Assembly: GCA_018266435.1 (NCBI GenBank)
Contig: JAFEAL010000010.1
Coordinates: 1-64,000, forward strand
Reading direction: 5' to 3'
Length of the DNA stretch: 64,000 nucleotides
From: Bacteroidota bacterium
Lineage (GTDB): Bacteria > Bacteroidota > Bacteroidia > Cytophagales > Cyclobacteriaceae
Under the pieces are notes generated by a model that saw nothing but the letters and a program-made list of their open reading frames with translations, did not search any database and was not told the DNA's origin. Below are positions 1 to 64,000 of the stretch, piece by piece (the first letter of the stretch is position 1; every line of letters begins with the position of its first letter). A program made the position numbers and the translations under genes.

Positions 1-1
1 A

Positions 2-835
2 ATACACGATTATTTCTATGTAAAACAAAACATACAATTTGGTAATAACATTGATGTAGCAGTAGCTCATTCTTCGTTTTTTAGCGATTGTGTTTTTGCG
101 TCCAATCCAACTGATTTTGCTAATCGTACTTTTTATATACCCTATGGGGTTAAGCAATATCTGCAAATGCCTGTAAAAGAGAGCGGGCAACCGTTGAAAT
201 TATTTTTTTTAGGCAGACTTGATCATGGAAAAGGTGTAGAGAAATTGATTGACATAGAAAATAAGTTAAAAGCGAAAGCGATTGATGTTGAGTGGACAGT
301 TATCGGTATGGGGAAATTGGAATCTGAAATTAAACAGCAATGGAATGGTAAAACGAATGTGAGCTTTGAAAAGCCTCAAAGCTCGGTAGATGTTTATAAT
401 GTATTACTTAAACAGGATGTTTTTGTTTTTCCCACAGAATTTGAAGGCACACCAGTGTCTATAATGGAAGCATTGTCAAATGCGAATGTGGTAATTGTGT
501 CTGATTTGCCAGGCGGGATCAGAGATATGGTAACCACAGACGTAGGCTATAGGGTAAGTATAAATAATACAATAGATTTTGCAAATCAACTTGAGTTACT
601 GCATAAGGATAGAGCCTTACTTAAAACATTGCAAGAAAACGCATGGCAAAAAGCAGTCAACAATTTTAACGCAGAAAAAAATTCAGATAAATACTTTGAG
701 TTATTTTTAAGGTTCGATGAGTTTAAAAGAAAAAATACTTCTCCCTCAAAGATCAGGCTCAATTACTTAGATAAGCCCTACTTTCCTAATGTTATGGTTA
801 AGTTGATCAGAAAAATACTATCAAAAAAAATATAA
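2..835 (+). CDS. Glycosyltransferase family 4 (group 1), 5' end outside window
   Basis: The reading frame is open from base 2 to the stop at 833-835, so the gene begins left of the window; the first internal ATG at 167 is not the true start. About 277 residues are visible, the C-terminal two thirds of a GT-B fold enzyme. Seen: an I-P-Y-G-V turn that usually closes the N-terminal domain, then a domain with the E-G-T-P-V-S-I-M-E-A stretch, the E-x7-E nucleotide-sugar binding motif of GT4. It should transfer a sugar from a nucleotide donor to a lipid-linked glycan on the cytoplasmic face. It is the first visible gene of the polysaccharide cluster. Donor and acceptor cannot be told from sequence. 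Confidence 0.85.
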   Translation: MHDYFYVKQNIQFGNNIDVAVAHSSFFSDCVFASNPTDFANRTFYIPYGVKQYLQMPVKESGQPLKLFFLGRLDHGKGVEKLIDIENKLKAKAIDVEWTVIGMGKLESEIKQQWNGKTNVSFEKPQSSVDVYNVLLKQDVFVFPTEFEGTPVSIMEALSNANVVIVSDLPGGIRDMVTTDVGYRVSINNTIDFANQLELLHKDRALLKTLQENAWQKAVNNFNAEKNSDKYFELFLRFDEFKRKNTSPSKIRLNYLDKPYFPNVMVKLIRKILSKKI

Positions 836-869
836 ACACATTTCTTTAAGAGATAGAACAATACTTAGA

Positions 870-1715
870 ATGATATCAACAACCGAAGCCCCGTTAGTGA
901 GCGTATTGATGACCGCCTACAACCGCGAAAAATATATTGCCGAGGCCATTGAGAGTGTGCTCGCCTCCACCTATAAAAATTTTGAGCTGATTATTGTGGA
1001 CGATGGTTCTCAAGACCAAACCGTAGCGATTGCCCGCAGCTACGAGCAAAAAGATCAGCGGGTAAAAGTATATGTCAATGAGCAAAACCTGGGCGACTAC
1101 CCAAATAGAAATAAAGCAGCCGGTTATGCCAAAGGTAAATACATTAAATACGTGGATGCCGATGATTACATCTACCCGCACGGGTTAGCTGTATTGGCAG
1201 AAACGATGGAGCGGTTTCCTGAGGCGGGCTGGGGATTATGTTCTTTGCTGCAATACACAAAAAGACCGTACCCCTTTCAACTCACACCAAAAGAAGCCTA
1301 TCACTACCACTACTTTGGCCCCGGGCTTTTTCATAAAGCCCCTTTGTCATCCATTATAAAAATGAGTGCATTTGAAAACGAAAACGGTTTTAAGAATGCC
1401 CGGATGGTTGGCGATTATGAAATGTGGCATCGCCTGGCAATGCAATACCCGGTGGTGCTTATGCAAGACGGAGTCGTCTGGTACCGCGAGCATGACGAAC
1501 AAGAAGTGGTTTTTCGCAGTCAGTTTGTGGAGGCTTATGAAGAAGTAAAATATAAGTATTTGCAAAACAGCAAATGTCCATTAGATAAAGAATTGGCTCA
1601 TCAAATACTTCAAAAAGAGAAAAAAAGATTGAGGATGAGTTTGATAAAGTCTATTGTTAAACTTAACTACAAATCGATGCTTATGTATTTACGTCTTTTA
1701 GATCAAATAAAATGA
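870..1715 (+). CDS. Glycosyltransferase family 2
   Basis: 281 residues with a GT-A fold layout. The N-terminus (residues 9-51) has the V-S-V-L-M-T-A-Y-N-R strand and an I-V-D-D-G-S nucleotide-binding turn, and D-A-D-D at about residues 96-99 is the metal-binding DXD motif. The C-terminal 50 residues are basic, which may hold it at the membrane. It should be an inverting transferase adding one sugar to the repeat unit made by this cluster. The downstream acetyltransferase start overlaps its stop by 4 bases (ATGA), suggesting coupled translation. Specific sugar unknown. Confidence 0.88.
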   Translation: MISTTEAPLVSVLMTAYNREKYIAEAIESVLASTYKNFELIIVDDGSQDQTVAIARSYEQKDQRVKVYVNEQNLGDYPNRNKAAGYAKGKYIKYVDADDYIYPHGLAVLAETMERFPEAGWGLCSLLQYTKRPYPFQLTPKEAYHYHYFGPGLFHKAPLSSIIKMSAFENENGFKNARMVGDYEMWHRLAMQYPVVLMQDGVVWYREHDEQEVVFRSQFVEAYEEVKYKYLQNSKCPLDKELAHQILQKEKKRLRMSLIKSIVKLNYKSMLMYLRLLDQIK

Positions 1716-2356
1716 GCAAACTTAAATATATTTTATCGCATCCCTTTATGGTAATTACTTCTCTCATCACTCGATTACCCTATTTTTCATTTGTGAGAGA
1801 AACCAATGACTATCAGTGCAGGATCAGTTTTGATTTTTGGTTTAAGCAAAAAGTATTGAACTGGGGAGGCAATAAAAAAGCTTATTGGCCGGTTCACTGG
1901 ACAAGCAGAGTCTATGACATAGAAAATATCTTAGTAGGAGTTGACGCCTATCCTGGCATGATGACGGGATGCTATATTCAAGGGAAAGGAGGAATTAGAA
2001 TAGGAGATTACACACAGATAGCGTCAAATGTTGTAATTGTGAGCGCCAACCATGATCCTTATGATAGCCGAAAACATATCTTGGCTGAAGTGCGAATAGG
2101 AAAATATTGCTGGATTGGCGCAGGTGCGAAGATTATGCCCGGTGTTGAACTTGGTGACTGGACTGTTGTTGGAGCAGGTGCAGTTGTAACTAAATCTTTT
2201 CCTGAAGGATATTGTATTATAGGTGGCGTGCCCGCTCAAAAGATAAAAATGTTAGAAAAAGAGAAGTGCTTTAGTTTTAAAAATAGAATTGAGTATAACG
2301 GCTATATTAGAGCGAGTAGTTTTGAACAGTACAGAAAAAAGAAATTAAAAATATAA
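1712..2356 (+). CDS. Hexapeptide-repeat acetyltransferase (WbbJ/WcaF-like)
   Basis: 214 residues. The middle part (residues about 75-185) carries left-handed beta-helix hexapeptide repeats of the form I/V-G-x-x-x, including I-R-I-G-D-Y-T, V-R-I-G-K-Y-C-W-I-G-A and a V-V-G-A-G-A-V-V-T coil, closing with G-G-V-P-A. S-A-N-H-D at about residue 112 holds the likely catalytic histidine. Members of this family move an acetyl group from acetyl-CoA to a sugar hydroxyl or amino group. The N-terminal 70 residues are less typical and rich in aromatics. It lies between a GT2 gene and the hisH-like gene, so it probably decorates the polysaccharide unit; the acceptor is not predictable. Confidence 0.85.
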   Translation: MSKLKYILSHPFMVITSLITRLPYFSFVRETNDYQCRISFDFWFKQKVLNWGGNKKAYWPVHWTSRVYDIENILVGVDAYPGMMTGCYIQGKGGIRIGDYTQIASNVVIVSANHDPYDSRKHILAEVRIGKYCWIGAGAKIMPGVELGDWTVVGAGAVVTKSFPEGYCIIGGVPAQKIKMLEKEKCFSFKNRIEYNGYIRASSFEQYRKKKLKI

Positions 2357-2357
2357 A

Positions 2358-2975
2358 ATGCTCACCATCCTCAACTATGGCGTAGGCAACCTCGCCTCGA
2401 TTAAAAATATGCTGAAGCGGGTAGGGATTGAGGCCGTTATTTCTTCCGATGAGCAGGATATTCAACAGGCGGCAAAAATTATTTTGCCCGGTGTAGGGGC
2501 CTTTGATACCTGTGCTCAAAAATTGCAAGAGTCAGGGGTGACTTCTCTCCTGAAAAAAAAAGTGTATGAAGATAAAATCCCGTTACTCGGCATTTGCGTA
2601 GGGATGCAACTGTTGCTCGAAGGGAGCGAAGAAGGCGTACTGCCTGGTTTAGGCTGGATCAAAGGCAAAAATGTGAGGTTTGATGTTGAAAAATTACCAC
2701 AGCACTACAAAGTGCCGCACATCGGCTGGACGGAGGTAACCGCTTCTAAAAAATCAGCGTTGACGGCAAACTTAGAAACTGAGGCGCGTTTTTATTTTGT
2801 GCACTCGTACCACGCCCAACTGGCTAATCCGGCTGATGAACTGTTTGAGGCCGACTACGGCTACCGCTTTACTGCCGGGATACAGCATGAAAATATTTTT
2901 GGGGTACAGTTTCACCCGGAAAAGAGCCACCGGTTTGGCCGGCAGTTGCTCGAAAATTTTGTGATGTACCGATGA
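2358..2975 (+). CDS. hisH: HisH-like glutaminase for sugar amidotransfer
   Basis: 205 residues, full length for a class I glutamine amidotransferase of the HisH family. The triad is visible: nucleophile Cys80 in G-I-C-V-G-M-Q, and His186 and Glu188 in F-H-P-E-K-S. It releases ammonia from glutamine. In histidine synthesis the ammonia goes through HisF. Here the neighbours are a HisF-like protein (4-base overlap) and a WbpG-type amidotransferase, with no other his genes nearby. This trio is known from Pseudomonas and related O-antigen loci (HisH2/HisF2/WbpG), where it makes an acetamidino group on a diacetylated sugar. I infer the same role rather than histidine synthesis. Confidence 0.85.
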   Translation: MLTILNYGVGNLASIKNMLKRVGIEAVISSDEQDIQQAAKIILPGVGAFDTCAQKLQESGVTSLLKKKVYEDKIPLLGICVGMQLLLEGSEEGVLPGLGWIKGKNVRFDVEKLPQHYKVPHIGWTEVTASKKSALTANLETEARFYFVHSYHAQLANPADELFEADYGYRFTAGIQHENIFGVQFHPEKSHRFGRQLLENFVMYR

Positions 2976-3733
2976 AGCGCGTACGTGTTATTCCGGCCTT
3001 GCTGATGCAAGACGGTGGATTGGTAAAATCCATCCGGTTTAAAGCTCACAAATACGTGGGCGACCCGATCAATGCAGTAAAAATTTTTAATGAAAAAGGA
3101 GCTGATGAAATTGTGCTGCTAGATCGCTCGGCTTTTAAAACCGGCCCCGACATGAGCCGCATTCAAGACATCGCCAGCGAAGCATTTATGCCGCTGGGCT
3201 ACGGGGGTGGCATTACCACGCTGGAGCAGATACGCACACTCATTGCCGGTGGGGTAGAGAAAGTAATCTTAAACACGGCTGCAGTTACTACACCTTCGCT
3301 GGTTACCGATGGCGCAAGCTATGTGGGTAGTCAAAGTATAGTGGTGTCGCTTGATGTAAAGAAAAACTGGCTGGGTAAGTACAAGGTTTTCACACACAAC
3401 GGCACAAAAGATAGCGGCATGGACCCGGTTGAGTTTGCCAAAAAAATGGAGACGGCCGGAGCCGGTGAAATTTTGCTTACCTCCATTGACCGGGACGGAA
3501 CCTTTGGTGGTTATGATCTGAATCTGCTCAAAGCCGTTACCTCAGTGCTGTCTATTCCGGTAGTAGCAGCAGGCGGTGCCGGCAGTCTTTATGATTTTGT
3601 GCAGGCCGTTGGCCAAGGGGCGTCAGCGGTGGCCGCGGGTAGTTTTTTTGTATTTCAACTGCCCCACCGGGCGGTATTAATCAGCTACCCCGCTGAGATA
3701 GAATTAAAAGAAAAAGTATTTTCGCGGTTGTAA
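2972..3733 (+). CDS. hisF: HisF-like ammonia-channel subunit for sugar amidotransfer
   Basis: 253 residues, a (beta/alpha)8 barrel of the HisF family. Aligned by eye with canonical HisF, the general acid/base Asp11 of the cyclase reaction is replaced by leucine (residues 7-12 are I-P-A-L-L-M instead of the I-x-C-L-D-V pattern), while the second conserved Asp in V-S-L-D-V remains. The phosphate-binding G-Y-G-G-G-I and A-A-G-G-A-G turns are kept. The protein therefore probably no longer performs the imidazole-forming cyclase step but passes ammonia from the HisH-like partner to the WbpG-like enzyme encoded next. Its start overlaps the hisH stop by 4 bases. Confidence 0.85.
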   Translation: MKRVRVIPALLMQDGGLVKSIRFKAHKYVGDPINAVKIFNEKGADEIVLLDRSAFKTGPDMSRIQDIASEAFMPLGYGGGITTLEQIRTLIAGGVEKVILNTAAVTTPSLVTDGASYVGSQSIVVSLDVKKNWLGKYKVFTHNGTKDSGMDPVEFAKKMETAGAGEILLTSIDRDGTFGGYDLNLLKAVTSVLSIPVVAAGGAGSLYDFVQAVGQGASAVAAGSFFVFQLPHRAVLISYPAEIELKEKVFSRL

Positions 3734-3751
3734 ATTTAAACGTTTGAGGTT

Positions 3752-4906
3752 ATGATTTTAAGCAGCGCTGATTCTGATTACCAGCAATGTGCGATAAGTG
3801 TAATGGATAACATTGCCGACCCGGATATTTCGTTTGATGAAAAGGGAATCTGTAATTATTACTATGAGTACAAAAAAGCTGAAAAGGAAATGGTTTTTTC
3901 AGGCAACGAAGGAAAGAAACGACTCGAGCAAATTGCAAATAACATTAAGCAAGCAGGTAGAGGAAAAAAGTATGATTGTATTCTCGGGTTAAGTGGTGGA
4001 ATTGATAGTACTTACCTGGCTCTATTGGCCAAGCAATTAGGGCTTAAGCCTTTGTTGGTTCATTTTGACTATGGGTGGAACTCTGAAATTGCTGTTCAGA
4101 ATATTGAACGTGCGGTCAATACCTTAGGCTTTGATTTATACACTCACGTAATGGACTGGGATGAGTTCAAGGATATATTACGTGCTTATTTTAAAGCTTC
4201 TGTTCTTGATCTCGATGTTCCGGCTGACCATATGATTTTTGCCGCATTGTTTAAAACAGCTAATAAGTATGGCATCAAATATATGTTGAGTGGAAACAAT
4301 GTTCAGACAGAACACACGCTTCCTAAAACTTGGAACTACAATAAATTTGATATTGTCAATTTGAGAAATATTCACAATAAGTTTGGAGAACGAAAATTGA
4401 AGCATTTTCCTAAGTTGGGTTTATGGTACAGTGCCTACTACAGAGCCAGGGGGATTCAAAGTGTTCAATTATTAAATTGTGTTGAGTATAACAAAATGGA
4501 AGTTAAAAAAAAAATTACTGAAGAGCTCGGTTGGAAAGATTATGGAGGTAAACATCACGAGTCGGTATTCACAAGATTTTATCAAGGCTATATACTTCCG
4601 AATAAATTTCATATAGACAAAAGAAAAGCCCATTTATCCAACTTGATTTTTTCGGGTCAGCTGACAAAACCAGAAGCTTTAAAGCAAATTGAGTCACCTC
4701 CTTACGATGAGAGGCTTCAAATGCAGGATAAGGAATACATAGCTAAGAAACTGGGGTTCTCTACCAATGAATTTGATGAGTTGCTGCGTTTGCCCAATCG
4801 CACCCATCAGGAATTTGGTACGGATGTTAACCAACGTCAGGTATACTTTAAACTGATAAAATTAGCTCGGCCGCTAACGTCTTTAATAAAAAAAGTCAGG
4901 ATATGA
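3752..4906 (+). CDS. N-acetyl sugar amidotransferase (WbpG-like)
   Basis: 384 residues. A PP-loop ATP pyrophosphatase motif S-G-G-I-D-S-T lies near residue 81, preceded by an N-terminal segment V-M-D-x-x-A-D-P-D-I-x-F-D-E-K-G-I-C-N typical of N-acetyl sugar amidotransferases. Members activate the amide oxygen of an N-acetyl sugar with ATP and use ammonia from HisH/HisF to form an amidine. The N-terminal cysteines often seen as two C-x2-C pairs are partly missing here: the second of each pair is Ser and Tyr. Its stop overlaps the wecB start in ATGA. Function follows well from motif plus the HisH/HisF neighbours; the exact sugar is unknown. Confidence 0.85.
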   Translation: MILSSADSDYQQCAISVMDNIADPDISFDEKGICNYYYEYKKAEKEMVFSGNEGKKRLEQIANNIKQAGRGKKYDCILGLSGGIDSTYLALLAKQLGLKPLLVHFDYGWNSEIAVQNIERAVNTLGFDLYTHVMDWDEFKDILRAYFKASVLDLDVPADHMIFAALFKTANKYGIKYMLSGNNVQTEHTLPKTWNYNKFDIVNLRNIHNKFGERKLKHFPKLGLWYSAYYRARGIQSVQLLNCVEYNKMEVKKKITEELGWKDYGGKHHESVFTRFYQGYILPNKFHIDKRKAHLSNLIFSGQLTKPEALKQIESPPYDERLQMQDKEYIAKKLGFSTNEFDELLRLPNRTHQEFGTDVNQRQVYFKLIKLARPLTSLIKKVRI

Positions 4907-5964
4907 TTGTTACTATTATTGGGGCACGTCCGCAGTTTATAAAAGCAGCCATAGTTTCAAAAGCACTGAGCCAACAAAATATTGAAGAGATGATTATTCA
5001 TACCGGGCAACATTACGATGCGCGCATGAGTGATATTTTTTTTAATGAACTGGGGCTGAAATACACACAGAACCTAAACATAGGGTCGGGCTCTCATGCT
5101 GCACAAACCGCAGAAATGATGATTAAAATTGAAGAAATACTGCAACAAAAATTATCAGAAACTGAAGCTGTATTATTATACGGAGATACAAATAGTACCC
5201 TGGCGGGTGCAATTGTGGCATCAAAACTAGGAATTAAAATTATACATGTAGAAGCAGGTTTGAGAAGTTTTAATAAAAATATGCCTGAAGAAATAAACCG
5301 GATTATGACAGATCATGTTTCAGATTTTCTTTTCTGCTCATCTGATCATTCTGTAATTCAACTTAAAAAAGAAGGAATTGATAAAAATGTGTACGAGGTG
5401 GGTGATGTAATGTATGATGCAATGCTTTATTTCGGCTCGATTGCAAACGAAATGATTCCTGATAGTTTTTTAAATACGCCTTTTTTTTTAGCAACGATAC
5501 ATCGGCCGCAGAATATTGATAATAAGGAGATACTCGGTAATATCCTTTCAGCATTTGCTCAAAGCCCGGTTCCTCTGGTTTGGCCTCTTCACCCCAGGGC
5601 AAAAAAAGCCATAACAAATTTTGGGTTGCCTATTCCTGAAAATGTAACCATCAGAGAACCGTTTTCTTATTTCGAAATGCTAAAAGCACTTCGGTTATGC
5701 GATAAAGTGATTACTGATTCTGGTGGGTTGCAAAAGGAATCATATTGGATGAGGAAACCTTGTATTACGTTACGAAACGAAACGGAATGGGTAGAGACAC
5801 TTCATCATCAATGGAATGTAACAGTGGGCACAGAAATAAATAAAATTGTTGAAGCAATGAAAATAGAAGTGCCTCAAAACTCCTGGACGCAACTGTACGG
5901 TGACGGTACCTCAGCAAAGAAAATAGCCACAATAATAAGTGAGGTTACATCCAAGACATGGTAA
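4903..5964 (+). CDS. wecB: UDP-N-acetylglucosamine 2-epimerase (non-hydrolysing)
   Basis: 353 residues, normal length for the family. Visible signatures are G-A-R-P-Q-F-I-K near the N-terminus, Y-G-D-T-N-S-T, H-V-E-A-G-L-R-S, P-E-E-I-N-R, T-I-H-R-P-Q-N and T-D-S-G-G-L-Q-K-E. The family inverts C2 of UDP-GlcNAc to give UDP-ManNAc; WbpI homologues do the same on the diacetylated uronic acid sugar. Because it sits directly behind the amidotransferase trio, a WbpI-like role on a 2,3-diacetamido sugar is a good alternative to plain WecB. The next gene's start lies 7 bases inside its 3' end. Confidence 0.88.
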   Translation: MIVTIIGARPQFIKAAIVSKALSQQNIEEMIIHTGQHYDARMSDIFFNELGLKYTQNLNIGSGSHAAQTAEMMIKIEEILQQKLSETEAVLLYGDTNSTLAGAIVASKLGIKIIHVEAGLRSFNKNMPEEINRIMTDHVSDFLFCSSDHSVIQLKKEGIDKNVYEVGDVMYDAMLYFGSIANEMIPDSFLNTPFFLATIHRPQNIDNKEILGNILSAFAQSPVPLVWPLHPRAKKAITNFGLPIPENVTIREPFSYFEMLKALRLCDKVITDSGGLQKESYWMRKPCITLRNETEWVETLHHQWNVTVGTEINKIVEAMKIEVPQNSWTQLYGDGTSAKKIATIISEVTSKTW

Positions 5965-7310
5965 AGGTATTATTTCTGGTAATGGAATTTCCTCCCGTAA
6001 ATACCACGGGTAATTTCAGGTCATTAAAATTTGTAAAATACCTCAAGGATTTTGGGGTTCAACCAATTGTAGTAACATTAAAAGAAGACGAAGCATCTCA
6101 CTATTTCAAAGTACCTGTTGATAATTCGCTTCTTAAAGAGATACCCCCCGATACTCCTATTTTCCGGGTTCATTGCGAGGGTGAAGAAAAATACTATGGT
6201 AATAAATTGAAAAATTTTATTACCATTTTCTTCAGTATCAAAGATACACTTGCCGTGCGTTGGAAGAAGCACCTCTTTATTGAATTAGAAGCGATTATCA
6301 AGAGACACAGCCCTCAATTAATTTTCACATCACTACCTCCCTTTAGTTCAGGTAAGCTGGCAGTTCATGTGGCTAAAAAATTCAGGTTGCCTCTGATTGT
6401 TGATATGCGCGACTTATATGCAAATTGGGGAAATGTTCCTCACGGCAGTTTCGTTCATTATCTGTTAAAGCTATTTGAAGAAAGAATGATATTTCGCAGG
6501 GCTGCTAAGATCATAGGTGTTACGCCTCAGTTGATCAAAACACTTAAAGCAACTCACCCGCTCGTCAAGGCAGAAAAATTTGTGGTTATTCCTAACGGAT
6601 ATGATTCAGATACGCATTTTCCAAGTCAAATTTTATTTAAAAACACAAGTGAAAATATCTCGATAGGCTATGTCGGATCTTTTTATTACAGCCCTAAGTC
6701 ACGCGAAGAAATTCTGCTGCCATGGTGGAAGAGAAAAGGTCTTAAAATGCTCCGGTATGTCGCAGTGAAAGAAGATTGGTTGTACCGCACCCCTTATTTC
6801 TTTTTTAAATGCTTATCACAAGTTTTTTTAAAGTACCCTCAGTTAAAAAAGAGAGTCTGTGTAGAGTTTATAGGCAAACAACCGGATTGGCTGTTACCTA
6901 TGATCGAAGGATTTAATTTAGCGGATAACGTAAAACTTCATGGAGTGCTTCCTTATGAGAAAGCAATTTTTATTCAAAGTAAGATTGATTTAATGCTTAC
7001 CACATCAGAGAAGGTATTGGATGGGTTTCAAGAACATTATAGTTTACCTTCAAAAATTTTTGATTATGTTAAACTCGGAAAGCCGATCATTGCCTTTATA
7101 ACACCGGGCATTCAAATGGAATTTATAAAAAAATCAGGAGTGGGGATTGTTTGCAACCCCGATGATATCGAGGAAGCAACAACTGTTTTAAGTGACTTGC
7201 TACAACATGGAAAAACTTTTTCACCGGATATGACTTATTTAAAAAAATACCATCGAAAAAATACAACCAGTCAACTGGCTGAGGTAATAAAGCTTACAAC
7301 ACCTGACTGA
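5958..7310 (+). CDS. Glycosyltransferase family 4
   Basis: 450 residues, long for GT4 but with both GT-B halves. The N-terminal half has F-L-V-M-E-F-P-P followed by a glycine-containing loop, a D-M-R-D-L-Y segment near residue 150 and a V-I-P-N-G-Y-D hinge. The C-terminal half has G-Y-V-G-S-F-Y and L-P-S-K-I-F-D-Y-V-K-L-G-K-P-I, which replaces the classical E-x7-E segment in this subfamily (as in WbuB-like enzymes). Likely adds an amino sugar to the lipid-linked unit. It lies between the epimerase gene (7-base overlap) and an aminotransferase gene (3-base gap). Confidence 0.82.
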   Translation: MVKVLFLVMEFPPVNTTGNFRSLKFVKYLKDFGVQPIVVTLKEDEASHYFKVPVDNSLLKEIPPDTPIFRVHCEGEEKYYGNKLKNFITIFFSIKDTLAVRWKKHLFIELEAIIKRHSPQLIFTSLPPFSSGKLAVHVAKKFRLPLIVDMRDLYANWGNVPHGSFVHYLLKLFEERMIFRRAAKIIGVTPQLIKTLKATHPLVKAEKFVVIPNGYDSDTHFPSQILFKNTSENISIGYVGSFYYSPKSREEILLPWWKRKGLKMLRYVAVKEDWLYRTPYFFFKCLSQVFLKYPQLKKRVCVEFIGKQPDWLLPMIEGFNLADNVKLHGVLPYEKAIFIQSKIDLMLTTSEKVLDGFQEHYSLPSKIFDYVKLGKPIIAFITPGIQMEFIKKSGVGIVCNPDDIEEATTVLSDLLQHGKTFSPDMTYLKKYHRKNTTSQLAEVIKLTTPD

Positions 7311-7313
7311 TAT

Positions 7314-8423
7314 ATGATTGTTCCTTTTATTGATTTGAGTTTACGGAATCACAGCTTTCGTAAAAAAATTCAAAAAATATTCCTTGATGTTTTTAAAAAA
7401 AATCAATTTATCGGGGGGCAATTTGTGCATGACTTTGAACAGTCATTTGCTAATGAGCAAGATGCTAAACATGCAATATCTTGTGGTAATGGAACAGACG
7501 CTCTTTTTATTATTCTAAAAATGTTGGGCATTGGTGCGGGTGATGAGGTACTTCTTGCTGCCAATGCCTGCATAGCAGATGGTGAGGCTGTCAGCTTAAC
7601 CGGGGCAACTCCTGTCTTTGTTGACGTAGATTCGTTTTATTGCATTGACGGAAGGTTAATTGAAGAAAAAATCACAGTGCGAACTAAAGCTATATTGGCC
7701 GTTCATCTATATGGTCAGCTTTGCGATGTAGATAGGCTGGCAGAAATTTGTAAAAAAAACTCTTTGTTATTGGTTGAAGACTGTGCCCAATCTCATTTCT
7801 CTGAGTACAAAGGAAAAAAAGCGGGTATGTTTGGCATAGCCGCTGCATTTAGTTTTTATCCAACAAAAAATTTAGGCGCCTATGGCGATGCCGGCTGTAT
7901 GATTACCAATGATGATGAGCTCGCTATAAAATTAAGAATGTATGCCCGGCATGGCGCTCTAATTAAAAACCAGCATTTAATTGAAGGGGTGAATAGCCGA
8001 ATGGACAGTTTACAAGCTGCAGTTTTGTTAACTAAACTCCCCTATATTCATGACTGGAATAAGCAACGCGTAGCAAATGCTGATTTGTATAATCATCTCC
8101 TGAGCGAGGTTAATGAAATTGTCTTGCCACAAACCCTACCAGAAACTAAACACACTTACCACCTTTATGTTATACGGACTAAAGAACGCAACAAGCTGGC
8201 TGAATATTTGCGTACTCAAGGTGTGGAGACTGCCATTCATTACCCTACTGCGCTTCCGTTTTTGCAAGCTTATCGTTACCTGAATCATACACCTGCCGAT
8301 TTTCCGGTAGCAGATCAACAGCAGCACGAAATTTTGTCACTGCCCATGTTTCCCGGGTTGACTCATCAGCAGATTGAGTACACCGCTAACTGCATCAAAG
8401 ACTTTTATAGTAAGAAGAAGTAA
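7314..8423 (+). CDS. DegT/DnrJ/EryC1/StrS sugar aminotransferase
   Basis: 369 residues, PLP-dependent aspartate-aminotransferase fold. Motifs: P-F-I-D-L-S at the start, G-N-G-T-D-A-L (phosphate binding, about residue 59), V-E-D-C-A-Q-S (cofactor ring contact) and the Schiff-base lysine Lys185 in S-F-Y-P-T-K-N-L-G. Such enzymes aminate a keto-sugar nucleotide with glutamate. The N-terminus and the N-L-G-A-Y-G-D-A-G segment resemble 3-aminotransferases (QdtB/WbpE type), which would fit production of a 2,3-diacetamido sugar for the amidotransferase trio upstream. The C3 versus C4 assignment is inference. Confidence 0.87.
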   Translation: MIVPFIDLSLRNHSFRKKIQKIFLDVFKKNQFIGGQFVHDFEQSFANEQDAKHAISCGNGTDALFIILKMLGIGAGDEVLLAANACIADGEAVSLTGATPVFVDVDSFYCIDGRLIEEKITVRTKAILAVHLYGQLCDVDRLAEICKKNSLLLVEDCAQSHFSEYKGKKAGMFGIAAAFSFYPTKNLGAYGDAGCMITNDDELAIKLRMYARHGALIKNQHLIEGVNSRMDSLQAAVLLTKLPYIHDWNKQRVANADLYNHLLSEVNEIVLPQTLPETKHTYHLYVIRTKERNKLAEYLRTQGVETAIHYPTALPFLQAYRYLNHTPADFPVADQQQHEILSLPMFPGLTHQQIEYTANCIKDFYSKKK

Positions 8424-8456
8424 ATAAAACTAGACTGAAAGAACACTAAAAATTTT

Positions 8457-9581
8457 ATGGCTTCAACTGAAATTATAGAAAAACAGGATACCCGAATACC
8501 CCAACTCGATGGCTTGCGCGGAGTGGCCGTACTGATGGTGGTTTTATTCCATTATATTAACAATGGCTACCCTTTAGCGGAGCAGGATAACCTGGGGACA
8601 TTTGAAAATATTTTAGTTAAAGTTACTTACTTTGGCTGGACAGGTGTAGATCTTTTTTTTGTATTGTCAGGGTTTTTAATTGGTTCTATCTTATTTAAGA
8701 ACATTGGGTCGCCCAATTTCTTCCGTACGTTTTATATCCGCAGGGCAGCCCGCATCATTCCTGTTTATTTTATGTTGCTCATTGTTTTTTGGGTTGTTAA
8801 ACAAACTTCCTGGTATCAGAGTGATGCTTACATCTTTCAGAAAAACCTGCCTTTGCTTCCTTACTTTCTCTTTTTGCAAAATTTTGTGATGTCTTTTGCG
8901 GGCCATTTTGGCCCGGAGGCATTGACCCCCACCTGGTCGCTGGCTGTGGAGGAGCAGTTTTATTTGCTCATACCACTCCTTATTTTTTATACCCCGCCCC
9001 GTTTCTTAAAATACATTATTGTGGCTTGTCTTTTGGGGGCTCCGGTAGCCAGATTATTTGCTCATAACTGGTATGAAAAGTACACAGCCTTGTATTGCCG
9101 TATCGATTCGCCCATGGCGGGAATATTATTAGCTTACTTGTTTCACTTTCCGCATATAAAAAAATATTTAGTGAATAACCCTAAAAAAATTGCAACGTTA
9201 TTGGCAGGGGTTGTATTGTTATCCGGTCTTCTTTACCGCAGGTCTGATCCGGGCATATTTAACCACACCTTGTTAGCGATGATTTTCTTTATGATAATTA
9301 TTTTGGCAGTTACACCGTCTTTTCGCATGTTTCAAACTGTGCTGACTAACCGATTGTTGGTTTTTATGGGAAGCATCTCTTACTTCTTCTATCTCTTTCA
9401 TCAGTTGATCAACGGACTGTTTCATCTTCTTATTCTTAACCAAAAAATACCTGTGATTATTGGAGCGCCATCTGTTTTGGTTTCAATGGCTGCCTTTGTT
9501 GTTACACTTATTTTGGCGGTTTTGTCAAAACGCTTTATCGAACAACCGTTGATTAACGCATCGCATCAGTTTTTGTATTGA
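8457..9581 (+). CDS. Acyltransferase 3 family membrane protein (OafA-like)
   Basis: 374 residues with about ten hydrophobic segments. The N-terminus I-P-Q-L-D-G-L-R-G-V-A-V-L-M-V-V-L-F-H carries the R-G and the catalytic-type His of acyltransferase-3 proteins, and T-G-V-D-L-F-F-V-L-S-G-F-L-I-G and T-W-S-L-A-V-E-E-Q-F-Y are two further hallmark stretches. These integral inner-membrane enzymes put acetyl or other acyl groups on O-antigen, capsule or peptidoglycan sugars. Together with the hexapeptide enzyme at 1712 it suggests an acylated polysaccharide. The target sugar cannot be assigned. Confidence 0.9.
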   Translation: MASTEIIEKQDTRIPQLDGLRGVAVLMVVLFHYINNGYPLAEQDNLGTFENILVKVTYFGWTGVDLFFVLSGFLIGSILFKNIGSPNFFRTFYIRRAARIIPVYFMLLIVFWVVKQTSWYQSDAYIFQKNLPLLPYFLFLQNFVMSFAGHFGPEALTPTWSLAVEEQFYLLIPLLIFYTPPRFLKYIIVACLLGAPVARLFAHNWYEKYTALYCRIDSPMAGILLAYLFHFPHIKKYLVNNPKKIATLLAGVVLLSGLLYRRSDPGIFNHTLLAMIFFMIIILAVTPSFRMFQTVLTNRLLVFMGSISYFFYLFHQLINGLFHLLILNQKIPVIIGAPSVLVSMAAFVVTLILAVLSKRFIEQPLINASHQFLY

Positions 9582-9614
9582 TATGAATTGGCTTGTATTA
9601 AATAGTTATTCCCA

Positions 9615-10778
9615 TTGAAACCCCGGTTAGCAATTATTACCACTCACCCCATTCAGTATAACGCCCCGTTATTTCGTTGGCTGGTTAAAAGAGGTAACGT
9701 AGAGGTGATGGTCTTTTATACGTGGGGAAAGGAATCATTAGCAAAGTACGACCCCGGCTTTCAAAAAAAAATAGCCTGGGATATTCCACTATTAGACGGG
9801 TACGCTTACACATTTGTTGAAAATATTTCTACGAATAAGGGCTCACATCATTACCGGGGCATTGTCAATCCTTCCCTGGTTGGCTTGCTTAAAAACTGGA
9901 ACCCCGATGCCATCCTGATTTATGGCTGGAACTTTAAAAGCCACCTGCAAGTAATGCGGCACTTTCATAAAAAAATACCTGTTCTTTTCAGAGGAGATTC
10001 TACGCTGCTGAACGAACCCCAAACGCTTTCTATAAAAAAAATAGCCAGAAGATTATTTTTACGCTGGGTTTACCGCCATATTGATTTTGCGCTGTACACC
10101 GGGTATTCTAATTACGATTATTTTTTAGCACACGGAGTAAAAAAAAATCAGTTGATTCATGCGCCTCATGCCATCGACCTTGAAAGATTTACTGGTTTAG
10201 AATCAGAATACTCTTCGAAAGCAAAGGAAAAACTGAGGGACCTGGGCATCAATCCAGCCAGCAAAATTTTTTTATATGCCGGAAAATTAGAAGCTATAAA
10301 ATGCATATCATTATTAGTGTTAGCCTATAGCGAACAAGTATTATTGAATACCCATTTAGTTATTGTGGGAAACGGGAACCAAGAGGCCTCGCTTAAAAAT
10401 GAATTTAAAAATTTTCAACATATTCATTTTCTTGATTTTCAAAACCAAAGTATGATGCCGGTCATTTATAGAATGGCTGATATTTTTGTTTTACCATCCC
10501 GAAGCGAAACTTGGGGGTTAGCTGCTAATGAAGCCATGGCGTGTGGTTGTGTTGTACTGATGAGTTCTGCCTGTGGCGCTTGCCGCGATCTTATTGTAGA
10601 AGGTAAAAACGGGTACTCGTTTCAGTCAGGCAATAAAGAAGACTTAAAAAATAAATTGAAAGTATTGGCCGAAAATGACCACCTTGATGAAATGAAAGCT
10701 TTTGCCAGAATGCATATTCAAAATTTTTCTTTTGAAAAAATATGTGAAGCGATTGAAGGGTGCATTGGCAAGAAATGA
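9615..10778 (+). CDS. Glycosyltransferase family 4, TTG start
   Basis: 387 residues. No ATG is available before the conserved first strand (K-P-R-L-A-I-I-T-T-H-P-I-Q-Y), so the TTG at 9615 is the likely start. The C-terminal domain has L-Y-A-G-K-L-E, then S-R-S-E-T-W-G-L-A-A-N-E-A-M-A-C-G, the E-x7-E motif of retaining GT4 enzymes. T-H-P-I-Q-Y-N-A-P-L-F at the N-terminus is common in Bacteroidota GT4 proteins from polysaccharide loci. Donor sugar unknown. Confidence 0.85.
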   Translation: MKPRLAIITTHPIQYNAPLFRWLVKRGNVEVMVFYTWGKESLAKYDPGFQKKIAWDIPLLDGYAYTFVENISTNKGSHHYRGIVNPSLVGLLKNWNPDAILIYGWNFKSHLQVMRHFHKKIPVLFRGDSTLLNEPQTLSIKKIARRLFLRWVYRHIDFALYTGYSNYDYFLAHGVKKNQLIHAPHAIDLERFTGLESEYSSKAKEKLRDLGINPASKIFLYAGKLEAIKCISLLVLAYSEQVLLNTHLVIVGNGNQEASLKNEFKNFQHIHFLDFQNQSMMPVIYRMADIFVLPSRSETWGLAANEAMACGCVVLMSSACGACRDLIVEGKNGYSFQSGNKEDLKNKLKVLAENDHLDEMKAFARMHIQNFSFEKICEAIEGCIGKK

Positions 10779-10789
10779 TAACAGTAGGT

Positions 10790-11812
10790 ATGAAAATAGT
10801 TCTTGTCGGCTCTGATAAAATTTATGCGATAGAAAATTTCTATGCCAAACACTTGGCAGGGCTTAGTGTGCAGGTAGTTCATTTTCCTGCTCAAAGTTTG
10901 TTTTACGATTATTATAAAAATAGTTTAAAGAATAAATTTTTTTTTAAGCTGGGCTTCTCCGCCATTTACCCGCGTATCAACGATCAATTACTTGAATTGG
11001 TTGAACATGAAAAGCCTGATGCGGTCTGGATTTTTAAGGGAATGGAAATTTTTCCGGATACGCTGAAACAACTCCGGGCAAAAAAAATTAAGCTGATCAA
11101 TTATAACCCCGACAACCCTTTTGTGTTTAGTGGGAAGGGCAGCGGCAATAAAAACATTACGCAGTCTATTGAATGGTACGATTTGCATTTTACGTATAAC
11201 CGGGAAATTCAAAAGAGACTGGAAAATGATTTTAAATTAAAGACCCAATACCTGCCTTTTGGTTTTGAAATTTCTGATGAATTAATGAATGGGTTGGTGC
11301 AACTGCCGGAAGAAAATTCAGTTTGCTTTATTGGCAATCCGGATCGTATCAGGGCTAAGTTTATCAATTCACTTTTGAATGACGGAATTGCAATCAACTT
11401 GTATGGAAACCACTGGTCAAAGTTTGTATTCGGCCCCCGGGCTATCATTCACCCACCGGTTTATGCCGAAGAACAATGGAAGACGCTGAGAAAGTACCGG
11501 GTTCAACTGAACATGATGCGCATACATAATTTAGATTCGCACAACATGCGCACCTTTGAAGTGCCCGGGGTAGGCGGAATCATGTTATCGGTAAATACTC
11601 CCGAACAAATTCTTTTCTTTGAAGATCAAAAGGAAGCATTTTTTTATGACAGCGAAAGCCACTGCGCTGATTTGATTAAACAAATAATTGCATGGTCTCC
11701 ACACGAGGCAAATGCTATTCGGGTGGCTGCCCGAAACCGGTCGTTGTCTAGCGGGTATGATTATCAAAGCCGGGCCCGTTTTGCTCTTTCTGAAATTGAA
11801 AAAATAGTGTGA
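10790..11812 (+). CDS. CgeB-like glycosyltransferase family 1 protein
   Basis: 340 residues from ATG 10790, chosen because the first beta strand (M-K-I-V-L-V-G-S-D) starts there. ATG 10775, which overlaps the previous stop as ATGA, and ATG 10760 are alternatives. The second half resembles the CgeB/Glycos_transf_1_2 type: C-F-I-G-N-P-D, L-Y-G-N-H-W, then H-N-M-R-T-F-E-V-P-G-V-G-G, where the Glu and glycine turn contact the nucleotide. It is probably a cytoplasmic transferase of the same assembly line. Weakly conserved family, so function beyond glycosyl transfer is open. Confidence 0.75.
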   Translation: MKIVLVGSDKIYAIENFYAKHLAGLSVQVVHFPAQSLFYDYYKNSLKNKFFFKLGFSAIYPRINDQLLELVEHEKPDAVWIFKGMEIFPDTLKQLRAKKIKLINYNPDNPFVFSGKGSGNKNITQSIEWYDLHFTYNREIQKRLENDFKLKTQYLPFGFEISDELMNGLVQLPEENSVCFIGNPDRIRAKFINSLLNDGIAINLYGNHWSKFVFGPRAIIHPPVYAEEQWKTLRKYRVQLNMMRIHNLDSHNMRTFEVPGVGGIMLSVNTPEQILFFEDQKEAFFYDSESHCADLIKQIIAWSPHEANAIRVAARNRSLSSGYDYQSRARFALSEIEKIV

Positions 11813-12924
11813 AGAAACTGACGATTTTTCATTTTAACCCGCTGGAGTGGTATCCGCCCCTGCAAAACATACTTCGTGTGCTGGAATCAGATACCCACTT
11901 TGATACCATTCGGGTTATAACCACCCGTGGCCGTGCCGAGTTGCCTGTCTTTTTAGCCCATTCAAAAAAAATAGTCATCATCCGGTTAGGGCGGTCGGGG
12001 GCAAAGCTGGGCTTAGCCACCCGCTGGTTTACGTATTTCTATTTTTATTCATACGGGCTGTTTTCGCTTTTGAAAGAGAGGCCGGGCCGGGTTCTTTATT
12101 TCGAAACCTTGTCGGGTTGGCCGGCTTATATTTACAAACGCTTCTTTTACAGATCATCAAAAATTTTTATCCATTACCACGAATACACTACGGCCGCGGA
12201 GTATCAAAAGGGAATGGTATTAACCCGGTATTTTCATGCGCTGGAACATTGGTTGTATCCACGAGCAGAGTGGGTATCGCACACCAACCCCGACCGGATG
12301 AGTTTTTTTTTGCGTGATGTGACCCCGGTTAAGGTTGCCCACCCATTCATCCTGCCCAACTATCCGCCACGTAACTGGCTCAGGCCACCGCATGAAGTAC
12401 ACGAACCGTTGCGCATCATTTACATTGGGGCTTTGGGTATGGATTCTATGTTTACCCAAGAGTTTGCCCAGTGGGTAACAAAATGGAGGCAACACGTAAT
12501 ATGGGATATTTATACTTATAACAGTGATGCAAAAGCAATTGAATTTATTAAAGGACTCCAATCCTCAAATATATCTCTGAGGGAAGGTATCCATTATGAA
12601 AAACTTGTTGATATTATTCCACAATATGATGTGGGTGTAATTTTTTACAAAGGCATTATCATGAATCATACGTATAGTGTCTCTAATAAATTTTATGAAT
12701 ACTTGACTTGTGGCCTGGATGTTTGGTTTTCCACTTCACTGCTCAGCACGTTGCCGTACGCCACCACCACCAGTTATCCTAAAATACTGCCGCTGGATTT
12801 TAATTCATTGGTAGAAGTTGATCCCCGAAAACTTTGCAGCCGGAATGGCCTCACACTCCGCCAAGATCATTATTTTTGCGAAGTGGCTTTAGCGCCATTG
12901 ATTCAGAAACTAACGGAGGAGTGA
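11809..12924 (+). CDS. Putative GT-B glycosyltransferase, GTG start
   Basis: 371 residues starting at GTG 11809, which overlaps the previous stop (GTGA). It lacks a clean E-x7-E motif but has the GT4-like layout: an N-terminal strand K-K-L-T-I-F-H-F-N, a hinge around P-N-Y-P-P, a second domain beginning R-I-I-Y-I-G-A-L-G, and N-K-F-Y-E-Y-L-T-C-G-L-D near the end, equivalent to the donor-binding E-Y-L-x-x-G segment of related enzymes. Probably another sugar transferase of the cluster; least certain of the set. Confidence 0.68.
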   Translation: MKKLTIFHFNPLEWYPPLQNILRVLESDTHFDTIRVITTRGRAELPVFLAHSKKIVIIRLGRSGAKLGLATRWFTYFYFYSYGLFSLLKERPGRVLYFETLSGWPAYIYKRFFYRSSKIFIHYHEYTTAAEYQKGMVLTRYFHALEHWLYPRAEWVSHTNPDRMSFFLRDVTPVKVAHPFILPNYPPRNWLRPPHEVHEPLRIIYIGALGMDSMFTQEFAQWVTKWRQHVIWDIYTYNSDAKAIEFIKGLQSSNISLREGIHYEKLVDIIPQYDVGVIFYKGIIMNHTYSVSNKFYEYLTCGLDVWFSTSLLSTLPYATTTSYPKILPLDFNSLVEVDPRKLCSRNGLTLRQDHYFCEVALAPLIQKLTEE

Positions 12925-13736
12925 CAGCAAAATTATTTCAACGATTACCCGACTTTAAAGGCAAAAGGCGCTTGGCCCGGTTGGTGTTATACGATTACCT
13001 CGCCCATGCCACGGATATCCGGGTGACCAGCAAGGGCGGCAGTATATTTTTCCTTCCTAACGCAAAAGAGAACATTGGCTTTGAGTTGCTGATCAATGGA
13101 GATTATGAGCCCGACACCGTACAGTTTATTCTATCAAAACTGCCTGCCGGAAAATCATTTTTAGATATTGGGGCAAACATCGGGTCCATTGCAATCCCGG
13201 TTGCAAGGGCTCGCCCTGAGGTAAAGGTAATTGGGGTAGAAGCTTCGCCACGAATTGCCGCTTACTTAAGGCGCAACCTGGCGATCAATCAACTGAACAA
13301 TTTTATTGTTTTTGAACGGGCTATGTCTAATGAATCAGGTCAGGTGTTGAATTTTTTTTCACCGGATGAAAAATTTGGTAAAGGATCATTGTCTCCGGTA
13401 TTTACCGATAACAGTACCCAGGTGGTATCAATCACGTTGGATGAATTGATTCAGACTCCCGGCTGCGAAGCGGGCCTGATAAAAGTGGATATTGAAGGGT
13501 ATGAATATTTTGCTTTTGAGGGTGGCAAAGAAACATTGTCTAAACCCCAGGCACCGGATATTTATTTTGAGTTTGTTGACTGGTGCGAAAAAGCTGCCGG
13601 CCTGGAGCCGGGCTCATCACAAAGAGTATTGCAGTCGTACGGGTATAAACTGTATGAGCGCGTGGGTAACCGCCTGAATAAACTTGAGTCGGTCGCTGTA
13701 TCAGGTAGTAAAATGTTGTTTGCCACTAAATCATAA
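12921..13736 (+). CDS. FkbM family methyltransferase
   Basis: 271 residues from GTG 12921, which overlaps the previous stop as GTGA and is preceded by GGAGGA; longer readings from 12834 would overlap the upstream gene by about 90 bases and are unlikely. The SAM-binding motif I is F-L-D-I-G-A-N-I-G-S, followed by V-I-G-V-E-A-S-P, and L-I-K-V-D-I-E-G-Y-E matches the FkbM signature. Such enzymes O-methylate sugars or polyketides and are common in glycan clusters, so terminal or internal sugar O-methylation is the likely job. Confidence 0.87.
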   Translation: MTAKLFQRLPDFKGKRRLARLVLYDYLAHATDIRVTSKGGSIFFLPNAKENIGFELLINGDYEPDTVQFILSKLPAGKSFLDIGANIGSIAIPVARARPEVKVIGVEASPRIAAYLRRNLAINQLNNFIVFERAMSNESGQVLNFFSPDEKFGKGSLSPVFTDNSTQVVSITLDELIQTPGCEAGLIKVDIEGYEYFAFEGGKETLSKPQAPDIYFEFVDWCEKAAGLEPGSSQRVLQSYGYKLYERVGNRLNKLESVAVSGSKMLFATKS

Positions 13737-13743
13737 CGTTCCA

Positions 13744-14733
13744 TTGAAAGTCGTCTTTTTTCACCGCAAACAGGCAGACGGAAATTTCAGCATCGAAGCG
13801 TTATTTCAACAAGTGCGCAATAGCCTGCCCGATGACATTGACCCGAAAATGTGTGAGATGCTTTTTTACAGCAGAGGTTTTTTCAGAAGGCTATTTTGCT
13901 GCTTGCAGGCTTTTTTTTCGCAAGGGGAAGTAAATCATGTGACAGGCGATATTCATTTTGTTACTTTATTTTTAAGAAGGAATAAAACCGTGCTGACTAT
14001 TCACGATTTAGGATTCATGGAAGGTAAAAGCGGATTGAGTTATTTTATTTTAAAATGGTTTTGGATCGTGTGGCCGGCTAAACACTGCAAAGTGATCACG
14101 GTAATATCTGAGGCTACAAAAAATGAGTTGATTAGGTATGTGCCCGGCTCAGCATCAAAAATCAAGGTCATTTACAATCCGGTATCTGATTTATTCAGAC
14201 CTTTAGCGAAACAATTTAACAAGACAAGGCCGGTTATTTTACAAATCGGAACCAAGCACAACAAAAATATAGACCGGCTGCTGCAAGCAGTAAAAGGGTT
14301 GCCATGTGTGGTTTATTTTTTAGGCAAATTGGAACGAAAACAGGTGCAGTTGCTTAACCAATTCAGCATTAGCTATAAAGAATATATAAATTTAAGTACA
14401 GAAGAGGTGGTTGAACTTTACCGCTCGTGTGATGTGGTATCATTTGTTTCTACGGTAGAAGGTTTTGGATTACCCATTGTTGAAGCCAATGCCGTGGGGA
14501 GGGCAGTAGTTACTAGTAACATATCTTCTATGCCCGAAGTGGCAGGCGGAAGCGCCCATTTGGTTGATCCGTTTGATGTACAGTCTATCCGGGTGGGCAT
14601 ACAAAAGATACTAGATGACGATGCCTACCGGGAGCAATTAATAAAAAACGGATTTGAGAATGCGAAACGTTTTGACATCAAACAAATTGCTGACCAGTAT
14701 GCCGGGGTGTACCGAAAATTATCAGCCCAGTAA
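13744..14733 (+). CDS. Glycosyltransferase family 4, TTG start
   Basis: 329 residues from TTG 13744, where the conserved first strand (K-V-V-F-F-H-R-K) begins; the ATG at 13684 would overlap the methyltransferase gene by 53 bases. Motifs: T-I-H-D-L-G-F after residue 80, V-I-Y-N-P-V-S hinge, L-Q-I-G-T-K-H-N-K-N opening the second domain, and S-T-V-E-G-F-G-L-P-I-V-E-A with the E-x7-E pair. The T-x-H-D-L and E-G-F-G-L-P patterns are typical of mannosyl- or rhamnosyltransferase-like GT4 members. Confidence 0.85.
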   Translation: MKVVFFHRKQADGNFSIEALFQQVRNSLPDDIDPKMCEMLFYSRGFFRRLFCCLQAFFSQGEVNHVTGDIHFVTLFLRRNKTVLTIHDLGFMEGKSGLSYFILKWFWIVWPAKHCKVITVISEATKNELIRYVPGSASKIKVIYNPVSDLFRPLAKQFNKTRPVILQIGTKHNKNIDRLLQAVKGLPCVVYFLGKLERKQVQLLNQFSISYKEYINLSTEEVVELYRSCDVVSFVSTVEGFGLPIVEANAVGRAVVTSNISSMPEVAGGSAHLVDPFDVQSIRVGIQKILDDDAYREQLIKNGFENAKRFDIKQIADQYAGVYRKLSAQ

Positions 14734-14745
14734 ACCACCAATGAC

Positions 14746-16011
14746 GTGACTCTTTCAGTCGTTTTTATTGTGTTTGTTTTGCTTTATTTATTGCTGATGC
14801 GGCAAGCAAACAAATTTATTCCCATTATTTATTTAGCCTTGTTTACCTACTACATTCAATACATTTTTTCAGTTTATTTAATTTACAATGAATACCCGAT
14901 GCTTGAAAGACAAATGCCACTGCGCCAGGAGGTATTATTTGGGTACCTGATTCCGGCCGTTGCGGCATTATTTGGTGGAGCCTTATTATTTAAAAAAGAT
15001 ATTGATCTCTCTCAACGGGTTAAAGACATCACCCCTCAGGCGGCTACCCGCCTGGGGCATCTGCTATTAATTATTTCTTTGTCGGTTGATGTGGGCACAA
15101 TATTTATTCCTTCGCTGGAGTCGGTGAGTTCATTTACCAATAACCTAAAGTACGGAGCCTTTATGTGCTATACGTTCAGTCTTACCCCACTGAATATAGT
15201 TTTAATGTTTTTAATTTTTTCGAACCTGCTGCGCGATGCACTGATCGGTGGAATTTTTATTGACTTTTTTATGTGGTGCACCATGTTTTTTATGATGTTT
15301 TCTTACCGCTTTCAATTTTCAGATTTCAGAAGGTATCTTTTTATTCTCATTGCTTTTCCAGTACTGATTTTGATTCAATCAATCAAACAAGAGTACCGGT
15401 ATTTTACTTACAAAGGAAAAAAAGAATCCGGTCTTGGTACACTTACTGAGTTGGCTATAAAAAAACAGGAACAAGAAGACTCGCCCTTTACGGAATCATC
15501 CGGAGTAATCAATACGGTTGCCCGGTTAAACCAGGGCTGGCACGTAGCTAAGGTAATGAAACATGTACCCAGCAAAGTGCCGTTTTCAAACGGAGAAGAT
15601 TTTTTATCGGATTTGAAAGGTGTCATTTTACCCCGGGTACTTTTTCCAGAAAAAAAAATTGCGGGCGACCATTCTAAGTTCGAACATTTTACCGGGCATA
15701 TTCTGCACAACAATACGTCTATGACCGTAGGTGTGCTGGGTGATTATTACCTTAACTTTGGTTATACCGGTGCGCTGGTTGGGCTTTTTATTTTTGGAGC
15801 TGTAGCATCACGCGCTGTTTATTGGTTTACTAAGAAATACGTTGTTAGCCATCCCATCAATATTATTTGGATACCCGTGTTGTTTGGTTACATGGTCAGA
15901 GCCAACAATGATTTTTACACAGTCATCAACAGCATGTTTAAAGGTTTTTTAATTTTTTTGTTTGTTCAGTTTTTACTCAAGGCTGTATGGCCTGAACCTG
16001 CTGCACGTTGA
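14746..16011 (+). CDS. O-antigen/oligosaccharide repeat unit polymerase (Wzy-like)
   Basis: 421 residues starting at GTG 14746, with about ten to twelve hydrophobic segments and a large polar loop at roughly residues 215-320. The loop holds L-P-R-V-L-F-P-E-K-K, a pattern recurrent in Bacteroidota polymerases, and is followed by a membrane segment with G-V-L-G-D-Y-Y-L-N-F-G-Y. Wzy proteins join undecaprenyl-linked repeat units on the periplasmic side. Wzy sequences are poorly conserved; the call rests on topology, the loop motif and position in the cluster. Its stop is overlapped by the TTG start of the next gene. Confidence 0.75.
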   Translation: MTLSVVFIVFVLLYLLLMRQANKFIPIIYLALFTYYIQYIFSVYLIYNEYPMLERQMPLRQEVLFGYLIPAVAALFGGALLFKKDIDLSQRVKDITPQAATRLGHLLLIISLSVDVGTIFIPSLESVSSFTNNLKYGAFMCYTFSLTPLNIVLMFLIFSNLLRDALIGGIFIDFFMWCTMFFMMFSYRFQFSDFRRYLFILIAFPVLILIQSIKQEYRYFTYKGKKESGLGTLTELAIKKQEQEDSPFTESSGVINTVARLNQGWHVAKVMKHVPSKVPFSNGEDFLSDLKGVILPRVLFPEKKIAGDHSKFEHFTGHILHNNTSMTVGVLGDYYLNFGYTGALVGLFIFGAVASRAVYWFTKKYVVSHPINIIWIPVLFGYMVRANNDFYTVINSMFKGFLIFLFVQFLLKAVWPEPAAR

Positions 16012-17135
16012 AAACTAAAATCGTTTTCCTTTACCCGTATTACTGGCCGCTCTACCAGGCAGGCGGCCCGGTTCAGTCGTTGTTTAACTTAGCCGGTATT
16101 TTAAAAGATAAAGCTGAGGTATGGGTTATATCAAAATCGGCCGATGTTGACGGATCGCCTTTGAAAAATCATCCACGCAGTCAGTGGACAGATGGAATTA
16201 ATGGAGAGAAAATATGGTACCAGCCGTTCATTACCCCGGGTTTGATACTTCGGCAACTGCAACAGATCAAGCCCGATTTGGTTTTTGTAAACGGTGTTTT
16301 TAATGCGTCCACTACACTGCCTGGAATTTTTTTCAGCCGCTGGCTGGGTATTAAAATAATTTTTTCGCCTCGAGGCATGTTGCAGACCTGGGGACTGAAG
16401 CAAAACCGTTTGCTAAAAATGGCATACCTTTTTGTAGTAAAACTTATTTTGCCACCAACCCTGCAATGGCATGCTACCGACCTGCAAGAGAAAGAAGATA
16501 TTGTTCGGGTGTTTGGAAACAGAAGACAAGTTCATTTGGCCGGTAATATTCCAAGAAAAATAATCCCGTACCAACATTTGAAGTGGCGAGCTGCAAACGA
16601 AAAAATAAAATTGATCTTTTTGTCGTTGATCAATCCGAATAAAAATCTCCATGCGGTGATTGGTGCGGTAAGGCAACAGCCGGAAGATTTCTCTTTAGAC
16701 ATTTACGGCCCGGCTGCTCATCTGCAATATTGGAAACTATGCCTTGAAAAGATGAAAGGTGCGGACAACATTCTTTATCATGGGCCGGTTGAGCCGTGGA
16801 CGGTTCAGGAATTATTAGGTCAATTTCATTTTTTTGTTTTACCAACCCAAGGCGAAAATTTTGGCCATGCCATCTTTGACTCCCTTTCGTCCAGTGTTCC
16901 GGTTATCGTTTCGCGAAATGTGCCCTGGAAAAAGATTGATCAAACCCATGCCGGGTATTATATTCTCAGCAATGAGGATATGGAAAACGGATTGACAAGT
17001 ATTTTAAATGAGATTCAAAAATTATCTGATCAGTCGTACCGGCAAATGAGAGAATCTGCCTATCATTATGCCGTTGATTATTGGAACACGAATGACTTTA
17101 TTAATCAATATCAATTTTTACTCGAACAACAATAG
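16008..17135 (+). CDS. Glycosyltransferase family 4, TTG start
   Basis: 375 residues from TTG 16008 (TTGA overlap with the previous stop); no ATG lies before the conserved N-terminal strand K-I-V-F-L-Y-P-Y-Y-W-P, whose later A-G-G-P-V-Q-S-L loop is the glycine-rich acceptor loop of GT4. S-P-R-G-M-L sits at the domain interface, and P-T-Q-G-E-N-F-G-H-A-I-F-D near residue 280 is a variant of the donor E-x7-E motif in which the second Glu is Asp. The G-E-N-F-G-H-A-I pattern is common in lipopolysaccharide-type GT4 proteins. Confidence 0.84.
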   Translation: MKTKIVFLYPYYWPLYQAGGPVQSLFNLAGILKDKAEVWVISKSADVDGSPLKNHPRSQWTDGINGEKIWYQPFITPGLILRQLQQIKPDLVFVNGVFNASTTLPGIFFSRWLGIKIIFSPRGMLQTWGLKQNRLLKMAYLFVVKLILPPTLQWHATDLQEKEDIVRVFGNRRQVHLAGNIPRKIIPYQHLKWRAANEKIKLIFLSLINPNKNLHAVIGAVRQQPEDFSLDIYGPAAHLQYWKLCLEKMKGADNILYHGPVEPWTVQELLGQFHFFVLPTQGENFGHAIFDSLSSSVPVIVSRNVPWKKIDQTHAGYYILSNEDMENGLTSILNEIQKLSDQSYRQMRESAYHYAVDYWNTNDFINQYQFLLEQQ

Positions 17136-17141
17136 GTATCC

Positions 17142-18866
17142 ATGCTCATCCTCGGTCTTAATGCGTATCATGCTGATTCTTCTGCAGCAATTTTTAAAGA
17201 CGGCATACTGATTGCCGCCACGGAAGAAGAACGTTTTCGTAGAATCAAACACTGGGCGGGCTTTCCCAGCGAAGCGATAAAATTCTGTTTGAAGGAAGCC
17301 AATATTTCTTTGCAACAGGTGGATTACATCACCATTGGCCGCGACCCAAAAGCAAAGTTTTGGAGTAAAGTAAAATTTGTGTTGGCCAATGTGCACAAAA
17401 AAAATACGCTGCTTTCCGATCGCATTAAAAACTCAAAGAAGATTGCCAGTATTGAAAGCGAGTTAGCCGCCATCAGCAACTTACCCGAGGCTGAAATAAA
17501 ACCCAAAATTATTAACGTAGAGCATCACCGAAGCCACCTGGCCTCGGCTTTTTTTGCCAGCCCGTTTGATGAGGCAGCTATTCTTTCGATCGATGGCTCG
17601 GGCGATTTCACTACGACAATGATTGCCACCGGCAAAGGCAACGAAATCACCGTTCTTGATTCTGTTGACTTCCCGGTTTCGGCCGGATTGTTTTATACTG
17701 CGTTTACCCAGTACCTCGGATTTCCTCATTACGGTGATGAATACAAAGTAATGGGGCTGGCGCCTTACGGTGAGCCGGTGTATGCCGATGCTATAAAAAA
17801 AATTATCCGGTTTAACGCAAACGGACTATTTAGCTGGGATGAAAGTTATTTTGCTAACCCCACTGAAATAAAACTGGATTACTCCACGCACGTTCCAGAT
17901 ATCTCTCAGCTCTTCGGAAATAAAATGGTTATAACATTTGGCCCGCCACGCGAAGCCAAAGAAGAATTAACACAAAAACATAAAGATATTGCCGCCAGTG
18001 TTCAGCGGGTTTGCGAAGAATTGATCCTACACATTTTAAGTAGTCTGCAACAGAGAACCGGTCTTAAAAATATTTGCATAGCCGGTGGCGTGGCGCAAAA
18101 CTCAGTAGCCAACGGTAAGATTATTGAAAGAACAAATTTTGAAAATCTATACATCCCTTCGGCCGGCCACGATGCGGGCATAAGCATGGGCAGTGCACAG
18201 TATGCGTACCATCATGTACTGAAAAACAAGAGATGCCCGCCCATTTACAGTGCTTATACCGGCAGTAAATTTTCTAATGATGAAATTGAAAAGCTGCTGC
18301 GTGAACGTAACATTTCATTTAAGAGATTAGAAGATGAAAAACTTTTTGATCGGGTAACCGATAAATTAATACAACCCGGTGTGGTAGGATGGTTCAGCGG
18401 GCGGGCTGAGTTTGGCCCGCGGGCACTGGGTGCCCGGTCTATTCTGGCCGATCCAAGAAACCCGAATGCCAAAGATTTATTAAACGCCAAAATAAAAAGA
18501 CGCGAAAGTTTTCGCCCGTTTGCTCCATCCATTTTAAAAGAATATACCGGTGAGTTTTTTGAAAAAACAGAAGACGTACCCTTCATGGAAAAAGTCTTCC
18601 CAATCAAAAAAGAGAAACGCGAATTAATCCCGGCTGTAACTCATGTGGATGGAACGGGCCGTTTACAAACGGTGATGCGCGAGGTATCACCCCGTTATTA
18701 CGAGTTGATTGATACCTTCCGAAAGAAGACCGGTATCCCCATTCTGCTCAATACATCCTTTAATGAAAATGAACCGATTGTGAATACACCGGCTGAAGCC
18801 CTTGACTGCTTCTTGCGCACCAACATGGATATGCTGGTGCTTGAAAACTGCGTAGTGGAACGATGA
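17142..18866 (+). CDS. Carbamoyltransferase (NodU/CmcH family)
   Basis: 574 residues, full length. The N-terminal ASKHA-type domain opens with N-A-Y-H-A-D-S-S-A-A and has A-T-E-E-E-R-F and H-H-R-S-H-L-A-S-A-F, where metal and carbamoyl-adenylate are bound; the C-terminal YrdC-like part has S-G-R-A-E-F-G-P-R-A-L-G-A-R-S-I-L and F-R-P-F-A-P-S. The family uses carbamoyl phosphate and ATP to carbamoylate a hydroxyl group, as in NodU and TobZ. In this cluster it likely carbamoylates a polysaccharide sugar. The following GT2 start overlaps its stop (ATGA). Confidence 0.92.
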   Translation: MLILGLNAYHADSSAAIFKDGILIAATEEERFRRIKHWAGFPSEAIKFCLKEANISLQQVDYITIGRDPKAKFWSKVKFVLANVHKKNTLLSDRIKNSKKIASIESELAAISNLPEAEIKPKIINVEHHRSHLASAFFASPFDEAAILSIDGSGDFTTTMIATGKGNEITVLDSVDFPVSAGLFYTAFTQYLGFPHYGDEYKVMGLAPYGEPVYADAIKKIIRFNANGLFSWDESYFANPTEIKLDYSTHVPDISQLFGNKMVITFGPPREAKEELTQKHKDIAASVQRVCEELILHILSSLQQRTGLKNICIAGGVAQNSVANGKIIERTNFENLYIPSAGHDAGISMGSAQYAYHHVLKNKRCPPIYSAYTGSKFSNDEIEKLLRERNISFKRLEDEKLFDRVTDKLIQPGVVGWFSGRAEFGPRALGARSILADPRNPNAKDLLNAKIKRRESFRPFAPSILKEYTGEFFEKTEDVPFMEKVFPIKKEKRELIPAVTHVDGTGRLQTVMREVSPRYYELIDTFRKKTGIPILLNTSFNENEPIVNTPAEALDCFLRTNMDMLVLENCVVER

Positions 18867-19606
18867 AAATTTCTATCCTAACCGTTACGTTTAATTCGGC
18901 CGCTACCCTTCAGAGCACGTTTGATTCCATTCGCACCCAGCATTATTCAGATATTGAATACATTGTGGTGGATGGAAATTCTACCGATGGTACACGTCAT
19001 CTCATTCAAACCAACGAGAATATAATCGATAAATCAATCAGCGAGCCCGACAAGGGCATTTACGATGCCATGAACAAAGCGATAAAATTGGCAACTGGTG
19101 ATGTGGTGGGCATTCTTAACTCCGATGATTTTTATGCCGATGAAATGATTTTGTCAAAAGTAGCTGAAGCATTTGAAAATGATTCAGTCGATGCGGTATT
19201 TGGTGACCTGGAATTTGTTGACCCGAATAATTTATCAAAGGTGGTGCGCACGTACTCATCGGCTCATTGGAACCCGAAAAAATTTGCCTGGGGTTTTATG
19301 CCGGCTCATCCTACATTTTTTGTGCGGAGAAAATACTACGAAAAATTTGGCTCGTTTAAAACGGATTATAAAATTGCGGCAGACTATGAACTTTTAATTC
19401 GTTTTCTTTTGGTTCATCAATTAAAATACAAATACCTTCCATTAAAAATGGTTGTGATGCGAAAAGGCGGTGTCAGTTCGAGCGGATGGAAGAGCAACTT
19501 CATTCTCAATAACGAAATTATGCGGGCCTGCCGTGACAATGGAATATATACCAATTCGTTAATGGTGTACAGTAAGTATTTTAGAAAATTGTTTGAACTT
19601 TTTTGA
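18863..19606 (+). CDS. Glycosyltransferase family 2
   Basis: 247 residues, GT-A fold. It starts K-I-S-I-L-T-V-T-F-N and has Y-I-V-V-D-G-N-S-T-D-G-T, S-E-P-D-K-G-I-Y-D-A-M-N-K, and L-N-S-D-D as the DXD-type metal motif near residue 84. The D-K-G-I-Y-D-A-M-N-K-G-like segment is characteristic of WcaA/colanic-acid-type transferases. The C-terminus ends without a membrane anchor. It is the last transferase before the reductase/WecA pair, so it may add the second sugar of the repeat. Confidence 0.88.
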   Translation: MKISILTVTFNSAATLQSTFDSIRTQHYSDIEYIVVDGNSTDGTRHLIQTNENIIDKSISEPDKGIYDAMNKAIKLATGDVVGILNSDDFYADEMILSKVAEAFENDSVDAVFGDLEFVDPNNLSKVVRTYSSAHWNPKKFAWGFMPAHPTFFVRRKYYEKFGSFKTDYKIAADYELLIRFLLVHQLKYKYLPLKMVVMRKGGVSSSGWKSNFILNNEIMRACRDNGIYTNSLMVYSKYFRKLFELF

Positions 19607-20526
19607 TGAAAACGATTTTAATTACCGGCATCAGTGGATTTGCAGGCAATAACCTCGCGGCCTATTTGCTGCAACATACCCATTGGAAAATTTTAGGATC
19701 AAGCCGGAAGAAGGAGTTTTCTGTGGATCACACCAATATCAAACTAGTTCCTGCAGACAGCCGGATGTGGGATGAAGAAAAAATTGATGCAGTCATACAC
19801 CTGGCCGGTATTGCCCATGATTTAAGCGGTGAATTCGTTTCTGCTGATTATGAAAAGGTAAATGTTGAAGGTACTAAAAGACTAGTTGATGAATTTATAA
19901 AATCAAAAGCTTCAATTTTTATCTTTATCAGTTCAATCAAGGCCGTTGCCGATCACTCAGATGTTGTGCTTGATGAACTGGCTGCACCCAGGCCGCAAAC
20001 GGATTATGGAAAGTCAAAACGAAAGGCTGAACAATATATTATTTCCCGGCAAATCAGCGATAAATCTTTTTACATTTTGCGACCGGCTATGATGTATGGG
20101 CCAACCAACAAAGGAAACCTGAATTTGCTATACCGGTTTGTGAAATCCGGATGGCCTTTTCCGTTAGGAGCATTTCAAAACCTGCGATCTTTTCTTTCTG
20201 TTGAAAACTTTAGTTTTGTCATTCGCTCAATCATCGAAGGGAAATTACAGCCCGGTACGTATCACGTGGCCGACAGTGGTTTTTTATCTACGAATGAACT
20301 GTATGCGTTGATAGCCGATGTGTCAGGCATAAAAAACAGGAACTGGAAACTGCCTAAGAAAATAATTCAATGGGCGGCAACCCTAACCGGTCAAACCAAT
20401 CGTTTGAATAAATTGACGGAGAACATGATGGTATCCAATAATAAACTTATTCAGCAAATGGGCTGTGACTTACCGGTTAGCCTGAATGAAGGGTTGAGAA
20501 ACGTAATTAAAAACTGGAATGTATAA
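19606..20526 (+). CDS. NAD-dependent epimerase/dehydratase (SDR, WbpV-like candidate)
   Basis: 306 residues from ATG 19606, which shares a base with the previous TGA. Extended SDR fold: I-T-G-I-S-G-F-A-G-N-N-L is the glycine-rich NAD motif, V-I-H-L-A-G-I-A-H follows, S-S-I-K-A-V is the Ser region, and D-Y-G-K-S-K-R is the Y-x3-K catalytic pair. A gene of this type directly in front of a WecA/WbpL-like transferase is a known arrangement in which the SDR reduces UDP-4-keto-6-deoxy-GlcNAc (made by a PglF/WbpM dehydratase such as the one at 30866) to UDP-QuiNAc or FucNAc. That assignment is inference from context. Confidence 0.85.
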   Translation: MKTILITGISGFAGNNLAAYLLQHTHWKILGSSRKKEFSVDHTNIKLVPADSRMWDEEKIDAVIHLAGIAHDLSGEFVSADYEKVNVEGTKRLVDEFIKSKASIFIFISSIKAVADHSDVVLDELAAPRPQTDYGKSKRKAEQYIISRQISDKSFYILRPAMMYGPTNKGNLNLLYRFVKSGWPFPLGAFQNLRSFLSVENFSFVIRSIIEGKLQPGTYHVADSGFLSTNELYALIADVSGIKNRNWKLPKKIIQWAATLTGQTNRLNKLTENMMVSNNKLIQQMGCDLPVSLNEGLRNVIKNWNV

Positions 20527-21490
20527 TAGCTGGCTGATATTTGTTGCCGGTGCAGTTTTTTTGCTGGCTATAGAGTTGATTTATTTTAAAATAGCTGCCC
20601 GTTATGATATCATTGATAAACCCAATGAGCGGAGCTCGCACTCCAGCCCAATCATTCGCGGAGGCGGTATCCTTTTTTTATTCAGTGTAATCGGCTGGTT
20701 TGTAACCGGCTCATTTTCTTTCCCCTGGTTTGTGACGGCTGTGCTCATTGCTTCGGTTGTAAGTTTTACTGACGATTTAGGTACAGTTAATTTTTTAATT
20801 CGCATGGCCGTTCAGTGTGCAAGCATTTTGCTTATTTTTTTTCAACTGGATATATATACTTACCCGGTATTTTTGGTCATTGCCGCACTGATTGTATCAG
20901 TAGGTACCCTTAATGCATTTAATTTTATGGATGGAATTAACGGAATCACAGGAATGTATTCGTTAGTCACTCTGGCTACACTTTATTTTGTTCAAACTCA
21001 GATTATTTCATTTACCCACACTGATCTGCTGATCTGGGTTTCACTGGCATTGATTATTTTTCTTGTTTTTAATTTCAGAAAAAATGCCCGTTGTTTTGCT
21101 GGCGATGTGGGTAGCATTAGCATTGCATTAGTCATTGTTTTTTTAATCGGTCAATTAATCATTAAAACCAACTGGCCCTATTGGATTTTTCTGTTATTGG
21201 TTTACGGTATGGACTCGGTAATCACAATTGTTTTCAGGTTGATTAGAAGAGAAAATATCTTTAAGCCACACCGCACACACCTGTACCAATACTACAGCAA
21301 TGAGTTGGGGTATGATCATCGTGCTATATCCGTAATGTACGGACTGGTTCAATTTTTTTTTAATGTTGTGTTAGCTTATGCTTTTATTCAAGGCAACGTG
21401 AGGTGGGTGGTTTGTACCGTTGTGGCATTTACCGGTTTGTATGTCATGGCACGCTTTTCAGTAATTAGAAAAGTAAAGGCCATCAAATGA
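20519..21490 (+). CDS. WecA/WbpL/MraY-type undecaprenyl-phosphate sugar-1-phosphate transferase
   Basis: 323 residues with about ten membrane helices. Family marks: D-K-P-N-E-R-S-S-H (polyprenyl-phosphate binding), S-F-T-D-D-L-G (the D-D Mg2+ motif), N-A-F-N-F-M-D-G-I-N-G-I, F-A-G-D-V-G-S and the cytosolic R-x-H-R-T-H-L-Y-Q basic loop. The enzyme starts glycan assembly by moving a HexNAc-1-phosphate to undecaprenyl phosphate. H-R-T-H-L-Y-Q-Y is more WbpL/WecA than MraY. It overlaps the epimerase gene by 8 bases and the PglC-like gene by 4, so two different initiating enzymes are made from one transcript. Confidence 0.9.
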   Translation: MYNSWLIFVAGAVFLLAIELIYFKIAARYDIIDKPNERSSHSSPIIRGGGILFLFSVIGWFVTGSFSFPWFVTAVLIASVVSFTDDLGTVNFLIRMAVQCASILLIFFQLDIYTYPVFLVIAALIVSVGTLNAFNFMDGINGITGMYSLVTLATLYFVQTQIISFTHTDLLIWVSLALIIFLVFNFRKNARCFAGDVGSISIALVIVFLIGQLIIKTNWPYWIFLLLVYGMDSVITIVFRLIRRENIFKPHRTHLYQYYSNELGYDHRAISVMYGLVQFFFNVVLAYAFIQGNVRWVVCTVVAFTGLYVMARFSVIRKVKAIK

Positions 21491-22077
21491 AATCTGCCTA
21501 TGTAAGCACGTTTAAAAGACCGCTGGATATATTGGTGTGTCTTGTTCTTTTTGTATTGACCTCCTGGTTGCTGATATTAATCTCGTTGGTATATCTTTTT
21601 ACTTTTCAGTTTCCTGTGTTATTTAAACAGGAGCGAATTGGGTTGAACAACCAGACCTTTGTAATGTATAAATTTCGTACACTGGCGAGTGATGGGGCAG
21701 CGAGTGTGCAGCAAAGACGATTTTGGCTTGGGGATTTCTTGCGTTTTTTTTCGTTGGATGAATTGCCGCAGCTCTGGAATGTTTGGGTAGGAGAGATGTC
21801 TCTCATCGGGCCCAGGCCATTACCCTTAGAGTATCTTTCAAAAATGAATGACGAGCAAAAGCAACGTCATTTACTCAGGCCGGGTATAACTGGATTAACA
21901 CAGGTGAGTGGTCGTCATGCTCTGGCCTGGGAAAAAAAATTTGACCTGGATCGGTACTATGTGCATCATGTTTCGTTGGTTATGGATTTAAAAATTTTGC
22001 TCAAAACAATTGTACTTCTGGTTTCCATGAAAAAAGATCAATCGCTCGAAGAGAAAAAATTCGAAGGCAATCCATAG
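21487..22077 (+). CDS. pglC: PglC-type initiating sugar-phosphate transferase
   Basis: 196 residues, the short monotopic form without the multi-helix N-terminal part of WcaJ/WbaP. One hydrophobic re-entrant helix at residues about 12-38, then F-K-Q-E-R-I-G, M-Y-K-F-R-T-L, D-E-L-P-Q-L-W-N-V, M-S-L-I-G-P-R-P and L-R-P-G-I-T-G-L-T-Q-V-S-G-R. The D-E pair is the catalytic dyad. Size and the presence of PglD-, PglE- and PglF-like genes close by suggest the donor is UDP-diacetylbacillosamine or a similar 4-amino sugar. Gene symbol by homology and context. Confidence 0.85.
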   Translation: MKSAYVSTFKRPLDILVCLVLFVLTSWLLILISLVYLFTFQFPVLFKQERIGLNNQTFVMYKFRTLASDGAASVQQRRFWLGDFLRFFSLDELPQLWNVWVGEMSLIGPRPLPLEYLSKMNDEQKQRHLLRPGITGLTQVSGRHALAWEKKFDLDRYYVHHVSLVMDLKILLKTIVLLVSMKKDQSLEEKKFEGNP

Positions 22078-22098
22078 TACAGAAACGGAAGTTAACTT

Positions 22099-22106
22099 TA
22101 GCTTTG
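22099..22106 (+). promoter_or_regulatory. Candidate -7 promoter box before pglD
   Basis: TAGCTTTG matches the Bacteroidota -7 consensus TAnnTTTG exactly. It lies 7 bases before the pglD start, in the only gap (36 bases) inside this part of the operon. No TTG is seen at the proper upstream distance and the leader would be almost absent, so it may be chance. Confidence 0.3.
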
Positions 22107-22113
22107 CAGAAGG

Positions 22114-22743
22114 ATGAAGAATATTCTTATTTGCGGAGCAGGAGGTTTCGGAAAAGAAACAGCTCAACTGATCAGACAGATTAATTCAGTTTCATCCCGG
22201 TGGAATATTATCGGGTTTGCTGACGATAACAAGTCGGTGGGCGAGATGGTTGCCGGGCTTCCTGTGCTGGGTGGGGTTTCGTATGCACTTCATCATAAAG
22301 GAGAGTTAGATGTGGCCATCGCTATTGCCGACCCACACATACGCAAATCCATTTACGAACAACTCTGTCACACCAAATTGATGTTTCCATCGCTCATTCA
22401 TCCCGGAGTATCGATTGATTTCAATGCCGAAATAGGGGCAGGCTCGATTGTGTGTGCAGGCGTGCTGATAACTACTGAAGTGAAACTTGGTAATTTTTCT
22501 TTGATTAACCTGGGGTGCACGCTGGGGCATGATAGTGTGATAGGCGATTTTACTTCGTTGATGCCTTCGGTAAACGTATCAGGCACGGTGAAAATCGGTG
22601 CACAGTGCTACGTGGGAGTAGGTGCAATCATTTTACAAGGATTAACCATTGGCGATAGTTGTCAGGTAGGTGCCGGTGCTGTAGTAACAAAATCTTTTGA
22701 AGCCGGAAAAAAAATATTGGGCGTACCCGCTCGCTCCATTTGA
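22114..22743 (+). CDS. pglD: PglD/NeuD-type sugar O/N-acetyltransferase
   Basis: 209 residues. An N-terminal Rossmann-like half (I-L-I-C-G-A-G-G-F-G-K-E, then F-A-D-D-N-K) is followed by left-handed beta-helix repeats from about residue 97 to the end, closing with G-V-P-A. The catalytic-type His139 is in N-L-G-C-T-L-G-H-D. This two-part build is specific to the PglD/NeuD/VioB family; PglD acetylates the 4-amino group of UDP-4-amino-6-deoxy-GlcNAc with acetyl-CoA. It lies directly downstream of the PglC-like gene, with PglE- and PglF-like genes following. Confidence 0.88.
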   Translation: MKNILICGAGGFGKETAQLIRQINSVSSRWNIIGFADDNKSVGEMVAGLPVLGGVSYALHHKGELDVAIAIADPHIRKSIYEQLCHTKLMFPSLIHPGVSIDFNAEIGAGSIVCAGVLITTEVKLGNFSLINLGCTLGHDSVIGDFTSLMPSVNVSGTVKIGAQCYVGVGAIILQGLTIGDSCQVGAGAVVTKSFEAGKKILGVPARSI

Positions 22744-22746
22744 GTC

Positions 22747-23280
22747 ATGAAATTTTTTTTGGAAAATAAGAAAGCACTGATCTTTTTACTCACCTTCGTT
22801 GGGGTTTATTTGGTGCTCAATACCATTTATGCCCTTTACATCGGGCATTATTACCCTGCCTCTGATCCGATCACACAATGGGTTTCTGATATTGTAGTTG
22901 GATTTCTTTCTCTCTTTGATGCCAGTATAAATTCGTTTCCGTCTTCGTTCAGCGAATACATTCCGATTGCCAATGATCGCGAGAACATGATATACGTTTT
23001 TGAAGGATGCAATGGCCTGAATGTAATGATTGTTTACTTCAGTTTTCTGGTTGCTTTTCGTGGGCCGGTCAGGCTCTTTGTAGGGTATGCGATTTCAGGA
23101 ATAATTTTAGTGTTTATCCTGAATATTGCTCGGATTGCATTGCTATATGGAGTGGCATTTTATTTTCCTGAACAGTTGTATTTTTTTCACAAGTACTTTT
23201 TTACGGCTACCATTTATGCCGTTGTTTTTCTGCTTTGGTATTTTTGGGTGAAACAAGTTAGAAAGTTACAGGGTGAGTAA
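22747..23280 (+). CDS. xrtF: Exosortase family protein XrtF
   Basis: 177 residues with about five hydrophobic segments. The exosortase triad is in place: Cys88 in F-E-G-C-N-G-L, Arg129 in L-N-I-A-R-I-A, and His148 in F-F-H-K-Y-F-F. Short length and the paired downstream membrane protein fit the Bacteroidota XrtF type. Exosortases are inner-membrane transpeptidase-like enzymes that recognise a C-terminal motif plus hydrophobic helix plus basic tail, and are generally found with exopolysaccharide genes. A candidate substrate is encoded at 30657. It is inserted between pglD (3-base gap) and pglE. Confidence 0.88.
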   Translation: MKFFLENKKALIFLLTFVGVYLVLNTIYALYIGHYYPASDPITQWVSDIVVGFLSLFDASINSFPSSFSEYIPIANDRENMIYVFEGCNGLNVMIVYFSFLVAFRGPVRLFVGYAISGIILVFILNIARIALLYGVAFYFPEQLYFFHKYFFTATIYAVVFLLWYFWVKQVRKLQGE

Positions 23281-23683
23281 TAAAAAACCTATCGATTGGA
23301 TTTTAGCCACATTTTCTATTGTAGGGATTGTATTCGTTTACCTGTTTCAGGACTTTCCTTTTCTTGCTACCCTGATCGTTTCAGAACAAGGACTATTTGT
23401 TGGGCGCAAACTCTTGCGGGTAATTCTGAATGACTTGTTTATGTTGTTGTTTATTGCCGTCTGGTTTAAGGATAAGCAAGTTACCCGATTGGCCCTACTG
23501 ATCCAGCTCATTGATAGTTTCGTGCTTCTTCCAATCTACCTGTACTACAAACTCAGCACCGAAGGTGTGTCAGAAATTTCTGATCCGTTTCTTTCACAGT
23601 TTCACCGGCTGATCATCAACCCGACCTTGATGATTTTATTAATCCCGGCAGTATATTTTCAAAAAATTTCTTCAAAGAAATGA
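23273..23683 (+). CDS. XrtF-associated membrane protein, GTG start
   Basis: 136 residues starting at GTG 23273, overlapping xrtF by 8 bases. Four predicted membrane segments (about residues 10-26, 49-65, 73-92 and 113-129). It matches the layout of the small exosortase-F-associated proteins found next to xrtF in Bacteroidota: a charged V-G-R-K-L-L-R-V-I-L-N-D-L-F stretch, and H-R-L-I-I-N-P-T-L-M before the last helix. Its function is not established; a role assisting XrtF is inferred from constant linkage. Its stop is overlapped by the next aminotransferase start. Confidence 0.82.
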   Translation: MSNKKPIDWILATFSIVGIVFVYLFQDFPFLATLIVSEQGLFVGRKLLRVILNDLFMLLFIAVWFKDKQVTRLALLIQLIDSFVLLPIYLYYKLSTEGVSEISDPFLSQFHRLIINPTLMILLIPAVYFQKISSKK

Positions 23684-24798
23684 GAGAACGAATTTTTCTT
23701 TCGCCACCTCACCTGTGTGGAGAGGAAATTAGGGAAGTGGAACGTGCGGTTCAATCAAATTGGATTGCACCGGCCGGGCCGGCTACCAGACAATTTGAGA
23801 AGTTGATTTCTCAATATAACAAAATTGACCATTGTGTAGCGGTAAGTTCGGGCACAGCAGCCATTCATCTTGCGCTAATTGTTTTGGGTGTAGGGCGAGA
23901 GGACGAAGTGGTGTGCCCCACTTTCACCTTCGCGGGGTCGTGCTACCCGGTTCTGTATCAATCGGCCATACCTGTATTGGTAGATTCGGAAAAAGAAGGG
24001 TGGGGAATTGATCCAAAACTTTTAGATGAAGTCATTGCCGATCGAATCAGGCTGGGAAAAAAGCCGAAGGCCATCATTGTAGTTCACCTGTTTGGTATGC
24101 CCGCCCGGATGAATGAGATTTTGACGGTATCAAAAAAGTATTCAATCCCTGTCATTGAAGATGCTGCGGAAGCCTTAGGCTCAACCTATCTTGACAAGCC
24201 TGCAGGAACAATGGGCGACTTAGGTATTTATTCATTCAATGGAAATAAAATTATTACCACTTCCGGAGGTGGTGCATTGGTATCATCCAACCAGGAATGG
24301 ATTAATTATGCCCGCTATTTATCCGGTCAGGCCAAAAGCCAGGCCCCGTACTACCATCACGAAGCAATGGGCTATAACTACCAGTTGAGCAACATCAGTG
24401 CCAGCCTAGGTGTGGGGCAGTTTTCCGCACTCCTTACCCGTATTGAGCAAAAGAGAAGGCTATTTCAATACTATGAATCGCAGATATCTAAATACGGTTT
24501 TGAGTTTCAACAAGAACAAGACGGAGTATTCTCTAACCGCTGGCTGACTACAGTACTAATGAAACCAGGAGCTGCTAAAAACAGCAACGAAGTTATTCGC
24601 CTTGAATTGGAAAACGAAAACATAGAAGCTCGGCTTTTGTGGAAACCCATGCATTTGCAGCCAATTTTTGAAAAATATCCATTTTATGGTTCTGGAGTGT
24701 CTGAAAATCTTTTTTCAAGAGGATTATGTCTGCCCAGTGGCTCAAATCTGAGCCAAGAAGATCAGAAACTGATCATCCAGAAATTGATAAAAAAGTAA
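23680..24798 (+). CDS. pglE: PglE-type sugar aminotransferase (DegT/DnrJ/EryC1/StrS)
   Basis: 372 residues. Starts R-I-F-L-S-P-P-H-L-C-G-E-E, then W-I-A-P-A-G-P, V-S-S-G-T-A-A-I-H-L-A-L (phosphate binding), I-E-D-A-A-E-A-L-G (ring contact) and Lys190 in S-F-N-G-N-K-I-I-T-T-S-G-G-G as the PLP lysine. The F-N-G-N-K-I-I-T-T-S-G-G-G form is typical of C4-aminotransferases such as PglE, LegC and PseC. It should convert UDP-4-keto-6-deoxy-GlcNAc to the 4-amino sugar acetylated by PglD. ATG 23680 overlaps the preceding stop. Confidence 0.88.
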   Translation: MRERIFLSPPHLCGEEIREVERAVQSNWIAPAGPATRQFEKLISQYNKIDHCVAVSSGTAAIHLALIVLGVGREDEVVCPTFTFAGSCYPVLYQSAIPVLVDSEKEGWGIDPKLLDEVIADRIRLGKKPKAIIVVHLFGMPARMNEILTVSKKYSIPVIEDAAEALGSTYLDKPAGTMGDLGIYSFNGNKIITTSGGGALVSSNQEWINYARYLSGQAKSQAPYYHHEAMGYNYQLSNISASLGVGQFSALLTRIEQKRRLFQYYESQISKYGFEFQQEQDGVFSNRWLTTVLMKPGAAKNSNEVIRLELENENIEARLLWKPMHLQPIFEKYPFYGSGVSENLFSRGLCLPSGSNLSQEDQKLIIQKLIKK

Positions 24799-24856
24799 GG
24801 TTACTCATTCTGAAATATTGGAATTTACCAATTAAAAATACTTCGTTTTTTTAAAT

Positions 24857-24864
24857 TATATTTG
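24857..24864 (+). promoter_or_regulatory. Candidate -7 promoter box for the giant surface protein
   Basis: TATATTTG is a perfect TAnnTTTG box 12 bases before ATG 24877, in the 78-base gap after pglE. A TTG at the right -33 distance is not evident; the nearest lies at 24818, too far away. The same octamer occurs in the much better HU promoter at 45378. Confidence 0.38.
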
Positions 24865-24876
24865 CCACTTACCCGT

Positions 24877-27800
24877 ATGCCGATGAAATGGAAATTTACT
24901 TGGTCACTACTGTGTGCATTTGCTGTTGCGTTAGGAGGTTCATTCGCCCAAAATGTAGGCGATTATCAAACGGCCCAGAGTGGTCCTTGGAACCAGACCT
25001 CAACCTGGCAAATATGGAACGGCTCAGCTTGGGTTACACCTGCTTCCGTCCCTTCAGGTTCTTCATCGGCAGTCGTTACCATATTAGCTACTCCTGCGGT
25101 TCATACCGTTACAGTTTCATCGGGAACAGTCAACATTGATAACTTAACTGTAAACGGAATTCTTACGGTAAATTCAGGCACCACACTTAACCTGAACCTG
25201 ACTAATCCAACGGTTATTAATGGTGTATTGAATAATAGCGGCACAATTACCGGGCAAACTAGCCTGGTTACAATTAATGGCTCGTATAATCATACCCGCA
25301 ATGGAGGTAGTATCCCCTCGGCCACCTGGGTGGCAGGATCTTTTTGTAATGTTACCGGAGTTACTAATACTGTTCCCGGTGGGTTGGGCCAGAGTTTTGA
25401 TAGCTTTATTTGGAATTGTACCCAGACTGGTACAATCAATTTTGCGGGCAACCTAACATCGGTTGGTGCTAACTTGACAATTAGTTCAACCAATGGTCAA
25501 CAACTTCAACTGGCCACTTCGCAAGCTCCGGTAATCAATATTGGAGGCAACTTAACTGTAAGTGGAAATTCCAGACTGTCATTTATAACGACAGGTTCAG
25601 GTGCCACCATTAATGTAGGGGGCAATTTCTATTACCAGTCTACCAACACTACCGGATCAACTCTTAAATCTTCTGGAACATACACCTTGAACCTCACGGG
25701 GGATTTTAACATGAATGCGGGTACCTCTTCAGCGCAAGGAAGGCTTTTGTTTTCAAGTGGAGCCGGAAATGCAACGTGGAACCTGAATCAGGGAAATTTT
25801 TTATTAAAATGCGGAACGTTGACCCGAAGCGGTGGTGCTGGTGTGGTCAATTTTAATTTTGCAGGATTACAGACATTTTCAAATGATTCAATTGGAACAA
25901 TTTCATCCGTTGTTAATTTCTTAGTCAGTTCAGGTACAACGCTGGATATGCCTGTAAACGTCTGGGATAATACAACCGACTCACGCATTCAGGGAACAGG
26001 TACATTTACCCTTAACGGCACGCTGCGGGTTGGGTCAGTTAACTCAACGGGAGCTATTGTAACAGGTAATACGTTAGGGAACATTAGAAATTCTGGCGTC
26101 CGCACGTACAACTCAGGAGCAAGAATAGTTTATGCTGGGCTCAATGCTCAGTTTATTGGCAACGGCCACCCCACTACGGCAGGTGTTGATACCGAGATTG
26201 ATAATGTTTCGGATGTAACCTTTAATACCACCACTTCGGGCAATTCAGGTAGTGCAGTATTGACCATACCCAATAATCTCATTTTAACTAATGGAAATTT
26301 TAACTTGGTTAGCACTGGAACAGCCCGTACGTTGACTTTAGACGGAAACGTAACGGCTAACTCAAATAACATTACTGTAGCTGGTGCAAACTCCAGTTTG
26401 GTTATCAATGGCACAGGCTCTTTTGGTACATTTCCATTTCCAACCGGAAGCCAGACGCTCAGAAATTTTACGTTGAACAGAACAAGTTCGGGGTCTGTAT
26501 CTTTTAGCAACAGTACACTTACAATTTCTGGTACCACAACACTTACCAACGGTACAGTAACGTTTGGGGGTACAACTGTTTTAACGGGAAATATTTCTCT
26601 GGCTACCGGCACAGTGCTGGCGTTTGATAATCAATCACTCACCACCGGAGCTGACATTACTTACGCAGGCACAGGTGCACTTTCAGCCAGCGGTACATCC
26701 ACTTTAACCATGAACAGTGGAGCTGCTATAACGTCAGACCTTGTTTTTTTAGGAACGAATAATACATTACAGTCTCTGACAATTAGCTACACAAATAGCT
26801 CGGGCACTGTTTCAATCGGTTCTTCAGGAGTTAACGTAACTAATTCATTAACATTAACAGATGGAATTTTGAATATTCCTACTGCAGGACTTCTTACTAT
26901 GGGTAATAACTCCCTGGTAACCAGAAATGTAACAGGTGCCAGTCCTAGTTCTATTACAGGTAACAGTCCTTCGGGTGGACCATGGACACTGAAGTACAGC
27001 GGCACAGCCAGTGTTACAACCGGTTTAGAGATACCCTCTGCAGGTTCTCCGCAGATTGCCGGGTTATTGATTACAACAACGGCCGGAACCGTTACCCTCG
27101 GACAGGCTTTGACAATCGGATCGGGCGGAATCACTCAAAGTGGATCTAGTGGAATTTTCACTTGCGGAGCTAACGCGGTCTCCACCTCATCTTTTAATCA
27201 AACAGCCGGAACTTTTACAGCACCCAGTTCAACCCTAACACTAACAGGAAACTTAACTACATCCGGCTCAGCCTTTAATAACAACTCGGGTACAATAATC
27301 TTCAATGGAACTTCAATCGTATCGGGTACATTGAACCCTAATTATTATGCAGTAACCATTAATGGTGGGGCCTCAGTTACCGCACCTGCTACCTGGAATA
27401 TTCAAAGTAATTTCTCTAACAGTGGTACATTCAATGGGGGAACCGGAACGGTTAATTTCAGTGGGGCAAACGTGCAAACCATATCAGGCTCATCCAACAC
27501 TACATTTTACAATTTGACCGTAAACAAGTCAGGCGGCAGCCTGACCGTAAGTTCTGCTGAAACAGTCTCAAACAATTTTACACTCACAGCAGGTACGTGC
27601 AATATTTCATCACCCGTTTCAATGACCAATACCACAGGCCTGCTTACGCTAACGGCAGGAACCATGGCCATCACGTCCAATAATTTAAGTTTGGCAAATG
27701 GAGCAACAATTTCACGAGCAGCGGGTTCAATCACTACTTCATCGCCTGGAGGAGGCCCATGGAACCTTGTTTATACAGGAGGTTCAAAAACAACCGGCCT

Positions 27801-30651
27801 TGAAATACCTTCTTCGGGAAGCGTACTCACAGTAACCTTGAACACAAATAATGCAAGTACCGTTATTCTTCAGGCAGGGCAGGCATTGAGTGTAACGAAT
27901 GCCTTTACAATCAGTAATTCAGGACGAACATTTAACTCCGGTGCCAACAATGTAACAGTAGGTTCGTTGTCAAACAACGGAACGTTTACGGCACCTTCCG
28001 CAACCGCTACAACCGGCTTGACTCTTAACGGTGATTTCACCAACAGTGGCACTTATAATGCAAATGGAGGCACCGTGCACATTGGTGCTGCTGTGACAGT
28101 TTCTGGTACTGCGCCCACGTTCAATAATTTTGTGGTTGATGCAGCCGGAAGTTTTACAGCTCCTTCTTCGTTTCCGTTGACGGGTAGCCTGACCAATAAC
28201 GGTTCTTTTACTACCAGTGGCACAGTCTCTTTCTCTGGAAACACAGCCAAACAAATACTGGGAACCAATAAAATCACTTTCAATAACCTGACTCTGACTG
28301 GTGGCACTAATGTCAATGATTTAACATTAGCTACTACGGCCGGGGCAGATGTAACCGGCATAGTCACATTATTGGCTCCTGCTAATGCGGCTGTGTTAAC
28401 GATTAATGCAAGTTGCCCTTTTACTTTGCTGTCAACCGCAGACCGTCCAACTGTTGATGCGAGTGTTGCGGCAATACCGACCGGAAGTTCAATAAGTGGC
28501 AACGTAACAGTGCAGCGCTACATGAGCAAGATTGGCGTGGCGGCCTACAATTACCAGGTGTACCATGATATTTCTTCACCGGTAAATACAAACGTGGCTG
28601 ACCTTCAGAATTCACTACCAATCACTGGAAATTTTACCGGTGCCAGCATCGTTTCCGGAGTTACTAATTCCAATCCTGGTTCTGCGGCTATGGCTTGGTA
28701 TGATGAAACTCAAACTGGCGGCATAAATACCGGGTGGACTGATTTTCCTGCTGATGGAACCGATAACACCGCTTCATTCGTAAAGGGCAGGGGATATTCT
28801 CTTTTTGTTTTTGGAAGCGATCCTCCGGTTACAACCAATGGTATGGCCAAATGGTCATTAACCGGCCCAATTTGGAGCGGAACTTTTAATTTACCTGTAA
28901 CCTACACCAATACCGGGAGTCCCTCTGATGATGGTTGGAATTTGGTAGGCAATCCATATCCTTCAGCCATTGATTGGAAGGCAGCAAGCGGGTGGACTAA
29001 AACTAATGTAGATGATGCTATTTATGTGGATGATTACAATACGGCTAATCCGGTATTCGCTTCGTATGTCAATGGTGTCGGTACCAATGGAGGAACTCAA
29101 TACATAGCGACTGGCCAGGGTTTTTGGGTTCATGCCAATGCCGCAGCACCCGTAGTTGGTGTTTCTGAAAGCATAAAAGTACCTGGTCAATCTACTACTT
29201 TCTTCAGGCAAGCAGAACCACCCAACTTGATCCGCATAGCACTGATAGATGCAAACTCTCTACGCGATGAATCAGTAATCTACTTTTCTGATTCAGCCAC
29301 AGTAGGCTTTGATAAGAGATACGATGCCAGAAAATTGAACAACCAATACGGGTACTTAAACCTTTCTTCATTGTCGCCTGTTAATGAGCCATTTGCTATT
29401 CATGCTCTACCGTTTGATAATACGGCATGTGCCACCACTGTGCCATTAAAAGTTACTAATGTGGCAACAGGAAACTACAGCCTATCCTTCAGTGAGTTTC
29501 AATCCATGCCCTCTTCATTATCCATAAAATTGAAGGATAAATATTTGGGCAGTAATACAGATGTTCGGCAAAATCCTATTTATGTATTTTCCGTTGATAA
29601 AAATGTAGCAGGCTCAATTGATTCTACCCGTTTCAGTATGATATTTACTTACTCCGCTGTTCCGGCTTCGATTATGGCCAGTGGGGTAAGTGTTTGTGAT
29701 ACCACCATGGCTAAGGTAACGATCAACAACACTTCTCCAGAGTTTGTCTATACGCTTAGCACCTCTCAGGGATCAGTTGTAATACCAGCTATACAAGGAA
29801 GCGGATCTAATCTTATTCTTCCGGTATCAGCAAAAAATTTAGCCATAGGTAAAAATACATTTACAATTAAGGCAGCCAATAGTTTTTGCCAGACATTGTC
29901 TTTATCTGATACAGTTTCAATCAGGTTGGTTGCTCCTCCGTCTGCCCCAACGGCAATTTCCTCCTCGTCATGCGGAAGTGGGTTGATTACGCTAACGGCT
30001 TCGGGTGCAACCGGAACTGGTTATTATAACTGGTATGATTCGCTTAATGCATCGTATCCTTATCCGGTGCAAACAGCTGCATTTGTAACAGACAGCTTAT
30101 CGAAACCCAAAACATTTTATGTGTCAATCACCAGTAGTTTGGGATGCGAAGGAGCAAAAGCAGCTGTAACAGCTAATGTTGTTAACTTAAATCCGGCCAC
30201 GATTACAGTTACGGGGCTTACTACCTTGCAGTCCAACTACTCCTCTGGCAATCAATGGTATTTAAACGGATCGGCAATCAGCGGAGCAACCGGCCAGACA
30301 TTGACTGTTAACCAATCGGGAACGTATGGATTGACCGTTAATTCGCAGGGTTGTTCAGTATCCTCTCCAACTAAGGACATGGTGGTTACTTCCGTAGAAG
30401 AGGTTTCTAATAGTATTAAAGCATATCCAATTCCCGTAAAGGGAACATTGTATATGGAGGTGCCTGATCAGGGACCGACATCCGGAGAGTTGTATAATGC
30501 CATGGGTATGAAAATAACTTCATTAGGATTCACAGGAGATGGTCTGAAGCAAATTTCTAGTTATAATTTTGCACGGGAGAGCGCTGGGGTTTATTTTGTA
30601 AGAATTAGTCAAGGAAATGCAATAACTGTAGTCCGCATCATTAAAGATTAA
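24877..30651 (+). CDS. Giant repeat-rich secreted protein with T9SS type A sorting domain
   Basis: 1,924 residues from ATG 24877 (ATG 24883 equally possible; the longer TTG reading from 24862 is unlikely). A signal peptide ends around S-F-A-Q. From about 24950 to 28430 the protein is a low-complexity series of Ser/Thr/Asn/Gly-rich beta-strand repeats, probably a beta-helix stalk. About 28500-29200 is a globular region with the Bacteroidota-typical G-W-N-L-V-G-N-P-Y-P-S-A-I-D-W and Q-G-F-W-V. Ig-like modules follow (about 29930-30390), then an 80-residue C-terminal T9SS domain (A-Y-P-I-P-V, and G-V-Y-F-V-R-I near the end). It should cross the outer membrane by T9SS and stay on the surface. Several D-S/T-hydrophobic sites could be O-glycosylated. 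Ligand unknown. Confidence 0.9.
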   Translation: MPMKWKFTWSLLCAFAVALGGSFAQNVGDYQTAQSGPWNQTSTWQIWNGSAWVTPASVPSGSSSAVVTILATPAVHTVTVSSGTVNIDNLTVNGILTVNSGTTLNLNLTNPTVINGVLNNSGTITGQTSLVTINGSYNHTRNGGSIPSATWVAGSFCNVTGVTNTVPGGLGQSFDSFIWNCTQTGTINFAGNLTSVGANLTISSTNGQQLQLATSQAPVINIGGNLTVSGNSRLSFITTGSGATINVGGNFYYQSTNTTGSTLKSSGTYTLNLTGDFNMNAGTSSAQGRLLFSSGAGNATWNLNQGNFLLKCGTLTRSGGAGVVNFNFAGLQTFSNDSIGTISSVVNFLVSSGTTLDMPVNVWDNTTDSRIQGTGTFTLNGTLRVGSVNSTGAIVTGNTLGNIRNSGVRTYNSGARIVYAGLNAQFIGNGHPTTAGVDTEIDNVSDVTFNTTTSGNSGSAVLTIPNNLILTNGNFNLVSTGTARTLTLDGNVTANSNNITVAGANSSLVINGTGSFGTFPFPTGSQTLRNFTLNRTSSGSVSFSNSTLTISGTTTLTNGTVTFGGTTVLTGNISLATGTVLAFDNQSLTTGADITYAGTGALSASGTSTLTMNSGAAITSDLVFLGTNNTLQSLTISYTNSSGTVSIGSSGVNVTNSLTLTDGILNIPTAGLLTMGNNSLVTRNVTGASPSSITGNSPSGGPWTLKYSGTASVTTGLEIPSAGSPQIAGLLITTTAGTVTLGQALTIGSGGITQSGSSGIFTCGANAVSTSSFNQTAGTFTAPSSTLTLTGNLTTSGSAFNNNSGTIIFNGTSIVSGTLNPNYYAVTINGGASVTAPATWNIQSNFSNSGTFNGGTGTVNFSGANVQTISGSSNTTFYNLTVNKSGGSLTVSSAETVSNNFTLTAGTCNISSPVSMTNTTGLLTLTAGTMAITSNNLSLANGATISRAAGSITTSSPGGGPWNLVYTGGSKTTGLEIPSSGSVLTVTLNTNNASTVILQAGQALSVTNAFTISNSGRTFNSGANNVTVGSLSNNGTFTAPSATATTGLTLNGDFTNSGTYNANGGTVHIGAAVTVSGTAPTFNNFVVDAAGSFTAPSSFPLTGSLTNNGSFTTSGTVSFSGNTAKQILGTNKITFNNLTLTGGTNVNDLTLATTAGADVTGIVTLLAPANAAVLTINASCPFTLLSTADRPTVDASVAAIPTGSSISGNVTVQRYMSKIGVAAYNYQVYHDISSPVNTNVADLQNSLPITGNFTGASIVSGVTNSNPGSAAMAWYDETQTGGINTGWTDFPADGTDNTASFVKGRGYSLFVFGSDPPVTTNGMAKWSLTGPIWSGTFNLPVTYTNTGSPSDDGWNLVGNPYPSAIDWKAASGWTKTNVDDAIYVDDYNTANPVFASYVNGVGTNGGTQYIATGQGFWVHANAAAPVVGVSESIKVPGQSTTFFRQAEPPNLIRIALIDANSLRDESVIYFSDSATVGFDKRYDARKLNNQYGYLNLSSLSPVNEPFAIHALPFDNTACATTVPLKVTNVATGNYSLSFSEFQSMPSSLSIKLKDKYLGSNTDVRQNPIYVFSVDKNVAGSIDSTRFSMIFTYSAVPASIMASGVSVCDTTMAKVTINNTSPEFVYTLSTSQGSVVIPAIQGSGSNLILPVSAKNLAIGKNTFTIKAANSFCQTLSLSDTVSIRLVAPPSAPTAISSSSCGSGLITLTASGATGTGYYNWYDSLNASYPYPVQTAAFVTDSLSKPKTFYVSITSSLGCEGAKAAVTANVVNLNPATITVTGLTTLQSNYSSGNQWYLNGSAISGATGQTLTVNQSGTYGLTVNSQGCSVSSPTKDMVVTSVEEVSNSIKAYPIPVKGTLYMEVPDQGPTSGELYNAMGMKITSLGFTGDGLKQISSYNFARESAGVYFVRISQGNAITVVRIIKD

Positions 30652-30656
30652 CCGAA

Positions 30657-30869
30657 ATGCAACGTTTTTCCATGAGGCTTTTATTTTTTATGTTCCTTTT
30701 CTTTGCGGTTGGTGGCTTATTTGCTCAGCCCGGAGGTGGAAGGCCGTGTCCTAAGCCTCCATGTCCTCCGCCCGTTCCGATTACCGGAATTGAGTACTTA
30801 ATCGGGTTAGGCGGGTTGTATGGAATCAGGAAGTTAATCAAGTCTCAAAAACAAAACCCCCATCGGTGA
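30657..30869 (+). CDS. Short secreted protein with PITG C-terminal sorting-like signal
   Basis: 70 residues. Signal peptide at 1-24 (hydrophobic core, cut probably after F-A-Q), a short Gly/Pro/Cys-rich middle (25-40), then P-I-T-G at 41-44, a hydrophobic glycine-rich stretch (about 45-57) and a basic tail with five Lys/Arg. This tripartite end resembles exosortase/sortase substrates and the small Bacteroidota proteins annotated from memory as PID-CTERM, with T in place of D. It lies 5 bases after the giant protein gene and its stop overlaps the pglF GTG, so it is a real, translationally coupled gene. An XrtF substrate role is inference. Confidence 0.72.
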   Translation: MQRFSMRLLFFMFLFFAVGGLFAQPGGGRPCPKPPCPPPVPITGIEYLIGLGGLYGIRKLIKSQKQNPHR

Positions 30870-32773
30870 TTCGGTTATTCATCCGTTTTATCCGTAACCT
30901 GCGGATACTTCCGCGGTGGGTCATTATTTTTATTGATGTTGCCTTAATTGCTTTCTCTGTTTTACTGGGTTACTTATTACGATTCAATTTTTCAGTTGAG
31001 GAATTGGAGCGGAATCAATTCGAATCAGGTATAGCCATTTATTCTTTTTGTGGGCTTATTTCGATATTACTGACTAATAGCCACCGGGGCATTATCCGGT
31101 ACACCGGCACACAAGATGGTGTTCGTATTTTTTACATGAATACGGTGAACCTGGGTTTAGTTTATGCTACTAATTTTATTTTCAGTTTGGGGCATAGACC
31201 CAACCTCATTCCTTACTCGGTTATTCTGATCAGTTGGCTGTCCTCATTTCTTCTTTTGTTTTATTACCGACTTTTAGTTAAACAGGTTTTTTCTTACTAC
31301 CGCAACTCCATGGTTAATCAGGCCCGCATCATGATTTTTGGTGCCGGGCAAACGGGCATTATTACGCGCCATGTGTTGGAGTCAACCCCCCGGATGAAGG
31401 TGGTTGGTTTTTTAGAGGATGCTCCCGATAAAATCGGAAAGGTTATAGACGGTATTACCATTTTTGACAGCAAAACTTCAGAACTCGGCCGCTTGCTTAG
31501 CGATAACACCGTTAACGAGGTAATTTTTACTGCTTCCAATATTTCGTTAGATAGAAAAAATGAAATTGTAGATGTTTGTGTACGTAAGCAAATAAAAGTA
31601 AGAACTGTTCCGCCTGTGGAAAAATGGGTAAGGGGCGAGCTTAGCCTTAACCAGATTAAAGAATTAAATATTGAAGAGCTACTGGGGCGCGAATCTATCA
31701 AAATTAAAAACGGTAATATTGAATCAGATCTCCGGGGCAAAAGAATCATAATTACAGGAGCAGCTGGTTCTATAGGTTCTGAAATTTTCAGGCAGATCCT
31801 TTTAGCCAACCCGAGTTCTGTTATTTTGATAGACCAGGCTGAATCTGCTTTATATGAGTTGGAATGTGAATCCAAGTCAATGAATATCAGTGCGCGCCTC
31901 TACTGGTATCTCGCTGATATTAATGAGAAAGACCGGATACGGTTGATATTTGAAGAGCATCGACCCAATATCGTGTACCACGCGGCAGCCTATAAGCATG
32001 TTCCCATGATGGAGAATAACCCATCAGAAGCTATCAAATGCAATATTTTAGGTACCAAAAACATGGCTGATTTAGCCGTTGAATTTGGGGTAAGTAAGTT
32101 TGTGATGATCTCTACGGATAAGGCCGTAAACCCAACCAATGTGATGGGTTGCTCTAAGCGCATAGCTGAAATATATGTGCAGTCGTACAATGATTACCTG
32201 GAAACTCAAGGGAAACAACGCACGGCTTTTGTTACGACACGATTTGGTAATGTGTTGGGCTCAAACGGATCAGTTATTCCGCTTTTTAAAAAACAAATTC
32301 AAGAAGGTGGACCGGTAACAGTTACCCATCCGGAGATTACCCGCTATTTTATGACCATCCCTGAGGCGTGCCAGTTGGTGTTGGAAGCAGGGACCATGGG
32401 CAGGGGAGGTGAAATATTTATTTTTGATATGGGCAAGTCTGTTAAGATATTGGATTTGGCTGAAAAAATGATTTGGCTATCGGGCCTTGAACCCAGAAAA
32501 GATATAGACATTGTATTTACCGGATTACGAGAAGGTGAAAAGCTGTACGAAGAACTGCTGAACAATCATGAAAATACCATTGCTACGCATCATGAAATGA
32601 TCATGATTGCAAAGGTTAAAAAATATCCATACGAAGAGATTAATCGCTATGTAGATCTGTTCAATGATTTACTGTACGACAAAAATGAATTAAAAAGCGT
32701 GGCGCTGATGAAAGAATTAGTGCCAGAATATAAAAGTAATTATTCGCGCTACGAGGTGTTAGACAAGAATTGA
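30866..32773 (+). CDS. pglF: PglF/WbpM/CapD-type UDP-GlcNAc 4,6-dehydratase
   Basis: 635 residues, the long membrane-bound form. GTG 30866 overlaps the previous stop (GTGA). Four N-terminal membrane helices (about residues 16-145), a CoA-binding-like domain with I-F-G-A-G-Q-T-G, and a C-terminal SDR domain with I-I-T-G-A-A-G-S-I-G-S-E, H-A-A-A-Y-K-H-V-P-M and M-I-S-T-D-K-A-V-N-P-T-N-V-M-G. In this family the usual catalytic Tyr is replaced by Met in M-G-x-x-K, as here. It dehydrates UDP-GlcNAc to the 4-keto-6-deoxy sugar that PglE/PglD, and perhaps the SDR at 19606, use. Confidence 0.92.
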   Translation: MIRLFIRFIRNLRILPRWVIIFIDVALIAFSVLLGYLLRFNFSVEELERNQFESGIAIYSFCGLISILLTNSHRGIIRYTGTQDGVRIFYMNTVNLGLVYATNFIFSLGHRPNLIPYSVILISWLSSFLLLFYYRLLVKQVFSYYRNSMVNQARIMIFGAGQTGIITRHVLESTPRMKVVGFLEDAPDKIGKVIDGITIFDSKTSELGRLLSDNTVNEVIFTASNISLDRKNEIVDVCVRKQIKVRTVPPVEKWVRGELSLNQIKELNIEELLGRESIKIKNGNIESDLRGKRIIITGAAGSIGSEIFRQILLANPSSVILIDQAESALYELECESKSMNISARLYWYLADINEKDRIRLIFEEHRPNIVYHAAAYKHVPMMENNPSEAIKCNILGTKNMADLAVEFGVSKFVMISTDKAVNPTNVMGCSKRIAEIYVQSYNDYLETQGKQRTAFVTTRFGNVLGSNGSVIPLFKKQIQEGGPVTVTHPEITRYFMTIPEACQLVLEAGTMGRGGEIFIFDMGKSVKILDLAEKMIWLSGLEPRKDIDIVFTGLREGEKLYEELLNNHENTIATHHEMIMIAKVKKYPYEEINRYVDLFNDLLYDKNELKSVALMKELVPEYKSNYSRYEVLDKN

Positions 32774-32774
32774 A

Positions 32775-33692
32775 TTATCTCCGCCTGATGCTACCTTTCT
32801 TATTATAGCGATACATAGAGGAGCGTTTCTTTCCTCCAAAAAGTAAGCCATTGCCCCTGCTGCCGCCTTCGCGCATAGGCAGATAATATTCTACTTTTAC
32901 ATTTAATAAAAAATAACTGTCAGTACTGGAGGGGTTGCCGCGCTTCGATCCGGCATTATAGTTATTTTGCTCTCCTGAAGGAATAGTGGTCAGTGTATTG
33001 TATGCCGGATTATTTGGGTTAATGAAATAATTTCGAATCGGGTCTGAGGTGGGGGCAATGTATTTTGAACTGACGTCATCCAAATAATTGGTAAAAGTTT
33101 TTCGGTAACCACCTTCTAAAACAAGGTTAGTATTGGGGCCCATTTTTAATCGTACACCTAACCCAAAAGGAATAACCGGTACTACACGACTATAACTTAC
33201 CCCTTCGGTATGCAGGGGTTCGAGGTCATAGGTTTTTCCGTTTAATTGTGCTTGTGGATTGAAATACAGTAACCCAATTCCAGTAAATCCATAAATATTG
33301 ACTTGTTGCCTACGGTAGTAACGGTTTCCATTGGCAAAAAGATTGAAAGCGGCAATAGTGCTGAGTTCAAAGCAGTTGCTTTGAAATGAAAGTCCTCTTG
33401 CTTTTCTGGCTGCGCTGTTGGCTTGAGCATCTGACCCTTCCAGTTTAAACCAATTTAACTCTGCCCGTAAGTCAATGCTTGGGGTAACATAAGCCTGAAG
33501 GCCCACATTCAAATTAGGTTGTAGTTTGAAGATGGCTCCTGGATTGGCCAGAGTGCCATAATATGTAGATGAACCCGTACCTGCCGTTAGTATTAAAGAC
33601 CTTTCTCTTCTGACTGCATAGAAACTTTGAGCAGCAGAAAACTCTGTTAGCATTACAAAAACAAAAAACAGGACGATCTTGGGGTTGTTCAT
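32775..33692 (-). CDS. Outer-membrane beta-barrel protein (DUF6089-like)
   Basis: 305 residues with an N-terminal signal peptide ending in S-A-A-Q. Mature sequence alternates hydrophobic and polar residues with many aromatic and glycine residues (L-T-A-G-T-G-S-S-T-Y-Y-G, V-N-I-Y-G-F-T-G-I-G-L-L-Y-F, L-V-L-E-G-G-Y-R-K-T-F), as in small Bacteroidota porin-like barrels of the DUF6089 group. The C-terminal 25 residues are strongly basic, unusual for a barrel end. It converges on pglF with one base between the stops. Function unknown beyond outer-membrane location. Confidence 0.75.
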   Translation of the reverse strand: MNNPKIVLFFVFVMLTEFSAAQSFYAVRRERSLILTAGTGSSTYYGTLANPGAIFKLQPNLNVGLQAYVTPSIDLRAELNWFKLEGSDAQANSAARKARGLSFQSNCFELSTIAAFNLFANGNRYYRRQQVNIYGFTGIGLLYFNPQAQLNGKTYDLEPLHTEGVSYSRVVPVIPFGLGVRLKMGPNTNLVLEGGYRKTFTNYLDDVSSKYIAPTSDPIRNYFINPNNPAYNTLTTIPSGEQNNYNAGSKRGNPSSTDSYFLLNVKVEYYLPMREGGSRGNGLLFGGKKRSSMYRYNKKGSIRRR

Positions 33693-33741
33693 TACTTACC
33701 TGATTATGCAATTTATGCAATTAACTTAAAATAGGAAACCC

Positions 33742-34953
33742 CTATGCCAGCACTTCTTTGATGCGCTGGGCGGCTTCCTTTAACAAAATGGCTGAATATA
33801 CTTTTAGGCCAGATTCTTTTATGATTTTTGCACCCTCCTCAGCATTTGTACCCTGCAATCTCACGATAATCGGCACGGGAATATTGCCTACTTTTTTGTA
33901 AGCTTCTACTACTCCGTTAGCTACACGATCGCATCGTACAATTCCTCCGAAGATATTGATTAAGATAGCTTTAACATTGGGATCTTTAAGTATTATTCTA
34001 AAACCTGCTTCTACTGTTTCAGCATTGGCACCACCGCCAACATCCAGAAAATTAGCCGGATCTCCACCCGATAATTTGATAATATCCATAGTGGCCATGG
34101 CGAGTCCTGCCCCATTTACCATGCAGCCAACATTGCCATCCAGTTTTACATAATTCAGTCCTGATTTTCCTGCCTCCACCTCGAGCGGGTCTTCTTCCGT
34201 AATATCGCGAAGTTCTTCCAGGTCAGGATGGCGGAACAGGGCATTATCATCCAGGTTCACCTTGCCGTCCACGGCTAAAATTTTGTTGTCAGAAGTTTTT
34301 AGCATGGGGTTGATCTCAAACATTGAGGCATCTAAACCGATATAGGCAGCGTAGAGAGAACTAACAAATTTTAGCATTTCTTTATAGGCAGTGCCTTCGA
34401 GACCCAAAGAAAAGGCTATTTTTCTTGCTTGATAGGGCTGCAGGCCGATGGCCGGATCAACCCATTCTTTTACTATTTTTTCAGGATGTGTGGCGGCCAC
34501 TTCTTCTATGTTCATTCCGCCTTCTGTGCTAGCCATGATTACAGGTTTCCCTTTCGCGCGGTCCAGCAAGATACTAATGTAGTATTCTTTGGGCTCGCTT
34601 TCGCCAGGGTAATAAACATCCTCTGCAATCAATACTTTATTTACTTTTTTGCCGTGAACTCCAGTTTGAAGTGTCACCAATGTTCCTCCTAAAATAGCTT
34701 TTGATTTCTCAAAGACCTCATCCATATTTTTGGCCAGTACCACTCCGCGAGATCCTGTTTCTTTGATGGTGCCCTTGCCTCTGCCGCCTGCATGAATTTG
34801 CGATTTAATCACAAACCATTTAGAGCCGGTTTCGGCTTGCAGGGTTTTGGCGGCTGCCACTGCTTTGTCGGGGTTGTCGGCCACGATGCCGCGTTGAACG
34901 GCCACCTTGTATTTTTTTAAAAGTTCTTTAGCCTGATATTCGTGAATATTCAT
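33742..34953 (-). CDS. sucC: Succinyl-CoA ligase (ADP-forming) beta subunit
   Basis: 403 residues. ATP-grasp N-terminal domain starting [12 protein letters not shown] with [10 protein letters not shown]; the E-I-N-P metal-site segment; and a C-terminal CoA-ligase domain with [20 protein letters not shown] and [10 protein letters not shown]. It makes succinate and ATP from succinyl-CoA in the TCA cycle together with SucD, which is not in this window; separate sucC and sucD loci are common in Bacteroidota. Its own promoter is proposed at 34975-35006. Confidence 0.96.
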
Positions 34954-34974
34954 GTGGTCAGTATATTTTTGGAA

Positions 34975-35006
34975 GCAAGCTACTTTTTTTAAACCTTTAT
35001 TTCAAA
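34975..35006 (-). promoter_or_regulatory. Candidate sucC promoter
   Basis: On the minus strand TTTG (35003-35006) is followed after 20 bases by TAGCTTGC (34975-34982), close to the Bacteroidota TTTG/TAnnTTTG pair with one T missing in the -7 box. It lies about 22 bases before the sucC start in a 77-base divergent gap. Confidence 0.4.
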
Positions 35007-35030
35007 TTAGCTCACGATAGATAATAACTT

Positions 35031-35684
35031 ATGTTGACAGCAACCGGAATAAAAAAAAATTATGGCTCGCTACCTGTGCTTAAAGGAGTGGATTTAAAAA
35101 TAGAGAAGGGAAGTGTAATGGCTATCATGGGGGCTTCGGGGGCTGGTAAAAGTACCTTGTTGCATATATTAGGAACACTGGATACGCCTGATGGAGGAAA
35201 GCTGGAAATCAACGGAACAGATGTGTTTGGGCTTTCTGCTCAGGCATTGGCCGACTTTAGAAACCGTAGCCTGGGGTTTGTATTTCAGTTTCACAACCTC
35301 TTACCTGAGTTTACGGCTTTGGAGAATGTGATGATTCCTGGGCTGATCGGAAAACTAGATCCTAAAAAGGTAAGAGTAAAAGCAAAGGAATTATTGGATA
35401 GGCTTAACCTTAACCACAGGATGGAACACAAGCCTTCTGAACTTTCGGGGGGTGAACAGCAACGGGTGGCAGTAGCCCGGGCACTAATTAATTCACCGGT
35501 GATGGTTTTTGCAGATGAACCCAGTGGCAACCTCGATTCAAAAAATGCCACCGAATTGCACAAACTATTTTTTCAATTAAGAAATGATTTTGGGCAAACC
35601 TTTGTCATTGTTACCCACAACCTCGAGTTTGCTTCTATGGCTGACAACAAACTGGAGATTAAAGATGGAATAATGATGGCTTAG
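35031..35684 (+). CDS. lolD: ABC transporter ATP-binding protein (LolD-like)
   Basis: 217 residues, the size of LolD/MacB-type ATPases. Walker A is G-A-S-G-A-G-K-S-T, the Q-loop [11 protein letters not shown] matches LolD (the H-x-L-L-P-E-F pattern), the signature is L-S-G-G-E-Q-Q-R, and Walker B is V-M-V-F-A-D-E-P with the switch His in V-T-H-N. It would power release of lipoproteins from the inner membrane towards the outer membrane. The permease genes are not adjacent. It converges on a small lipoprotein gene with a 3-base overlap of the ends. Confidence 0.87.
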
Positions 35685-35839
35685 AACAAGCTGCGGTGCC
35701 GGTTGTGGCGAGCGTATTTAGCTTGCGACTTTTGACCGTGCTTGGTGATCTTGTTGCTTTGGCCGTAAGAAGAACACATATAATCTGTAGTGCATGATGC
35801 TAATAGTGCAGCAATGATCAGAATAATTAGTGAGCGCAT
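35681..35839 (-). CDS. Small lipoprotein, 52 residues
   Basis: Read directly from the minus strand: ATG at 35839, stop at 35681-35683. Residues 1-15 form a lipoprotein signal with lipobox L-A-S-C (Cys16), followed by a short T-T-D-Y and a very basic tail rich in Lys, His and Arg (S-N-K-I-T-K-H-G-Q-K, then H-N-R-H-R). A perfect -7 promoter box precedes it. The signal, codon pattern and promoter support a real gene. No family recognised; it is probably anchored in a membrane with a cationic, Gln/His-rich periplasmic tail. Confidence 0.72.
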   Translation of the reverse strand: MRSLIILIIAALLASCTTDYMCSSYGQSNKITKHGQKSQAKYARHNRHRSLF

Positions 35840-36040
35840 AATTTTTTTGTTTGATTAACGACACAAAAGTATAGCAGCTCGTTAGCCTGATTTTGGCTTA
35901 ATTCTTTTCAATAAAAGATGTGTAAGCAGGAATAAAAAAATGAATCAAAATCCTCTTAAAACTCATTTTTTTACGCGATGAGTTGAAAACCTTACCCCAA
36001 TCGCACTTGAGAAGGCTGTTTAAAGTAACGCTTTAATCAA
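35840..36040. other. 201-base intergenic region between small lipoprotein and mtaB genes
   Basis: AT-rich, with no open frame of note. It holds the lipoprotein promoter box at 35864-35871 and a weak hairpin (AACTCAT at 35960-35966 pairing with ATGAGTT at 35978-35984) that could end mtaB transcription on the minus strand. Nothing else seen. Confidence 0.5.
35864..35871 (-). promoter_or_regulatory. Candidate -7 promoter box for small lipoprotein
   Basis: The minus strand reads TACTTTTG, an exact TAnnTTTG match, 24 bases before the start at 35839. No TTG at the expected -33 distance was found. Confidence 0.38.
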
Positions 36041-37360
36041 TCAGTGAACTAAAATGTCATCAGCTATTTCATCTACGAGCACAGTTCCTCGGTCTGAAAT
36101 TGACCGAAGGCGTACTTTTTTAAGCTCGTTGATGAGGGCGGGGTCATATTTGGCTGATACTCGAATGTAATTTTCGGTGAAGCCGTGCATCTGTCCTTCT
36201 TCTACATCGTTTTCGAACAGAACAGTCAGTTCTTTGCCCAGATTACTTTCGTAAAAAGTTCTTCTTTTTTTATCAGATAGCGAATGAAGCATGGCAGACC
36301 GTTCGTTCCTCTCCTTTAAAGAAACCGTTTCCGGCATGGTTGCCGCCAGCGTGTTGTCTCTTTCTGAATACGTAAATACGTGCAGATAAGAAACATCCAA
36401 TTCAATCAAAAATCGATATGTCTCTAAAAAATCTTCGTTGGTTTCACCCGGAAAGCCCACAATAACATCTACTCCAATGCAAGCGTTGGGCATGACTGAT
36501 TTTATTTTTGCTATGCGGGCGGCATACAATTCTCGCAGGTAACGCCTGCGCATCAGTTTTAGAATTTTATTGGAGCCTGATTGCAAGGGAATGTGAAAAT
36601 GAGGAACGAATTTCTTTGACTGAGCAGCGAACTCAATGATTTCATCATGAAGGAGGTTGGGCTCAATTGAGGAGATGCGAAACCGGTCAACTCCTTCCAC
36701 ACTATTTAATGCCTTAATCAAGTCAATGAATCGTTCTTTACGTTCACCGTTTTGTAGGCCAAAGTCACCTGTGTTTACACCGGTCAGCACTATTTCTTTT
36801 ACATCGGTCTGGGCTATTTCTTTGGCAGTATGTACGATGTGTTCAATGCTATCGCTTCGGCTACTGCCACGGGCCAAGGGTATGGTGCAAAAACTGCAAG
36901 AATAATCGCATCCGTCTTGAACTTTTAAAAATGTTCTGGTTCGGTCAAACAGTGAATAAGAGGTATTGAATCTTTTAACTTCTTTTATCTCAGAATTAAA
37001 TACTTGAGGTTGTTCAGGCCGAATGAAGCCGTCCAGGAGTTCAATCAGTCTGAATTTCTCAGAAGCACCCAGTACAGCATCCACACCCGGTATTTCAGAA
37101 ATCTCCTTAGGCTTTAACTGGGCATAACAGCCGATGATGGCCACATAAGCATTAGGCGAGATGTTGCGTGCTTCACGAACTATTTTTTTGCATTTTTTAT
37201 CAGCATTTTCTGTTACTGAACAGGTATTGATAATGTAGATGTCGGGCACATCCGTGAACTCTACTTTGCGATAACCTTTTTCTTCGAACTTACGGGCAAT
37301 GGTAGAGGTTTCTGAGTAATTGAGCTTGCAGCCCAGCGTATAGAATGCAACTTTTTTCAT
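36041..37360 (-). CDS. mtaB: tRNA (t6A37) methylthiotransferase MtaB
   Basis: 439 residues from ATG 37360; the TTG four codons upstream is less likely because the conserved start is K-K-V-A-F-Y-T-L-G-C-K-L-N. The N-terminal UPF0004 domain has three cluster cysteines (G-C-K, N-T-C-S-V, I-G-C-Y), the radical SAM motif is C-D-Y-S-C-S-F-C (C-x3-C-x2-C), and a TRAM domain ends the protein. T-L-G-C-K-L-N-Y-S-E is the MtaB rather than MiaB pattern. It inserts a methylthio group into N6-threonylcarbamoyladenosine at position 37 of tRNAs reading ANN codons. Confidence 0.93.
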   Translation of the reverse strand: MKKVAFYTLGCKLNYSETSTIARKFEEKGYRKVEFTDVPDIYIINTCSVTENADKKCKKIVREARNISPNAYVAIIGCYAQLKPKEISEIPGVDAVLGASEKFRLIELLDGFIRPEQPQVFNSEIKEVKRFNTSYSLFDRTRTFLKVQDGCDYSCSFCTIPLARGSSRSDSIEHIVHTAKEIAQTDVKEIVLTGVNTGDFGLQNGERKERFIDLIKALNSVEGVDRFRISSIEPNLLHDEIIEFAAQSKKFVPHFHIPLQSGSNKILKLMRRRYLRELYAARIAKIKSVMPNACIGVDVIVGFPGETNEDFLETYRFLIELDVSYLHVFTYSERDNTLAATMPETVSLKERNERSAMLHSLSDKKRRTFYESNLGKELTVLFENDVEEGQMHGFTENYIRVSAKYDPALINELKKVRLRSISDRGTVLVDEIADDILVH

Positions 37361-37453
37361 ACGAAGCAGCAAAGGTAAACATTCAATGTTATTTCATTTT
37401 ATTTTTTGAACCATGCCGGCAATGATTTTGTTTAAATCAATACCTTTTTTGTT

Positions 37454-38143
37454 ATGGCAAAACCTTTGATTAAGATAGATATAGTTTCGGATGTAGTTTG
37501 TCCGTGGTGCTATATTGGCAAACGGAGATTGGAAAAAGCAATGAACCAGTTAAAAGATGAAATGGTGTTTGAGGCGGAGTTTCATCCGTTTGAATTAAAT
37601 CCCACATTGCCTGCCGAGGGTGTGGATCAAAAAAAATACTTATCAGATAAATTTGGTGGCGAGGAACGCTACCACCAGATTACGGCACATACAACTAAGA
37701 TTGCAGCACAAGAAGGCTTGAAGTTTTCTTTTGAAAAGCAATTGATTTCTCCCAACACATTTCAGTCTCACAGGCTTATTGCCTGGGCAAAAAAATTTAA
37801 CAAACAGGCTGCCATGAAAGAAGCATTGATGAGTGCTTATTTTGAAAAAGGAATTGACTTGTCTAAAAAAGAAAATTTAGCAGCATTAGCTGCAAGGGTT
37901 GAACTCGATAAAATTAAAACGGAAAAATTTCTTAACAGTGATGATCTTTCAGATGAGGTTAAGAAGGAAGAGCAACTCAATTACCAACGGGGAATATCCA
38001 GTGTGCCGTACTTTATCATCAACAACAAATACGGGTTATCGGGGGCACAGCCGACAGAGGTATTTGTACAGGCGTTGAGAGAAATAGCCACTGAAGTTAT
38101 GAATGGTTTCAGTGAAAGTGATGAAGTAGGAGAGAGGTGTTAG
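37454..38143 (+). CDS. DsbA family oxidoreductase (FrnE-like)
   Basis: 229 residues, thioredoxin fold with a helical insertion. The active site C-P-W-C lies at about residues 17-20 in D-V-V-C-P-W-C-Y-I-G, and the cis-Pro loop is in G-I-S-S-V-P-Y-F-I-I-N. There is no signal peptide, so it is cytoplasmic, like FrnE and 2-hydroxychromene-2-carboxylate isomerase-like proteins. FrnE-type members act as disulfide isomerases or in oxidative-stress tolerance. Substrate unknown. Divergent from mtaB, with a 93-base gap. Confidence 0.88.
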   Translation: MAKPLIKIDIVSDVVCPWCYIGKRRLEKAMNQLKDEMVFEAEFHPFELNPTLPAEGVDQKKYLSDKFGGEERYHQITAHTTKIAAQEGLKFSFEKQLISPNTFQSHRLIAWAKKFNKQAAMKEALMSAYFEKGIDLSKKENLAALAARVELDKIKTEKFLNSDDLSDEVKKEEQLNYQRGISSVPYFIINNKYGLSGAQPTEVFVQALREIATEVMNGFSESDEVGERC

Positions 38144-38190
38144 GTTGTGCTATAAGATGATTACCAGAATTAACAGGCGAGAAATTATTC

Positions 38191-38219
38191 AAAAAAAAGG
38201 CCACCTCTTAAGGCAGCCT
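38191..38219 (-). terminator. Rho-independent terminator of aconitase gene
   Basis: Minus strand: an 8-pair stem (38198-38205 with 38212-38219, two wobble pairs), 6-base loop, followed by eight T. It sits 22 bases after the aconitase stop. Confidence 0.7.
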
Positions 38220-38240
38220 CTTTAGTGAAATTCATGTACT

Positions 38241-40676
38241 CTATTTTTTATTTTTCTTTTTTACTGTTTTTTTATTTGTTGATTTTTTAGGAGAAGATTT
38301 TTTAACAATTTTTTTCTTAGCAGCAGATTTTTTCACCGCTTTCTTAACTGTTTTTTTGACTACTTTATTTTTAGATGAAGTAGATTTTTTAGGTGTTGGT
38401 TTGGCAGATGATTTTGCCCGTGCCTTGCCCATAGCATTGAGTGCGCTGCCTGCCTTGAACCACTCAATCTGGTTTTTATTATACGTATGGTTTGCAGTAA
38501 TCTCTTCAATTTTTCCATCACTATGGTGGATAATAAGAGTTAATGGTTTGTCGGGTGAGAATGCGACTAATCCTTTGATGTCGAAAATATCGTCTTCGCG
38601 GATTTTGTCATAATCTGCTTTATTGGCAAATGTCAAAGCCAGCATTCCTTGTTTCTTTAAATTAGTTTCGTGAATACGGGCAAAAGATTTTACCAATATC
38701 GCTCGTACACCTAAGTGACGCGGCTCCATGGCGGCATGCTCGCGCGATGAGCCCTCACCATAGTTTTCATCGCCCACCACAATTGAGCCTATTCCGGCTG
38801 CTTTGTAGGCACGTTGTACTTTAGGCACTTCGTCATAGTGGCCGGTTAAGCCGTTGCGTACGCTGTTAATAGCATCATTGAAATAGTTGGTGGCTCCTAT
38901 CAAAAGGTTATTGGATATATTATCCAGATGCCCCCGGTACTTCAGCCATTTTCCTGCCATCGAAATATGATCGGTAGTGCATTTTCCTTTTGCTTTGATG
39001 AGCAGCCGCAAGCGTTCAATGTCTTTTCCCTCCCAGGGTTTGAATGGCTCCAGAAGTTGTAAGCGATCTGACCCCGGATCAACCTTCACGTCCACTTTGC
39101 TTCCATCTTTGGCTGGTGCCTGATAGCCTGGATCTTTTACATCAAAGCCTTTTTTAGGAAGTTCATCTCCGGTGGGCGGATCGAGTTTTACTGTTTGGCC
39201 TTGTTCGTTCACCAGGGTGTCGGTCAGGGGGTTAAATCCCAAATCACCAGCGATGGCAAGTGCTGTAACCAGTTCAGGTGAAGCCACAAATGCATACGTA
39301 TTAGGATTGCCGTCATTGCGTGACTGAAAGTTTCTGTTGAAGGAGTGGACGATGGTGTTTTTTTCTTTTCGTTCGGCACCCACTCGGCTCCACATGCCGA
39401 TGCAAGGGCCGCAGGCGTTGGCAAATACTTTTGCTCCTATTTTATTAAAGGTATCAATAAACCCATCGCGTTCTATGGTGTAGCGCACAAGCTCTGAACC
39501 GGGTGTGATGGTAAATACCGATTTTGTTTTTAACCCTTTAGCCGCTACTTGCTTAGCCAGACTTGCTGCACGCGAAATGTCTTCGTATGACGAATTAGTG
39601 CATGACCCAATCAGTCCCACTTCTACTTTTAATGGCCAGCCATTTTTAGTGGCTACTTCTTTCACTTTTGAAATGGGAGTAGCCAAATCGGGAGTAAACG
39701 GTCCGTTGAGGTGTGGTTCAAGTGTTGAAAGATTAATTTCAATGACCTGGTCAAAATACTGTTCAGGGTTTTTATATACTTCTGGGTCGGCAGTTAAATG
39801 CTCTTTGATTTTTGTTGCCAACTTAGCCACATCGGCACGCCCGGTAGCTACGAGATAGCGTTCCATTGATTGGTCATATCCAAACGTAGAGGTGGTGGCA
39901 CCAATCTCAGCGCCCATGTTACAGATGGTTCCTTTGCCAGTGCAACTCATGGATGTAGCCCCTTCACCAAAATATTCTACGATTGCACCGGTGCCGCCCT
40001 TTACGGTAAGGATACCCGCCACTTTCAATATCACATCTTTGGCGGAAGTCCAGCCGTTAAGTTTGCCGGTTAGTTTTACACCAATTAGTTTGGGAAACTT
40101 TAATTCCCAGGCCATGCCGCTCATAACATCTACGGCATCGGCACCACCCACTCCGATAGCGATCATTCCCAACCCGCCTGCATTTACTGTATGCGAGTCA
40201 GTTCCAATCATCATTCCGCCAGGAAAAGCATAGTTCTCCAGCACCACTTGGTGGATGATTCCGGCACCGGGTCTCCAAAACCCGATTCCGTATTTATTGG
40301 AAACAGAGGAGAGAAAATCGTACACTTCTTTACTCTCCGTATTGGCAATTATTAAATCATCGCTGGCGCCAGTTTTTGCAACGATGAGGTGGTCACAATG
40401 CACGGTGGAGGGCACGGCTACCTTTGCCTTTCCGGCAGACATGAATTGCAGTAGGGCCATTTGCGCAGTGGCATCTTGCATAGCCACCCGGTCGGGGGCG
40501 AAATCTACATACGTTTTTCCACGACCAAAATTTTCAAGCTTTTGGTCTGTGTGTAGGTGTGCGTACAATATTTTCTCAGAAAGAGTGAGCGGTCGGTTCA
40601 CTACTTTTCTTGCTTTGGCTATGCGGCTGGGAAAGACTGCATAGACTTTTTTAATCATCTCTAAATCAAAGGCCAT
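38241..40676 (-). CDS. acn: Aconitate hydratase with lysine-rich C-terminal tail
   Basis: 811 residues; aconitase proper takes up about 753, matching mitochondrial-type enzymes. Fe-S cluster cysteines are in G-S-C-T-N-S and A-C-G-P-C-I-G-M-W, and the swivel domain has [15 protein letters not shown] with the catalytic Ser. It interconverts citrate and isocitrate in the TCA cycle. Residues 754-811 (DNA 38244-38417) form an added tail with 26 Lys in 58 residues plus Ala, Ser, Thr and Val, like histone H1 or bacterial H1-like proteins. The reading frame runs through without break, so the tail is not a frameshift artefact of the listed sequence. Its role is unknown; nucleic-acid binding is a guess. 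Confidence 0.94.
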
Positions 40677-40815
40677 AATGGTAATGAATAAGGTTTGGGT
40701 GCTAAACTAATCAGGATATTTGAGATTTTTGATCAGGATATACAGGATGAATAAAATCAAAATAATTATATATTGATTATGAGATATTTATATAATCTTT
40801 TGAAAGTAAAATTTA

Positions 40816-40837
40816 AAATAATTGAGATTATTTTATT
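40816..40837 (-). terminator. AT-only hairpin at the end of the TerB-like gene
   Basis: A perfect inverted repeat, AAAATAAT-CTCA-ATTATTTT on the minus strand, overlaps the stop codon and runs into A/T-rich sequence ending in TTTT. Possible weak terminator. Confidence 0.4.
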
Positions 40838-41202
40838 TCAGAATTGATGTCGATAATCTCCTTTAGGGCATCCAGTGCCACCTTCTCAGATTCTTCTACT
40901 TTGCCATCGGCATTGACAACGTCATACATTTCGGTATAGACCTTGTATTTGTGGGCAAATTTTATTGAACTGAATGATTTAAAAGAATCACGTATAATAG
41001 TGGATGTCAATGATTTATCGAGCGAACGATATTCAGTAACGGCTGCATTATATTTTTTTTTCAGGTCTGCTTCATCAGGAAACATTCTTTTCATCTTTTC
41101 CAGAATTACTTGTTCTTCGCTGGGGTGAAGGAAGTTGTCGGCCAGTGCCATATGAATAAACAAAAACAAAACAAAGTCGGAGAAATTTTTATGGAGTACC
41201 AT
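40828..41202 (-). CDS. TerB-like (tellurite resistance/DjlA N-terminal type) protein
   Basis: 124 residues, all-helical. H-M-A-L-A-D-N-F-L-H-P-S-E-E at the N-terminal part and N-A-D-G-K-V-E-E-S-E near residue 100 are the two acidic helix-turn signatures of the TerB/DjlA-N superfamily (usual form A-D-G-x-x-x-x-E). No signal peptide. Members are linked to stress or metal sensing but the molecular role is unclear. It follows groEL's terminator on the same strand and stands alone. Confidence 0.75.
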   Translation of the reverse strand: MVLHKNFSDFVLFLFIHMALADNFLHPSEEQVILEKMKRMFPDEADLKKKYNAAVTEYRSLDKSLTSTIIRDSFKSFSSIKFAHKYKVYTEMYDVVNADGKVEESEKVALDALKEIIDINSEIK

Positions 41203-41235
41203 AAGAATGAATGTTTGTGTAAAACAAAATTAAAC

Positions 41236-41267
41236 AAAAAAGCCTCTCATTTCTGAGAAGCTTTTTT
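41236..41267 (-). terminator. Rho-independent terminator of groES-groEL
   Basis: A 10-base stem with one mismatch (arms at about 41239-41248 and 41253-41262) and TTTC loop, with T runs on both strands. On the minus strand it lies about 20 bases after the groEL stop. Confidence 0.8.
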
Positions 41268-41285
41268 ATAGAAATCAATTTCAGA

Positions 41286-42941
<1,656 letters not shown>

Positions 42942-42948
42942 TTAAAGA

Positions 42949-43227
42949 TTAAATGGTTCCGAAGATATCGGAGTTACGCATGATCAGGTATTCTTTGCCA
43001 TCAATGGTTAATTCAGTACCTGAGTATTTTCCATAAAGGATTTTGTCTCCTACTTTTACAGTTACAGGTTTATCTTTTAAACCCTCGCCCACGGCAATTA
43101 CTTTTCCTTGCTGAGGCTTTTCTTTTGCTGTATCGGGGATGATAATGCCGCTAGAGGTTTTTGTTTCTGCGGGAGCTGCTTCAACGAGCACCCGGTCTTC
43201 ATTGGGTTTGAAATTGACTTTAGCCAT
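42949..43227 (-). CDS. groES: Co-chaperonin GroES (Hsp10)
   Basis: 92 residues. The N-terminus N-F-K-P-N-E-D-R-V-L-V-E lines up with the P-L-x-D-R-V-x-V start of Hsp10, the mobile loop contains T-K-T-S-S-G-I-I-I-P, and G-D-K-I-L-Y-G-K-Y-S-G-T-E is present. It caps GroEL. No CIRCE element was found upstream; three TGACAG/TGGCAG hexamers lie at 43337-43373 instead. Confidence 0.97.
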   Translation of the reverse strand: MAKVNFKPNEDRVLVEAAPAETKTSSGIIIPDTAKEKPQQGKVIAVGEGLKDKPVTVKVGDKILYGKYSGTELTIDGKEYLIMRNSDIFGTI

Positions 43228-43272
43228 AGTATGGATTCATTTTTAAAGTTAAATATTGTTTAAACAAGGGCG

Positions 43273-43303
43273 CAAGTATCGATATTCATGCCGAATTCTG
43301 CAA
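43273..43303 (-). promoter_or_regulatory. Candidate groES promoter
   Basis: Minus strand: TTG (43301-43303), 20 bases, then GATACTTG (43273-43280), a 6-of-8 match to TAnnTTTG-type spacing, about 45 bases before the groES start. Confidence 0.33.
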
Positions 43304-43413
43304 CTCTCGCGTTTTCTGTTGATCTGTCGTATTCACTGACAGTTTTGTTTTTTATGATATGGCAGGTTGACAGATTGGCGCAATAAGGTGTATCTTGACT
43401 TTAAATATGCAGC

Positions 43414-44124
43414 ATGGAAAAATTAGAGGTTAATTGGCTGACCGAAGGGATTATTGATTTTGAATACAAAAAATATTTACTGCTGGCCTATTTCAAAACA
43501 GTAAAGGAGTCATTTACAAGAATAGAACTTTACCCGTATCTGGCCGATCTTGTTTTCCATTACCGCAACCTTCAGTTGATCAAAGACAATCAACAATTGC
43601 TCTGTGAATCTTTTCCTAAAGAAATTTCCCCGGAAGGACTTAAAAATCTGGAAGTGAATTACAGAAAAATTATTCAGGATGATGATGTCATGACTGAACT
43701 TCAATCGGTTATGGAGTTTGCTTTGCCACGGTTCAAGTCCTCACTGGACGAAGGTTCCTTTATTTATGAGTATGTTGAATCTCAGTGCCAGCTTTCACCC
43801 ATAGGTTTTTCATCGCTGTACAAAAACGAAGGGTACTTGTTTGTTTCACAGCCGCCAGAAAATGAAACGAATATTTATCGCTACCAAATGACTCTCTATG
43901 AACAAAGCCATCAACCCATGCGCAGCATTCAAACCTATCCTGTCATGGTTGCTGAAAGGAGCCTATCAAATACCTACGAGAGTATTAAACGCATGCTGCT
44001 GAAAAAGAATACAGAATTACCCAACCCCTGTGTGTATTTGGTAGTATCCAAACTGAAGGTGCCGTATCACCAAACATTGATGCCGGTGGCCAAGCGTATG
44101 TTAGTAAAAGAAATAGCCAGATGA
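43414..44124 (+). CDS. Conserved hypothetical protein
   Basis: 236 residues, no signal peptide or membrane segment. The first half is helical and charged (W-L-T-E-G-I-I-D-F-E-Y-K-K-Y-L-L-L), the second half appears alpha/beta with a basic end (P-V-A-K-R-M-L-V-K-E-I). No family recognised. Divergent from groES and 34 bases before the alcohol dehydrogenase gene. A possible promoter (TTG 43367, 21-base spacer, TATCTTG 43391) overlaps the TGACAG repeats shared with groES, so co-regulation is possible. Confidence 0.72.
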   Translation: MEKLEVNWLTEGIIDFEYKKYLLLAYFKTVKESFTRIELYPYLADLVFHYRNLQLIKDNQQLLCESFPKEISPEGLKNLEVNYRKIIQDDDVMTELQSVMEFALPRFKSSLDEGSFIYEYVESQCQLSPIGFSSLYKNEGYLFVSQPPENETNIYRYQMTLYEQSHQPMRSIQTYPVMVAERSLSNTYESIKRMLLKKNTELPNPCVYLVVSKLKVPYHQTLMPVAKRMLVKEIAR

Positions 44125-44158
44125 TCGAATCCTAAGCATAAACAACACTTATTATATT

Positions 44159-45199
44159 ATGCCACAAGTAAAAGCCTACGCAGCTCAAAGCGCCACTACG
44201 CCTTTGGCTCCATTTACATTGCAGAGAAGAGAACCCAACTCACACGATGTTGTTATTGATATAATGTTTTGTGGGGTGTGCCATTCTGATCTGCACATGG
44301 TTCGCGATGAATGGGGAGAATCAATGTTCCCGCTTGTACCGGGTCACGAAATTGTAGGCCGGGTAAGCCGGGTGGGAGAGTTGGTTACAAAATATAAGAT
44401 CGGAGATTTGGTGGGCGTAGGCGTGATCGTTGATTCGTGCCGTACATGTGCTAGTTGTAAAAAAGGATTGGAACAATACTGCGAAGTGCACTGGGTGCCT
44501 ACTTATAGCGGATATGAAATGGACCGGACTACCATTACCTACGGAGGATACTCCAAGCAAATTGTTACGGATGAGAATTTTGTACTTCGTATTTCTGAAA
44601 AACTAAAACCGGAAGAAGTTGCACCACTGCTTTGTGCGGGAATTACCACTTATTCTCCGTTGCGCCATTGGAAGGCCGGCAAAGGAATGAGGGTGGGTAT
44701 CGTTGGCCTGGGTGGATTAGGGCACATGGCCGTAAAATTTGCGTCTTCATTCGGGGCTGAAGTAACGATGCTCAGCACATCGGATTCAAAAAAAATGGAT
44801 GCCAAACGATTGGGAGCTACCCATTTTATCAATACCCGTAATGAGAGTACAAAAAAATACAGAAATCATTTCGACCTGATTATCAATACTATTTCTGCAC
44901 AGCATGACATCAATGCTTACCTGGCCACCCTGAAATTAGATGGTACCATGGTGATGCTGGGCATACCACCTGACGATTCGGCTTTAGGAATTTCTGGTTT
45001 AATTTCAAAACGGAGAACACTTGCCGGCTCAATGATTGGTGGCATAAATGAAACCCAGGAAATGCTTAACTATTGCGCCCAACACAACATCACTTCTGAT
45101 GTAGAGGTAATCAACATGTCACACATCGAAAATGCCTATAGCCGAATGACCCAAGGTGATGTGCGCTATCGTTTTGTGATTGATATGAACTCTTTATAA
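44159..45199 (+). CDS. Zinc-dependent NAD(P) alcohol dehydrogenase (YahK/CAD-like)
   Basis: 346 residues, medium-chain dehydrogenase. Catalytic zinc ligands appear in C-G-V-C-H-S-D-L-H and G-H-E-I-V-G; the structural zinc site is C-R-T-C-A-S-C-K-K-G-L-E-Q-Y-C (four Cys); the cofactor fold is G-L-G-G-L-G-H-M-A-V-K. The C-H-S-D and structural-site spacing match the cinnamyl-alcohol/YahK aldehyde reductase group, which uses NADPH to reduce aldehydes. Ser-Thr residues after the glycine loop fit NADP preference. Physiological substrate unknown. Confidence 0.92.
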   Translation: MPQVKAYAAQSATTPLAPFTLQRREPNSHDVVIDIMFCGVCHSDLHMVRDEWGESMFPLVPGHEIVGRVSRVGELVTKYKIGDLVGVGVIVDSCRTCASCKKGLEQYCEVHWVPTYSGYEMDRTTITYGGYSKQIVTDENFVLRISEKLKPEEVAPLLCAGITTYSPLRHWKAGKGMRVGIVGLGGLGHMAVKFASSFGAEVTMLSTSDSKKMDAKRLGATHFINTRNESTKKYRNHFDLIINTISAQHDINAYLATLKLDGTMVMLGIPPDDSALGISGLISKRRTLAGSMIGGINETQEMLNYCAQHNITSDVEVINMSHIENAYSRMTQGDVRYRFVIDMNSL

Positions 45200-45355
45200 A
45201 TATAAGTTAGACCTATAAAACATTTGATCTTTCAAATAATAACACTCAATTTAATTTGCTTGCTGTAAGTAAGTTAGTGTTTGAGTGTAGCGTTGATAAC
45301 TTAGCCATGTCCTTGCGAAGCCTTGAAAACATTGACAAAGTTGAGTGTTAAAAAA

Positions 45356-45385
45356 TTTGTCAGGTTGAAAAAGAGCCTATATTTG
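45356..45385 (+). promoter_or_regulatory. HU gene promoter (Bacteroidota type)
   Basis: TTTG at 45356-45359, an 18-base spacer, then TATATTTG at 45378-45385, an exact match to the Bacteroidota -33 TTTG/-7 TAnnTTTG consensus. The start codon is 35 bases further on. This is the best promoter in the window. Confidence 0.72.
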
Positions 45386-45420
45386 CAGGCATTAAAACAA
45401 TTACAAATTCAATAATCATT

Positions 45421-45690
45421 ATGAACAAAGCAGAATTGGTAAGTAAGATTGCTGGAGATGCAGGCATTACTAAAGTGCAAGCTTCTGCAGCATTGGACTC
45501 TTTCATGGAAGGTGTAACCAAAACCCTGAAGTCAGGCAACAAACTGATTTTAGTCGGGTTTGGCACATTCTCGGTTTCTAAAAGAGCAGCTCGCAACGGT
45601 CGCAACCCCAAGACTGGCGAGACCATTAAAATCAAGGCACGCAAAGTAGCGCGCTTCAAGGCAAGCAAAGAACTTTCATCTAAAGTGTAG
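45421..45690 (+). CDS. hup: HU family DNA-binding protein
   Basis: 89 residues, typical HU length. [11 protein letters not shown] at the start, [22 protein letters not shown] as the DNA-wrapping beta arm with the intercalating Pro, and [14 protein letters not shown] at the end. A dimeric nucleoid protein that bends DNA. It is a single-gene unit with its own promoter and terminator. Three TTGAGTGT-type repeats lie 70-180 bases upstream. Confidence 0.96.
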
Positions 45691-45713
45691 TCAGCTTGGT
45701 TTGCCACACGAAA

Positions 45714-45741
45714 GACCCTTGCACTAAGCAGGGGTTTTTTA
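45714..45741 (+). terminator. Rho-independent terminator of HU gene
   Basis: An 8-pair stem (ACCCTTGC with GCAGGGGT, one wobble) and 5-base loop, followed by six T, 24 bases after the HU stop. Confidence 0.82.
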
Positions 45742-45867
45742 TTTTGTCAAATATTTTTTAATCTGAACTTAACTGGAGCAACCGATTGTTGAACCGTTAA
45801 AATATTATCTCACGAAATCTTTAAATAAGTCAGAAAAATAAAAGAAATTTGACGCGCTTTATCAATT

Positions 45868-46239
45868 ATGGTTAGTTCCAATTTTGCCATTTATGCCCCC
45901 ATTGGTTTAATGCTTATCGTAGCCCTGGGCTTTGTTGCGGTAACTATACTGGGCACCCACATGCTGGGCCCCAAGAGAAAAACCAAAACCAAACTGGATA
46001 CTTTTGAGTGCGGCATTGAAGCGAAAGGAAACGCACGTCTGCCCTTCAACATCAAATACTTTTTAGTAGCTATTCTTTTTGTGCTTTTTGACGTTGAGGT
46101 GATCTTCATGTACCCTTGGGCCGTGAACTTTAAAGAACTTGGATTAACTGGTTTTATTGAAATGATATTTTTTATCGGATTTCTTTTGATCGGTTTTTTT
46201 TACTTATTGAAAAAGGGCGCATTGAAGTGGGAAGAGTGA
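45868..46239 (+). CDS. nuoA: NADH-quinone oxidoreductase subunit A
   Basis: 123 residues with three membrane helices. F-E-C-G-I-E in the first loop and [11 protein letters not shown] in the second helix are the NuoA hallmarks; the Cys-containing loop is part of the quinone-site region. First gene of a complete 14-gene complex I operon in the order A to N. A convincing promoter was not found in the 177-base gap before it (GAAATTTG at 45844 is a 7-of-8 -7 box without a -33 partner). Confidence 0.95.
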
Positions 46240-46249
46240 AAAAATAATT

Positions 46250-46804
46250 ATGGAAACAGTAACGAACCGAATAACGCTTGCCGAAACACCAGAAGGATAC
46301 GAAGGTGCCGGGTTCTTTGCTACACGGTTGGACAAAGTAGTGGGCTTGGCCAGAAAAAACTCTATTTGGCCTTTGCCTTTTGCCACCTCTTGCTGTGGTA
46401 TAGAGTTCATGGCTACCATGGGAGCGCATTATGATTTAGCCAGATTTGGTTCTGAGCGCCTGAGTTTCTCCCCACGGCAGGCTGACTTGCTGATGGTAAT
46501 GGGTACGATCGCCAAAAAAATGGGCCCGATATTGCGGCAAGTGTACGAGCAAATGGCTGAGCCGAGATGGGTTCTTTCTGTGGGTGCGTGCGCTTCGAGC
46601 GGTGGTATTTTTGATACCTATAGCGTGCTTCAGGGAATTGACCGAATCATTCCGGTAGATGTCTATGTGCCCGGATGTGCCCCGCGCCCCGAACAAATTA
46701 TAGATGGGGTGATGAAAATACAACACTTGGTTGAAACGGAGTCTTTGCGCAGGCGCGATTCACCGGAATACAAAGCCATGTTAAACAAATACGGTATAGA
46801 ATAA
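46250..46804 (+). CDS. nuoB: NADH-quinone oxidoreductase subunit B
   Basis: 184 residues. The N2 [4Fe-4S] cluster ligands are visible: the tandem Cys pair in [19 protein letters not shown], and V-P-G-C-A-P-R-P-E. This cluster hands electrons to quinone at the interface with NuoD and NuoH. It lies 10 bases after nuoA; its stop overlaps nuoC by one base. Confidence 0.97.
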
Positions 46805-47304
46805 TGGAAGCTGCTGATCAAGAAAAAATTCTTTCGGTCATCAATGAACAATTTGATGGCGAAATAATTGAGTCGGGTATGGTCAGGGATTTTTTTACCA
46901 TTGTTTTAAAAAAAGAAAAAATAGTTGAAATTATCCGCCACTTATACCACCACGCAGAAACTGAATTTCAATTTCTCACCACACTTTGTGGTATCCATTT
47001 TCCGGATCAAAACCAGATGGCAGTAATGTACCAGTTGCATAATCTGAAAACCAATAAAAGAGTGCGTTTAAAAATATTTATGCCGGACGATAAACCAGAG
47101 GTAAATACCCTGACCACAGTTTTTCCGGCAGCTAATTGGATGGAACGAGAAACCTTTGATTTTTTTGGAATCATTTTCAGCGGCCACCCTAATCTTAAAA
47201 GGATTTTGAATGTGGAAGAAATGACCATTCATCCGCTACGAAAAGAATATCCTCTGGAAGACCAGTCACGTGAAGATAAAAAGGATTTTATGTTTGGACG
47301 ATGA
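46804..47304 (+). CDS. nuoC: NADH-quinone oxidoreductase subunit C
   Basis: 166 residues. T-L-C-G-I-H-F-P and A-N-W-M-E-R-E-T-F-D-F-F-G-I-I-F-S-G-H-P-N-L-K-R-I-L are the conserved 30-kDa subunit signature, ending P-L-R-K-E-Y-P-L-E-D. A hydrophilic peripheral-arm subunit without cofactors. It is separate from NuoD, whereas some bacteria fuse the two. Its stop overlaps the nuoD start (ATGA). Confidence 0.95.
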   Translation: MEAADQEKILSVINEQFDGEIIESGMVRDFFTIVLKKEKIVEIIRHLYHHAETEFQFLTTLCGIHFPDQNQMAVMYQLHNLKTNKRVRLKIFMPDDKPEVNTLTTVFPAANWMERETFDFFGIIFSGHPNLKRILNVEEMTIHPLRKEYPLEDQSREDKKDFMFGR

Positions 47305-48509
47305 CAGAAGCACAAGATAAGATAGCACCCACCCCCGCAGGAGAAAAACAATATTCTTACCTAAACTTAGGCCCTACTCATCCGGCCACACACGGCATTT
47401 TTCAAAATGTGCTGAAGATGGATGGCGAAGTGATTGTAGAATCCACACCTACGATTGGGTACATACACCGAGCATTTGAAAAATTAGCTGAACGAAGACC
47501 TCTCTACCAAATTACCCCCATTACCGATCGATTGAATTATTGTTCGGCACCTATTAACAACATCGGCTGGCACATGACCGTTGAAAAACTGTTGGGTGTG
47601 GAAATTCCCAAACGGGTTCAGTACTTGCGTGTAATTATTATGGAACTGGCCCGCATTACTGATCACTTGATTTGCAATGCGGTGATTGGTGTGGATACGG
47701 GTGCGTTAACAGGATTTGTTTACTTATTTCAGCAACGTGAGTTGGTATATGAAATCTACGAAGAGATTTGCGGAGCAAGGTTAACCAGCAACATCGGGCG
47801 CATAGGCGGGTTTGAAAGAGACTTTACCCCCAAGGCCTGGGAGAAAATAAATCGGTTTTTAAAAGAGTTCCCCGAAGTATTAAAAGAATTTGAAGGATTG
47901 CTTAACCGCAACCGAATCTTTATGGATCGCACCATTGGCTCCGGGGGAATAACGGCTGAGAAAGCGTTGAGTTATAGTTTTACCGGCCCCAACTTACGAG
48001 CAGCAGGAGTTGACTATGATGTGCGTGCAATGAATCCCTACTCTTCGTACGAAGATTTTGAATTCATTATACCGGTCGGTAAGAATGGAGATGTGTACGA
48101 TCGGTTTATGGTTCGTCAGGAAGAGATGTGGCAAAGTTTGAGCATCATTAAGCAGGCTATAGAAAAACTGCCCGAAGGACCACACCATGGCAATGTGCCC
48201 GATTTTTATCTTCCGCCAAAAGAACAAGTTTATAATAATATGGAAGCACTCATCTACCATTTTAAAATAGTGATGGGTGAAACCGATATACCCCCAGGCG
48301 AAGTATATCACAGCGTAGAGGGAGCCAATGGCGAACTCGGCTTTTACCTAATCAGCGATGGCGGAAGAACACCGTATCGTCTGCACTTTAGAAGACCGTG
48401 TTTTATATTTTATCAGGCGTATCCGGAAATTATTAAAGGCTCTATGTTAAGCGATGCCATTTTGACCATGAGCAGCATGAATGTGATTGCAGGGGAACTG
48501 GATGCTTGA
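47301..48509 (+). CDS. nuoD: NADH-quinone oxidoreductase subunit D
   Basis: 402 residues, 49-kDa subunit. L-G-P-T-H-P-A-T-H-G near the start holds the quinone-site His residues; G-Y-I-H-R-A-F-E-K, G-R-I-G-G-F-E-R-D and the G-E-L-G-F-Y-L-I-S-D-G end segment follow. It forms the quinone pocket with NuoB. A 95-base gap separates it from nuoE, the largest inside this operon; it shows no clear promoter. Confidence 0.97.
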   Translation: MTEAQDKIAPTPAGEKQYSYLNLGPTHPATHGIFQNVLKMDGEVIVESTPTIGYIHRAFEKLAERRPLYQITPITDRLNYCSAPINNIGWHMTVEKLLGVEIPKRVQYLRVIIMELARITDHLICNAVIGVDTGALTGFVYLFQQRELVYEIYEEICGARLTSNIGRIGGFERDFTPKAWEKINRFLKEFPEVLKEFEGLLNRNRIFMDRTIGSGGITAEKALSYSFTGPNLRAAGVDYDVRAMNPYSSYEDFEFIIPVGKNGDVYDRFMVRQEEMWQSLSIIKQAIEKLPEGPHHGNVPDFYLPPKEQVYNNMEALIYHFKIVMGETDIPPGEVYHSVEGANGELGFYLISDGGRTPYRLHFRRPCFIFYQAYPEIIKGSMLSDAILTMSSMNVIAGELDA

Positions 48510-48604
48510 GTAAGAAAAAAGATGAATTGAAAAACAGAATTTATAAAGAGTAAAAATACAGCGTATAAAATAGTATTTGATCCTCTCGGACTATTGAGCA
48601 ACCC

Positions 48605-49147
48605 ATGAGCGAAAACAAAAAAATAGAATTTTCAATTGAAGCTTTGGCCACAGCCAAAAAAATCATGGCACGCTATCCGGAAGGAAAGCAGAAGTCGGCA
48701 TTGATCCCTATTTTACATTTGGCACAGACCGAATTCAATGGCTGGCTTAGCGCTGAGGTGATGGACTATGTAGCTTCGTTGCTAAGCATTAAACCCATTG
48801 AGGTATACGAAGTGGTTACATTTTATTCCATGTTCAACTCCAAACCCGTAGGCAAGTGCTTAATTGAAGTTTGTCAGACCAGTTCGTGTTGGTTGCGTGG
48901 GTCAGATGAGATTGTTGCTCATATAAAAAATAAATTGAACATTAACGTGGGAGAAACCTCGGCCGATGGCATGTTTACTTTAAAGACCGTGGAATGCCTG
49001 GGCTCATGCGGCACAGCTCCCATGTTGCAATGCGGAGCAGATTTCCACGAAAACCTGACCGTTGAGAAAGTAGATGAGTTATTGGAAAAATTGAGAAATA
49101 AAAACGAACGAAGCAGCTATTTGAAATCGATGATTACTGATCGTTAG
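48605..49147 (+). CDS. nuoE: NADH-quinone oxidoreductase subunit E
   Basis: 180 residues, 24-kDa subunit with a thioredoxin-like [2Fe-2S] domain. Ligands are in C-Q-T-S-S-C-W and C-L-G-S-C-G-T-A-P. The N-terminal helical part (M-A-R-Y-P-E-G-K-Q-K-S-A-L) matches NuoE. It binds NuoF and the N1a cluster tunes electron flow from FMN. Confidence 0.95.
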   Translation: MSENKKIEFSIEALATAKKIMARYPEGKQKSALIPILHLAQTEFNGWLSAEVMDYVASLLSIKPIEVYEVVTFYSMFNSKPVGKCLIEVCQTSSCWLRGSDEIVAHIKNKLNINVGETSADGMFTLKTVECLGSCGTAPMLQCGADFHENLTVEKVDELLEKLRNKNERSSYLKSMITDR

Positions 49148-49200
49148 AAGTTAATTAAAAAACAAAACATCCGAAACAGATAACGAGCAACTGAACAGAG

Positions 49201-50529
49201 ATGGGAAAAAAATTACTTTTAGAACATATCAACGAGCCTGGCATTCAATCCTTTGAAGTGTATCGCAAAAAAGGCGGGTATGCGTCAGTAGAGAAGGCGT
49301 TGAAGTCCATGAAGCCCGATGAAGTTACAGAAGAAGTGAAACGTTCGGGTTTGCGCGGTCGGGGTGGTGCAGGTTTCCCTACCGGTATGAAGTGGACGTT
49401 TCTCGATCGCAGATCAGAGAAACCCCGTTACCTGGTTTGTAATGCCGATGAAAGTGAACCGGGTACTTTTAAAGACCGCTACCTGATGGAACACCTCCCG
49501 CACCTTTTGGTTGAGGGGATGATTACATCAAGCTATGCCCTGGGTGCCAAAACCTCTTATATCTACATTCGCGGAGAATACATGTACATTGTTCGTATTC
49601 TCGAAAAAGCCATTGAAGAGGCCTACGCTAACGGTTTCCTGGGAAAAAACATTTTGGGCACCGATTACTCACTCGACTTATATGTTCACCCCGGAGCGGG
49701 TGCTTACATCTGTGGTGAAGAAACGGCTTTGCTCGAGTCGTTGGAAGGCAAGCGTGGCAACCCGAGACTGAAACCTCCCTTCCCCGCCATTGCCGGATTA
49801 TATGCTTGCCCTACTGTAGTAAATAATGTTGAGACCATTGCAGCAGTTGTGCCCATCATCAATATAGGAGGAGATGAGTATGCAAAAATTGGTGTTGGGA
49901 AAAGTACCGGAACGAAATTAATATCGGCCAGCGGCCATATCAATAAACCCGGTGTTTACGAAATTGAATTAGGGATTCCCGTAGAAGAGTTTATTTTTTC
50001 TGATGAATATTGTGGCGGCATTTGGAAAGACCGAAGACTGAAAGCGGTGGTGGCTGGCGGTTCCTCTGTTCCGATTTTACCGGCCGATTTAATTTTTACA
50101 ACGGCCAAAGGCGAGCCCCGGCTGATGACTTACGAATCGTTGGCAGATGGCGGTTTTGCAACTGGTACCATGCTTGGCTCCGGTGGATTTATTGTAATGG
50201 ATGAGACAGCAAGCATTGTGGAAAACCTGTACACCTTCTCCCGGTTTTATCATCACGAGTCATGCGGGCAGTGCAGCCCTTGCCGTGAAGGTACCGGCTG
50301 GTTAGAAAAAATTCTACATCGCTTGCGTGAAGGTCACGGCAAAAAAGAAGATGTTGATTTGTTGGTTAGTGTAGCAAAGAACATAGAAGGTAAAACCATC
50401 TGTCCTCTGGGCGAAGCAGCAGCTTGGCCTGTGGCAAGTGCAGTAAAACATTTTAGGAAAGAGTTTGAAGAAGCCGCAGCCAGACTCCAGTTATCGGCTG
50501 TACAGAAAGCAGAACTGGCAACCCATTAA
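49201..50529 (+). CDS. nuoF: NADH-quinone oxidoreductase subunit F
   Basis: 442 residues, 51-kDa NADH-binding subunit. G-R-G-G-A-G-F-P-T-G-M-K-W (NADH), C-N-A-D-E-S-E-P-G-T-F-K-D-R (FMN), C-G-E-E-T-A-L-L-E-S-L-E-G-K-R-G, and the N3 cluster ligands in E-S-C-G-Q-C-S-P-C-R-E-G with a later C-P-L-G. It oxidises NADH and passes electrons to the Fe-S chain. It lies 3 bases before nuoG. Confidence 0.97.
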   Translation: MGKKLLLEHINEPGIQSFEVYRKKGGYASVEKALKSMKPDEVTEEVKRSGLRGRGGAGFPTGMKWTFLDRRSEKPRYLVCNADESEPGTFKDRYLMEHLPHLLVEGMITSSYALGAKTSYIYIRGEYMYIVRILEKAIEEAYANGFLGKNILGTDYSLDLYVHPGAGAYICGEETALLESLEGKRGNPRLKPPFPAIAGLYACPTVVNNVETIAAVVPIINIGGDEYAKIGVGKSTGTKLISASGHINKPGVYEIELGIPVEEFIFSDEYCGGIWKDRRLKAVVAGGSSVPILPADLIFTTAKGEPRLMTYESLADGGFATGTMLGSGGFIVMDETASIVENLYTFSRFYHHESCGQCSPCREGTGWLEKILHRLREGHGKKEDVDLLVSVAKNIEGKTICPLGEAAAWPVASAVKHFRKEFEEAAARLQLSAVQKAELATH

Positions 50530-50532
50530 GCC

Positions 50533-51579
50533 ATGGCAAAAGTAACTATAGATGGAATAACAGTTGAAGTGCCCGATGGCACAACAATATTGAATGCAGC
50601 AAGGCAAATTGGCGGAGAGATTGTTCCCCCGGCTATGTGTTATTATACCTCACTTAAAGACTCGGGCGGAAAATGTCGTGTATGCCTGGTTAAAGTAACG
50701 CAAGGCTCAGCCAAAGACCCTCGACCTATGCCTAAGTTGGTAGCCTCTTGCCGCACAACCGTAGCCGATGGAATGGTGATAGAAAACATCAGTTCACCGG
50801 AGGTATTGGAAGCGCGCAAAGGAGTTGTTGAGTTCTTACTGATTAACCATCCGCTCGATTGCCCCATTTGCGATCAGGCCGGAGAATGTGATTTGCAAGA
50901 CCTTTCGTATGAACATGGATTAGCTGACACCCGCTACGAATTTGAACGCAGAACATTTGAAAAAATAGACATAGGCGACAAAATCAAATTGCACATGACG
51001 CGCTGCATTTTGTGCTATCGCTGCGTGTTGGTGGCCAATCAACTGACTGAACAGCGGGTTCATGGAGTTTTAGACCGGGGTGACCGTGCAGAGATAAGCA
51101 CCTACATAGAAAAAGCTGTTGACAATGATTTCTCCGGAAACATGATTGATGTTTGCCCGGTTGGCGCGCTGACTGACCGAACCTTTCGGTTCAAAAGCCG
51201 GGTGTGGTTTACTAAACCAATGGATGCTCATCGCAATTGTACCAAGTGTTGTGGCAAAGTAGTGCTGTGGACAAAGGGCAATGATGTATTGCGCGTTACA
51301 GCACGTAAAGATAGATACGGTGAGGTGAGTGAATTTATTTGCAACGAGTGCCGGTACGAACACAAAAATTTAGCAGACTGGGTTGTTGAAGGTCCGCGTC
51401 ATATCAATCGTCACTCGGTAATTTCGCAAAACCATTACGAAAAAATTGATTTACTTAAATTGAAGAAAGAGGTAGAGCGACAATTAGTTTTTCAAAAAGG
51501 GAAACAGTTACCACCGGCAAACCAATCGACAACGTACTCTACAGAAAATGGCAATTCCCAAACTCAAACACACGCATGA
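50533..51579 (+). CDS. nuoG: NADH-quinone oxidoreductase subunit G, short form
   Basis: 348 residues, versus 700-900 for E. coli-type NuoG. The [2Fe-2S] ferredoxin domain (C-Y-Y-T-S-L, G-G-K-C-R-V-C), the His-Cys cluster (H-P-L-D-C-P-I-C-D-Q-A-G-E-C-D-L-Q) and a further set (C-I-L-C-Y-R-C-V, C-P-V-G-A-L) are intact. A partial N7-like domain remains (C-T-K-C-C-G-K and I-C-N-E-C), then the protein ends in a polar tail. The large molybdopterin-oxidoreductase-like domain is missing. From family knowledge, a short NuoG is common in Bacteroidota. nuoH follows with a 4-base overlap. Confidence 0.92.
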   Translation: MAKVTIDGITVEVPDGTTILNAARQIGGEIVPPAMCYYTSLKDSGGKCRVCLVKVTQGSAKDPRPMPKLVASCRTTVADGMVIENISSPEVLEARKGVVEFLLINHPLDCPICDQAGECDLQDLSYEHGLADTRYEFERRTFEKIDIGDKIKLHMTRCILCYRCVLVANQLTEQRVHGVLDRGDRAEISTYIEKAVDNDFSGNMIDVCPVGALTDRTFRFKSRVWFTKPMDAHRNCTKCCGKVVLWTKGNDVLRVTARKDRYGEVSEFICNECRYEHKNLADWVVEGPRHINRHSVISQNHYEKIDLLKLKKEVERQLVFQKGKQLPPANQSTTYSTENGNSQTQTHA

Positions 51580-52619
51580 TAGCTCTGCTTACGTATAAAG
51601 GGATTTTAGTGCTGATCGTATTTACAATTACATTAGCTGTGGCTGCATATTCAACCTATGCAGAACGTAAGATTGCAGCTTTCCTTCAAGATCGCATCGG
51701 CCCTGACCGGGCAGGTCCGTTTGGATTACTTCAGCCCTTGGCCGATGGCGCTAAGTTTTTTTTCAAGGAAGAAATCATCCCAAATGTTTCTAACAAAACA
51801 TTATTCATTTTGGGGCCGAGTATAGCAATGCTTACGGCTCTGATGGCTGGGGTGGTTGTGCCGTGGGGAAATGAATTGATTTTAGGAGGCAACTCATACC
51901 TATTACAGATTGCCGATTTGAACGTGGGAGTATTGTATGTTTTTGGTGTAGTGTCTGTTGGTGTGTATGGAATTATGATCGGGGGGTGGTCATCCAATAA
52001 TAAGTTTTCATTGTTGGGCGCAGTTCGCGCGTCTGCTCAGATGATCAGTTATGAAATCGCCATGGGCTTAGCCATCATTGCTTTGATTATGATGACCGGT
52101 ACACTGAGTTTGCGTGAAATTAGCCTGCAACAGGTGGGTGGTGTAGGCGGACACTGGAACTGGTGGAATGTAGTGTATCAACCTCTAGGCTTTTTAATTT
52201 TTATCGTCTGCGCATTCGCTGAATGCAACCGTACCCCCTTTGATCTTCCTGAGTGCGAAACTGAATTGGTGGGCGGATATCATACCGAATACAGTAGTAT
52301 GAAACTCGGTTTGTACTTGTTTGCCGAATACATCAACATGTTTATTTCTTCGGCCGTAATGTCAACACTGTATTTTGGCGGGTTTAATTTTCCGTTTATG
52401 CATGACTTGGGGTTAAGCGCTAATTGGATTACCGTTCTCGGAACAGTTGCTTTGTTTCTGAAAATTACTTTCTTCATTTTCTTTTTTATGTGGATACGTT
52501 GGACAATCCCACGGTTTAGGTATGATCAGTTGATGAACTTAGGATGGAAGGGGTTGATTCCTCTGGCTGTTTTCAATATTGTATTGTCGGGATTGATTTC
52601 TTTGTATGTGCATCGTTAA
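51576..52619 (+). CDS. nuoH: NADH-quinone oxidoreductase subunit H
   Basis: 347 residues, about eight membrane helices. Y-A-E-R-K-I-A-A-F-L-Q-D-R-I-G-P and the long F-A-E-C-N-R-T-P-F-D-L-P-E-C-E-T-E-L-V-G-G-Y-H-T-E-Y loop are NuoH signatures; the acidic residues couple quinone reduction to proton pumping. The ATG overlaps the nuoG stop. Confidence 0.97.
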   Translation: MIALLTYKGILVLIVFTITLAVAAYSTYAERKIAAFLQDRIGPDRAGPFGLLQPLADGAKFFFKEEIIPNVSNKTLFILGPSIAMLTALMAGVVVPWGNELILGGNSYLLQIADLNVGVLYVFGVVSVGVYGIMIGGWSSNNKFSLLGAVRASAQMISYEIAMGLAIIALIMMTGTLSLREISLQQVGGVGGHWNWWNVVYQPLGFLIFIVCAFAECNRTPFDLPECETELVGGYHTEYSSMKLGLYLFAEYINMFISSAVMSTLYFGGFNFPFMHDLGLSANWITVLGTVALFLKITFFIFFFMWIRWTIPRFRYDQLMNLGWKGLIPLAVFNIVLSGLISLYVHR

Positions 52620-52646
52620 TAAATTTGATTTTAATTTGCGTTCAGA

Positions 52647-53210
52647 ATGCTGACGAACCGATCGAAAATTGTTGTAAAAAAAGAAATGAATTTCTGGGAG
52701 AGAATTTATCTCCCGGCCATTTTTGGTGGAACACTGATTACCATCAAGCACCTGTTCAAACGAAAAGCCACAATCAAATTTCCAGAAGTGAAACGAGAGG
52801 TGAGTGTGGTATACCGAGGGCAGCACGTACTGAAACGCGATGAACACGGTGCTGAGCGGTGCACGGCTTGTGGCTTGTGTGCGGTGGCTTGCCCTGCAGA
52901 AGCCATTACCATGACCGCTGCCGAACGCAAAAAAGGAGAAGAAAAATTATATCGCGAAGAGAAGTATGCCTCGGTATATGAGATCAATATGCTGCGTTGT
53001 ATTTTTTGCGGATTATGTGAAGAAGCATGCCCTAAGGAAGCTATATTTTTAACTGACCGGATTGAACCATCTGACTACACACGCAAGTCGTTTATTTTTG
53101 GAAAAGATAAATTGGTTGAACCTGTCGATAAGCGCATTGATGTAACCAAAAGACAAACTCCAGCTGTATTGAATTTCAAAAAAAATAAACTGTTTAGCCA
53201 CAACCGATAA
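52647..53210 (+). CDS. nuoI: NADH-quinone oxidoreductase subunit I
   Basis: 187 residues with two [4Fe-4S] ferredoxin motifs: C-T-A-C-G-L-C-A-V-A-C-P and C-I-F-C-G-L-C-E-E-A-C-P (clusters N6a and N6b), linking NuoG to NuoB. ATG 52647 gives about 14 residues before a possible internal Met at 52686 (K-K-E-M-N-F-W), which could be the real start. Confidence 0.95.
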   Translation: MLTNRSKIVVKKEMNFWERIYLPAIFGGTLITIKHLFKRKATIKFPEVKREVSVVYRGQHVLKRDEHGAERCTACGLCAVACPAEAITMTAAERKKGEEKLYREEKYASVYEINMLRCIFCGLCEEACPKEAIFLTDRIEPSDYTRKSFIFGKDKLVEPVDKRIDVTKRQTPAVLNFKKNKLFSHNR

Positions 53211-53212
53211 CC

Positions 53213-53725
53213 GTGACTGCTTACTTATTTTATTTCCTCTCATTTGTAGCCATCTTCTCAGCATTGCTTGTGGTGTTTTCTAAAAACCCGGTCTATAGCA
53301 TTTTGTATTTGATTATTACTTTTTTTGCCATAGCCGGTCATTACGTTTTAGTAAATGCACAGTTTCTTGCGGCAGTTCATGTTATTGTTTATGCCGGTGC
53401 TATCATGGTGTTATTTCTTTATGTAATCATGTTACTGAATCTGAATAAAGAAGACGAACCACATAAAAGTTATTTAGCCAAAATTGCCGCTGTGATTTGT
53501 GCCGGTATCATGATGGTTGTGCTGGTTGCTTCACTAAGAGGCACCATGCAAACGGCCACAAAATCAGGAAGTGAAATTGGTTTCGTAAACAACCTGGGCA
53601 AGGTATTGTTCAACGAATTTTTACTGCCTTTTGAAATCTCCTCTATTCTCTTACTGGCCGCCATGGTAGGGGTAGTGATGGTGGGCAAGGCAGATCACAC
53701 AACACAACCACAGGATAAGAAATAA
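53213..53725 (+). CDS. nuoJ: NADH-quinone oxidoreductase subunit J, GTG start
   Basis: 170 residues, five membrane helices. GTG 53213 lies two bases after the nuoI stop. H-V-I-V-Y-A-G-A-I-M-V-L-F-L-Y-V-I-M-L-L is the conserved third helix containing the pi-bulge involved in proton transfer. Standard NuoJ length. Confidence 0.94.
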   Translation: MTAYLFYFLSFVAIFSALLVVFSKNPVYSILYLIITFFAIAGHYVLVNAQFLAAVHVIVYAGAIMVLFLYVIMLLNLNKEDEPHKSYLAKIAAVICAGIMMVVLVASLRGTMQTATKSGSEIGFVNNLGKVLFNEFLLPFEISSILLLAAMVGVVMVGKADHTTQPQDKK

Positions 53726-53759
53726 TTATGAGTTGCACGTTATACCTTACGATTAATTA

Positions 53760-54062
53760 ATGATACCCATAGACAATTATATTTGGCTGAGTACAGTACT
53801 TTTTTCAATAGGTGTGCTTGGGGTACTTTATCGAAGGAATGCCATTATTGTTTTTGCCTGCATTGAATTAATGCTCAATGCCGTTAACCTGCTCTTAGTG
53901 GTATTTTCAAATCAACTGAATGACCCCACCGGTCAAGTATTTGTTTTTTTTATTATGGCCGTAGCCGCAGCAGAGGTAGCGGTAGGCTTAGCTATTTTGG
54001 TAATGATCTACCGAAAAACAAAATCAGTAGACATTGATATTCTTAACCAATTGAAAGGATGA
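53760..54062 (+). CDS. nuoK: NADH-quinone oxidoreductase subunit K
   Basis: 100 residues, three membrane helices, with membrane-buried Glu in [11 protein letters not shown] and in [10 protein letters not shown]. Standard NuoK length. Its stop overlaps nuoL by 4 bases. Confidence 0.96.
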
Positions 54063-55957
54063 GCATTAAAGCGATGATATTTCTGATTCCATTGCTTCCT
54101 TTGTTAGGCTTTGTTCTGATTGCAACCATCAGAAAAAGATTGGTGCGTGGCTTTGCCGCATTGATAGGGTGTGGTTCTGTATTTACCTCTTTTATTTTTT
54201 CGTTGGTGTTATTTATTAAACTGCTAAATGGAGCCGAACCATTTAATGTTACGTATTTTTCCTGGATTGCAGCCGGTAATTTTTCAGCGAGCTTCTCCTA
54301 TTTAATTGATCCGCTATCTTCTTTGATGTTGTTGATCATTACCGGTATTGGTTTTTTGATACATATTTATTCTATTGGCTACATGTGGAAAGACGAGGGT
54401 TTTAACCGGTTCTTTTCCTACCTGAATTTGTTTGTTTTTTTCATGTTGCTGTTGGTGATGGGGAGCAATTACCTGTTGATGTACGTAGGGTGGGAAGGCG
54501 TAGGACTTTGTTCGTATTTATTAATTGGTTTTTGGTCAAAAAATCAAGACTACAACGATGCGGCTAACAAAGCATTTATCATGAATCGCATTGGTGATTT
54601 AAGTTTAATCATAGGTGTAATTTTAATTTTCATCAATTACGGCAGTATAAATTATGCAGACGTATTTCCTAAAGTTACCGAAGGCAGTTTTGTTCTGACA
54701 GTAATTACTGTTTTGTTGTTTATCGGAGCTACAGGTAAGAGCGCGCAAATACCCCTTTATACCTGGCTGCCCGATGCGATGGCCGGACCAACACCCGTAT
54801 CGGCTCTCATTCATGCGGCCACAATGGTAACAGCCGGGGTTTATATGGTGGCCAGAAACAATATACTGTACACACTTTCACCCGTAGCAATGGAACTGGT
54901 TTTGGTCATTGGTTTAGCCACGGCACTTTTTGCGGCCACCATTGCGTTGGCTCAAAATGATATTAAGAAAGTACTGGCGTATTCTACGGTCAGTCAGTTG
55001 GGGTTGATGTTTGTAGCACTGGGTGTTGGCGCTTATGCTTCAGGTATTTTTCACATGGCCACACACGCGTTTTTTAAGGCGTTACTTTTTCTTGGTGCCG
55101 GGTCGGTAATTCATGCATTACACCATGAACAAGATATACGCAACATGGGTGGCTTGCGAAAATACATACCTATTACATTTTTTACCTTTTTAGTTGGTGT
55201 ATTGGCCATATCAGGTATTCCACCATTTGCTGGATTTTTTTCAAAAGATGAAATCTTAGCCAAGGCCTTTGAACATAACCAACTCGCCTGGCTGATAGCT
55301 GTTATTGCTTCCTTGCTTACGGTATTTTACATGCTCCGTTTGTTGTTTATCACTTTCTATGGAAAGAACCGCTCGAGTGAAGAAACGATACATCATATTC
55401 ATGAATCTCCCGCCAGTATTACTATCCCGCTGATTGTCTTGGCGGTGTTGAGTGCAGCCGGAGGATTTATGGGAGTACCCGAAATACTGGGAGGCAGCAA
55501 CTGGATTGAACATTTTCTTTCACCCGTTTTTGCAAAGTCACATGAAGTGATGACGGAATACACCATGAGTCATACCACAGAATATGTGCTGATGGGGGTA
55601 ATTGTGGTTTTTACTCTGGTAATGATTGCCCTTGCGTATGTTCGCTATGTCAGCCGGGCGCGAGTTCCGGCATCGGAAGGAAGCGAACTTTCGGTGGCTC
55701 ACAGAATCATTTACCACAAATACTACATTGACGAGTTTTACGAATCCATCGTAGTAAAACCGTTTTACTGGATTTCAAAACTATTTGATATTGTAATTGA
55801 AAAATCAGGGATTGATCGGTTAGTAAACCTGATTAGTGAGTCATTGCAAGATTGGAGTAACCGGTTTCGTAAGTTACAAAACGGCTACGTGGGTTTTTAT
55901 ATTTTTATTATGGTGATAGGGGTTATCTTAGTAATTGCTTATTCATTTTTAAAGTGA
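54059..55957 (+). CDS. nuoL: NADH-quinone oxidoreductase subunit L
   Basis: 632 residues, antiporter-like, with the long C-terminal lateral helix. [18 protein letters not shown] holds the pumping Glu, and [20 protein letters not shown] is the NuoL hallmark. It pumps protons in the distal membrane arm. Confidence 0.97.
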
Positions 55958-55958
55958 C

Positions 55959-57428
55959 ATGCTGACCATTGCATTAATTTTTGTACCATTAATTGCAGCC
56001 GTTATTGTGCTGGGATTACCCCAATTGTTGGCTAGGTTTTTTGCTTTTTTTGCCGCACTTGTCGAACTGTTAATTTCACTTGTGGTTATTTTCCACTTCA
56101 ATAAATTGCAGGGTGTACAATTTGTTTTTGATACCCCCTGGATACAATCAATGGGGATTAATTTTTCTGTGGGTATGGATGGCATTAGTTTGCTGCTGGT
56201 GTTGCTCACCACCGTTCTCACACCCGGAATTTTAGTCACTGCGCTGCGCGATTCTACCAAGCCTTCTTCTTATTTCAGCCTGATCCTGCTGATGCAATCA
56301 GCAATGATTGGTGTGTTTGTAGCACAAGATGGTTTTCTGTTTTATTTGTTTTGGGAAATTGCGTTGATTCCGATCTATTTTATTTGCTTGATGTGGGGAG
56401 GAGAGAACCGTGGAAGAATCACCCTGAAGTTTTTTATCTATACACTGACCGGCAGTTTGTTGATGTTAGTGGCCATTGTTTATTTGTACTACCATACCCC
56501 GGCACCTCATTCATTTGCCCTTCAGTCATTATACGAAGCGGGCAGATCGCTAAGCCTGCCACAACAAACAATGGTTTTTGTAGGAATGTTTCTTGCCTTT
56601 GCCATTAAAATGCCAGTATTTCCGGTTCATACCTGGCAACCTGATACCTATACTACGGCTCCTCTTCAGGGTACGATGTTGCTCAGTGCCATTATGCTGA
56701 AGATGGGAATTTATGGTGTGATTCGCTGGTTGATACCTATGGTTCCGCTGGCCGTGAAAGAGTGGGGGATGACCGCTATTATTTTTTCTGTCATAGGGAT
56801 CATCTATGCCTCGGCCATAGCTCTTGTACAAAAAGATTTTAAACGGCTGATTGCGTACTCTTCTATTGCCCACGTAGGGTTAATCTCGGCAGGTACCCTG
56901 ACTCTCACATCCGTTGGTGTGCAAGGTGCAATGATTCAAATGATCAGCCACGGAGTGATTGTATTTGGGTTGTTTTATATCGTAGAAATTATTTCTGAGC
57001 GGACTAAGACCCGGGAACTTCCAAAACTTGGAGGCATCCGGAATGTAGCTCCTTTAATGGCTTCATGTTTTTTAGTTATTATGTTGGGTAGTGTTGCTCT
57101 TCCGCTAACCAGTGGTTTTGTAGGCGAGTTTTTGTTAATTAATTCACTGGTTCAGTACAAACTTTGGATCGGAGCAACCGCTGGGCTAACTATTATTTTA
57201 GGTGCGGTTTATATGTTTAAAACGTTTCAAAAATCCATGTCGGGAGAGACAAACTCAACTACTGCACAAGTGACTGACTTATCGTACCACGAAAGGCTGG
57301 TTCTTTTTCCGGTAGTTTTTTTAATTGTACTGATTGGTATTTACCCTAAGCCTTTATTGGATATTTCTGCCACAGCCGTGAATGATTTACTTTCTGTTTT
57401 TTCTCATGTATCAGCCTCAGCCAACTAA
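55959..57428 (+). CDS. nuoM: NADH-quinone oxidoreductase subunit M
   Basis: 489 residues, about 14 membrane helices. F-W-E-I-A-L-I-P-I-Y-F-I (pumping Glu) and F-P-V-H-T-W-Q-P-D-T-Y-T-T-A-P match NuoM. One base separates it from nuoL. An antiporter-like proton-pumping subunit. Confidence 0.97.
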   Translation: MLTIALIFVPLIAAVIVLGLPQLLARFFAFFAALVELLISLVVIFHFNKLQGVQFVFDTPWIQSMGINFSVGMDGISLLLVLLTTVLTPGILVTALRDSTKPSSYFSLILLMQSAMIGVFVAQDGFLFYLFWEIALIPIYFICLMWGGENRGRITLKFFIYTLTGSLLMLVAIVYLYYHTPAPHSFALQSLYEAGRSLSLPQQTMVFVGMFLAFAIKMPVFPVHTWQPDTYTTAPLQGTMLLSAIMLKMGIYGVIRWLIPMVPLAVKEWGMTAIIFSVIGIIYASAIALVQKDFKRLIAYSSIAHVGLISAGTLTLTSVGVQGAMIQMISHGVIVFGLFYIVEIISERTKTRELPKLGGIRNVAPLMASCFLVIMLGSVALPLTSGFVGEFLLINSLVQYKLWIGATAGLTIILGAVYMFKTFQKSMSGETNSTTAQVTDLSYHERLVLFPVVFLIVLIGIYPKPLLDISATAVNDLLSVFSHVSASAN

Positions 57429-57431
57429 CCG

Positions 57432-58817
57432 ATGAACGCACTGTACATTATTTGTGGAACCGGAGTTTTTGCTTTGCTGGCTGAGGTATTCAGTTGGAAA
57501 AAATGGATTAACTACGTGTCGTTATCCGGTTTAATCCTGGCAACCATACTGACCATTTTAGACTGGAGATCGGTTAGTTATCGTTTTCATGGCATGGTTT
57601 ATTATGATCACGTGGCTTTGGCTTTCACCGCGTTGATTTTGTTGGCTTCTATTTTTTGGTTTTGGATGTCGCGTGATTATTTTAAAGGAGATGAACACAC
57701 CACCGATAAATCGGCATTGGTTTTCTTTGCTATAGCCGGTGCGATGATGATGATTTCTTTCAATAATATGGCAATGCTTTTTTTAGGTATCGAGGTATTA
57801 TCCATTTCATTATACGTGTTGGCCGGAAGTGATAAAACGAATTTGTTTTCGACAGAGGCGTCATTCAAGTATTTCTTGATGGGCTCATTTTCTACCGGCT
57901 TCCTTCTTTTTGGTATTGCCTTGGTTTATGGTGCCACGGGTTCATTCAGCATTACGACCATTTCAGAATCAACCTCACCATTGATCAGTTCGGCCATAAC
58001 AGGAACGCAATCTATCCCCCGGTTTTACTTTATCGGTATGCTGCTGATGCTGGTAGGTGTAGCATTTAAAATTTCGGCTGCACCGTTTCACTTATGGACT
58101 CCAGACGTGTACGAAGGCTCACCTACGCCCATTACTACGTTTATGTCTACAGTTGTGAAGATTGCCGCTTTCTCTGTATTAATTAAAATATTTTCAGTTT
58201 GCTTTGCCCGGTATGCCCACTCGTTGCAATTGCTGGAGCAAGGGCTGATGGTGGTTACATTCATAGTAGCCAACATTGCGGCAGTTCGGCAGAAGAACCT
58301 GAAACGCATGCTTGCTTTTTCAAGTGTGTCACAAGTGGGCTATTTGCTGTTGGCATTCAGTTCTGACAGCCAGCACTCATCAGGCGTATTATTTTATTAT
58401 CTTATTGCGTACTCAGTGGCTTCTCTTCTGGCTTTTGCCGTGATTAACCTGATAGAAATACAAAAAGGCAGCGCGTCAATTGATAACCTAAAGGGCCTGT
58501 TTAAAAATAATCCATTGATGGCTGTAGCGATGACGATTGCTATGTTTTCTTTGGCGGGTATTCCTCCGTTAGCCGGCTTTTTTGGAAAATATTTGGTATT
58601 CACGCTTTCACTCAGTCACGGGTTTGTAGCATTAACGGTGTTGGCGGTAATTGCTTCCTTAATAGGAGTTTACTATTACTTTGCTCCGGTAGTAGTGATG
58701 AGCCGACCCTCAGATGAAACTCTTTCAATTTCAAAATCAGACCGTTACCTGTTGATAATACTCATCGCCATTAATCTGTTAGTAGGCCTGTTTCCGGATC
58801 TGGTTCGGGTTATTTAG
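57432..58817 (+). CDS. nuoN: NADH-quinone oxidoreductase subunit N
   Basis: 461 residues, about 14 membrane helices. F-L-G-I-E-V-L-S-I-S-L-Y-V-L-A-G holds the pumping Glu, and F-H-L-W-T-P-D-V-Y-E-G-S-P-T-P is the NuoN signature. Last gene of the operon; no clear terminator follows in the 65-base gap before the CBS gene. Confidence 0.97.
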   Translation: MNALYIICGTGVFALLAEVFSWKKWINYVSLSGLILATILTILDWRSVSYRFHGMVYYDHVALAFTALILLASIFWFWMSRDYFKGDEHTTDKSALVFFAIAGAMMMISFNNMAMLFLGIEVLSISLYVLAGSDKTNLFSTEASFKYFLMGSFSTGFLLFGIALVYGATGSFSITTISESTSPLISSAITGTQSIPRFYFIGMLLMLVGVAFKISAAPFHLWTPDVYEGSPTPITTFMSTVVKIAAFSVLIKIFSVCFARYAHSLQLLEQGLMVVTFIVANIAAVRQKNLKRMLAFSSVSQVGYLLLAFSSDSQHSSGVLFYYLIAYSVASLLAFAVINLIEIQKGSASIDNLKGLFKNNPLMAVAMTIAMFSLAGIPPLAGFFGKYLVFTLSLSHGFVALTVLAVIASLIGVYYYFAPVVVMSRPSDETLSISKSDRYLLIILIAINLLVGLFPDLVRVI

Positions 58818-58836
58818 GCCAGGCACAGCTAAGTCA

Positions 58837-58867
58837 TTTGAATTTATAAAAAACTTTTTTACCTTTT
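58837..58867 (+). promoter_or_regulatory. Candidate promoter of the CBS-domain gene
   Basis: TTTG (58837-58840), a 19-base spacer, then TACCTTTT (58860-58867), a 7-of-8 match to the -7 box, 15 bases before the start codon. Spacing fits the Bacteroidota consensus, so the gene may be expressed independently of nuo. Confidence 0.45.
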
Positions 58868-58882
58868 CTCAAACATTAAGTT

Positions 58883-59314
58883 ATGGGAAAAGTAAAAGAC
58901 ATTCTTGACAAAAAAGGCTATGGCGCTTATTCAGTGTCACCACAAACCATGGTCTATGCCGCTATTGAACAGATGTGCCAACGAAACATCGGAGGCGTGT
59001 TAATTGTAGATGATAATGGGGCGCTTACTGGTATTTTTACCGAACGCGATTATGCCCGCAAATTGATTTTAAAAGGTAAGTCTTCAAAGGAAACTCATAT
59101 CCGTGACTTGATGACACCTAATCCGTTTACGGTGTCACCCCATACTTCTGTTGATGATTGTATGCAGCTGATGAGTGAAAAACACATTCGTCACTTACCG
59201 GTTACAGAAGGGGACAAAATTCTGGGGTTGATTTCTATCGGGGATGTAGTGACACACGTAATTAGCGAGCAGAAGTCAATTATTCAGCATCTGGAGAGTT
59301 ACATTTCACAATAA
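58883..59314 (+). CDS. CBS-domain protein
   Basis: 143 residues made of two CBS motifs and nothing else. Repeat one ends G-G-V-L-I-V-D-D-N-G-A-L-T-G-I-F-T-E-R-D-Y-A-R-K, repeat two H-I-R-H-L-P-V-T-E-G-D-K-I-L-G-L-I-S-I-G-D-V-V. Paired CBS repeats bind adenine nucleotides (AMP, ATP, NAD or SAM) and act as energy sensors. It sits right after the complex I operon, but partner and target are unknown. It converges on the phosphatase gene with no base between. Confidence 0.9.
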   Translation: MGKVKDILDKKGYGAYSVSPQTMVYAAIEQMCQRNIGGVLIVDDNGALTGIFTERDYARKLILKGKSSKETHIRDLMTPNPFTVSPHTSVDDCMQLMSEKHIRHLPVTEGDKILGLISIGDVVTHVISEQKSIIQHLESYISQ

Positions 59315-60223
59315 CTAAAATCTCCCGGTCTTAAACTCAATTTTCTTCTGTTTCATATTTCGTTCGAGCAGGTGTAGCAATATCCCGTCTTTTAATCCAA
59401 CATCGGGTACCAAAATATTTTTTGCTTTAGCCCATTCCATCACGTTAATATAAATACCACTTGCCGGAATGATGACATCGGCCCGGTCAGGGTTCATTTG
59501 CAGGTCATAAATACGTTGTTCTAAGGTTTTGCCCTCAACCATTTCTTTGATTCCTTTTACCTTTTTAAGCGAAATGGTTTGCCCCGGTTTTTTACGGGCG
59601 AGCTCAAAAATTTTACTGATGTTTCCACCGGTTCCCACGGCTGTTACTTTTCCAAATTCTTTTTTTACATGACCTTTTACCCACTTCTCCATGTCATTCC
59701 AGATCACGGGAGAGTCGTGGTGCTCCAATACCCGTACAGACCCGATTCGAAACGATTGTGATTTGATTTTTTTTCCGTTTGTAAAAAGATTCAGCTCGGT
59801 ACTTCCGCCACCCACGTCAATATGCAGATAGGTTTCATCGTGCAAGTAAGAGGCAATGGCCTTGTTAACTAACTCTGCTTCGAGTTGCCCATCGATGATG
59901 TGAATGGTTAGGCCAAGTTCTTCTTTCACTTGCCTGGCCAGTTCCTCACCGTTCTCTGCTTCACGCATAGCACTTGTAGCGCAAAACATGTAATCAGTTA
60001 CTTCATACAGTTCAATAAGTAACTTATAAGCCTTCATCAATTTTTTGAATTTGGCAATACTCTTGTCGCTGATGGAATGGGAAGTAAACACATCATGGCC
60101 GAGTCGCAACGGAAAACGAACGTACTCCAGTTTTTTAAAGATAGCTTTTTGGTTGCGCTCCAATACAGTGGATACCTGAAGGCGAATGGCGTTGGATCCG
60201 ATATCGATGGCTGCGAGCTTCAA
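59315..60223 (-). CDS. Ppx/GppA exopolyphosphatase-like phosphatase
   Basis: 302 residues, ASKHA fold; only the two N-terminal subdomains of Ppx/GppA, without the HD-like C-terminal part of E. coli Ppx. The phosphate-1 loop is A-A-I-D-I-G-S-N-A-I-R-L and phosphate-2 is I-D-V-G-G-G-S-T-E-L. Family members hydrolyse polyphosphate or pppGpp. The short form is common in Bacteroidota. Which substrate applies cannot be read from sequence. Confidence 0.9.
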   Translation of the reverse strand: MKLAAIDIGSNAIRLQVSTVLERNQKAIFKKLEYVRFPLRLGHDVFTSHSISDKSIAKFKKLMKAYKLLIELYEVTDYMFCATSAMREAENGEELARQVKEELGLTIHIIDGQLEAELVNKAIASYLHDETYLHIDVGGGSTELNLFTNGKKIKSQSFRIGSVRVLEHHDSPVIWNDMEKWVKGHVKKEFGKVTAVGTGGNISKIFELARKKPGQTISLKKVKGIKEMVEGKTLEQRIYDLQMNPDRADVIIPASGIYINVMEWAKAKNILVPDVGLKDGILLHLLERNMKQKKIEFKTGRF

Positions 60224-60285
60224 TGAAGTAATTTGTTTGTCGCAAAATAAGCAGATTCATTTTTCTTTTTGTGAACATTATGTTG

Positions 60286-60293
60286 TTTCTTTG
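60286..60293 (+). promoter_or_regulatory. Candidate -7 promoter box for the riboswitch-metH transcript
   Basis: TTTCTTTG matches TAnnTTTG in all but the second base and ends 4 bases before the riboswitch P1 stem, where transcription should begin. A TTG at 60269 is only 14 bases away, shorter than usual. Confidence 0.33.
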
Positions 60294-60297
60294 CAGG

Positions 60298-60399
60298 GCT
60301 TATTCAGAAAGACAGAGGGACAGGGCCCTGTGAAGTCTTAGCAACCTCCTCAACTAGGTGCTAATTCCCTTTTTCCGCACATACGGAAAGAAGATAAGC
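60298..60399 (+). ncRNA. SAM-I (S-box) riboswitch
   Basis: P1 pairs GCTTAT(T)C at 60298-60305 with GATAAGC at 60393-60399. Between them are the invariant core pieces AGAGGGA (60314-60320), GGCCC, TGAAG, GCAACC and GGTGCTAATTCC in canonical order, plus a P4-like hairpin TTCCGCACATACGGAA. It binds S-adenosylmethionine and lowers expression of methionine genes. The next gene is metH, the expected target. Confidence 0.93.
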
Positions 60400-60412
60400 G
60401 GCCAATCACGAG

Positions 60413-60442
60413 GCTCTTTCTGGAAAGCAAAATTGAAAGAGC
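60413..60442 (+). promoter_or_regulatory. Riboswitch expression platform: hairpin abutting the metH start
   Basis: GCTCTTTC (60413-60420) pairs perfectly with GAAAGAGC (60435-60442), which touches the ATG at 60443. There is no T run, so control is likely translational. TCTTTCTG (60415-60422) is also the exact complement of CAGAAAGA (60305-60312) in the aptamer's 5' part, giving a mutually exclusive alternative pairing. Confidence 0.65.
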
Positions 60443-61450
60443 ATGTCAATCGAAGAAATACTGAAGAAAAGAATCATGGTGCTGGATGGCGCCATGGGTA
60501 CAATGATCCAGCGGTACAAACTGGAAGAAAAAGATTTTCGCAACGAACAACTAAAAGATCATCCTTTTCCAGTCAAAGGCAACAACGATTTACTATCCAT
60601 TACACGGCCTGAGATCATAAAAGAAATACATAGAAAATATTTTGAAGCTGGAGCTGATATAGCCGAGACCAATACTTTTGGCAGTACATCAGTGGCGCAA
60701 GGCGATTATCACCTTGAACATTTAGTTTATGATATCAATTTGGCCGGAGCAAAAATTGCGAGAGAAGTAGCCGATGAATTTACTAAAAAAGAACCAGGCA
60801 AACCGCGTTTTGTAGCCGGTTCAATGGGCCCCACCACTAAGCTCTCATCCATGTCGCCCGATGTTAACAATCCCGGCTATCGTGCAATCACCTTTGATCA
60901 ATTGGTGACTGCCTTTAAAGAACAGGCCAAAGGCCTGCTAGACGGAGGGGTAGATCTGTTTTTGGTGGAAACCATTACCGACACGCTGAATGCAAAAGCG
61001 GCTTTGTTTGCCATTCAGGAATTGTTTGATGAAACAGGCCAATCAATCCCTATCATGGTATCGGGAACTATTACCGATGCAAGCGGACGTATTCTTTCCG
61101 GGCAAACCACTGAAGCCTTTTTAATTTCGGTAGCTCACGCCCCGTTACTAAGCATCGGGTTGAATTGTGCGCTCGGGGCTTCTGCCTTGCGACCGTATTT
61201 GCAGGTGTTGGGTGAAAAAGCACCTTTCTTTACCAGCGCACACCCTAATGCCGGCTTGCCCAATGAATTTGGTCAGTACGACCAAACACCGGAAGATATG
61301 GCAAATCAAATTGAAGAATTTCTAAAAGAAGGTTTGGTAAACATCATTGGCGGCTGCTGCGGCACCACACCCGAACACATTAAGTTGATAGCTGAGTTGG
61401 CGAGTAAATATAAACCAAGGAGAATTCTATCAATGGCCGATAGTCAATAG
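60443..61450 (+). CDS. metH: Methionine synthase, homocysteine-binding part (MetH N-terminal module)
   Basis: 335 residues, covering only the homocysteine S-methyltransferase barrel. [12 protein letters not shown] near the start; zinc ligands in G-L-N-C-A-L-G and the tandem Cys in [10 protein letters not shown]. In one-piece MetH this domain continues through a short linker into the folate domain. Here it stops after [12 protein letters not shown], and the last six residues are encoded by a short repeat tract. The remaining modules are in the gene at 61773. Both polypeptides must associate for activity. Under control of the SAM-I riboswitch. Confidence 0.93.
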
Positions 61451-61458
61451 CCGATAGT
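61436..61458 (+). repeat. Short direct repeats flanking the four-helix-bundle insertion
   Basis: GCCGATAGT occurs at 61436-61444 and again at 61450-61458. The included ATAGTCAA (61440-61447) is repeated in inverted form, TTGACTAT, at 61788-61795, on the other side of the inserted gene. Confidence 0.6.
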
Positions 61459-61478
61459 AATTCTTTAATAAAGAAGAC

Positions 61479-61754
61479 ATGGTATTCAAATTCAAAAACT
61501 TGAAAGTTTGGCAAAGAGTAAGTGACCTTTCAAAAAACATATATGGATTAATCGAGCCCTTTCCAGAAAAAAAAATACAGGTCATCACATCTCAAATACA
61601 ACAACCCTATGATTCAGTTGAATTGAATAGCGAAGACGAATACACCGAGCGCTCAAATGTGGAGTTTAATCTTTTTTTACCTATTGCCTTAGGCTCTGCC
61701 CGTGAAGTGGCTTGGTGTCTTCACACGGAGCGAATAAGAAATTCGACCCGCTAA
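61479..61754 (+). pseudogene. Decayed four-helix-bundle protein (23S rRNA intervening-sequence/S23 type)
   Basis: An open frame of 91 residues. The N-terminus M-V-F-K-F-K-N-L-K-V-W-Q-R-V-S-D-L-S fits the family start, and F-P-E-K-K-I-Q-V-I-T-S-Q-I and R-S-N-V-E-F-N-L-F-L-P-I-A-L-G-S-A-R-E-V follow. The middle signature (usually D-S-V-x-L-N-I-A-E-G-S) is scrambled, reading D-S-V-E-L-N-S-E-D-E-Y, as if through small indels. The C-terminal helix is lost: full-length members have about 115-125 residues. It lies between the two metH pieces and is flanked by short repeats. Probably a dead or dying element. Confidence 0.7.
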
Positions 61755-61772
61755 TTTACGCACATACTAACT

Positions 61773-64000
61773 ATGGATTATCAACCCTTGACTATTAACT
61801 CTCGACCACTCAAACTCAGCGGCTTTGAAGCAGTAGTCATTACATCAGCTTCTAATTTTGTAAACATCGGTGAGCGAACAAACGTAACGGGCTCAGCCCG
61901 TTTTTTAAAACTGATTAAAGAAGACAAATTTGACGAAGCACTAGAGGTAGCCCTTGATCAGGTGCGGGGAGGAGCCCAAGTGATTGATGTAAACATGGAC
62001 GAAGGCATGCTCGACTCGAAGGCTGCCATGATCCGTTTTTTAAATTTAATGGCAAGCGAGCCGGAGATTGCGGCCGTACCCGTTATGATTGATTCATCCA
62101 AATGGGAAGTAATTGAAGCGGGTTTGAAATGCCTGCAAGGTAAAGGCATTGTTAACTCCATCAGTTTAAAAGAAGGTGAGAAGGAATTCATTCGTCAGGC
62201 AAAACTGGTAAAACGATACGGAGCCGCGGCAGTAGTGATGGCTTTTGATGAGCAAGGTCAAGCCGATACCTATGAAAAGCGAATTGGAATATGTCAGCGT
62301 GCCTATTCCATTTTAACTGAAAAAGTACAGTTTGCCCCCGAAGATATCATTTTTGACCCCAACATTTTTCCTATTGCTACGGGAATAGACGAGCACCGGA
62401 ATTATGCCTTGGATTTTTTCAGGGCGGCTAAATGGATTCGCGAAAACCTGCACCACTCACATGTGAGTGGTGGGGTAAGCAATGTATCGTTTAGCTTCCG
62501 AGGAAACCAACCAGTACGTGAGGCCATGCACTCGGCTTTTCTTTACCACGCCATTAAAAATGGAATGGATATGGGCATTGTTAACCCCGCCATGCTTGAG
62601 GTGTATGATGAAATTCCCAAGGAACTACTGGAGCGGGTAGAAGATGTTTTGCTGAACCGGAGAGAGGATGCCACCGAAAGATTGCTGGAATATGCTGAAA
62701 CCGTGAAGGGAGTTTCTAAGAAAAAAGAAGCTGATGATGCCTGGCGAAACGGAACAATAGAAGATCGACTAACCCATGCTTTAGTAAAGGGTATTGTGGA
62801 TTTTATTGAAGTGGACACAGAAGAAGCCAGAAAAAAATATGGAGCACTTCAGGTAATCGAAGGACCATTAATGGCGGGCATGAATGTGGTAGGCGATTTA
62901 TTTGGTGCCGGAAAAATGTTTCTGCCTCAAGTAGTCAAAAGTGCCCGCGTCATGAAGAAATCAGTGGCGTATTTAACCCCCTTTTTAGAAGAAGAAAAAA
63001 AACTGACCGGAGCCTCCGGTAAAGCGGTGGCTAAAATACTTTTGGCTACCGTAAAAGGCGATGTGCACGACATTGGTAAAAACATTGTGGGGGTGGTGCT
63101 CGCCTGCAATAATTTTGAAGTAGTTGATCTGGGGGTAATGGTGCCGGCAGAAAAAATAATTGAATCAGCCAGGCGCGAAAAAGTAGATGCCATTGGGCTG
63201 AGCGGCCTAATTACTCCTTCTCTTGATGAGATGATACACGTGGCTAAAGAAATGCAGCATGAAAAAATGGAGTTGCCCTTGCTGATTGGAGGTGCCACTA
63301 CTTCACGCATTCACACCGCTGTAAAAATTGATCCCGTGTACAACGGTCCGGTGGTGCACGTACTGGATGCTTCCAAATCCGTGCCTGTTACCAGCGAATT
63401 AGTTAACCCGATTACCCGGCCTTCGTTCAAAGAAAAAACCAAGAAAGAATACGAGGTGATGCGCAAAGATCACGCGAGCAGGCAACAAATAAAAAGCTAC
63501 ATTTCACTTAGTGATGCCAGAAAAAATAAAGTAGCAATCAACTGGGAGACATCACCTATTGTTAAACCTCAATTTATTGGAAGAAAAACTTTTAAAAATT
63601 ACCCCTTGGAAGAAATTGCCCAACACATTGATTGGACACCTTTTTTTCAAGCCTGGATGCTGGCCGGTCGCTATCCTGATATTTTGAAAGATGAAGTAGT
63701 GGGAGCAGAGGCCACAAAACTTTTAACGGATGCAAAAAAAATGTTATCAGAAATTATCCGCGATAAAAGTTTGCAAGCCAGTGCAGCCATTGCTTTTTAC
63801 CCCGCCAACGCTACAACAACAGATGATATAAATTTGTACGATGCCACGGGAAAAACTTTTAAAACCCTGCGTTTTCTCAGGCAACAGAGCAAAAAAGCTC
63901 AAAACCTTCCCAATTTTTGTTTGTCTGATTTTGTAGCACCCGAGTCGGTAGAGAAAAATGATTATATCGGCATGTTTGCTGTAACGGCTGGTATCGGCTT
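61773..64000 (+). CDS. metH: Methionine synthase, folate-cobalamin-activation part (MetH), 3' end outside window
   Basis: The frame is open from ATG 61773 to the window end (742 codons seen). The pterin-binding domain starts [14 protein letters not shown], the helical cap and cobalamin domain follow with [11 protein letters not shown] (the D-x-H-x2-G cobalamin ligand His), and the reactivation domain begins about residue 600 (W-T-P-F-F-Q-A-W). It transfers methyl from methyl-tetrahydrofolate via cobalamin to homocysteine held by the 60443 product. The first dozen residues ([11 protein letters not shown]) have no counterpart in MetH and come from the repeat flank of the inserted gene, so the start codon itself may be insertion-derived. 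Confidence 0.95.

Follow-up and report, generated by a model that had tools for sequence, protein, structure and literature searches.

A short PITG-tailed protein as a candidate substrate of the exosortase XrtF in Bacteroidota

Which protein does exosortase F (XrtF) act on? The question is raised by a locus in a Cyclobacteriaceae genome (Bacteroidota bacterium, contig JAFEAL010000010.1), of which we analyzed a stretch of 64,000 nucleotides, hereafter termed the window. XrtF and its partner membrane protein are needed for biofilm formation in Flavobacterium johnsoniae, and a 2025 paper describes the targets of XrtF as not yet known (PMC12188702); a 2024 mutant study left the XrtF substrates to future work (PMC10936215). 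The accessible portions of the literature mentioning XrtF named no target. The first-pass annotation of the window, which knew of no established XrtF substrate, had proposed a very short secreted protein, here called the stub, as a candidate. PID-CTERM and XrtF are both already named in NCBIfam. In the accessible portions of the literature searched, we found neither a pairing of XrtF with PID-CTERM nor PITG/PISG and PIDx/PINx stubs as XrtF targets, and the search returned nothing on PID-CTERM and nothing joining exosortases and bacillosamine. New here, and well supported by the genome comparisons below, is the proposal that PID-CTERM-like stubs and XrtF belong together, with the stubs as the predicted XrtF targets.

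The window locus is an array of eight genes on the forward strand, in the order PglC-PglD-xrtF-partner-PglE-giant T9SS protein-PITG stub-PglF. It begins with a PglC-type initiating sugar-phosphate transferase (21487–22077; PF02397, 179.5 bits) and a PglD/NeuD-type acetyltransferase (22114–22743; TIGR03570, 198.5 bits, cut-off 160.8). These are followed by xrtF, encoding 177 aa (22747–23280), and by the gene for the exosortase F system-associated membrane protein, the partner (23273–23683). The stub start lies 7.4 kb from xrtF, and between them are a PglE/LegC-type aminotransferase of the DegT family (23680–24798; PF01041, 299.7 bits; LegC model TIGR04181, 361.8 bits, below the cut-off of 420) and a 1929-aa secreted protein whose C terminus carries a T9SS type A signal (24862–30651; TIGR04183, 26.6 bits, cut-off 23). 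The 70-aa stub (30657–30869), recognized by its anatomy, profile matches and conserved position, begins 5 nt downstream of the giant T9SS gene and is overlapped by 4 nt by a PglF/WbpM-type UDP-HexNAc 4,6-dehydratase (30866–32773; PF02719, 404 bits). The first-pass annotation had placed xrtF, the partner and the PITG frame exactly here. A PglF/E/D/C-type enzyme set would yield an N-acetylated diamino-sugar loaded on a lipid carrier, as in the Campylobacter Pgl system.

The window enzyme is an XrtF. The general exosortase family PF09721 had no match in the window genome, so the XrtF model was needed, and the enzyme scored 120.6 bits against TIGR04128, above the cut-off of 90. The catalytic triad reported at first pass, Cys88, Arg129 and His148, is present, and all 94 aligned rows (82 distinct sequences) carry the same three residues, the alignment having been sought for 95 loci, one of which (L059) gave no match and was dropped. 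In the exosortase tree, the window enzyme fell inside a 71-row clade with Flavobacteriaceae XrtF (support 100/99). A separate clade, also with support of 100/99, holds enzymes that we call XrtX-like, a label assigned from the tree and not from a model scan of those proteins; it includes the enzymes of genomes with many PIDGG proteins. XrtX (NF046081) was the second-best model for the window enzyme, but its score of 101.6 bits against a cut-off of 170, together with the tree, ruled it out. The partner, a probable TIGR04127 member, aligned to that model over residues 38–132 with 33.5 bits, slightly below the cut-off of 35, and lies in the expected place beside xrtF; it adjoined xrtF in all 22 named loci that hold xrtF. 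A search of the PDB with the predicted XrtF structure (pLDDT 89.6) returned nothing at E ≤ 0.001.

The 70-residue protein reads MQRFSMRLLFFMFLFFAVGGLFAQ / PGGGRPCPKPPCPPPV / PITG / IEYLIGLGGLYGI / RKLIKSQKQNPHR, that is, a signal peptide, a 17-residue Gly/Pro/Cys segment, the PITG motif, a hydrophobic stretch and a basic tail. The tripartite layout described at first pass thus matches the sequence, with the signal peptide judged by eye. We aligned 19 PI[TS]G stubs from the window lineage (alignment A1), in which the boundary motif was PITG in 12 rows and PISG in seven. Counted from the predicted signal-peptide cleavage point to the end of PI[TS], the segment had 14–22 residues, e.g., QPGDPSGDPDVPIT. 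The Cys-rich character noted earlier holds for the window stub but is not a general trait, since passenger Cys residues occurred in only eight of the 19 rows, which also ruled out a chemistry based on a Cys pair. Flavobacterium stubs can be longer than those of the window lineage. In both lineages the passengers were mostly Pro-rich, and their sequences varied freely between species. The stub is no chance open reading frame, because it is kept in sequence and position among relatives whose XrtF proteins are only 34–69% identical.

The closest known family is PID-CTERM (NF046080), which shares with the stub a short passenger, a hydrophobic Gly-rich stretch, a basic tail and the company of an exosortase. 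The resemblance suggested by the first-pass annotation therefore stood in layout and in exosortase co-occurrence but not by model score: the PID-CTERM motif is P-I-D-G-G, whereas in the window stub the motif is PITG (PISG in relatives), and this stub reached 13.2 bits (14.4 in a second scan) against a cut-off of 26. Flavobacterium stubs carry PIDx or PINx, and many of them also fall below the cut-off. NF046080 proved too stringent for such stubs, and we therefore built profiles from the neighbours instead. The PID-CTERM family is not made of stubs only, as one match above the cut-off lay in a 995-aa frame (G221). The best reading of the stub signal is a divergent PID-CTERM-like signal. PEP-CTERM/EpsH (XrtA) systems have many substrates with long passengers, which carry a tripartite C-terminal signal like that of the stub. 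Their exosortases likewise lie beside polysaccharide genes (also PMC10936215), but the stub has PITG in place of a PEP motif, and the window genome lacks the PF09721 match.

To what extent do such tails accompany exosortases? We analyzed 296 genomes across the phylum, of which 92 matched the XrtF profile at E ≤ 1e-3, a threshold that also catches XrtX-like enzymes; 35 were over the model cut-off. The PID-CTERM model at E ≤ 0.01 found 58 genomes, 56 of them among the 92. A stub profile (A2) was then built from nine weak PID-CTERM hits in strong-XrtF genomes (ten were retrieved, and that of G173 was not included); these were short, mostly proline-rich stubs of the Flavobacteriaceae PID type. With the best 20 first-look candidates per genome scored, so that the negatives are not exhaustive, A2 at E ≤ 1e-4 matched 74 of the 92 profile-positive genomes versus one of the 204 negative genomes (G160, E 8.8e-5). 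Of the 30 strongest XrtF genomes, 27 were matched by A2, namely the nine training genomes and 18 of the other 21, and the three missed genomes (G069, G150, G330) had divergent stubs by eye. The window stub, absent from the training rows, was matched at E 2.1e-7. In G173, a second, weaker exosortase lies 4 kb from the stub, which may therefore belong to that enzyme. Genomes with XrtX-like enzymes carried similar PID tails, up to 9–11 per genome, on differing and mostly short passengers.

Within the Flavobacterium-like genus g31, we ran a 19-row stub profile (A3) over 150 genomes, scoring the best 40 first-look candidates per genome. At E ≤ 1e-3, it matched 133 of 134 XrtF-positive genomes versus one of 16 XrtF-negative genomes, and 127 of 128 versus one of 16 when the six training genomes were left out. 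The co-occurrence with XrtF that the first-pass annotation had put forward as a check was thus seen as concordance in 148 of the 150 genomes (Fisher 1.6e-18, with no correction for kinship). In the discordant XrtF-negative genome (G393), the partner gene is cut off by the contig start at base 1, so its xrtF was probably lost in an assembly gap; none of the remaining 15 g31 negatives had a match to the partner model, compared with eight of nine XrtF-positive g31 genomes tested. The discordant XrtF-positive genome (G471) contains a divergent stub-like frame. One of the 134 positives (G414) has only a sub-cut-off enzyme of 62 bits and no partner, so its enzyme may not be XrtF proper, and one stub score was weak (G365, 6.2e-4). 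Profiles of a signal peptide, a Pro-rich segment and a hydrophobic stretch can score on composition; composition as the only cause of the matches was rejected on the 15 of 16 XrtF-negative g31 genomes without a stub match among the best 40 candidates. All candidates were scored in G393 and in four of the 16 negatives; in those four, A2 found no convincing stub, the best match (E 0.0026, G390) being a frame unlike a stub.

In g31, most genomes had one to three stub matches, with a maximum of six, compared with up to nine PID-CTERM matches in genomes with XrtX-like enzymes. The stub was not adjacent to xrtF in the g31 genomes examined. No co-occurrence test reported here takes kinship into account, but the g31 comparison stays inside a single genus in which the two genes lie apart. 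The A1 and A3 stub sets align over their full length (hhalign probability 98.3). The earlier annotation had said that it would count against its proposal if tails of this type were common in genomes without an exosortase. They are rare there: they were seen in one of 204 such genomes in the phylum sample (A2, E ≤ 1e-4) and one of 16 in g31. Together, these searches point to a concrete candidate for the XrtF substrate in almost all of the strong-XrtF genomes analyzed. Signature searches would miss it, as it is often below the PID-CTERM cut-off, only 70–90 aa long and, in Flavobacterium, away from xrtF.

Within the window genus, agreement was weak when fragmentary MAGs were counted: of 36 genomes, 24 had both XrtF and stub, four XrtF only, four the stub only and four neither (Fisher 0.054). 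For the 21 genomes at least 95% complete, the corresponding numbers were 17, 0, 1 and 3 (Fisher 0.003). In the single stub-only genome of this set (G034), the partner was likewise not found; its stub sits 3.5 kb from a contig start, so xrtF may be on another contig. An XrtF-negative, 95% complete genome of the genus (G016) has a stub-like 72-aa frame with PVDD; this genome and the Marivirga loci described below count against the pairing. Among 22 genomes from elsewhere in the order, A1 (E < 2e-4) matched seven of eight XrtF-profile-positive genomes and none of 14 negative ones. Seven of these eight enzymes were on the tree, where only that of G041 was in the XrtF clade and six grouped with XrtX-like enzymes, while G050 yielded no hit for the tree; the rest-of-order result is thus weaker for XrtF proper and favours a wider exosortase-PID link more than XrtF itself.

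The gene order of the window recurred in 24 window-genus stretches (≤20 kb) as far as the contigs extend, with PglE sometimes upstream of xrtF. The PI[TS]G stub was present in 18 of the 24, and the remaining six contigs stop 1.1–6.8 kb past xrtF. When A1 was run against a collection of named genomes, it gave 36 stub loci, several of which appear identical to contigs among those stretches; they come from Cyclobacteriaceae, Flammeovirgaceae, Cytophagales and unplaced Bacteroidetes MAGs, Chryseosolibacter indicus, Shiella aurantiaca, Marivirga and a Chitinophaga MAG. PglF adjoined the stub in 33 of the 36. In 35, a long open reading frame ended close to the start inferred for the stub (−11 to +105 nt), the last locus being cut by the contig end, and the tails of all ten frames tested among these 35 scored above the TIGR04183 cut-off. 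The first-pass annotation had suggested checking whether such stubs sit near xrtF, and in the window relatives they do so in a conserved operon: xrtF was upstream of the stub in 22 of the 25 named loci with at least 8 kb of upstream sequence. The three exceptions are L280 and two Marivirga loci (L278, L279), in which the stretch examined holds a stub and a T9SS protein but neither xrtF nor PglF.

The 58 genomes in which XrtF had been sought, those of the window organism and its relatives, were also searched with a profile of the stub tail only (A4). At E ≤ 1e-7, 28 genomes including the window's own had exactly one match each, always inside a frame no longer than 80 aa, and no longer protein with the same tail was found in the 58 genomes at E ≤ 1e-3. 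Because the tail was found once per genome and only in such short frames, XrtF in the window group appears to have a single substrate and no long-passenger clients.

Taken together, co-occurrence within g31, the conserved operon in window relatives and the rarity of such tails without an exosortase support the substrate interpretation given at first pass. From co-inheritance, the operon, the conserved anatomy and the invariant catalytic residues, the stub is very likely a dedicated substrate of XrtF, a judgement on the pairing only; cleavage, the cleavage site, the acceptor and the biological role we infer as follows. The signal peptide would direct export of the stub, and the C-terminal hydrophobic stretch with the basic tail would then keep the protein in the inner membrane. 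There, XrtF and the partner would cut it beside P-I-T-G in the periplasm through the Cys/Arg/His site, and the product in the window lineage would be a Gly/Pro-rich peptide of 14–22 residues, here about QPGGGRPCPKPPCPPPVPIT. Archaeosortases and sortases hand the new C-terminus to an acceptor, and by analogy the new peptide C-terminus would be passed on in the same way. As the operon suggests, the PglC/D/E/F-type enzymes could supply the acceptor in the form of a lipid-linked aminosugar glycan, and the conjugate would help to present or retain the T9SS protein of the operon or a surface polysaccharide.

PorU is a T9SS sortase that links cargo to A-LPS. The sugar to which T9SS cargo becomes attached is an unusual one from the Wbp/Vim pathway (PMC7468200), and a glycolipid acceptor is favoured here because of this linkage and the Pgl-type sugar set. 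The two systems would share C-terminal conjugation to such a sugar at the cell surface, but they differ in enzyme and signal, and the comparison is an analogy prompted by the T9SS protein and the sugar genes encoded alongside XrtF. The tie between an exosortase, a T9SS surface protein and aminosugar genes gives a first idea of the acceptor. The first-pass suggestion that the stub is a carrier onto which a glycan or lipid is placed may be right, and this gene context points that way. The complete model, in which a one-enzyme, one-substrate XrtF places the 14–22-residue peptide of the window lineage, by its C-terminus, on the lipid-linked diamino-sugar glycan of the operon's PglF/E/D/C enzymes and this peptide-glycolipid anchors the giant T9SS adhesin or a biofilm polysaccharide, is tentative and, taken as a whole, rather unlikely; if true, the stub protein would serve only as a tag on a glycan.

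Three other explanations were weighed against these proposals. XrtF might free a short peptide that acts as a signal, an adhesin or a matrix component, with no conjugation. The small predicted product in the window lineage and the mostly Pro-rich passengers of both lineages would suit this, but the passenger is free to vary between species, unlike a pheromone, and the constant glycan genes and T9SS protein alongside suggest a surface role, so we consider it unlikely. It is less probable still that the stub stays uncut, as a small single-pass membrane subunit working with XrtF and the partner or with polysaccharide machinery. Such a subunit would show the same co-inheritance and operon, and the passenger is indeed very short; however, P-I-[DTSN] just before a hydrophobic stretch and a basic end is the layout of an exosortase substrate, and the many PID tails on differing passengers in genomes with XrtX-like enzymes fit a sorting signal better. 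Finally, the PITG protein could be unrelated to XrtF and merely share a polysaccharide cluster with it, as might be argued from the 7.4 kb and other genes between them, the lack of adjacency in the g31 genomes examined and the exceptions in G016 and Marivirga. This explanation is already disfavoured and very improbable, given that presence and absence agreed across g31 despite the non-adjacency.

Similar stubs accompany XrtF in Flavobacterium, where the idea that the stub is the XrtF substrate is testable. One g31 genome (G447), presumably that of F. johnsoniae UW101, is a single contig of 6,096,872 bases with xrtF at 1.661 Mb. Its single A3 match, at 710.5 kb, is an 80–88-aa stub ending in ...GLPINQDLPYLIAAGLLLGTAVIYRNKIKKASI. 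On one side, the stub is neighboured by genes for riboflavin synthase, PdxA, YceD and FabH, and on the other by a C5 methylase, an NgoFVII-like nuclease and Vsr. The stub lies 54–57 open reading frames before porZ (57 by simple count), which was identified by NF052228 with 908 bits. In published work, Fjoh_0707 is PorZ and Fjoh_0651 is a hypothetical protein without a COG (PMC10936215), and Fjoh_0697 and Fjoh_0736 are OmpA and a TonB-dependent receptor, respectively (PMC9870892, PMC12611786, PMC8986121). By simple count, the spacing of Fjoh_0697, Fjoh_0707 and Fjoh_0736 agreed exactly with expectation, provided that the OmpA-like and SusC-like frames picked by eye are those genes, and the stub fell at Fjoh_0650; a recount by coding score placed it at 0653–0654, although that recount missed each of the two calibration intervals by one. 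We regard the stub as the best candidate for Fjoh_0651, because that gene is hypothetical and without a COG while its neighbours are recognizable genes, and from gene counting and neighbours the stub is probably Fjoh_0651.

The 2024 mutant study gives one common phenotype row for mutants FJ0651, FJ1448 (ΔxrtF), FJ1449 and FJ0334 (DegT aminotransferase) and for those in PorU and PorZ (PMC10936215). In this row, sand colonization was less, biofilm was much less, zorbs were abolished and the effect on Bacillus cereus expansion was wild-type (PMC10936215). A deletion of the candidate substrate may thus already exist as FJ0651, and the Fjoh_0651 deletion has the same phenotype row as the deletions of xrtF and its partner (PMC10936215).

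Within the window, the T9SS type A protein that lies before the stub, the proposed XrtF substrate, is giant and repetitive (24862-30651). In relatives, the stub was immediately preceded by a long ORF, and the two overlapped by 4 nt in 17 of the 35 loci with such an upstream ORF.

Stubs or stub-like ORFs were also found where XrtF was not detected or not nearby. The PITG stub of Marivirga sericea (L279, ~9983) was placed behind a T9SS protein, with neither xrtF nor PglF within 10 kb. A stub-like 72-aa ORF with PVDD (L305, C3:180434-180565) was found in G016, a genome of the window genus in which XrtF was sought and none was detected. This ORF may be a remnant, the substrate of another enzyme, or a counterexample.

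Four genomes (G340, G167, G163, and G182) each contained 6-11 short PIDGG proteins alongside an XrtX-like exosortase, our label for a clade separate from XrtF; such genomes show the design proposed for XrtF and the stub in a one-to-many form. A PID-CTERM match above the cut-off in G221 (C1:2167132-2167203) sat in a 995-aa frame, a rare case of PID-CTERM with a long passenger.

Judged mostly by eye and partly by family-model scores, the bulk of window positions 1-33000 resembled a polysaccharide-biosynthesis cluster, containing glycosyltransferases, epimerases, WecA-like and PglC-like transferases, and a carbamoyltransferase-like ORF (17142-18866). Directly beyond PglF, a DUF6089 protein (32775-33692) was encoded on the opposite strand.
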